From NCBI GenBank assembly GCA_031264185.1, contig JAISEL010000068.1:1-33072 (forward strand): a DNA stretch of 33,072 nt, in the 5' to 3' direction. This stretch comes from Deltaproteobacteria bacterium. Its GTDB lineage: Bacteria > Desulfobacterota > Desulfarculia > Adiutricales > Adiutricaceae. The notes under the pieces were generated by a model. That model saw only the letters and a program-made list of their open reading frames with translations, was not told where the DNA came from and did not search any database. Made by a program: the position numbers and the translations under genes. Position 1 is the first letter of the stretch. Each line of letters starts with the position of its first letter. This document shows, piece by piece, positions 1-33,072 of this stretch.

Positions 1-80
1 GGCTGGCCTGAACAACTGTTATGTAAAAGCAATAAAAAGGCGGATTTTGAACTATTTAAAGATGTATTTAGAGATAAGAC

Positions 81-138
<58 letters not shown>

Positions 139-1132
139 AATAATTGTGCCAACTTATATTGGTCAGCAGTAAAATATTTTTGCGTATATTTCAGTTTTTT
201 ATACATAAACAGATGCCTTAAATTCCTGCCTATTGAGTCAAACCGCAGTATGTGTCCATAGAATACCAGCTGGGCCAAAATAACTTAAATCACTTAATCC
301 CATCTTCTTATGACATGTTTTTGGGCAATTGATTCAGTATTTATAAACCTGTGAAATCAAAAAGTCAAGACAAAAATTCGGTAAAAAGATAATTTTTACG
401 GCCGGTTGTTTTTAACCCCTATGACTGTCAAGGCGCTCATCAGCGGGGAGTACCGGAGAAACAGTGACCGAAGCTGGCTTCAGAACCCTGCTGCGGCCCA
501 GCACTGCCGGGGGAGCCGGAAAAAAGGCCGTAAAAGGTCAAGAGGAAGAGCGCATCAGTGGCTGATTATTTCCATTCCGGAGCGGCCGATCCCTGGAATA
601 CCGTCTGCCGCCTTCAGCAATTTCACTCTTTCGTTTGACTGGCGCCCGATGATCCTTATTAACGCCAAAGGGCGGCACGGACGTAGGGAACTTAACCGGG
701 TCCGGGGAGGACAAAACTATTTCCGAACCTCCCTGATTCCCAGGACGACTCCGGGATAAATCCGGATGTCCGCTTTATATGACATAAGGCTCTGTTTCAC
801 GGCCAGCAATGGTTTCAGTGGTCTTAACCTTTCACCCCTCTGCCCTGACAGGATAAACTATTAGTAGTAAAAATTTAGCCTCCGAAAAACTGTACTGCCG
901 CGATGAAAAATTTTGGTTTCACGAAGCCGAACCATTTTATTTAGTGTTTAAGGTCCCTGACCATACCAATAAAACGGACATTATGCTATAATAAGCCGTC
1001 TTTTGGCGGTGATGATACGTCTAGCCCCAAGCTGGGATACTGACCGGATGATTTTCGCCGACACAGGATTAGGAACCCTGGGACCTGTTCTTCTGGTCAG
1101 TAACTTTGGCATCCGGGTCTTATTTATAAAAT

Positions 1133-1157
1133 GGAGGGCCAGGCCTCCGATTTTTTT
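1133..1157 (+). terminator. Terminator-like hairpin upstream of the gspE-like gene
   Basis: GGAGG(G)CC and GGCCTCC pair around a very short loop and are followed by GA and seven T residues. The shape is that of a rho-independent terminator on the + strand, ending 60 bases before the gspE-like start. It could end transcription from the left or attenuate the secretion ATPase gene. The bulged stem keeps confidence moderate. Confidence 0.4.
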
Positions 1158-1217
1158 GGCCAACCTGTCTTTTCCCCATAAGTTAGGCCTTCTTACCCTG
1201 ACCATAGGAATAAAAAA

Positions 1218-3035
1218 ATGGCAAACGCGGTTACAGGCAAATTCACCCTGGAATACCTTTTAAACCTTTTGCTGCAGGTGGGCCTCATGGGCCAGCAGCT
1301 GTCCGAGAATATCAAACGAAACTACCAGGAGTCTCTGTCTACCGGCAGCCGCCGTCCCCGCAGCGGTAAAACGACCCAGCCTTCCTCAGTCATTACCGAC
1401 CCGTTGGATTACCTCATAAGTTTAAAAATGCCCCTGCCCGGGGCGGCCGAGGGACGACTGATAGACGACGATGTTCTGGCCCGTCTCATGGCCAAGGACA
1501 GCGGTCTGCCGTACCATAGGGTGGAACAGCGGGAACTGGATCTGGGTTTTATTACCCATGTTCTGCCTCAGTCTTTTGCCGCCCGTCATTTGGTCCAGCC
1601 TTTAGGCCTTGAGGGCAACAAACTGGTCGTAGGGGTCCGCCATCCTTTTTATCAGGCTGTACTGGACGATGTCCGCCGGGTAGCCGGCCGGGAGATCCAG
1701 CCGGTCATAGTTAGCCAGAGTAATCTTAAAAAACTCATTACCGATATCTACGCCTTTAATTCTTCGGTCCAAGGCGCAGCCGACCAGTACGACGGCGGTT
1801 CCCGGCTGGGACTTGATGTCAGCAATTTGGAGCAGTACGTTAAACTGAAAAACGCCTCCGAAATTGCCGACGACGATCAGCACATCAAAAACTTAATCGA
1901 CCTTCTCTTTGCCGAGGCATTTGAGTCCCACGCCTCTGATATCCATATTGAACCCAAAAGAGACGAGCTTTTGATCCGGATGCGTTTTGACGGGGTGCTG
2001 CATGACATGTATCACCTGCCCATTGTCATTCATCCGGCCATGGTCTCCAGGATTAAGACCATTTCCCGCCTGGATATCGCCGAAAGACGCCGGCCTCAGG
2101 ACGGGCGCATCAAGATATCCCATAAAAACTCCGAAGCCGAAGTGCGGGTTTCGACCATGCCGGTGGCCTTCGGGGAAAAAGTGGTCATGAGGATCTTGGA
2201 CCCGGAGGCGCTGTTTTTAGACCTCAAGAGCATGTTCTTACACCCGGAAGATTATCAGAAGTGGCAGGATTTTATGACCAATCCCCACGGCATAATCCTG
2301 GTCACCGGACCGACAGGTTCGGGCAAAACCACGACTTTATATTCGTCCTTAAGGCAGATAGCCACCCCCCAGGTTAATGTCACGACCATTGAAGATCCAA
2401 TTGAAATGATCCATGAGCAGTTTAACCAGGTGGCCGTTCAGCCTAAGGTCGGCATAACTTTCGGCAGTATAATAAGGACCATCCTCCGCCAGGATCCGGA
2501 CATCATCATGGTCGGCGAAATGCGCGACAAGGAAACGGCCGAAAACGCCGTTCAGGCCGCTTTAACCGGTCACCTGGTCTTCTCCACTCTGCACACCAAC
2601 GACGCGCCTTCGGCCGTGACGCGCCTGGTGGAGCTGGGACTTGAACCTTTTCTGGTGGCCTCAACCGTGGTCGGCATCATGGCCCAGCGTCTGGTCAGAA
2701 GGATCTGCCCTTACTGTATGGATGAATTTGTCTTAACTGCGAAAATGGCTTTGGATCTAGGCTTCATCACCACCGGGGATTTAACTTTAAAGCAGGGCCG
2801 GGGCTGCGACGAGTGCCGCAATACCGGTTATCTGGGCCGTCTGGCTACAGTGGAAGTCATGCCCTTTTCCGATGCTCTGAAAGGACTCATGATGCAAAGC
2901 AACCAAAACTCCCAGGCGCTGAAAGACGTAGCCCGCCGGGAAGGCATGACCACCCTGCGGGAAAACGCTCTCGATCTTATGCTGGCCGGCCAGACCACTA
3001 TCCAGGAAGTCCTGCGGGTCACAGCCACAGACTGA
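1218..3035 (+). CDS. GspE/PilB-family type II secretion or pilus assembly ATPase
   Basis: This is a cytoplasmic hexameric ATPase that powers pseudopilus or pilus assembly. The 605-aa length is usual for the family. The N-terminal part (about 60-170) matches the T2SSE_N/MshEN layout. The ATPase core has a Walker A, GPTGSGKT, at 364-371, then Asp-box and Walker B (DIIMVGEMRD), and a His box (TGHLVFSTLHTNDA). A tetracysteine zinc site follows, CPYC at 497-500 and CDEC at 530-533, typical of GspE and PilB. An AGGA eight bases before the ATG supports the start. No other secretion or pilus gene lies in the window, so GspE cannot be separated from PilB by context. recN follows after 22 bases and is probably cotranscribed. 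Confidence 0.93.
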   Translation: MANAVTGKFTLEYLLNLLLQVGLMGQQLSENIKRNYQESLSTGSRRPRSGKTTQPSSVITDPLDYLISLKMPLPGAAEGRLIDDDVLARLMAKDSGLPYHRVEQRELDLGFITHVLPQSFAARHLVQPLGLEGNKLVVGVRHPFYQAVLDDVRRVAGREIQPVIVSQSNLKKLITDIYAFNSSVQGAADQYDGGSRLGLDVSNLEQYVKLKNASEIADDDQHIKNLIDLLFAEAFESHASDIHIEPKRDELLIRMRFDGVLHDMYHLPIVIHPAMVSRIKTISRLDIAERRRPQDGRIKISHKNSEAEVRVSTMPVAFGEKVVMRILDPEALFLDLKSMFLHPEDYQKWQDFMTNPHGIILVTGPTGSGKTTTLYSSLRQIATPQVNVTTIEDPIEMIHEQFNQVAVQPKVGITFGSIIRTILRQDPDIIMVGEMRDKETAENAVQAALTGHLVFSTLHTNDAPSAVTRLVELGLEPFLVASTVVGIMAQRLVRRICPYCMDEFVLTAKMALDLGFITTGDLTLKQGRGCDECRNTGYLGRLATVEVMPFSDALKGLMMQSNQNSQALKDVARREGMTTLRENALDLMLAGQTTIQEVLRVTATD

Positions 3036-3057
3036 TCTCATTTTTTAAAAGGTCCCC

Positions 3058-4716
3058 ATGCTCTCGGAACTGAAAGTCAAAAATCTTGCTCTAATTGAGC
3101 ATTTATGCCTTAATTTCGGGCCCGGAGCCAATTTGCTGACAGGCGAAACAGGAGCAGGCAAATCCATCTTAGTCGGTGCTTTCGGTCTGTTAAAAGGTCA
3201 GAAAGCCTCCGCCGGTCTGGTCCGGACCGGAGCGGAAGAAACGGAAGTAGAGGCTCTTTTTGTTTTGGAACACCCGGAAAAACTGGCTTCCCTGTTTTTG
3301 GCCCAGGGACTGACGCCCGCCGAAGAAATCATCCTCCGGCGCCAGGTTTCGGCAGCCGGACGCAACCGGATCCGCTTAAACGGATCCTTGATCACCCTGA
3401 GCCAGTTAACGGCCTGGGGCGAGGAGCTTCTGGCCGTCTCCTCACAGCACGACCAGCAGTCTTTAACCAGTCCGGCCCGGCAGGCTGATTTTTTAGACAC
3501 CTTTGGCGGCCATCAGGGCATCTTAAATGAGACCGGGAAATTGTGGCGGGAACTGGAACTGGCCGCCCAGGCTCTGACCGACCTGGAGGCGGAACTTAAA
3601 GACAGCCGGAACAAAAAAGAGCTCTATGAGTTTCAGCTGGCCGAAATAAAAAAAGTTGCCCCCCAGCCGGAAGAAGATCTGCAGCTTTTGGACCAAAAAA
3701 ACCGGCACCGGGCCGGGGCCAGACTTATTGCCCTATTTAATGACGCCAGAGAACTTCTGGAATTTGGCCAGGACAATATTCTGGCCAAACTAGACCGCTT
3801 AAAAGGTCTTATCTCTAAAATCGCCTCTTTAGACCCGGAGTTCCAGAAGGCAGCCGAAACTTTGGACGACACATCGGCCGCCCTGTCTGATTTAGCCGGG
3901 GAGCTGAAAAACTCCCACCGCCGAACTGCCCTGAAAGACTCCGACCTGGAGGACATAGACGAACGCCTGTCCGATTTAGCCAAACTTAAACGAAAATTCG
4001 GGCCGACTCTTGAAGACGTTTTAAGCAAGGAAAGTAAACTTAAAAACATCCTGAATCGCCTGGATGAATCTGAACTGGAAATAAGCAAGCTGAAAAAAAT
4101 CCTGACCCAGGCTCAGGCCGCCGCCTTGGCCAAGGCCCGCGAGCTGTCGGACTTAAGGCAAAAAGCGGCCGAAAAATTGGCCGGCAATCTGGAGGAAACC
4201 TTAAAGGTTTTGGGCTTTCCGAAAATCAAAATAAAAATAGAGGTCAGCCCCGAACACAGTTTAGGGCCCAAAGGTTTTGATCAGGTTTGCTTTCTCTTCT
4301 GCCCCAACCCGGGGGAAGGCCTGAGACCTCTGGCCAAAATCGCCTCGGGCGGAGAACTGTCCCGCCTCATGCTGGCTTTAAAGATCGCCCAGGAACCCAG
4401 GAGCGACCAGAGTCTCGTCTTTGACGAAATAGACAGCGGCCTGTCAGGGGCCACAGCCGAAGCTGTGGCCGCTAAAATGGCCGAACTGACCAAACGCCAG
4501 CAGATCTTTGTCATAACCCACCTGCCCCAGATGGCCTCACTGCCGGGCAATCATTATCTGGTGGCTAAAGGTGAAAGTTCGGATGCCGGACGGACGGTGA
4601 CTTCAATTAACGAACTGACCTATGAAGGCCGGGTCAAAGAACTGGCCAGAATGCTGGGCGGAGCCTGTCCGGCTCCCGAGGCTCTGGCTTTATCCCACCG
4701 GCTTTTGGGTCTTTAG
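3058..4716 (+). CDS. recN: DNA repair protein RecN
   Basis: RecN is an SMC-like ATPase acting in double-strand break repair with RecA. The 552-aa protein has a Walker A (GETGAGKS) at residues 29-36. A long helical, Lys/Glu/Leu-rich coiled-coil region spans roughly 155-385. The ABC-type signature (ASGGELSRLMLALKIA) lies near 429-444, and the Walker B with D-loop (LVFDEIDSGLSG) near 453-464. An ITHLPQMAS segment carries the switch histidine. An AGG five bases before the ATG supports the start. It sits 22 bases after the secretion ATPase and just before an MFS transporter, all on the + strand. Length and motif order are those of intact RecN. Confidence 0.96.
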   Translation: MLSELKVKNLALIEHLCLNFGPGANLLTGETGAGKSILVGAFGLLKGQKASAGLVRTGAEETEVEALFVLEHPEKLASLFLAQGLTPAEEIILRRQVSAAGRNRIRLNGSLITLSQLTAWGEELLAVSSQHDQQSLTSPARQADFLDTFGGHQGILNETGKLWRELELAAQALTDLEAELKDSRNKKELYEFQLAEIKKVAPQPEEDLQLLDQKNRHRAGARLIALFNDARELLEFGQDNILAKLDRLKGLISKIASLDPEFQKAAETLDDTSAALSDLAGELKNSHRRTALKDSDLEDIDERLSDLAKLKRKFGPTLEDVLSKESKLKNILNRLDESELEISKLKKILTQAQAAALAKARELSDLRQKAAEKLAGNLEETLKVLGFPKIKIKIEVSPEHSLGPKGFDQVCFLFCPNPGEGLRPLAKIASGGELSRLMLALKIAQEPRSDQSLVFDEIDSGLSGATAEAVAAKMAELTKRQQIFVITHLPQMASLPGNHYLVAKGESSDAGRTVTSINELTYEGRVKELARMLGGACPAPEALALSHRLLGL

Positions 4717-4741
4717 TTTAGGCTTAATATTAAAAAAAATA

Positions 4742-5902
4742 ATGGTAGATATAAATGAAATAAAAAATAGGCCTATTTACGCCTATTTAAAATACCTGAC
4801 CCTGGCTCAGGCGGCGGCTTTTCTGGGCTGGACCGCTCTTTACACCAATTTTGCTGTGGACGTAGCCGGCCTAAACGGGCAGGAAAACGGGATTATTCAG
4901 TCAGTCCGGGAAGTACCGGGACTTTTATCGATTGGTGTTTTGGCCTTATTGCTGGTCTTCAAAGAAAGCACCCTTGCCTCGCTGTCAATTTTAATCTGCG
5001 GGCTGGGGGTGGCCGTAACCGGCTGGTTTCCCAGCTTCTGGGGCCAGATTGTCTGGACCTTGATCCTGTCTTTTGGGTTTCATTATTTTGAGGCCATTAA
5101 CCAGTCATTAACGCTCCAGTACTTTAACTTAACCGAAGCCCCCTTGATCATAAGCCGCCTGAGGTCTTTCACGGCTTTAGGCAGTCTTTTGATGGGCCTT
5201 TTCATTACTGTTTTTTCCGGCCTTGACTTTAAGGTTCTCTTCGGTCTGGCCGGGGCGGCGGCGGCGGCGGCCGGAGTGTGGTCGTGTTTTAACCGGCCCG
5301 ATTCCTCCGGACTGCCTGCCCAGAAAAGAGGGCTCATTCTCCGGAAAAAGTACTGGCTTTTTTACGTTTTAACCGGACTTTCCGGAGCCCGGCGCCAGAT
5401 CTTCAGTGTCTTTGCCACTTTTTTACTTGTGGCGTATTTTAATTTCTCCCTGGCCCAGATGAGCCTTCTGTTACTTTTGAACAACCTTCTGAACTGGTTT
5501 TTAAACCCCTATATCGGTCTGGCCATTAATTTAGTCGGAGAAAGAAAACTCCTTTTATGGAAATATTCCGGGGTCTTGCTTATCTGCCTGGCCTACGTCT
5601 TCTGCGAAAATGCCATGCTGGCGGCCGGACTGTATATCATTGACCAGATCTCCTTTTGTTTTACCGTCTCAATCAGGACGTTCTTCCAAAAAATAGCCGA
5701 CCCGGCGGATATCGCCCCCAGCATGGCCATGGGAGTGACGGTTAACCATATTGTGGCCGTAACCGTGCCTTTTGTGGGCGGTTTTCTGTGGATGCTTGAC
5801 CGGCGGATTCCCTTTATTCTGGGGGTAGGTTTTGCCCTGGCGTCATTAATTATGACCCTGTTCATAAAAATCCCCTCAATTCTCCCCAAAAAGCCTCTCT
5901 GA
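4742..5902 (+). CDS. MFS transporter, substrate unknown
   Basis: This is a polytopic inner-membrane protein of 386 residues. About 12 hydrophobic segments are spread along it, with a charged central loop (RPDSSGLPAQKRG, near 190-205) between two six-helix halves, as in the Major Facilitator Superfamily. I place the start at the ATG at 4742 because the open frame extends upstream only into the recN coding sequence. No good Shine-Dalgarno precedes it, only an A-rich leader. A GCG-repeat run near 5255-5275 encodes a poly-alanine stretch in a membrane helix. Nothing in the sequence indicates the substrate. Tandem hairpins follow the stop codon. Confidence 0.85.
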   Translation: MVDINEIKNRPIYAYLKYLTLAQAAAFLGWTALYTNFAVDVAGLNGQENGIIQSVREVPGLLSIGVLALLLVFKESTLASLSILICGLGVAVTGWFPSFWGQIVWTLILSFGFHYFEAINQSLTLQYFNLTEAPLIISRLRSFTALGSLLMGLFITVFSGLDFKVLFGLAGAAAAAAGVWSCFNRPDSSGLPAQKRGLILRKKYWLFYVLTGLSGARRQIFSVFATFLLVAYFNFSLAQMSLLLLLNNLLNWFLNPYIGLAINLVGERKLLLWKYSGVLLICLAYVFCENAMLAAGLYIIDQISFCFTVSIRTFFQKIADPADIAPSMAMGVTVNHIVAVTVPFVGGFLWMLDRRIPFILGVGFALASLIMTLFIKIPSILPKKPL

Positions 5903-5973
5903 CTGAGGCCAAAACCTTTGGCCCTGACCGGAGAAAAATAAAAAAAACTTCAGGTTTTTCTGAAAAAAACCTA

Positions 5974-5999
5974 AAGGTTTTTCTGATAATGCCGATAAG
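5974..5999 (+). promoter_or_regulatory. Sigma-28 (FliA)-type promoter, copy 1
   Basis: A -35 element TAAAGGTT is followed by exactly 11 bases and the -10 element GCCGATAA. The FliA consensus is TAAAGTTT-N11-GCCGATAA, so 15 of 16 positions match with consensus spacing. It points rightwards to the 99-aa gene at 6341. Confidence 0.7.
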
Positions 6000-6088
6000 C
6001 TAAAAAACAGGGCTTTAAACCGTCCGCCTTAAGCCAGAAACCGGCTGAAAAAAATAAAAAAAACTTAAGGTTTTTCTGAAAAAAGACT

Positions 6089-6114
6089 TAAGGTTTTTCT
6101 ATTCTGGCCGATAA
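6089..6114 (+). promoter_or_regulatory. Sigma-28 (FliA)-type promoter, copy 2
   Basis: TTAAGGTT, 11 bases, then GCCGATAA repeats the arrangement of copy 1 about 115 bases downstream. The -10 octamer is an exact FliA match. It is the nearer of the two promoters to the gene starting at 6341. Confidence 0.65.
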
Positions 6115-6340
6115 GTATAGTAAGTCGGCCCAGGACAGCCGAATCCGACCGGTTTTCCGGCCGGCACCCGCCAGTCAGTTACTAGTTTTTTAGCTTAAGT
6201 AACTATAATCAGTACTTACTTGAGCGGTTTTAAGAGCTAACCGGCTCGCCTTTTGGTTTTTTCGCTCAGGGACCGGTTGGTCCAAAAGATTTTATCTTTT
6301 TGGGGTGAATAAACCGGAGCCTTTTTTGGGGAAAATAGTT

Positions 6341-6640
6341 ATGAAAATACTGCCCTTTGAACCCCATCAAATTAAAAGTCCCGCCCGGGAGGGGGGACGG
6401 CCCAACAGCCACCAGACCTTAAGTTTTGAGTCGGAACTGAAAAACTCCCAGTCGGCTCCCACAGGCCTGGACGCCGTGATTTCCGAAAACTTAAAAGCAG
6501 CCGGCGGAGCCTCTCAGGAGGATCTGGGTCAGGCCGGCTGCTTGCTCCAGACCCTTCTGGCTCAAATCAAATCAGTCGAACCCCAGGAACTCAGAAAAGT
6601 TCACAATCTGGACGGCATTTTGTACTACTACCGGGTCTGA
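6341..6640 (+). CDS. Small protein of unknown function, probable late-flagellar regulon member
   Basis: The 99-residue polar protein has no signal peptide or membrane segment. Its N-terminal half is low-complexity and Pro/Ser-rich. The C-terminal part (about 60-99) looks helical and ends in LDGILYYYRV. I chose the ATG at 6341 over an in-frame GTG at 6305 because GGGGAAAA lies just upstream at suitable spacing. I do not recognise the family. It lacks the usual FlgM C-terminal pattern. Two sigma-28-like promoters lie directly upstream, so I infer expression with class III flagellar or chemotaxis genes. The function remains unknown. Confidence 0.6.
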   Translation: MKILPFEPHQIKSPAREGGRPNSHQTLSFESELKNSQSAPTGLDAVISENLKAAGGASQEDLGQAGCLLQTLLAQIKSVEPQELRKVHNLDGILYYYRV

Positions 6641-6756
6641 CTGAGGTATAATATAGTCCGAGTCCGGTCAAGCTTCCGCCTGACCTGTTCACTGCGGTCA
6701 CAACAGGCTTATCACCTGAACTTTGGCCTTTTCAGAAAAATACCTGGGAGTTTTTT

Positions 6757-6969
6757 ATGAGCGACAACGCTTCCTCAGCCGAACTGATTACAGCCAACGG
6801 TATGGCCCACTCCAAAATGGCCTCAGCCACCGACCGCCACCTGGGAGAACTGCGACATCAGGTAACTTTAAAAGCCGATTCCCACAATCAGGCAGTTGAG
6901 GAGAAAAATATGCGGGAAGTGGCTGGTCTGGAAATCGGCCGGGCCAGAATCCTGAGCCGGATAGTCTGA
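6757..6969 (+). CDS. Small hypothetical protein (70 aa)
   Basis: This is a short, hydrophilic, Ala/Glu/His-rich, probably helical protein without cysteines, signal peptide or membrane segment. GGGAG eight bases before the ATG is a good Shine-Dalgarno. It follows the 99-aa gene by 116 bases on the same strand, and a TATAAT hexamer lies in that gap at about 6647. It could share the sigma-28 transcripts or have its own promoter. I do not recognise the family. Confidence 0.5.
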   Translation: MSDNASSAELITANGMAHSKMASATDRHLGELRHQVTLKADSHNQAVEEKNMREVAGLEIGRARILSRIV

Positions 6970-7606
6970 AGGTCAGATCAGTCAGGCCAAAAAACCGGCA
7001 GGCTTAAATATTTAAGGTCAGCCTATTCTAATAAATTATCACTTTTCGGACCGATCCGGGCAGACGGCAGATCATGACCGGTCTTTCTGAGCACGGCCGC
7101 CCGGTCACTTTTACCTCAGTGCCCTCTAAATAATTGCCCCAGCTTCAGAATACTTCCGGACAGAGAAAGCTGAAAGGAGTTATGCCTGGTCTGTCAGAGG
7201 CAAGGCCAAAGAGATCTTCTGTCTGAACCTGGCCGCTAAAGGAAAAAACGGCGTCATGGCCAATTGCGTCACAAAAGAATTCAGAACGTTGCAGCTTAAT
7301 AATCAATACAAAAAATTAATTTATTGCGATATTGTTACCGTAAATTACTATAAACGAAACTTAAAAACATAATAACTGCAATAAAACAAGAAAGATGTCT
7401 AATTTAACAGTTATAATTGTTTCATTGCTTCTGTTGTTTTGACTGATACGTTAAGTCGTGCTAAAATCTTAGCGGAAGTTCGGACTTACTGGTGGCGTAA
7501 CACAAGCCAAAGATTAATAAACTTTGTTTTCTCTGCTTAAGCAGAATATGACTATTAGTTTTCAGCCGCTTTACAGACTGAATGGACTTTCGAAAGGGAG
7601 AAAAAA
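6970..7606. other. Intergenic region before the TPR gene
   Basis: No gene is visible in about 640 bases. The right half is AT-rich and probably holds the promoter of the TPR gene. A perfect palindrome at 7532-7545 is listed separately. Confidence 0.6.
7532..7545. promoter_or_regulatory. 14-bp perfect palindrome, possible operator
   Basis: TCTGCTTAAGCAGA is self-complementary and lies about 60 bases before the TPR start codon, where a repressor or activator site would be expected. No regulator can be assigned. Confidence 0.3.
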
Positions 7607-8125
7607 ATGAAACTTAAAAAAACAGCCCTTTTGATTTTCCTGGTTCTGGGGCTGACCTGGCCTGAAACACTCCCGGCCCAAACCGCCTCCTCCCCGTCTT
7701 TGGTGGAAACAGTGGAAAAAGGCTATTTAGCCTACCGCCGGGCCGACTATGACGAGGCCATTGAGATCTTTACTTCCATCATCAGACGCCGGGGCCTTTC
7801 GATTAAGGAAAGAGCGGTCAGTTACCTTTTAAGGGGCGAGGCCAAGAGAGAGAAAGGGGAGCTTGAGGAAGCGGTCTTTGATTTTACCCGGGCCATTAAC
7901 CAGTGGCCCAATTATCCCCAGGCTATTTTTTTCCGGGGGCAGGCGCTAATCCGTCTTAACCGTTTCAGTGAAGCTCTGGCCGACCTGAGCCGGGCCGCCG
8001 AACTGGATCCCAACCGGCAAGCTTACCAGACGACTTTGGAACTTTTGAAAATCCAGATGGAGAAAGCCGGTATCAGAAACGATCTGGCGGACAGTCCCGG
8101 TATAAATGCTCCCTTTGAAGATTAG
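7607..8125 (+). CDS. Secreted TPR-repeat protein
   Basis: The 172-aa protein starts with a signal peptide: Lys-rich start, a hydrophobic core (LLIFLVLGLTW) and probable cleavage after LPA near residue 24. There is no lipobox cysteine. About three tetratricopeptide repeats follow, from the pattern YRRADYDEAIEIFTSII, through AKREKGELEEAVFDFTRAI, to IRLNRFSEALADLSRAAELDP. They span about residues 40-150. TPRs mediate protein-protein contacts, so a periplasmic scaffold role is likely but unspecific. A GGGAG precedes the ATG. The gene converges on dgkA with only 18 bases between stop codons. Confidence 0.8.
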   Translation: MKLKKTALLIFLVLGLTWPETLPAQTASSPSLVETVEKGYLAYRRADYDEAIEIFTSIIRRRGLSIKERAVSYLLRGEAKREKGELEEAVFDFTRAINQWPNYPQAIFFRGQALIRLNRFSEALADLSRAAELDPNRQAYQTTLELLKIQMEKAGIRNDLADSPGINAPFED

Positions 8126-8143
8126 GGCGGACCGTGTAATGGA

Positions 8144-8509
8144 TTAAGGCATTGACAGCAAGCCCCACAGGGTCAATAAGCTGATAATAATGGCCAATAA
8201 TACCGCAGCCGAGCCTTTGTCCTTGGCGTCCCGGACTTTGGGGTTAAACTCCGGGGAAACTAAATCGCAAATATCTTCTACAGCCGAATTAAACAGCTCT
8301 GTTAAAGGAATCAGAAGGAAGACGGCCACTAAAGTCAGTTTTTTCCAAAAGACCCATTCCACTGCACTTAAAATTAGCACCAAAATCAAAAGTGAGAGAA
8401 ATTCCAGTTTAACGGCCTCTTCTTTTCGGAAAGCGGCCCACAAACCCTGGAGGGAGTACATCATGGCTTTTCTGGCTCGGCGGGGAAGGTTTTTCAGGGT
8501 CTTCAGCAT
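8144..8509 (-). CDS. dgkA: Diacylglycerol kinase (prokaryotic DgkA family)
   Basis: This small inner-membrane enzyme phosphorylates diacylglycerol (or undecaprenol in some bacteria) to recycle lipid. The 121-aa length is right. Residues 10-35 form the amphipathic N-terminus, including GLWAAFRKEEAVKLE. Three membrane segments follow at about 37-54, 58-70 and 101-118. The catalytic motif ELFNSAVED is at 71-79 and AKDKGSAAVL at 95-104. GGAG upstream of the ATG supports the start. The gene lies 31 bases downstream of the 130-aa hypothetical on the same strand and probably shares its transcript. Confidence 0.93.
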   Translation of the reverse strand: MLKTLKNLPRRARKAMMYSLQGLWAAFRKEEAVKLEFLSLLILVLILSAVEWVFWKKLTLVAVFLLIPLTELFNSAVEDICDLVSPEFNPKVRDAKDKGSAAVLLAIIISLLTLWGLLSMP

Positions 8510-8540
8510 GTCTTACTCTCCTAAAACTTAATAATGCGGT

Positions 8541-8933
8541 TTAAAGAGGCCGGTCCGGACGGCTGACTAAAATCAGGGCGAAGCGGCCGGCATCGCTTAA
8601 GCGGACCAGCTTAGACCAGGCTCTGACCATTATAAGACCGTTTTTTACAAGACGCATAAAAGAGGCCCGCCTGCCAGTTAAAAGGCCTTTTTGATTTTCT
8701 TCTCTCTCCGGCCAGAGTTCGTTTATTGGATACCAGCCGTCTTTTTTTAAGGCCAGACCCTCCAGGACGGCCAGCTCCGATTCTTTCAAGCCTAAAGCCA
8801 TTTGAATAACCTCCGGCTTCTGGGCCCGGGCAAAAAAATTATCCAAAAGAGCCAGACTAAGGCGATTGGCCCGGCGGCTTTTTAAACAGTAGTACCTTAG
8901 TACTAAACCCTCCAGGCCTTTAAACATCATCAT
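8541..8933 (-). CDS. Hypothetical protein, possible winged-helix fold (130 aa)
   Basis: This basic soluble protein has a central helical part and a C-terminal segment (GRRASFMRLVKNGLIMVRAWSK) followed by LVRLSDAGRFAL. Short helix, recognition-like helix and hairpin in this order resemble winged-helix proteins, but I recognise no family. I set the start at the first of three consecutive ATGs because GAGG lies six bases upstream; an in-frame GTG at 8945 is the alternative. The start overlaps the end of the RluA-type gene by 14 bases, so the two are translationally coupled. An accessory role to RNA modification is conceivable but unsupported. Confidence 0.6.
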   Translation of the reverse strand: MMMFKGLEGLVLRYYCLKSRRANRLSLALLDNFFARAQKPEVIQMALGLKESELAVLEGLALKKDGWYPINELWPEREENQKGLLTGRRASFMRLVKNGLIMVRAWSKLVRLSDAGRFALILVSRPDRPL

Positions 8934-9654
8934 CCGGTTCCTCACAGCTTCTCCCCGCCCAGGCTGACCAGGGCCACAGTTCAGCCGGATAAGATAAAAA
9001 TGTTTTAATGACTCTTTCCACCGGATGAGTCAGTTCCAGGCGGCAGGCCCACAGACCGATAGCCGGGTTCAGGGGGGAGGGATTGAGCCGACCGCCGTAA
9101 CGGCTGTCCCCTATGATAGGAAAGCCTGAAATGGCTGTCTGGGCTCTTATCTGGTGCTTAAAGCCGGTTATAAGTTTCACCTTAAGCATTGCCGCTGCCT
9201 CATTTTCCCATAGCCCGGCAGCTTGAGTCTCATATTCCAGGACAGCCCGGGAGGATTTTTCCCCCGCCAGGGCCAAAACGGTCCGATCGCCAGCCCTTCT
9301 GAGATTATGCTCCAAATGTCCGTCTTGGGGGGGTTGACCGGAAACCAAAGCCAGGTAATACTTACAGACGGTCCTTTCCCTGAACTGGACCGCCAGTCTT
9401 TGGGCCGCCTTGGATGTTTTAGCCAGAACCATCAAACCGCCTGCCCCGAGATCAAGACGGTGGCAAAGACCGATATAAGCCCGGCCTGGTTTGCGGCCGG
9501 AGACCTCCAGATATTTCCGGCCCCATTCCAGAACATCCGGCCGCGAACTGCCGTCGGCTTGGGACAGCCAGCCAGGAAACTTCTGAATAACAAGCAGGTG
9601 GCGGTCTTCAAAAATAATAAGCGGCTCTGTAATCGGAGCAGTTTTTAAAACCAT
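8920..9654 (-). CDS. RluA-family RNA pseudouridine synthase
   Basis: The protein isomerises uridine to pseudouridine in rRNA or tRNA. The 244-aa chain lacks the N-terminal S4 domain and starts directly with the catalytic fold, IIFEDRHLLVIQKFPG. The key motif HRLD is at 65-68 and Asp68 is the expected nucleophile. It continues LGAGGLMVLAKTSKAA, where most RluA proteins have R-x-T-S-G-L, a mild deviation. KYYLALVSG and GFKHQIRAQ are further family motifs. Which uridine is modified cannot be told. It overlaps the 130-aa gene downstream and is divergent from the RsmG-SpoU fusion 51 bases away, which places two RNA-modification genes back to back. Confidence 0.88.
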   Translation of the reverse strand: MVLKTAPITEPLIIFEDRHLLVIQKFPGWLSQADGSSRPDVLEWGRKYLEVSGRKPGRAYIGLCHRLDLGAGGLMVLAKTSKAAQRLAVQFRERTVCKYYLALVSGQPPQDGHLEHNLRRAGDRTVLALAGEKSSRAVLEYETQAAGLWENEAAAMLKVKLITGFKHQIRAQTAISGFPIIGDSRYGGRLNPSPLNPAIGLWACRLELTHPVERVIKTFLSYPAELWPWSAWAGRSCEEPDDDV

Positions 9655-9675
9655 ACGCCCGGCCCGGATTTTTAT

Positions 9676-9701
9676 GTCTCTGGCCGGTCAGGGCCGGAGA
9701 C
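9676..9701 (+). promoter_or_regulatory. Leader hairpin that sequesters the Shine-Dalgarno of the fusion gene
   Basis: GTCTCTGGCC (9676-9685) pairs with GGCCGGAGAC (9692-9701), ten pairs including one G-U, around the loop GGTCAG. The GGAG at 9696-9699 is the only Shine-Dalgarno for the ATG at 9706 and lies wholly inside the stem. Translation of the methyltransferase fusion may therefore be low or regulated. Confidence 0.5.
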
Positions 9702-9705
9702 AAAG

Positions 9706-11166
9706 ATGCTGTTTGACAAAAAGAGAGCCCAAAATCTGCTTCTGGAATTTACTTTAGCCGGTCTCAATTTAAGTAATTTACAGTGGCAAAGATTTTTGCG
9801 TCTGGACAATTTGCTGGTCCAAAATATTGACGAACTTGATCTGACCAGAACTGACCCGAAAATGTTTATCTTAAAACATTATCTGGATTCGGCTGCGGCC
9901 GCCGGGCTTATGACCGAACCAGCCGGTCCCGTTTTAGATTTAGGTTCCGGAGCCGGGTTTCCGGGCCTGCCGATAGGTATTATAAAACCCGACTGGCCCA
10001 TTATTTTAGCCGAACCGAGACTTATGAGACTGGCTTTTATTGACCAGGCTCTGGCTGTTTTAGGCTTGCCGAACATTAACGTCTATCCCCATAAAGTAGG
10101 GGCCAGCTTCAGCCTGCCGATTGATTCAATTATTACCAGAGATTTCGGGCCGCTAAAAGACATTCTGGAACTGGCCGCCCCCATCCTGCCGGAAGGCGGC
10201 CGGGTGTTTTTAATGAAAGGCTCCCAGGCGGAAGAAGAAATAGCTGAGGCCAAAAGCTGTCCGGCCTGGTCCCAGTTTGGCGATCCGGATGTTAAATACT
10301 ACCGCATAGGTCCTTTGGAACGCTCCTTTTTAACTTTAAAGAAAATAAAGGCCCCAAAGGCCAAAAGCTTCTTAAAACCCCGATGGTCTTATAATTCTCT
10401 GGAAATAGCCAGCCGCCGGAACAGCCAGTTTAAAGCCTGGCTAAAACTTCTGGAAGGCCGGAATCTAAGAAAATACGGCCAGACTCTGGCATCTGGCCAT
10501 AAAATTGTTAAAGAAATCTTATCCGGCCGCGAGGACCTGATTTTAGGCCTTTTAGCCGTCAAACCCCGGGACCTGGACGGTTTTCAGGTCAATGACCGGG
10601 TGCCGGTCTATTTTATAAGGCCGGAGATATTCCCGGCCCTTGATGTCCTGGGGACAGGGGGACCTCTAATCTGGCTGAAAACCCCGGAAATTCCCCCTTG
10701 GGATATCAATATGTCCCGGCTCAATCCGTGGCTTCTGGTGCCTTTCCAGGACCCTGTAAACGTCGGAGCCGTCATCAGAACAGCGGCGGCCATGGATTCG
10801 GCTGTGGTCTTACTGAAGGAGGCAGCCAGTCCTTACCATTACAAAGCAGTTCGGACGGCCGGTCCGGCTGTTTTTCAGGTGCCGCTGTTCCGGGGACCAG
10901 GCTATAAGGATCTCCCGGATTTAAACCGGGACGATCTTATGGCTCTCTCTCCCCGTGGCCTGGATATCTACCAGTGGACTGAGCCTTCCGGCGGAGTTGG
11001 TCTCGTTCTGGGTCCGGAAGGGCCTGGGCTGGAGGCTCTGTGGCCAGAGAACAAAAAACTTTCCATTCCAATGAAATCAGGAGTAGAATCATTAAACGGA
11101 GCAGCCGCCGCAGCTATGGCTCTGGCTATTTTAAAGACCAGACACAGGCAGGAGCTGACAGATTAA
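9706..11166 (+). CDS. Fusion: RsmG 16S rRNA methyltransferase + SpoU/TrmH-family RNA methyltransferase
   Basis: One 486-aa frame carries two enzymes. Residues 1 to about 210 are RsmG-like (m7G527 of 16S rRNA): LKHYLDSAA, the SAM loop LDLGSGAGFPGLPI around 77-90, then ITRDFGPL. Residues from about 225 are a SpoU-type 2'-O-methyltransferase. Its substrate-binding domain has LLEGRNLRKYGQ and LASGHKIVKEIL. The knotted domain has motif 1 NVGAVIRTA at 352-360, motif 2 VLGPEGPGL at 434-442 and motif 3 LSIPMKSGVESLNGAAAA at 452-469. All three SpoU motifs are present, with Gly/Ala replacing the usual Val-Ser after SLN. No stop or internal start interrupts the join. The Shine-Dalgarno GGAG is buried in a leader hairpin. 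Confidence 0.9.
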   Translation: MLFDKKRAQNLLLEFTLAGLNLSNLQWQRFLRLDNLLVQNIDELDLTRTDPKMFILKHYLDSAAAAGLMTEPAGPVLDLGSGAGFPGLPIGIIKPDWPIILAEPRLMRLAFIDQALAVLGLPNINVYPHKVGASFSLPIDSIITRDFGPLKDILELAAPILPEGGRVFLMKGSQAEEEIAEAKSCPAWSQFGDPDVKYYRIGPLERSFLTLKKIKAPKAKSFLKPRWSYNSLEIASRRNSQFKAWLKLLEGRNLRKYGQTLASGHKIVKEILSGREDLILGLLAVKPRDLDGFQVNDRVPVYFIRPEIFPALDVLGTGGPLIWLKTPEIPPWDINMSRLNPWLLVPFQDPVNVGAVIRTAAAMDSAVVLLKEAASPYHYKAVRTAGPAVFQVPLFRGPGYKDLPDLNRDDLMALSPRGLDIYQWTEPSGGVGLVLGPEGPGLEALWPENKKLSIPMKSGVESLNGAAAAAMALAILKTRHRQELTD

Positions 11167-11251
11167 GAGGCCGACAGAAGAGTTAACCTCGGTCAGCCTC
11201 TAAGGTGAGTTATCCTTAAACAGCTTTCAGCGGTCCAAGGGAAAAGGGGAG

Positions 11252-11455
11252 TTAGACCTTAATGTCCAGTTTGGTCCCCAGTCCGGTTAATAAGGCCACG
11301 GCCTGCAGGGTGGTTTGCTGCTGCTGCAGAGCCAGCTGCTGTTCAGCCACCAGCTGAACCGTCTTGATAGCCAGCTCCGTCTGCTGTTTCTGCCCCTCGA
11401 AAAGGGTATTCACCAGCTTGCCGGGCAGGCTGTTAGCGGTGAGGAGCGGAGTCAT
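11252..11455 (-). CDS. YjfB-like putative motility protein
   Basis: The 67-aa protein is Gln-rich and helical (EQQLALQQQQTTLQ in the middle) and ends in GLGTKLDIKV. The YjfB_motility family has this size, a Gln/Met-rich helix and a C-terminal LG-x-x-[IL]D-[IV]-[KR]-V ending. The function of that family is not established. GGAGGG six bases before the ATG is a strong Shine-Dalgarno. A sigma-28-like promoter lies about 50-80 bases upstream, which agrees with a motility role. Confidence 0.6.
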   Translation of the reverse strand: MTPLLTANSLPGKLVNTLFEGQKQQTELAIKTVQLVAEQQLALQQQQTTLQAVALLTGLGTKLDIKV

Positions 11456-11506
11456 TTTTACCCTCCATGGTCAAGATAAAGGTTTTAGTCATTAAAACCC
11501 ATATAC

Positions 11507-11534
11507 TTATCGGAAAATTGGAGGATAAACTTAA
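11507..11534 (-). promoter_or_regulatory. Sigma-28-like promoter of the YjfB-like gene
   Basis: Read leftwards, TTAAGTTT (11534-11527) is followed by 12 bases and TCCGATAA (11514-11507). The FliA consensus is TAAAGTTT-N11-GCCGATAA, so both boxes match closely and the spacing is one base long. Confidence 0.5.
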
Positions 11535-11579
11535 AGATGAAGTAAAATTTAAATAATATGAAGTGATTTTAAAATAATT

Positions 11580-11870
11580 TCACTCACTTCCCTGGTCAAC
11601 CATATTCCTAAGTTCTTTGCCGACCTTGAAAAAAGGCATCTTCTTAGCTTTAACCGCAATTGCGCCGCCACTTTTGGGATTTCGGCCCTGATACGGCGGA
11701 TAATGCTTGATCCGAAAAGAGCTGAACCCCCTCAGTTCCACTCTGTCACCTTCCAGGAGGGCATCAACAATAGAATCAAAGAAGATATTTACGACTTTTT
11801 CAGCTATTTTTAGATTAAGTCTGGTAGTATCTGCTAATTCCTGAGTCAACTGAGACTTATTCATGGTCAT
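11580..11870 (-). CDS. HU/IHF-family DNA-bending protein
   Basis: This is a nucleoid-associated dimeric protein that bends DNA. The 96-aa chain has two N-terminal helices (NKSQLTQELAD, IAEKVVNIFFDSIVDALLEG), then the beta saddle RVELRGFSSFRIKHYPPYQGRNPKSG with the intercalating-proline arm RNPKSG. The C-terminal KAKKMPFFKVGKELRNMV completes the fold. VNIFFDSIVDAL and FFKVGKEL favour the IHF-beta-like subgroup common in deltaproteobacteria, but HU cannot be excluded. A second in-frame ATG two codons later is an alternative start. Transcription is leftwards towards the YjfB-like gene. Confidence 0.9.
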   Translation of the reverse strand: MTMNKSQLTQELADTTRLNLKIAEKVVNIFFDSIVDALLEGDRVELRGFSSFRIKHYPPYQGRNPKSGGAIAVKAKKMPFFKVGKELRNMVDQGSE

Positions 11871-12575
11871 TTAGCCACCCAAAGTGCAGACAAAGAACTC
11901 GCAAAATAAGTATCCTGATTAAAATTTAAAAGCCTAAAAACCGGGCAAGTGACTGAAACCCCAATTTTGGCCTTTGTCTTAAAATTGCTGTCTTAAACCT
12001 CGGAAAAAAATGAACAATAAAACGATAATAATCTTTAATTTACTGTCATGGATCATAAATGTCAAGGGAAATAAGTCCCGGACCGCAGATTTAGACCGCT
12101 TTGGTCCCAGATTTAGCCTATATCACTTTTTTAAAGAGCCTCAGGCCAGGCCGCTTATAGCTTATGGCTTATAATTTTTCTGTTTTGCCTTTTTTACTGC
12201 CTTTTTTAGGAATTATTTTAATTTCTTTAATTTCATAGTATTTTTACAGCCTATTTTATAGATTTGAAGAAATAATCGGACAACTTTTTAAGACCGCGCC
12301 CGGTCTGTATTTTTAAAAGGCCCGTCACTGTCAGCAGAAGACCTCTGCGGCCTCTGGACAAAGTAGGGTCAAAAATTTATAATTTTGGCGTTTTTAAAAT
12401 ATTATCTCTCGTCTTAGGCCTTTTACAGGTTTCACAAGGATTGGCCGGGGATATTCAAAATAACGCCGTCAGCCCATATTTCCCGAGCTTTCGGTCTCCG
12501 GCTGAATGCGTTTACGGCCGCATTGCTTCTTATATTTCACATTTTTTTTGCTAAAATAAATACACGGTTTTCATT
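11871..12575. other. Intergenic region between the IHF/HU and HD-GYP genes
   Basis: About 700 AT-rich bases between divergent genes. I find no open frame, tRNA or clear terminator. It probably carries the leftward promoter of the IHF/HU gene and the rightward promoter of the HD-GYP gene. The bases before 12576 (GCTAAAATAAATACACGG) give no strong Shine-Dalgarno. Confidence 0.6.
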
Positions 12576-13844
12576 ATGCTACTTTTTTCAATAAGTCCAG
12601 TCAATTTGATGCACACTTTAGCCATGGCTCTGGATCTGGCCGTCGACGGGGTCAGTCTTCACCAAAAAAGAGTTGCCATCATGTGCAGTTACATTGCCGA
12701 AAAAATGAGCATCAAGCTCCACGAAGAGCAGGCTCTGTTAAGCGCGGCTCTGATGCACGACATAGGGGCCGCCTCCTTCAGCGATGAACGCAAAAGAATC
12801 TCTGACCCGAAACTGACCGGGTCTAACCCCATGGTCATCTTTGTTCACGCCGAAAACGGCTATATTCTTCTAAAAGACTCCGAGCCTTTCTCCTTTATCG
12901 CCGAAACCATCCGGCATCACCACGACAACTGGTCAGGCGGAAATCCATCGGGCCTGTCCGGGGATCAAATTCCCCTCCACTCCCGGATCATCCATTTAGC
13001 CGACCGGGTGGACATAAACATTGACAAAAATAAGCCCATCCTAGCCTGCCGCAGTGATCTGAAAAAATTGATAGAGGCCAACCGGGGCCGGAACTTTGAC
13101 CCCATGGTTGTGGACGCCTTTATGGAATGCTCGGAAAAAGAAAGCTTCTGGCTGGATTTAACCATCCCCGATTATGTCAATTCCTTTAAAAACCGCATGA
13201 ACTTAGGCGGCACCCCTTACAATATGGCCGATCTGGTTAAGATCGCCGAACTGTTTGCCACCTTAATCGACCGCATGAGCCGCTTTACGGCTACCCATTC
13301 CCGCAGCGTCTCCGGAGTGGCCGTCTTTCTGGCTCAGGTCCACGGCTTCAGCGAATCGGAACTGCATTTAGTTAAAATTTCCGGCTTGCTCCACGACCTG
13401 GGCAAACTTTCCATCCCCAATAAAATCTTAGAAAAACCTGGGCCCTTGGATCCCCAGGAACAGATGACTGTCCGGCAGCACACATTTTTTACCTACCGGA
13501 TCCTCTCCCAGATAGAACAGATGGAGACCGTGGCCGGCTGGGCCGCTTTTCATCACGAAACTCTGGACGGCAAAGGCTATCCGTTTAAAATTGACGCCTC
13601 TGATCTGTCCATCGGCTCCAGAATCATGGCCGTAGCCGATATCTTCGTGGCTCTGACCGAAAACCGGCCCTACCGTCAGAAATTGCCCCAGCATACTGTG
13701 GAAAAGATCATGATGTCTATGGTCGATAACAACAAAATAACCGCCAGCGTGGTCCACAATCTTCTGACCAATTACAAGACCGCCGAACAGATTGTCTTAA
13801 GTCAGGAAAACTGGACCCAGCCCGCCACGGTCACCGAAGTCTGA
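12576..13844 (+). CDS. Tandem HD-GYP domain protein, probable cyclic-di-GMP phosphodiesterase
   Basis: The 422-aa protein has two HD-type modules. The C-terminal one is canonical: HDLGK at 273-277, QHTFFTYRIL, then HHETLDGKGYP at 326-336, and IMAVADIFVALTENRPYR. These are the metal ligands and GYP motif of enzymes that hydrolyse cyclic di-GMP. The N-terminal one (about 12-190) keeps HD at 61-62 and HHH at 114-116. It has GGNP where a GYP motif would stand, so it looks degenerate and may be regulatory. There is no receiver, PAS or membrane domain. No good ribosome-binding site is visible, so the exact start is uncertain (Met12 is an alternative). With the motility-type promoters nearby, control of swimming versus attachment is plausible. 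Confidence 0.85.
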   Translation: MLLFSISPVNLMHTLAMALDLAVDGVSLHQKRVAIMCSYIAEKMSIKLHEEQALLSAALMHDIGAASFSDERKRISDPKLTGSNPMVIFVHAENGYILLKDSEPFSFIAETIRHHHDNWSGGNPSGLSGDQIPLHSRIIHLADRVDINIDKNKPILACRSDLKKLIEANRGRNFDPMVVDAFMECSEKESFWLDLTIPDYVNSFKNRMNLGGTPYNMADLVKIAELFATLIDRMSRFTATHSRSVSGVAVFLAQVHGFSESELHLVKISGLLHDLGKLSIPNKILEKPGPLDPQEQMTVRQHTFFTYRILSQIEQMETVAGWAAFHHETLDGKGYPFKIDASDLSIGSRIMAVADIFVALTENRPYRQKLPQHTVEKIMMSMVDNNKITASVVHNLLTNYKTAEQIVLSQENWTQPATVTEV

Positions 13845-13870
13845 TCCTGCGCCGCTAAAAACGGAAATGA

Positions 13871-13911
13871 AACCTGAAAATGCCATGGTTCATCCCTGGT
13901 TTTTTCAGGTT
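13871..13911 (+). terminator. Terminator-like hairpin after the HD-GYP gene
   Basis: AACCTGAAAA (13871-13880) pairs perfectly with TTTTCAGGTT (13902-13911) around a 21-base loop, 27 bases after the stop codon. The A/T-rich base of the stem can act as a terminator in either direction, but the loop is long. Confidence 0.45.
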
Positions 13912-15182
13912 CCTATCATTTCAGGCTTTTAATTCTCTGCCCTTAAAAAACCGGCAGGACCGCCGCGAATTCCCGAATCACCGGTCCGCCCGGCCTGGTG
14001 ACTCAGAGCCGACCGGAGCACGTCCCGCCTATTCGTCCGCCGCAGAGCAGATTTCGTTCGGAGCTTTATTGCGCCCAGGCCGGAGACAGGATTATTAAGG
14101 CCGATTGAAAGCCGGGCTCTGATAATGACCCGCACCAAAGTTCCAATTATCACCAGGCGCTGGGCTTTCAGGTATTTTTTTGATCAGAGGTTTGTCTTTA
14201 CCCCAATCCCGCCAATATGCCTGGCTTTCTCTCTGAAACAGTAAAAAAAGCTCAAAAGAATCAACGTTAATTTGGCGGCGATGCCGGCAGTTGCAGACAT
14301 TCCACCGCTTTCTGACGGCGGCCTTTCTGAATACCTCAGCCGGAGACAAAACTCCTGGCAGCCCGTTCAACTGTCTGCAAGTGAGGCTATGGAGGAAGGG
14401 CGCGGACCGGAAGTTAGGCCTATGTCTTTTAATGCGGCCGCTGGCTGTCAGCCTCCTTAAAATGGCTCAACCCGTTAGGGCCGGACTTTTACCGCCTCTT
14501 TCGCTGAATTAAGCCCTTATAAAATCCAGTATTGATTCTTAGAACCAAAAAATTCCGGCTCGGAGGAGATCCCGGACTGTCAGGCCGAAATATTACCTCG
14601 GCGGATTATTATGATAATCTATTTCTTCATTGATTTTACCTTATGATGATTTGTTTGTATCAAAATTATCCGCCGGGGTAATACTCTGAAATTGAGCGGC
14701 AGATTCTCCTCTCCTCTCGCCGGCCTTAGCCTCAGGCACTGGTGACCCGAGCCAGGACGGTCCTGCCAGCCTCTCACCTGCCCTTCCCTGAATTAACATA
14801 TTTTGCAGACATTTCCCAATATCCACAGAAACAGACAGCCGAACTGGGCAAAAAAAACTGCCCGAAATGGCGCTCTCAACTTACTTCATATTGCACCAAT
14901 TATACTGCGCCTGACCTGGAGTTCATGCCCTTTTTAGTCGAGCATTCTGGGGCTGGTCAAAAGGATTTTTCAGCCATTCCCGAGAAAAGAGATGCAGGAC
15001 AGCGGAATTTGCGGCTTTATAACCGCAACCCACAAACGGGCGCAGAATCACAGAATCATCATGACCGGAGCAGAGCCACTGAAGGCTTGACAATCAGTTA
15101 ATACTTTAATACTCTAAAAACGTCATTTCGAAGAAATTTATTTCTGTCTGGCGGTCTGATTTCAAACTAATTTTTGGGCTTT
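13912..15182. other. Gene-poor decayed region left of the AAA-ATPase pseudogene
   Basis: Several overlapping short frames occur on both strands, none with a recognisable family. On the minus strand, 14290-14370 encodes QLNGLPGVLSPAEVF, which faintly resembles the C-terminal end of IS30-type transposases. The rest of such a gene is absent. The MITE-like element at 14591-14683 lies here. I read the stretch as gene remains rather than active genes. Confidence 0.45.
14591..14683. mobile_element. MITE-like element, copy 1 (93 bp)
   Basis: Terminal inverted repeats of 26 bases at 14591-14616 and 14658-14683 differ at only three positions. The arms begin TATTACC and contain the core GGCGGAT. The interior of 41 bases has no coding capacity. 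The arms match those of the element at 17058-17239. The TA at each end could be a TA target duplication, as produced by IS630/Tc1-type transposases (inference). Confidence 0.65.
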
Positions 15183-16899
15183 ATGATGAAACTTTTACCA
15201 AGCGCCAATCCATCTTTTTCCTCAATGATAAATGGCAATCGAATCTATGTCGATAAAACGCAGCATATTTATAATTTGATTGCAGCAGATGATCTGTATT
15301 TTCTGTCCAGACCCCGCCGATTCGGAAAAAGCCTTTTAATCAGCGCTTTGAACTGCCTTTTCAAGGGTCAGCGTGAGCTTTTTAAAGGTCTGCGGATTGA
15401 CAGTTCCGATTATGATTGGCAGCCTTATCCCATAATTAATATCAGTTTTGGTGATGCCTACGCCCCGGATCTTGAGACTTTCAAGTCTTACCTGATGTCG
15501 ACACTGACAAATATTGCCGATGAAGAGGGGCTCCCGATATCTGACACTGTCCATTCTTCTTATTTCAGGAGTTTGATCGGAAAATTATCTGACAAATATA
15601 AGACAGAAGTTGTCCTCCTTATAGACGAATATGATGCCCCGATTGTTAATAATATTTTAAATGAGCCTTTGGCGGATAAGATACGGGAGCTGTTAAAGTC
15701 ATTTTACGGTGTCATCAAAACAAAATATGAGCTGCTGCGCTTCGTTTTTATTACCGGAGTGTCAAAATTTACCAAAACATCTCTCTTTTCCGAACTTAAT
15801 AGTTTGGTTGACCTGACGCTTGAATCGGATTACTCCAGTATTTGCGGTATTACCGAGGAAGAGCTGGTTTTTTATTTTCAGGATTATTTCCCGAACACTT
15901 TAGAAGATTTAATGAAATACAGTTATTTGCCTTCCGGCTCCACTGAAACTGATTTGTTAAATAAAATCCGGCACTTTTATGACGGTTACTCATGGGACGG
16001 CGAGACCAGAGTCTATAATCCCTGGTCCATTATGAATTTTTTAAGAAAAAAAACATTTAACTGTTTTTGGTATGAATCAGGCTCTCCCACTTTTTTTATT
16101 AAAGAAAAACAAAGTATATTTTAATTTTTTTGACAAAAACAATACAATTTCAGACCTTTCAAATGCTATTGAGATAGGCCGCTTTACTCCTAAAGCTTTA
16201 GCCTTCCAAACCGGATATTTAACTATTGATAAAGCAGACCGCACTAAAAGCACTCCTAGTTATTCGTTGAAAACTCCTAACTTCTAAGTTGAATACTCCC
16301 TTATGGTTTATTTATTGCACTATAATTGCAACAATATAACTGATATAGACGAATTTACTGCAAATTTAGAAGAAAAAGCGAATATTATCATACAAGCTAT
16401 CCTCGAAAAAGATGCCTCAACAGCCGCCAAAGCCTTTACCAGTTTTTTGGCAGGCATTGCCTATTCCCTTCATCTCTCTTATGAAGCTTATTATATGACA
16501 TTATTTTATTTTGTCTTTGTTTTAACCAGACAAAATCTTAAAAAACAAAAATCTGTCAGCGGCGGCATTCTGGATTGCGCTTTTGAGGCTCCCAATGGGG
16601 AAATATTTGTCTTTGAGATGAAACATGTCCCCTCCACTAAAAAAATAGAGGATACATCAATAGCTGAAGACAATAACGGAAAACCTGTCAAGAGTTTTAA
16701 AAAAGTTAAACTAAGCCAGCCTGAGATCAGCCGGGCTTTAGATAAAGCCGCTGAGGTGGCCATGAAACAGATTGAAGAAAATCAATATCCGGCCGAATAT
16801 TGGCAGTCCGGCCATAAAGTGTATCAAGTTGCTATAGCGGTTTGCGGTAGGGACAATGTCAGATTTGATTTTAAAGAATACGAACTGCCGAATTTGTAA
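15183..16899 (+). pseudogene. Broken AAA-ATPase-like / PD-(D/E)XK nuclease gene
   Basis: The gene belongs to the family with an AAA-ATPase-like N-terminal domain and a C-terminal PD-(D/E)XK domain, usually one chain of 500-570 aa. The N-terminal part has YVDKTQHIYNLI, the P-loop-like SRPRRFGKSL, LLIDEYDAPI as Walker B, and ITGVSKFTKTSLFS. The frame stops at 16124. Removing one T from the T7 tract at 16091-16097 joins GSPTF to LLKKNKVYFNFFDKN and on to ALAFQTGYLTI. That second frame then meets an in-frame TAA at 16285-16287 within NF*VEYSL. It reopens to the end, including GGILDCAFEAPNGEIFVFEMK with the nuclease Asp and Glu-x-Lys. So there is one frameshift and one nonsense codon. Met at 15183 or 15186 is the likely start; no Shine-Dalgarno is seen. 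Confidence 0.85.
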
Positions 16900-18433
16900 C
16901 GTATTGAACTTATTATTATATTATATTGTTTGGCACACCATAAGGCCATTACTATGCAATATTTTACGCATCATCATGCAACATTCTAAAACAGGCCAGG
17001 CCGCAGTTTCCGGCCAGGCTTCTTTTGATTTGAACTTCAAGCCTGTTCCGGCCAGACTATTAACCCGGCGGATAATTATGATAGATCAAATACTCCTTAT
17101 TATTTATAGACGATCACGGTATAATAATTATTTAGCCATACTACAAATGAACTATATAAATTGCATAATTTTTGAGTATACTAAAGACTGAAGAAACAAA
17201 GGATAAACTCTTTTATCATAATTATCCGCCTGGGTAATATTAGGTGATTAAAGGCTATTCTCTGCCTTCGCCTTTGAGGCCATGGGACTTTCGCCGACGG
17301 TTCATCAGAATAGGCCATTAAGTCCGGACTCGCAGCTCTTCGGAAAGCTTGAATCAGCTGAACATTCGTCAACCCTCAAAATAGTCTTTTTGTCAGCGGC
17401 GGAGAAAATTTGGCAACAGAGGCCAGTACCCCTTTAAGAGGCAGCCCAACTCCACACCTTATTATTGTCTCTCAGACTCAATTCTTTTGCCGTCTGCAGC
17501 GCCTGGTTGCGATGCGGTTATCCTCATCCTGTCCTGGAACCGTTTCCGGCTTTTTTTGTGGAGTTTCCTTGGCCTAACCATTAACGATGTAGATGGAGAA
17601 CCAGATCGCCTTAATCTTCAGCTGACAGGCGACCATAATAATCTCCTGGCAGACCTTGAGCGCCAATTCTGGAGAGCCGGCGGATGTTCTCATCAGCCTT
17701 TCAGCCGCCATTCCTGACTTCACACCAATGTTGCAACCGCAAGCTAACCTCACAAAAATGAAATCCGCTCTCAAACAGTTCCTCAAACTGAAGCCTGATG
17801 CCTTTGTTCCCGACCGTCTGCCGGCCTCCTTCCGCCTGTTGTCGTAAGCGGCTATTCTGAAGCCAGTTCAGTACATTGATATCCTCACCCCCCGCTTCTT
17901 TGGGTCTATATGTTTAACGCCCTTGATTAATCCCCGGACATATCCGCATTCCCCAGGGCAGCCAATAGCGGCATTCTGTATTCCGCGACCCTAATGGACC
18001 TCTTTCTAAAAACGATGAACAGCTCTAATCAGGATTTTCTGAATGTTGCTCCAGGTGCTTTGACCTCAAATGACTACCACCGGCACAGTCCAGTGAGGCG
18101 GCGGCAGCTTCGGCTACATCTCAGGTTCGTTTCAGTTGAACCGGACAACCTGTAGCCCTCGGAAGGCTCTTCCAGGATAAGGCTAATGACCCTCCCCATC
18201 ATACGCTTCATTTACGCACTTCTCTCAGAAAGTATTGGATTTCTCTCTGTCAGCCAGCCCACCCGCTCTTGAACGCCTGATCCGGTTTCTGTTCGTCAGG
18301 CCAAAGGGCAGCTCCAGCCTTCTTTCGGCAGAATCCCGCAGCGTTCCCCCGACCATTAGCTGCTGTTAACACGTCCAAGTCTGTAAAGGAGCTTCACCTG
18401 CAGGTCATCACCCAGGAAATGAAGACCGCACCA
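16900..18433. other. Gene-poor region with decayed sequence
   Basis: No recognisable gene is present in about 1.5 kb. Short frames such as 17487-17717 (+) and 17574-17786 (-) overlap each other antisense and match no family I know. The second MITE-like element occupies 17058-17239. The GC content from 17400 to 18400 is that of coding DNA, which suggests old, disrupted genes. Confidence 0.5.
17058..17239. mobile_element. MITE-like element, copy 2 (182 bp)
   Basis: The 26-base terminal inverted repeats at 17058-17083 and 17214-17239 differ at two positions and share the GGCGGATAATTATGATA core with the element at 14591. The AT-rich interior of 130 bases is non-coding and unlike that of copy 1. 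Shared ends with different interiors are typical of non-autonomous elements mobilised by one transposase supplied elsewhere. No such transposase is in the window. Confidence 0.65.
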
Positions 18434-18434
18434 A

Positions 18435-18460
18435 TAAAAAAAGCCAGGCGGAGCCTGGCT
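18435..18460 (-). terminator. Rho-independent terminator of the autotransporter gene
   Basis: On the minus strand AGCCAGGC, loop TCC and GCCTGGCT form a perfect 8-bp GC-rich stem followed directly by T7. It lies 73 bases after the autotransporter stop codon. Confidence 0.9.
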
Positions 18461-18487
18461 CAAGGTTCGAAAAAGGGAATTTGATCC

Positions 18488-18524
18488 GGATTGGAAACCG
18501 GAAGAAATTTCCGGTTTCCAATCC
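18488..18524 (-). promoter_or_regulatory. Perfect 16-bp hairpin after the autotransporter stop codon
   Basis: GGATTGGAAACCGGAA (18488-18503) pairs without mismatch with TTCCGGTTTCCAATCC (18509-18524) around a 5-base loop. It starts nine bases after the stop codon and has no T-tract, so it is more likely a 3' stabiliser of the long mRNA than a terminator. The true terminator follows at 18435-18460. Confidence 0.7.
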
Positions 18525-18533
18525 CGAAATCTG

Positions 18534-21500
18534 TTAGAATTCGTACTTAATATCCAAAGTACCGGACATACCGCGGCGATTGCCGAAATAGCCCTGGACT
18601 CCGGCATCAAGACTGATGGGAATAGTAGTACTGTTTAAAAGCTTAACTCCCAGTTCAGCCATAGCCGAACTGCCTTTCAGATCAGCGTGAGGCAGGTTGA
18701 TCCCAAAAGCCGTCGCTTCGGTTTCGCCGTCAAATTCGTACATATAAGCTCCGCCGACGTAAGGGATAATGAAATCATTGTAATTGTAGTTCACACGGCC
18801 GCCTGTCCTGATTCTGGATGAGGTGGCGTCTTCCAGCCTGAAGGGAGCCCCAAGGATCCTCTCATCGGCTCCGTTCTGCTTATTCCACAGGTACTTGAAG
18901 TAAACATCCAGGTCGGCTTCCTGGGTGACCTGAATATCGTAGCCGACACCGGCATGGGCACCTACATAAGTGCCGGAAGTCTTGAAGCTCGGTTTCCGAT
19001 TGGCAATCCGGACATTTTTGGCCTCGAATTCCGATTTGGCGTTGCCGATCCGTCCGCTGGCTTCCAGATACAAAGTTCCGGCGCTGGACTGGATGTCATA
19101 GCGGCCCATTAAGCCGGCCCCAACATAGGAGACATCCCCTTCGACATTAAGGTCCGGACCAACCTGAGTATTGGTATAGGATTCGTAGCTGCCAAAGCCG
19201 AATTCACCAAATAAGCCTAAAGTCAGACGGTTCTGGTCAAAGTAATTGCCAGCCGCCACCCCTAAAAGCCAGTTTACTCCGGAGAGATCGACATGGGAGC
19301 CGGTATCATAGCGGCTCTTGCCGCCGGACACTCCCAGAAAAACTCCAAGTCCCTGGTCGGAAGCGGTTCTGGCTAACGCCATGGAGATGCCGTTTTCGGC
19401 AATATAATCCTGTCCCTGATTGACGAAAGCCATACGGGCCGCCGAAGTCTCACTGATGGCCTTGACTTGAGGGGTTAACCTGGGGGAAGCAATGACCTGG
19501 GCTTTAACTGAACCGTCTGCTGGGTCCTGATAGACGGAATAATCATAAATAAACAGAAAGCCGTCCTTGCCCTCAATCTGATCGACCGCCATAGTTAAAT
19601 TAATTGGTGTTGCGGCATTAATTAAGGTAATTGTATCACCTATGCCCATCAAAGTATTGCCGCCCACGCTTTGAATATCTAGAATTTCGGGATCTGGTCC
19701 CAGGTCCACGGTCGAGGCGTTCAGAGCCACATAACCGCTCTGAACATTGCTTGGAAGATAAAAAATATAATTCTGAAAATTTTCGACTGTGTCAATTGAC
19801 GACTCTGCGTTATTGATTCCGCCGACTATCAAGAGGTTCCCGGTGTACATGTCGGCTGTAGAGTCATCCGATAAACCGCCGATTATACTCCCATTGATAA
19901 CAACGTTGCCGCCAATTGCCACAGTATTATAGGTAGCGTTGCCGTTTCTTTCGGAATAACCGCCATATAAATCGCCGGTTATGTTACCCCCAGCGATACT
20001 AAGGTTGTTCAAAGTTGCGGAGCCGTTTGAAGTGTAACCTGCGGCGATATCTGCCACGACCTCAGAGTTTAAAATAGTGACTCTATTAGCGGAAGCACTA
20101 CCGTTATCTGTTGCTCCGCCGAAAATCACAGAGTTGCCTGATGCATTTGGAATACGGCTTCCATCTATAATCACTGAGTTATTGGTAACAGCGCCATCCG
20201 AGGATTCACCTCCAATGATTATACCATCTACAACACTGTTTTCCCTAATCAAAACAGCAGAATTTTTGACATCCCCTAGACTAGATGATCCACCGAAAAG
20301 TACTATATCAGTGAGGTTACTGCCGTCTCTAACATCGACACCAGCATTCGTAACATTGCCTACTAAAGTTCCAGCGGCAAAAACTACGCCAGTAGAAGTA
20401 CTGTTTGTGATCACAACAGTTGAGTTATGAATATTGCCTTCTCCGGTCAAGCTGCCGCTAATATCGCTCACGTTACTGTCAGCTACCAAAACAAAGGTGT
20501 CTTGGATATTGCCTTTAGCACTAAATGCACCGACCACCTCACCGTCTACAGAGCTTCGGACAACTGATACTTTGTTGCCCATCATAGAGGTGCTGTTAAT
20601 TGAGGCATAGGCGCCAAATATAAGCCCATTTACTGTAACATTAGTAATATTAACTACATTATTATTGGCGCTGGCAGAATGGTTAATTGAAGCTCCGTAT
20701 ACGTAGATATCATTGGCTTCGTTAATATTTTCAATCACAACTTGGTTTTCATTAGCTGAACCGTTATCGGTCCTGGCCCCGAAAACTTCAGTCGTTGACA
20801 CAAAAGTAACATTATTGCTGGTGGAATTATCGATCCGAACAGAATTCCTTGATGCCTGACCGGTACTGGTCCAACCGCCGATCACATCACCGCCGATAGA
20901 ACCGCCGTAAATTTCCACCCGGTTTTGGTTGACAGTGATATCAGCACCAGTACTGTTTTGATTTAGGCCGCCGATAACGTCGTATGTAACGGTGCCGTTA
21001 TAAATAGTAACTGAGTTGTTTTCAACGACAGATCCGTTATACTGACTGGCCCCACCGTAAACCTCTTTCGCAACTCCGTTATACATGACTACACTGTTAT
21101 TATAGACATCGCCCTTTTCCGCAGCTTGGCCGCCTAAGACACCACCTGAAACATTGACGCCTGTACCATTGATTATGATCTCATTATAGCGTACTATTCC
21201 ATTACCAGTACCTTGGGAGCCACCGCCGATCGCATTTCCGCCAATCGTGCCATTAATTAATTCAACTTTATTATACTCAGCTGTCCCGTTAACAACCCCG
21301 CCGCCAACTACGTTTTGTCCTATCGTAGAAGTTGTGTTGATATTAACTGTGTTGTAGGTCGCGTTATATGTTTCGTTAGCCAGGCCGCCGAAAACATTCC
21401 CAGAAATATTGCCTGACAACGTAAAATTAACAGAGTTTCTATCGGAATTACTAGTTCTGTTGCCTCCGCCCACCAACGATTGATAAGCGGTGATTGACCC

Positions 21501-21767
21501 ATTTACCACGACGTTGTTGCCAATGGCTCCGCCTGAGCCAGCCCCAGGAACGATAGTGTCACCAAACCCCGGCGGCATACTGCCGGTGGTTATTACGTTA
21601 GTTGTATCAACTCCTGATCCGTTTACAGTGATATTTGGAATCAGCTGGGCCATAAGGGTCCCGCCCCATGCCAGAATTATGGCCGCCCCAATCACCAAAA
21701 CCAGACCAACCCCGCCCAAGAGATTGAAACCGGTCCGTGATATTGCTCCGCAGTTTAAGCTGCCCAT
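18534..21767 (-). CDS. Type V autotransporter with Asn/Gly-rich repeat passenger
   Basis: The 1077-aa protein is predicted to be exported to the cell surface. An extended N-terminal signal (TGFNLLGGVGLVLVIGAAII core) ends near TLMAQ, around residue 40. The passenger, to about residue 700, is built of many 22-30-residue repeats of the type N-x-V-x-I-x-[NG]-G-x-[IV]-x-G-x-[IV]-x-GG, as in beta-solenoid adhesins. It is rich in NGS, NGT and NNS and has essentially no cysteine after the signal. The last ~270 residues form the beta-barrel with alternating aromatic strands and end in the terminal Phe (GTLDIKYEF). I chose the ATG at 21767 because AAGGAG lies six bases upstream; an in-frame ATG eight codons earlier lacks that spacing. 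It is flanked by long non-coding stretches and is monocistronic. Confidence 0.93.
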   Translation of the reverse strand: MGSLNCGAISRTGFNLLGGVGLVLVIGAAIILAWGGTLMAQLIPNITVNGSGVDTTNVITTGSMPPGFGDTIVPGAGSGGAIGNNVVVNGSITAYQSLVGGGNRTSNSDRNSVNFTLSGNISGNVFGGLANETYNATYNTVNINTTSTIGQNVVGGGVVNGTAEYNKVELINGTIGGNAIGGGSQGTGNGIVRYNEIIINGTGVNVSGGVLGGQAAEKGDVYNNSVVMYNGVAKEVYGGASQYNGSVVENNSVTIYNGTVTYDVIGGLNQNSTGADITVNQNRVEIYGGSIGGDVIGGWTSTGQASRNSVRIDNSTSNNVTFVSTTEVFGARTDNGSANENQVVIENINEANDIYVYGASINHSASANNNVVNITNVTVNGLIFGAYASINSTSMMGNKVSVVRSSVDGEVVGAFSAKGNIQDTFVLVADSNVSDISGSLTGEGNIHNSTVVITNSTSTGVVFAAGTLVGNVTNAGVDVRDGSNLTDIVLFGGSSSLGDVKNSAVLIRENSVVDGIIIGGESSDGAVTNNSVIIDGSRIPNASGNSVIFGGATDNGSASANRVTILNSEVVADIAAGYTSNGSATLNNLSIAGGNITGDLYGGYSERNGNATYNTVAIGGNVVINGSIIGGLSDDSTADMYTGNLLIVGGINNAESSIDTVENFQNYIFYLPSNVQSGYVALNASTVDLGPDPEILDIQSVGGNTLMGIGDTITLINAATPINLTMAVDQIEGKDGFLFIYDYSVYQDPADGSVKAQVIASPRLTPQVKAISETSAARMAFVNQGQDYIAENGISMALARTASDQGLGVFLGVSGGKSRYDTGSHVDLSGVNWLLGVAAGNYFDQNRLTLGLFGEFGFGSYESYTNTQVGPDLNVEGDVSYVGAGLMGRYDIQSSAGTLYLEASGRIGNAKSEFEAKNVRIANRKPSFKTSGTYVGAHAGVGYDIQVTQEADLDVYFKYLWNKQNGADERILGAPFRLEDATSSRIRTGGRVNYNYNDFIIPYVGGAYMYEFDGETEATAFGINLPHADLKGSSAMAELGVKLLNSTTIPISLDAGVQGYFGNRRGMSGTLDIKYEF

Positions 21768-21810
21768 ATCGTTCTCCTTGTAATATGGCAAAAATCCAAA
21801 AGATCTGAAA

Positions 21811-21838
21811 TTTATATTATATTTTCTGCTATTGTAAA
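21811..21838 (-). promoter_or_regulatory. Candidate sigma-70 promoter of the autotransporter gene
   Basis: Read leftwards, TTTACA (21838-21833), 16 bases, then TATAAA (21816-21811) would give a leader of about 37 bases before the ATG at 21767. The surroundings are AT-rich, so chance matches are possible. Confidence 0.4.
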
Positions 21839-22800
21839 ACGATTAAACAATAAATATCCTTAATTACATAATACATATCTGATTGAACTAACCCATAGCA
21901 TTCCAGCGAGAATTAAATCGATCCTGAGTAAATACAGCTTACGCACTCCTTATCAAATTGCTTGAGATAATTTATGTCCGAAAAAAAGCGAACAGCCAAA
22001 CAATCCAGACAAGCTGTCATCAATTACAATAATAAAATTACGGCCAGAATAATCATAAGTATAGTGAAATGACTTTTTAAAAGACTATATAATTATTGAC
22101 GGCCTTAGGCTGAATTTATTTTAGAGGAAATAAATTCGCATCAATGACTCATTTTTACCATCATTAAAACATTAAAACAAGTTTTTTTTCACCCGCCTGA
22201 AAAATATATTTTGTTCTAGATTCTACTTGTAATTTCAATTAGTTACCTGAATTTCCGCCTTCTATTTGTCATAATTTTGGCAGGTTCAAAAAAATTTTTT
22301 CAATTTTTTTTTATTTTTCCTTTCCCAATTCTATATTTATTCCCAGGTCATATAAGATAACGGCAAATTTGCGATTCCCTAATCTTGCGTTATATTTTTT
22401 TAGACCACTGCATATTGTATTAAGATTTACTTTTTCTTAATCTGGTTCATTTTTTTTTGACTAAGGTTCAATGGCACTAAAAATTCAGAGTGAAAAATAT
22501 CACCAGTTCAATATTTCGGTAATTAGCCTATAGTTTTAATATTTCTCTATCTTGCGGTAAAAAATAAATAAACTCTGTATATTGTGCTGACAGACTGACA
22601 AAAAACCTGATCTTAATCAAAGAGGTGGCTTTTAAAAAATTCAACTTCAAAATCTCCCTTCTGAAAAAACAAATTTCAGACAACAAAAATATTCTTTCCG
22701 CTATTTAGGGCCCAAAATCAAAAGTAAACTGCATATAGTAGCTAAACTAAATTTTAAATCGTCCGACAACTTCAATTAGATTTTCTTCCGTGAAATAATG

Positions 22801-22852
22801 AAAAAAACCGCCTTCTCTGAGACTTTAGAGTTCAGATTAAGCGGTTTTTTTT
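22801..22852. terminator. Bidirectional rho-independent terminator
   Basis: AAAAAAACCGC (22801-22811) pairs with GCGGTTTTTTT (22841-22851). The 29-base interior can pair further (TCTGA with TCAGA). A- and T-tracts at both sides make it usable in either direction. It lies about 150 bases downstream of the truncated integrase gene, whose transcript it may end. Confidence 0.8.
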
Positions 22853-23004
22853 GTAATAGATATATTCTGTATCTAATTACAGTATACTGTTAGTTCAAGT
22901 TCCACACCATTACCAATTTCCGGTCTTGAGCATTTAAGTCCGGACCATTTAGAAAGTAAGTCCAACCCAACACTTAGAACGCCACCACTATCATCTTTAC
23001 GGGC

Positions 23005-23736
23005 CTAATCTTCCATATCCCCCCAGTCCAGGCTTCTGGATCTGAATTCAATCACTTTGAAGCCATTTACGTGGCGTATGGCCTCAACATGGTCAGACTT
23101 GGCATCAGGATCAATAATTACCGGCCATCGGTATCCACGGGGCGAATTCAAGTCCGGCAGCTTCCAGAAGGGATCGGTTTTAATCATGCCCAGTTCCAGG
23201 CCGAAACGAAAAATCTGCTGACAGAGGGTTTTAACCTTTTTGGCTGTTGCCTCATGACCCAGTCTTCTGAAAGGATCTAACAGCTTTTCTTGGATGATTC
23301 TGGGTTTTAAAGCCGTAAACCTAATCTGGCCAAGAGAAGGCCTTATGTGCCTCTCCAGAAGGCCCCTTTTGGTCTTCATGGTCTGGACACTGAAATGATC
23401 CTGAGATAAGTCCAGCCATAAATCCAGCAGGTCCCCGAAAGTCCTGCAGGTGTGGTTTTGGACCGACTGCGAAGATGCTTGGGGCGGTAAACTTACCTTG
23501 TGCTGTTCAGCCGCCTTTCGGGCGCCGTTTGGTGACATTTCCGGGTAAGACCCTAAAGTGGTGACCCGGTTACTTACTCCTACTCGGTACCGGAGCCGCC
23601 ATTTTCTCAGGCCAGAGGGCAAAACTTCCAGAAAAAGGCCTCCGCCCCTACCATCATAAACCCGGTAAGCTTTAGCCAATGGAGGCAGATATTTGACATC
23701 AAGATGGTTCAAGTCGTGGCCGAAAGTTCTAATCAT
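23005..23736 (-). pseudogene. P4-type tyrosine integrase, truncated before its catalytic domain
   Basis: The 243-aa frame has the N-terminal arm-binding domain of P4-like integrases (DUF4102): YRVYDGRGGGLFLEVLPSG and KWRLRYRVG, then TLGSYPEMSPNGARKAA. The SAM-like core-binding domain follows, about 95-190, with TFGDLLDLWLDL and QIFRFGLELGMI. Full family members have about 400 residues. This one stops after YRWPVIIDPDA and the altered FRSRSLDWGDMED, which looks like the first catalytic-Arg region with residues missing. The later H-x-x-R and Tyr motifs are absent and I could not find them in other frames nearby. AGGAG nine bases before the ATG supports the start. It cannot recombine DNA but may still bind it. 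Confidence 0.85.
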
Positions 23737-24548
23737 GGAAAATAACTCCTGTGCTTAAAAAATAACGTCCCCTGTTGATAGAGGACAATAATAATATCTT
23801 AATGTTAAATTTTTTCTTTGGCCGACAAAAAAACATCGCCCGGCGGCGATCAGGAAGTAAGGTATTTTAGAAGGTAGTCGGCGTTAAGGCGGAACGTTAA
23901 ATAAATAAGTCCGCAATTCGGCAGGCCAGAAAAATTAACTGGCTCATAGGATGGTTTTAAGTTTTAAGCGCTCTAAAATCACTCCTTATAAATAATACCG
24001 GAATAATTGGCTAAAAATACCTATATATTCCTGCTATACAAAATTGGCGCTTCTAAGAGCCAAAAGCCGTTTATCTGGGATTTAGCTACATTTTTTGAGC
24101 AGTATCTTTGATACTTTTATCTTCATCCCAAAACCACTGGGTTAAAGTCTACAACATTTGAAAAATTATGTCCAGAAGTTCTACTGTCTACTGGCGTGAT
24201 TACCAACGGAAAGAATAAGCCTGCAAGGCAATGATTTTTTGAGAATAGATAAATTCAGTCGCTCACTTTTCGTCAGCGCTTCCAGGCATTATGGAAAAAG
24301 AGAGATATAAACCACCTCTCCCATTTGACTTGACATCAACGTTCAAGTTGCCAGAATTTCCAGAACCTTCTGATGGTATATATGGCCTGAATTTTTTCAA
24401 GGCATTTTGGGAACACTAATGAAACTCATTGTCACTGTGAAAAAAGGTGATTTGTGGCAGCAGTTTGGCACATGTTTGGGCACCACATGCCAAAAAATAG
24501 TCACGCAGTCACATCAAATCATCGAATCCAAAAACTAAGTACTTGTAA
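23737..24548. other. Non-coding stretch between the two integrase remnants
   Basis: About 810 AT-rich bases with no recognisable gene on either strand. The right end continues the decayed second integrase, whose core and catalytic domains I cannot trace here. They were probably deleted. Confidence 0.5.
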
Positions 24549-24683
24549 TCACCTGATTTTTACAGTTGGTGCCAGTTTAGAGCCGTTAAGAAAGACTTCC
24601 AGGTGAAGGCCGCAGCCGTCAAAAATCTTTTAAGGTTTCTCCTTGGGCTTAGGGGATTTAATCTTTAGGTCTGTTAAGGGCAT
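24549..24683 (-). pseudogene. N-terminal remnant of a second P4-type integrase
   Basis: Reading leftwards from an ATG preceded by GGAGG, the frame gives MPLTDLKIKSPKPKEKP, then TAA, then KIFDGCGLHLEVFLNGSKL. Intact P4-like integrases start with this pattern, with Tyr or a similar residue where the stop stands (KPYK-[LI]-[FY]-DGGGL-x-LEV). Homology ends after NGSKL and the frame closes at 24549. Only about 40 of ~400 residues remain. It lies 150 bases downstream of the tRNA-like att core, the normal place for such an integrase gene. Confidence 0.75.
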
Positions 24684-24800
24684 GGTAACCTCCATAAAGG
24701 GAACATGCCTCTTATTATGTCCCAATCGATCGGAGCTATCAATATTGATAATACCCATAATCCATGAGAAAAAAGCTAAGTTATTGATTTTATTATGCGT

Positions 24801-24831
24801 AAAAAAAAGACGATAATCTCGTCTTTTTTTT
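24801..24831. terminator. Bidirectional terminator between the att core and integrase remnant
   Basis: Eight A residues plus GACGA (24801-24813) pair perfectly with TCGTC plus eight T residues (24819-24831) around the 5-base loop TAATC. On the minus strand it begins 5 bases after the CCA of the tRNA-like sequence, as expected for a tRNA terminator. Confidence 0.88.
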
Positions 24832-24835
24832 GCAA

Positions 24836-24855
24836 TGGTGCCGAAGGTCGGGATC
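24836..24855 (-). other. Probable att core: 3' end of a tRNA-Leu-like gene
   Basis: On the minus strand the sequence reads GATCCCGACCTTCGGCACCA. This has the layout of a tRNA 3' end: T-loop end GATC, T-stem CCGAC, acceptor strand CTTCGGC, discriminator A and encoded CCA. The acceptor strand is that of E. coli tRNA-Leu(CAA), leuX, a well-known P4-integrase target. Further 5' the bases no longer form a T-arm, so only the 3' fragment is present, as at the far end of an integrated element. A terminator and an integrase remnant follow in the expected order. Confidence 0.55.
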
Positions 24856-24859
24856 ACCA

Positions 24860-26012
24860 CATCAAAACGTAACTAGTTGATTTTACAGCGTTTTTTATCT
24901 AAAAAAAATTTATGGCACTCAATTTTGGCACAGTGCCTTTTATTGTTTTTTACCAAATTATTCGGCTTCGATCAAGGATTTTTTCATGAACATAGCCACA
25001 TCACACACCTAAGCAGCTGGTTCAACCGACAAGTTCCATGGGCCTGGGAGAAGTCCAAAAATTAATGATGTCCAAGAGTCTATATTCTTGTATGTGCTTT
25101 TCGGAGCCCGTTGCGGCTGAGATAGCAGGAAATCCCCCTATTTTAGGGTAATATAGGCCCCTGCCGGAAAACCTGGAAATCTGGAAATCAACCGTAAATC
25201 CCCAATATTACAAGGTTTTTGTTTCCCGATAAGCTGGAAAAACCTTGGAATTTTCCAACTCAGAGCTTAAGCCATTTTTGGAAAAATTCTGACCTCAGAA
25301 CCACAAAAAATCATGACCCTTCTGTCCTGTCCAGCTCCCTTTCAGGGGGAGCCGGGCAAGCACACCGTTACAACTTCAATGCCAACTCCAAGGCCACCGA
25401 CCGGATCACCTTTCCGCATGGACGGACTGCCGATATACCTTGATGAGTCGCTTCCCGGCCTCTCCGCCACCTTCGCCCTAGCTAAAATCCAACCAAAGCT
25501 CCGTCCAGACCCACCAATAAGCCCTCAGCGACGATTACCACCATAATGTACTACAGACACACTTGCCGCCCTCCGACCAAAGCTCTGGCTGATGCCATTC
25601 TGGCACCAAATACCTGAGAGACAATTACTCCGCCAACAGCGGTTCCGACCTGGCAGCAATATGGTATTAATTCTGGCCATGTTTTAATATTGTAGTGACC
25701 GCAGTCCAATTGTTTGTTGTTTGAAAGAAATTTGGACTGGAACTCCAGGGAACGCCTTAGTAGCCACATTAATTCCCTTGACCACGTCATAGCCTCGCAG
25801 AGAGAATAAGGCCGTCAAGCTGACCGTCCGATAAAAACAGACATGAACCGGAAATGTCTGGAATCAGATGAACAGCCGTGTCCAGACCGTTCCGCGTTTT
25901 AGGCTCTTAAAAATCTTGGGGGATGGAGTTTGAACACAAAGGAGCAAAAGACCTGAAGAAATAATGAATTTTAGTTATTGAGGCAACGGGTAATTTTATA
26001 TTAATATAAATA
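24860..26012. other. Gene-poor stretch with possible PAAR-like remains
   Basis: No intact gene is seen. On the minus strand, 25342-25790 shows pieces in more than one frame. One is a hydrophobic Gly/Ala segment (TAVGGVIVSQVFGARMAS). Another is YIGSPSMRKGDPVGG, which resembles the R-x-GDP turn of PAAR-repeat spike proteins. Stops and frame changes separate them, so if real it is a pseudogene. The remaining sequence shows nothing I can name. Confidence 0.35.
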
Positions 26013-26291
26013 TTAAAAAATATCGGCAAGAATACACATGATAATAATAATAAAGATTATAATACCACAACCTGAACAACCTGAAGTGTCATTAGCTACA
26101 TTATCAATCTCATTACTAATAGTTTGCTTTATTTTGTCAATTTTTTGTTTTCTTTTATCCTTTTTTTCAGCTTCTTCTAATGCTTTCATGATAGCAATTT
26201 GTTTAACTAAAATAGGAGCCCCACAGTGAATACAAAAAGGGGCATCACTTGATATGAGAGAACCACAATCTGGACAATTAATTAATGCCAT
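26013..26291 (-). CDS. Zinc-ribbon protein with C-terminal membrane anchor (92 aa)
   Basis: The N-terminal zinc ribbon has CPDC at residues 6-9 and CIHC at 20-23. A charged, probably coiled-coil segment (about 33-65, EEAEKKDKRKQKIDKIKQ) leads to a hydrophobic stretch at about 75-90 (IIIFIIIIMCILADIF) that would anchor it in the membrane, ribbon facing the cytoplasm. No Shine-Dalgarno is evident before the ATG. Small proteins of this layout are common and of unknown role. Codon use is AT-rich like the following cluster, unlike the chromosome left of 14 kb. Confidence 0.75.
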   Translation of the reverse strand: MALINCPDCGSLISSDAPFCIHCGAPILVKQIAIMKALEEAEKKDKRKQKIDKIKQTISNEIDNVANDTSGCSGCGIIIFIIIIMCILADIF

Positions 26292-27779
26292 AAAATCAAT
26301 CTTTTTTGGGAGACCAAATTTAAGTGCAGGAAAACTTACTTGTTGTTAAGAAAACGCAGGTTTATAAACATAAAAAATAGCATTTTATCTATAAAAAAGT
26401 CTCTTTATTGTTTTTTTAAATCTGATATTGTCGTAAAAATATGCTTATTGATCTAAGTACAATCTTTTTTCTAAATTAATCTCTACTCAAGAGATTGTGG
26501 AAACCACAGGGGGCACAACTCTAAGGGTCAAGACTTATTTACCATGAAAATCCGTGTTAGTGCTAACTTATCAAAAAATTTTATTTTTATCAATGCTTAT
26601 AAGGAGCAAATCTGTAATTCTACCCCGCCATTAATAAAACTGTCCAGCAGTCCTAAATTTCGATAAGACCAATGGAAGTCGTTGATTTTATTATATTTTT
26701 TGTATTTCCTGACAAACTTTCATGGGACAAGCCTCGGCCACAGTTATTCCGTTTGAAAAGGACTCTGCTGAGGCTTGGTTCAAGCTGTCTTCCGTTTTTG
26801 CGTCCAAAGCCGGAGGGAGTTCAAGAGACGATTTGTTAAGGAATGTTTTTATAATAAAACAGAGGCCGAGCCAGGGGAATGACTCTTCCAACTGTCGGCT
26901 TAGTCAACATAAGCGGATTGGTAATCCTGCCCAGCAGACTGTTTGTCCCTGAGGTGGCTGGATTTTTTTCTGTAGTTTCAGCCGGTTCGCCATACTCTGT
27001 TTTCTGGTCAATTGAGTTCGAGTCATGGCAGTTTTCAGCTGGTGAATTTGTTTTTACCCTATCTTTGATCTTGGGAATCTGTGGTAAAGTTGTGTTGAAC
27101 AGCGAATTCTACCAAGATCCGGAGAATCTTCCTGGTCAATTTGATTGCCGACTTGGTGTCAGGGCAGTTAGTTTCGATTTCGCCAATGGAGGGAGACAGA
27201 CTCCTGATTAGTCCCTAAAGATCCATGTTCAGGGCTTCAACCTCCATGAGTGGCGGAATGGCGGTTCTCCCTATAAAAAGTCCAAAAAAATTTTAAGCAC
27301 TTTTTAGGTCTTAATAGCAGTTATTATGCTACTAAAAATCTATTTACCATTTAAATAGTAATTTTTAGTTCGAATATTATTTTTTTCTATATTTTAAACT
27401 CTTGACATGCTTTCCAATTTTTGCTAACGTAACAGAAAATAACTTTCAGGCTTGGTTTTACCAGAGTTAATCTTTCCCTGCAGTCACTTAGTTTAGCTAA
27501 GTAATCGTATAAACTACTTAGTGGAATGTCTTGATGAATTCTAAATCCCAAAAACCACCATCTCCACCAACTCTAGAAGTTGGAGAAAAATTAGACTTTT
27601 AGCAATACTCAGTAAAGTTGTTCATTGACACTTGGTTCGCTTCATTCTCATCTTTGAAGAAAATGCATAAACGATGGTATTCGGCTTTAGTCTATTAAAA
27701 TTTTTTGCTATTTCAATACTGACTAGCCCGATTAATCTGTAAATAAACCATTCAATTGTAACTATTTAGGTTTATAAAC
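26292..27779. other. Long AT-rich region without a clear gene
   Basis: About 1.5 kb. Open frames at 26722-26952 and 26879-27211 (+) and 26691-26891 (-) overlap, lack recognisable motifs and have poor starts. The section 26690-27230 is richer in GC than its surroundings and could be an old minus-strand gene broken by several stops. The rest is AT-rich and I see no RNA gene. Confidence 0.45.
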
Positions 27780-28097
27780 ATGGAACTATGTATTGTTCAT
27801 TATAATAACGAGTTAAATGGAAGCATCCAATGCCCTAAATGTCATTGTGGCAATCTACATCATGTTAAGGTTGAGATTTTTTCAAGGCAGGAAGATAAAG
27901 GCGAAGTCTTTAATACGGTTTTTTCTAAAGGTACTCAAATTTCAATTGATAAAATTCTAGAGGCTTCAGATAATCCGTCATCGCGCAGAGAAGGGCTCAA
28001 AATTTGGTTTACATGCGAAAATTGTGATTTATATTCTGCATTAAATGTAGTTCAACATAAAGGTGAAACATTATTGTATTGGGATGATATAAGTTAA
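27780..28097 (+). CDS. Small zinc-ribbon-like hypothetical protein (105 aa)
   Basis: Two cysteine pairs, CPKC at 18-21 and CENC at 79-82, are separated by about 55 residues containing a conserved-looking NPSSRREG. The chain ends in QHKGETLLYWDD. This suggests one zinc site formed by distant knuckles. I have no firm family name. It is soluble, with no signal or membrane segment. It lies 63 bases before the PD-(D/E)XK gene on the same strand, in the same AT-rich DNA, and may belong to that cluster. Confidence 0.65.
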   Translation: MELCIVHYNNELNGSIQCPKCHCGNLHHVKVEIFSRQEDKGEVFNTVFSKGTQISIDKILEASDNPSSRREGLKIWFTCENCDLYSALNVVQHKGETLLYWDDIS

Positions 28098-28160
28098 TAA
28101 AATATTTTTAATTGTTTATATAATTTTTTTATTTTTTTAATAGATATCAACGGTTGATTT

Positions 28161-29099
28161 ATGTCAAGATTAACACCTCAGGAACTCCAAGAAGTTCAAC
28201 GTTTTCTTGCTGAAGACAAGCCTTTGCCTGAAAAATACAGGTTTCTCCTGTTTGAGGATAAGAGGGAAGAGAAGTTGGTTTTCAACGGAAAGTCTAATAA
28301 TAATTCTAATTTGGAAATAAATGTGAATAATATTTTTGAAAAGTTATGTGATTGGGCAGCTTTGCCCTATTATGTGTTGGAAACTCGAGTGGATATATTT
28401 TTGGCATATTTTCTTCCGAAGATTATAAATAAACTGAACTCTGAAGCAAAAATTACCGACGATAGTATTTTTCCACAATTTATACTACAGAAGAAAGATA
28501 AATCTCGTAAAATTGTTGATTTTGTTGCATTCGGCGATAAAGTGACATATATAATTGAATTTAAAACAAGTAATGAATCACGAAATAAAAAACAAAGTGA
28601 ATTTTTGAGAGATCCAAAACTTTTACGAGGTAACTGGAAAGAGGATCTTCTGAGTCTCTGCGAAAATCGCGTAAAAAATTCTGTTCATAAAGATAAATAT
28701 GAAAATCTCAAAGAGAAACTTGAAAAATTAGATAAAAAAGAAGCTGATAATATTGAAGTATGGGTTATTCAACCAGTAAAAGATAATAACTGTGATGAAT
28801 TATTAAAAAATAATAGTTGCGATGAAGCAGTAAAAGATAATAACAATGCTAGAAAATTAAAAATCATTACTTTTGATAGTATTATTGAAATTATTGGTGA
28901 TTTGCCGGATCCTTTGGCTGTACCTTTTAAAAGAATGCTTGAGGTCATCGTAGGAAACCAACACCCAAGGTGTAAATATTGTTATACTAGATTGAAGCAT
29001 GTTAGCCCCATGAAGTCAGGTAGATACTGGCTGTGTCAGAAAGATGAATGTAAAAAAAGATACTTTGATGTTGATGGTAAGCCAGGGGACGAGTTTTAG
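28161..29099 (+). CDS. PD-(D/E)XK nuclease-like protein with shared N-terminal module and C-terminal zinc ribbon
   Basis: The 312-aa protein has three parts. Residues 1-45 form a module (LPEKYRFLLFEDKREEKLVF) that recurs in the small gene at 29462. Residues about 55-255 contain KIVDFVAFGDKVTYIIEFKT. Asp120, Glu133 and Lys135 have the spacing and hydrophobic strands of a PD-(D/E)XK catalytic site, so a DNA endonuclease is likely. Residues 271-297 (CKYC, then C292 and C297) form a zinc ribbon. Residues 206-228 carry a short internal repeat rich in Asn and Asp (CDELLKNN, CDEAVKDNN). The low GC content contrasts with the left half of the window. It probably belongs to a restriction-type defence cluster, but I recognise no named family. 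Confidence 0.7.
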   Translation: MSRLTPQELQEVQRFLAEDKPLPEKYRFLLFEDKREEKLVFNGKSNNNSNLEINVNNIFEKLCDWAALPYYVLETRVDIFLAYFLPKIINKLNSEAKITDDSIFPQFILQKKDKSRKIVDFVAFGDKVTYIIEFKTSNESRNKKQSEFLRDPKLLRGNWKEDLLSLCENRVKNSVHKDKYENLKEKLEKLDKKEADNIEVWVIQPVKDNNCDELLKNNSCDEAVKDNNNARKLKIITFDSIIEIIGDLPDPLAVPFKRMLEVIVGNQHPRCKYCYTRLKHVSPMKSGRYWLCQKDECKKRYFDVDGKPGDEF

Positions 29100-29461
29100 T
29101 CTGCTACTTAACATTCAAAGTGACATAAAATTAGCTAAAATTGTACCCAAGGACTTAATGTCATTAAAATAGAGTGTCATCATGCCGACTTGTAGGATTT
29201 AGTGTGCGGAAAGATAGTCTGTTAGCCCCGAATCATAATTAGGACTGGCATAAACCTTTAAACCATTTATTTGAAACTTTGAAACCAGAAATAGCTTTAC
29301 AATCTTTCTTATTTGTGCCATAGATTTTATTAATTTAAATATTTGTCTGTAATTTAAAGATATCTGTACGGGTACTAAACACTCCACACTGAAGTTTATA
29401 GTCCTTAAGGTTTTTATTGTTTCTTTTTATTATTCATGTTTGCTTTTATTAGGGCTCAAAA
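29100..29461. other. Intergenic gap inside the defence cluster
   Basis: About 360 AT-rich bases with only a short minus-strand frame of no likeness to known proteins. If a methyltransferase was once complete here, nothing of its catalytic part is recognisable. Confidence 0.5.
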
Positions 29462-29677
29462 ATGGGTAAACTATCCGAAGAAGAAATACGAGAAATTAAC
29501 CGATTTCTTTCTGAAGACAAACCTTTGCCTGATAAGTACCGGTTTCTCCTGTTTGAGGACAAGCGAGAAGTAGAGTTGGTCTGGAATGGCAAGTCAAGCG
29601 ATGTTTGCAACATTGTTCTTCCTTTTCAAATAATTGAGCAAATTGATGAACAAGAGAGAAAAAAACTCATGATTTAA
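29462..29677 (+). pseudogene. Orphan N-terminal module, probable DNA methyltransferase stub
   Basis: The 71-residue frame starts KLSEEEIREINRFLSEDKPLP, continues DKYRFLLFEDKREVELVWNG, and ends VLPFQIIEQIDEQERKKLMI. Residues 1-45 match the start of the PD-(D/E)XK protein at 28161 at both protein and DNA level. From memory, this beginning with LPFQ-x-IE-x-[IV]DE is typical of some site-specific adenine/cytosine-N4 DNA methyltransferases, which continue for 400 or more residues. Here the frame stops after an A8 run and no DPPY-type motif follows in any frame before 29777. It is either a truncated methyltransferase or a free-standing small protein. Confidence 0.55.
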
Positions 29678-29776
29678 GTTTTATGTTGGAAAATAGGCCG
29701 TCTTATGTTAATTTTTTAGGTAATGACAGTCTAAAGAAACATGCTCTTGATGTACTTTTAAGGACAAAATTTTATT

Positions 29777-31588
29777 ATGCCCAGTAGTTTTAAATCCGGG
29801 GATTATGAATTAAAGAAATACCTTTTACCAAAAATTCATAACGGTGAAATTCAGCTGCCGGATTTTCAGCGTGACTGGGTCTGGGATGACGACCGGATCC
29901 GTCAGCTCATTGCCAGCATTGTCAATTCTTATCCCATCGGGGCATTGATGTTTCTGGAGTATTATCATAACGAAAATATAAAATTTAAATATCGTCACTT
30001 TACCAATATTGAAACTGAGGCCAGACCGGATTTACTGGTTTTAGATGGTCAACAGAGACTTACGGCCATGTATTGCGCTTTATACAGTGAAAAACCGATC
30101 GAAACTCGAAATCGAAACAAGAAAGTATCCCTTTATTATTATATTGACATTGAAAATAGTCTTAAAGACAGAGTTAATATTATTGATTCAATTATCTCTG
30201 TTCCATACAACAAAGTCTTTGTTGATCCCAAAAACCATCAAACTTACGATTTAATTTCCAACGAAAATGAATATTCCGCTCATATGTTCCCTCTAAATAT
30301 TATATTTGATTCCGATAAATTTCAAAAATGGTATGGCGGATATATAGAGTATCATAATTCTAACTTTCAAGAAATTTTTGCAAAATTTAGTAAATTTAGG
30401 GAAGATATTCTTGAATCAATTTTAAATTATTCTGTTCCTGTAATTATTTTAACTAAAGAAACAACTAAAGAAGCTGTTTGTCAGGTTTTTGAGCATGTCA
30501 ATACCGGCGGTGTGTCGTTATCAGTTTTCGATCTGGTAACCGCTTCTTTTGCTATCAGTGATTTCCAGCTCAGAGAAGATTTAACCGAACGCCGAAAGGC
30601 TCTTGCCGAACTGCCCAGCCACCAGGCCAATGTTCTATCGGAATTCTCTGAAACCTATTTTTTAACCAGCGTGACTCTTTTAGCCAGTTATTACCGGAAA
30701 CAGGAAAATGACTCCGCCGAAGTGGTCAGTTGCAAGAAAGGTGACGTTTTAAGTCTCAGTGTCGAGGATTATAATCAATACATAGACAGACTTATTGACG
30801 GCCTGACAGCGGCGGCCCGGTTTCTGAATGAAAATCGGATTTTTACGGCCAAGGATCTGCCGTACAACACCCAGATAATCCCTTTAGCGGTTTTGATGGT
30901 AATTTTGAAAAACCAGTTGGACGACAATTCGGTCAAATCAAAAATTAACTGGTGGTACTGGTGCGGGGTATTTGGCGAGTTGTACAGCAGTGCCATTGAA
31001 ACCCGGTTTGCTGCGGATGTCACAGAAATTCCTAACTGGCTTGACGGAAGATCGGAACCGGATACTGTGGTCAGATCTTTTTTTCAGCCGACCAGACTTC
31101 TGACTCTGGTCTCCCGCAACAGTGCCGCCTACAAAGGTCTCATGGCTAGGATCCTAAAGAATGGGGCTCTAGATTTGAAAAGCGGCAGCCCCATTGATTT
31201 TGCTACTTACAGTAATTTAAATGTAGATATTCACCATATTTTTCCGCAAAAATTTTGTAAAGACAAAGAAATACCGCATAATTTAACCAATTGTGTCGTA
31301 AATAAAACGCCGATTTCCAGCAGAACGAACCAGATAATAGGTGGCGATGCGCCCAGCGAATATTTGAAGAAACTTGAGACCAACTATAGCATTAGTTCAG
31401 AGTCACTGAATTCCTACCTACAGACCCATTTGATAAATCCAGTCCTTATTCGCTCTGACAGTTTTCAGCCCTTCTTTAACCTTCGAGCCAAAGCACTCCT
31501 TAACCTCATCAGTCAGGCCACAGGTCGGGCCATCTCCAATTTAGACAGTCCAGAAGTGATCCAGGCTTTCGGTGGTCCTTTGAAATGA
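29777..31588 (+). CDS. DUF262 / HNH (GmrSD-like) protein
   Basis: The 603-aa protein has the DUF262 domain at the N-terminus, with LPDFQRDWVW at 27-36 and LDGQQRLTA at 89-97. This ParB/sulfiredoxin-like fold binds and hydrolyses nucleotide in GmrS and related defence proteins. The C-terminus has a DUF1524-type HNH site: DIHHIFP at 484-490 (His486, His487), then Asn505, Asn509 and Asn518. GmrSD, SspE and BrxU proteins combine these domains to restrict modified phage DNA, so a type IV-like restriction role is likely. The target modification is unknown. Codon usage is mosaic: the 5' end and the 3' half are GC-richer, while roughly 30060-30480 is AT-rich. The Shine-Dalgarno (AAGGA, 15 bases upstream) is weak. 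Confidence 0.85.
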   Translation: MPSSFKSGDYELKKYLLPKIHNGEIQLPDFQRDWVWDDDRIRQLIASIVNSYPIGALMFLEYYHNENIKFKYRHFTNIETEARPDLLVLDGQQRLTAMYCALYSEKPIETRNRNKKVSLYYYIDIENSLKDRVNIIDSIISVPYNKVFVDPKNHQTYDLISNENEYSAHMFPLNIIFDSDKFQKWYGGYIEYHNSNFQEIFAKFSKFREDILESILNYSVPVIILTKETTKEAVCQVFEHVNTGGVSLSVFDLVTASFAISDFQLREDLTERRKALAELPSHQANVLSEFSETYFLTSVTLLASYYRKQENDSAEVVSCKKGDVLSLSVEDYNQYIDRLIDGLTAAARFLNENRIFTAKDLPYNTQIIPLAVLMVILKNQLDDNSVKSKINWWYWCGVFGELYSSAIETRFAADVTEIPNWLDGRSEPDTVVRSFFQPTRLLTLVSRNSAAYKGLMARILKNGALDLKSGSPIDFATYSNLNVDIHHIFPQKFCKDKEIPHNLTNCVVNKTPISSRTNQIIGGDAPSEYLKKLETNYSISSESLNSYLQTHLINPVLIRSDSFQPFFNLRAKALLNLISQATGRAISNLDSPEVIQAFGGPLK

Positions 31589-31811
31589 AATTCTTGTAGG
31601 CATTTAACCAGCTTTCAGAAAAAACAACGCATTATAATTCTTTATACTTTAAATATAGTGGATGTCTTTTGTTAGTTAGTCTCTATTCTAATTGCTTGAT
31701 ATTTTTTAACTTAAAAGCACGTGAATCAGTCACCATATCTGCTATTCAGGAATGAGATGGACCAAAGTAGGAATTCGCTCTAATCTCCGCTTTATAGAAA
31801 AACGCGTTTCA

Positions 31812-31855
31812 AACCGCTTCAGCGGTTCGGTAAGCAGTCGTTTTACGACTGCTTA
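31812..31855 (+). promoter_or_regulatory. Tandem RNA hairpins in the leader
   Basis: Hairpin 1 is AACCGC-TTCA-GCGGTT (31812-31827). Hairpin 2 is TAAGCAGTCG-TTTTA-CGACTGCTTA (31831-31855). Both stems are perfect and only three bases separate them. Neither has a T-tract, so they are not terminators. Two adjacent stem-loops upstream of phage genes recall the put antitermination RNAs of phage HK022, but the sequence is not known to match. Confidence 0.5.
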
Positions 31856-31913
31856 TCAAAAAATTTCATATATATATTATTTATTTGATATAGTTTTGAT
31901 TAAAGCTTTAAGG

Positions 31914-31946
31914 CCGCCCGTGTTTAGGCACGGTGCGGTTTTTTTT
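31914..31946 (+). terminator. Terminator-like hairpin just before the Erf-like gene
   Basis: CCGC+CCGTG pairs with CACGG+GCGG with one bulged T, loop TTTAGG, followed by T8. The Shine-Dalgarno GGAGG begins three bases after the T-tract. It could attenuate or insulate the gene. Confidence 0.75.
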
Positions 31947-31964
31947 ATTGGAGGTGTTCTCATC

Positions 31965-32669
31965 ATGGAAATGTTCTGTTCCGAAGACGTTAAAGAGCTG
32001 GCAGGCGCGATGCTTAAGGTTCAGGCGGAAATCAATCCTGCCATCAAAGACGCTGCAAATCCTTTCGCTAAAAGCCGGTACGCCACGCTCAATTCGGTAA
32101 TCACCGCTTCGAGAGAGGCCTTATTGAAAAATGAGATTTGGGTCGTTCAATTTCCGGTTCCGGTCGAATCCGGTCACCTGGGACTGGTCACCAAACTGAC
32201 CCATGGCCCCAGCGGCCAATGGCAGTCTTCCCTCATGGTCATGCCGCTGGCAAAATTCGATCCTCAAGGTTACGGCAGCGCAATGACCTATGCCAGGCGA
32301 TATTCAATGGCGGCTCTGATTGGAATCATAGTGGAGGACGATGACGGCGAAAAGGCCTGCGGCCATACAGCCGCTATTCATGATGTATCTAAGCAAGCTT
32401 CAAAATCCAACGGCCATTCGACATTCAACCGTTCTTTCGGGGACAGGCTCCCGGAAGGCGAACCGCTCGATAAGCTCCAGCTTGACAGACTCCCCAAACT
32501 TAACGGTGTCACCTATAAGAGCGTCAAAGGCAATGACGGCTCACTTTGCATTATTGCTGTCGGCGACACATACCCCAAAAGAGACATTCTCTCCGGAACA
32601 GGATTCAGATGGAATCCGGGGAAAAATGTCTGGTGGCGCAATGCCGACACGGCTCAAACCGCTGCCTGA
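31965..32669 (+). CDS. erf: Erf-family single-strand annealing protein (phage recombinase)
   Basis: Erf proteins anneal complementary single strands in phage recombination. The 234-aa chain carries the family core at residues 1-130: INPAIKDAANPFAKSRYATL, then SVITASREALLKN, GQWQSSLMVMPL, and GSAMTYARRYSMAALIGI ending in VEDDDGEKA. A polar linker (about 135-160) leads to a second small domain ending YPKRDILSGTGFRWNPGKNVWW, a pattern seen in other small accessory domains. I start at the ATG at 31965, after GGAGG, because the upstream extension of the frame is unlike Erf. It is followed by an exonuclease gene, the normal partner of a phage annealase. Confidence 0.88.
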   Translation: MEMFCSEDVKELAGAMLKVQAEINPAIKDAANPFAKSRYATLNSVITASREALLKNEIWVVQFPVPVESGHLGLVTKLTHGPSGQWQSSLMVMPLAKFDPQGYGSAMTYARRYSMAALIGIIVEDDDGEKACGHTAAIHDVSKQASKSNGHSTFNRSFGDRLPEGEPLDKLQLDRLPKLNGVTYKSVKGNDGSLCIIAVGDTYPKRDILSGTGFRWNPGKNVWWRNADTAQTAA

Positions 32670-32704
32670 CCGGTCTTCGCACAATTTTCCTTCTGTCATG
32701 TCAT

Positions 32705-32733
32705 GCCCCCTGCTCAGGGGGCTTTATTTTTTT
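32705..32733 (+). terminator. Terminator-like hairpin between the Erf-like and exonuclease genes
   Basis: GCCCCCT (32705-32711) and AGGGGGC (32716-32722) form a perfect stem with loop GCTC, followed by TTTATTTTTTT. The AGGAG Shine-Dalgarno of the next gene begins two bases later. Confidence 0.85.
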
Positions 32734-32745
32734 CAGGAGTTAACC

Positions 32746-33072
32746 ATGCCCAGTGAAAATGAAATTCTCGCTCTTCTGGCTGAAGGGCTGGAAGCGGCTT
32801 CCAGGAATCAGGCGGCCTTGGAACTTGGAGATCGTAGTTCCTATTTGGGACTTTCAGATCTGGCCGGAGCCATGTCCTGTCCCAGGCCGGTAATTTTGAA
32901 TAAGGTTTTGGAAGATACCAAGCCTCAGTCGCTTCAAAATCTTTTGCAGCTCACTCGCGGCCATTGGCTGGAGTCAGGCATCGAAAGGTCTTTTGAAAAT
33001 CTCGGCGTCAGTTTCATCCGCCAGATGGAAATAGCTGTTCAGCATGAAGACGTTCCGATAAAAGCCCACTTG
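32746..33072 (+). CDS. Cas4/RecB-like PD-(D/E)XK exonuclease, partial (runs off the window)
   Basis: From the ATG at 32746, preceded by AGGAG at six bases, the frame is open to the window's end for 109 codons. It contains YLGLSDLAGAMSCPRPVILN, a start and CPR motif like Cas4/RecB-family exonucleases. TRGHWLESGIERSFENLGV, with the helix Glu, and MEIAVQHEDVPIKAHL follow, which usually leads into the catalytic Asp (x-x-x-D). The catalytic Glu-x-Lys lies beyond the window. Directly after an Erf-family annealing protein, it is the expected 5'-3' exonuclease of a two-component phage recombination system. Confidence 0.7.
   Translation, partial: MPSENEILALLAEGLEAASRNQAALELGDRSSYLGLSDLAGAMSCPRPVILNKVLEDTKPQSLQNLLQLTRGHWLESGIERSFENLGVSFIRQMEIAVQHEDVPIKAHL

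Follow-up and report, generated by a model that had tools for sequence, protein, structure and literature searches.

Putative internal-deletion derivatives of a resident IS630-type element flank a decayed nuclease gene in a deltaproteobacterial genome

The two short elements that lie on either side of a decayed nuclease gene in the stretch of deltaproteobacterial DNA analyzed here (33,072 nucleotides, hereafter the window) are best explained, with a probability of about 95%, as MITEs that arose from an IS630-type element by internal deletion, inserted at TA and landed independently of each other. In the model proposed, an IS630 transposase, supplied in trans, would recognize common ends of about 24 bp (TTA[A/C]CCCGGCGGATAATTATGATA), excise the element and insert it at a TA, which would be duplicated. 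The family has been amplified in this genome to about 180 elements, among which at least three kinds (MITE-A, MITE-B and MITE-C) are distinguished, and one MITE-A and one MITE-B would have landed separately, on the two sides of what is now an AAA/PD-(D/E)XK pseudogene.

The MITE-A copy in the window (14591-14683, plus strand) measures 93 bp including the flanking TA (14591-14592 and 14682-14683) and consists of an 89-bp element with terminal inverted repeats (TIRs) of about 26 bp, and the MITE-B copy (17058-17239, plus strand) measures 182 bp including the TA duplications at 17058-17059 and 17238-17239. The 17-bp core of the ends is found at 14600 (plus strand) and 14658 (minus strand) with one mismatch each, and at 17067 (plus) and 17214 (minus) with none; the chance expectation is 0.16 cores per window, and none of 100 shuffles of the window reached four. 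A repeat search of the window paired the two copies in both direct and inverted orientation; they are alike at their ends over 26-29 bp and unlike in their interiors. Both elements are short (less than about 300 bp), lack a transposase gene and carry 26-bp TIRs, by which they qualify as MITEs. The region from 14500 to 17300 had no match in the plasmid collection.

The same ends are abundant in the genome (4.40 Mb in 166 contigs), where copies were counted by pattern searches and from retrieved stretches. The core occurs at 374 sites with up to three mismatches (17 for the reversed control) and at 322 sites with up to two (3 for the control), and the total of about 180 elements is an estimate, taken as half of this excess of core sites. 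Patterns from the interiors matched 67 times for MITE-A, at up to three mismatches, and 49 times for MITE-B, with no match of the reversed control in either case. A third family, MITE-C, is represented by at least 22 copies among the retrieved loci, all 22 of them complete, and by 13 matches in a pattern search. These related kinds, at least three in number, differ in length (93 bp for MITE-A, about 183 bp for MITE-B and about 104 bp for MITE-C) and in the mean pairwise identity of their complete copies, which is 95% for 61 copies of MITE-A, 91% for 41 of MITE-B and 94% for 22 of MITE-C; because its identity is the lowest, the MITE-B family looks the oldest. Across 59 relatives, hits to the core are scattered and near background, with zero to two sites in each genome of the same genus. 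The highest count, eight sites, mostly GGCGGATAATTATTAGA, was obtained for a genome of another genus in the same family (G013), and two of these sites, retrieved together with a transposase gene, delimit a related IS630 element. Because the core is so rare in the relatives, the amplification is confined to this genome among those compared.

Elements of about 1.21 kb with the same TIRs were detected by transposase searches and an inverted-repeat scan on four contigs (C111, C94, C106 and C87); a further copy of this size, on C153, is interrupted by a MITE-A, and C135 carries a shortened copy. The best open frame, on C125, encodes 323 amino acids up to the contig end and matches the IS630 transposase profile NF033545 with 192.5 bits (cut-off, 100); it contains a DDE_3 domain (PF13358, E 3e-33) and an HTH_33 domain. 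The predicted HTH and DDE_3 transposase places the parent element in the IS630 family. Every assembled transposase copy is broken by stops, frameshifts, truncations or a contig end, and no single contig carries a complete, unbroken gene. On C125, the first 298 residues are open to the contig end, where 119 nt overlap exactly with both C63 and C35; beyond the overlap, C63 stays open to a stop codon and the right TIR, whereas C35 has a premature stop. An intact transposase copy is likely to exist, because C125 overlaps exactly with C63 and the latter is open to its stop codon. Several contigs, C125, C35 and C63 among them, end within these repeats, and the fragmentation of the assembly is explained in part by this repeat family.

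For most relatives of the transposase in other bacteria, the ends begin with TATTA(A/C)CCCGGC or a close variant, which links end sequence and transposase clade. A search of the genomes of named species with the transposase returned only relatives of 29-62% identity, from many phyla. A pair of ends 1.42 kb apart on C39 was considered as an autonomous element and rejected, as it consists of a MITE-B with a different IS630 nested in it at a TA, and the transposase encoded there was set aside as a partner of the MITEs. This nested element (L017, 1492-2912) belongs to a second IS630 lineage with the ends TATTACCACGGCACGAAACTCTGA, further copies of which lie on C16, C42 and C26.

Joined-flank searches for empty sites yielded 12 gap-free pairs of filled and empty sites, in which the empty site is TA in ten cases and GA or CA, one substitution off, in the other two; the weak member of the set is B24, which matches sequence adjoining its own element. 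Further cases came from another comparison. The target duplication is therefore TA, as for IS630 and ISY100, which insert at TA and duplicate it (PMC2170065). One MITE-A is missing from a corresponding site that is 96% identical over 302 nt, and a MITE-B found in one IS copy is absent from many others. Nested insertions are frequent, with MITE-A found not only in the split IS copy on C153 but also in an IS end on C110 and in a MITE-B. We infer that the MITEs are moved in trans by the IS630 enzyme. The sequence-only reading had described two elements with common 26-bp inverted ends and different interiors, which the cores and the repeat search bear out, and had suggested that they could be a new non-autonomous family, to be checked by searching the genome for the 26-bp end, aligning copies to define target duplications and finding a full transposase with matching ends. 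The copies, the duplications and a matching transposase gene in the same genome uphold the non-autonomous character; the one family becomes at least three related families, all apparently from one IS630-type element, and this element has the matching ends, with all of its assembled transposase copies broken.

The descent of the MITEs can be traced from their alignment with the two ends of the IS. MITE-C consists of the left 24 bp and the right 86 bp of the IS, joined via a shared hexamer, TTTTGA, and its right part includes the end of the transposase gene. MITE-A aligns with the left 42 bp and the right 46 bp, and MITE-B, more loosely, with the left 109 bp and the right 48 bp or so, at scores of 81 and 47 against 29 and 30 for the best of 200 shuffles; the alignments of all three families outscore the best of 200 shuffles. 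Because all three align with both the left and the right end, these families are read as internal-deletion derivatives of the 1.21-kb element. At the left end, MITE-B and the surviving IS are only about 66% alike, and the direct parent of MITE-B may therefore have been an older or lost relative of this IS. It is also possible, although the less likely course, that MITE-B came from a second, related IS630 with a transposase of its own, and that the 1.21-kb IS served only MITE-A and MITE-C. The greater divergence of MITE-B (91% mean identity), its loose resemblance to the IS beyond the TIR and the presence in the genome of other IS630 clades with different ends would fit such an origin. However, the end of MITE-B agrees with those of the IS at all but a few of its 24 positions, no full-length element with the MITE-B subterminal sequence was found in the retrieved sequence, and the odd spacing of some MITE-B copies was accounted for by truncation, nesting or contig ends.

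The gene between the two window elements encodes an AAA-ATPase_like domain in its 5′ part (15174-16124, plus strand; PF09820, E 2e-56) and a PDDEXK_9 nuclease domain in its 3′ part (16303-16899, plus strand; PF08011, E 1.7e-10), and is split by a disruption of the frame. Its best paralogue, on contig C64 (L225, 1117-2844), is 84% identical and has a single intact frame of 575 amino acids, so the gene had been rightly called decayed. Genes of this kind form a multi-copy family in the genome, with further paralogues at loci L226 and L227, and the AAA/PD-(D/E)XK gene is a member of this host-gene family that stands outside the MITEs proper. Elsewhere in the window, a gene on the minus strand (18534-21791) encodes a 1085-amino-acid protein with no Pfam match and with diverged paralogues across the family, including 26 matches in one congener. 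Synteny with congeners via this neighbor was tried and rejected, the best match having 61% identity over half of the protein among many paralogues. Profile matches to a partial phage-type integrase (23005-23736), a GmrSD_N-domain gene (29777-31588) and an ERF recombinase gene (31752-32669) suggest that the part of the window from 23005 to 32669 is a prophage or defense-related region.

Alternatively, the 2.65-kb segment that contains the AAA-nuclease gene might have been moved, or be movable, as an IS630-type composite unit by joint use of the outermost ends of the MITE-A and MITE-B copies, and the sequence-only reading had raised this for the segment from 14.6 to 17.2 kb. To our knowledge, MITEs of other transposon families are the only ones known to behave in this way. 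The two outermost ends are intact and inverted relative to each other, and composites bounded by miniature elements, the TIME-COMPs, are known for Tn3-derived MITEs (PMC13367494). However, the two window elements belong to different families, and the AAA-gene paralogues are not bounded by such elements: the homology with the intact C64 copy spans only 15082-16894, ending inside the MITE-bounded segment, and 4.5 kb retrieved from C64 contained nothing that closely matched the element end. Other paralogues are instead interrupted, by a MITE-B on C107 (an insertion that the C64 paralogue lacks) and by an IS end on C4, where a MITE-A lies just downstream. Genomic matches elsewhere to the segment between the elements (14690-17050) cover the AAA gene only, and the MITE-bounded segment as such turned up nowhere else in the genome. 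Close pairs are common, moreover, since 14 neighboring pairs within 2.6 kb were counted among 116 copies of MITE-A and MITE-B, compared with 7.7 expected under uniform placement, a modest excess that is taken as the result of nesting and gene avoidance. The joined outer flanks had only a self-match in the genome and, among 20 relatives, matched no more than 41 nt in a single one; a site lacking the segment as a whole was detected neither in the genome nor in these relatives. The composite movement is thus not supported by the sequences compared and appears very improbable, short of strict refutation, as no relative with synteny here is at hand. Independent insertion, which we infer for the two window elements, is the simpler reading, and the broken nuclease gene gives no sign of having moved with the two MITEs.

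Least probable of all is that the elements are immobile hairpin terminators or regulatory RNAs conserved at fixed gene positions, the sequence-only reading having named conserved terminators at such positions as a refutation of its own proposal: both elements fold strongly as RNA (z of −7.6 and −5.6) and lie in a long stretch without another intact gene, but strong hairpins are what any long pair of TIRs must form, the terminator scan found no T-run terminator at either element, no Rfam family was matched anywhere in the window, and fixed positions are excluded by the empty sites at TA, by the insertions within genes, IS elements and other MITEs, and by the irregular placement of the copies, 16 of 110 complete copies with enough flank lying inside open frames of at least 150 codons, compared with 28% of random TA sites in the retrieved sequence.

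The reading of the elements as MITEs that landed independently is in line with systems already described. The RUP elements of Streptococcus pneumoniae are 107 bp long, number 108 copies, have ends like those of IS630-Spn1, use a TA target and are inserted in IS elements (PMC2229807), and the present families resemble them as MITEs of about 100 bp in about 100 copies, with ends resembling those of an IS630-family element in the same genome, a TA target and insertions in IS elements. This likeness is one of description; the host lineage is different, at least three size families come from one IS here, and their interior sequences can be traced to the IS. ISY100 needs no protein other than its transposase, and in vitro it can move with just 30 bp from each end (PMC2170065), so such MITEs could be mobilized in trans. 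The present IS, which shares with ISY100 and the IS630-Tc1-mariner group a single HTH and DDE transposase, TIRs of about 24 bp and the TA duplication, is a separate lineage with putative activity only. TIME-COMPs and integron mobilization units are similar in that two MITEs bracket other DNA, but TIMEs derive from Tn3-family transposons (PMC13367494), and the present pair shows no evidence of joint movement. The three families are new members of a kind already known from RUP and IS630-Spn1.

What is documented here is a burst of MITEs together with its parent IS630 in the same genome, confined to one genome among those compared, and comprising three products of internal deletion that seem to differ in age. 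The deletion junction of MITE-C shows the origin of one of these derivatives, via a 6-bp repeat. The result is a useful annotation of real but familiar mobile DNA, of a kind known since RUP and IS630-Spn1.
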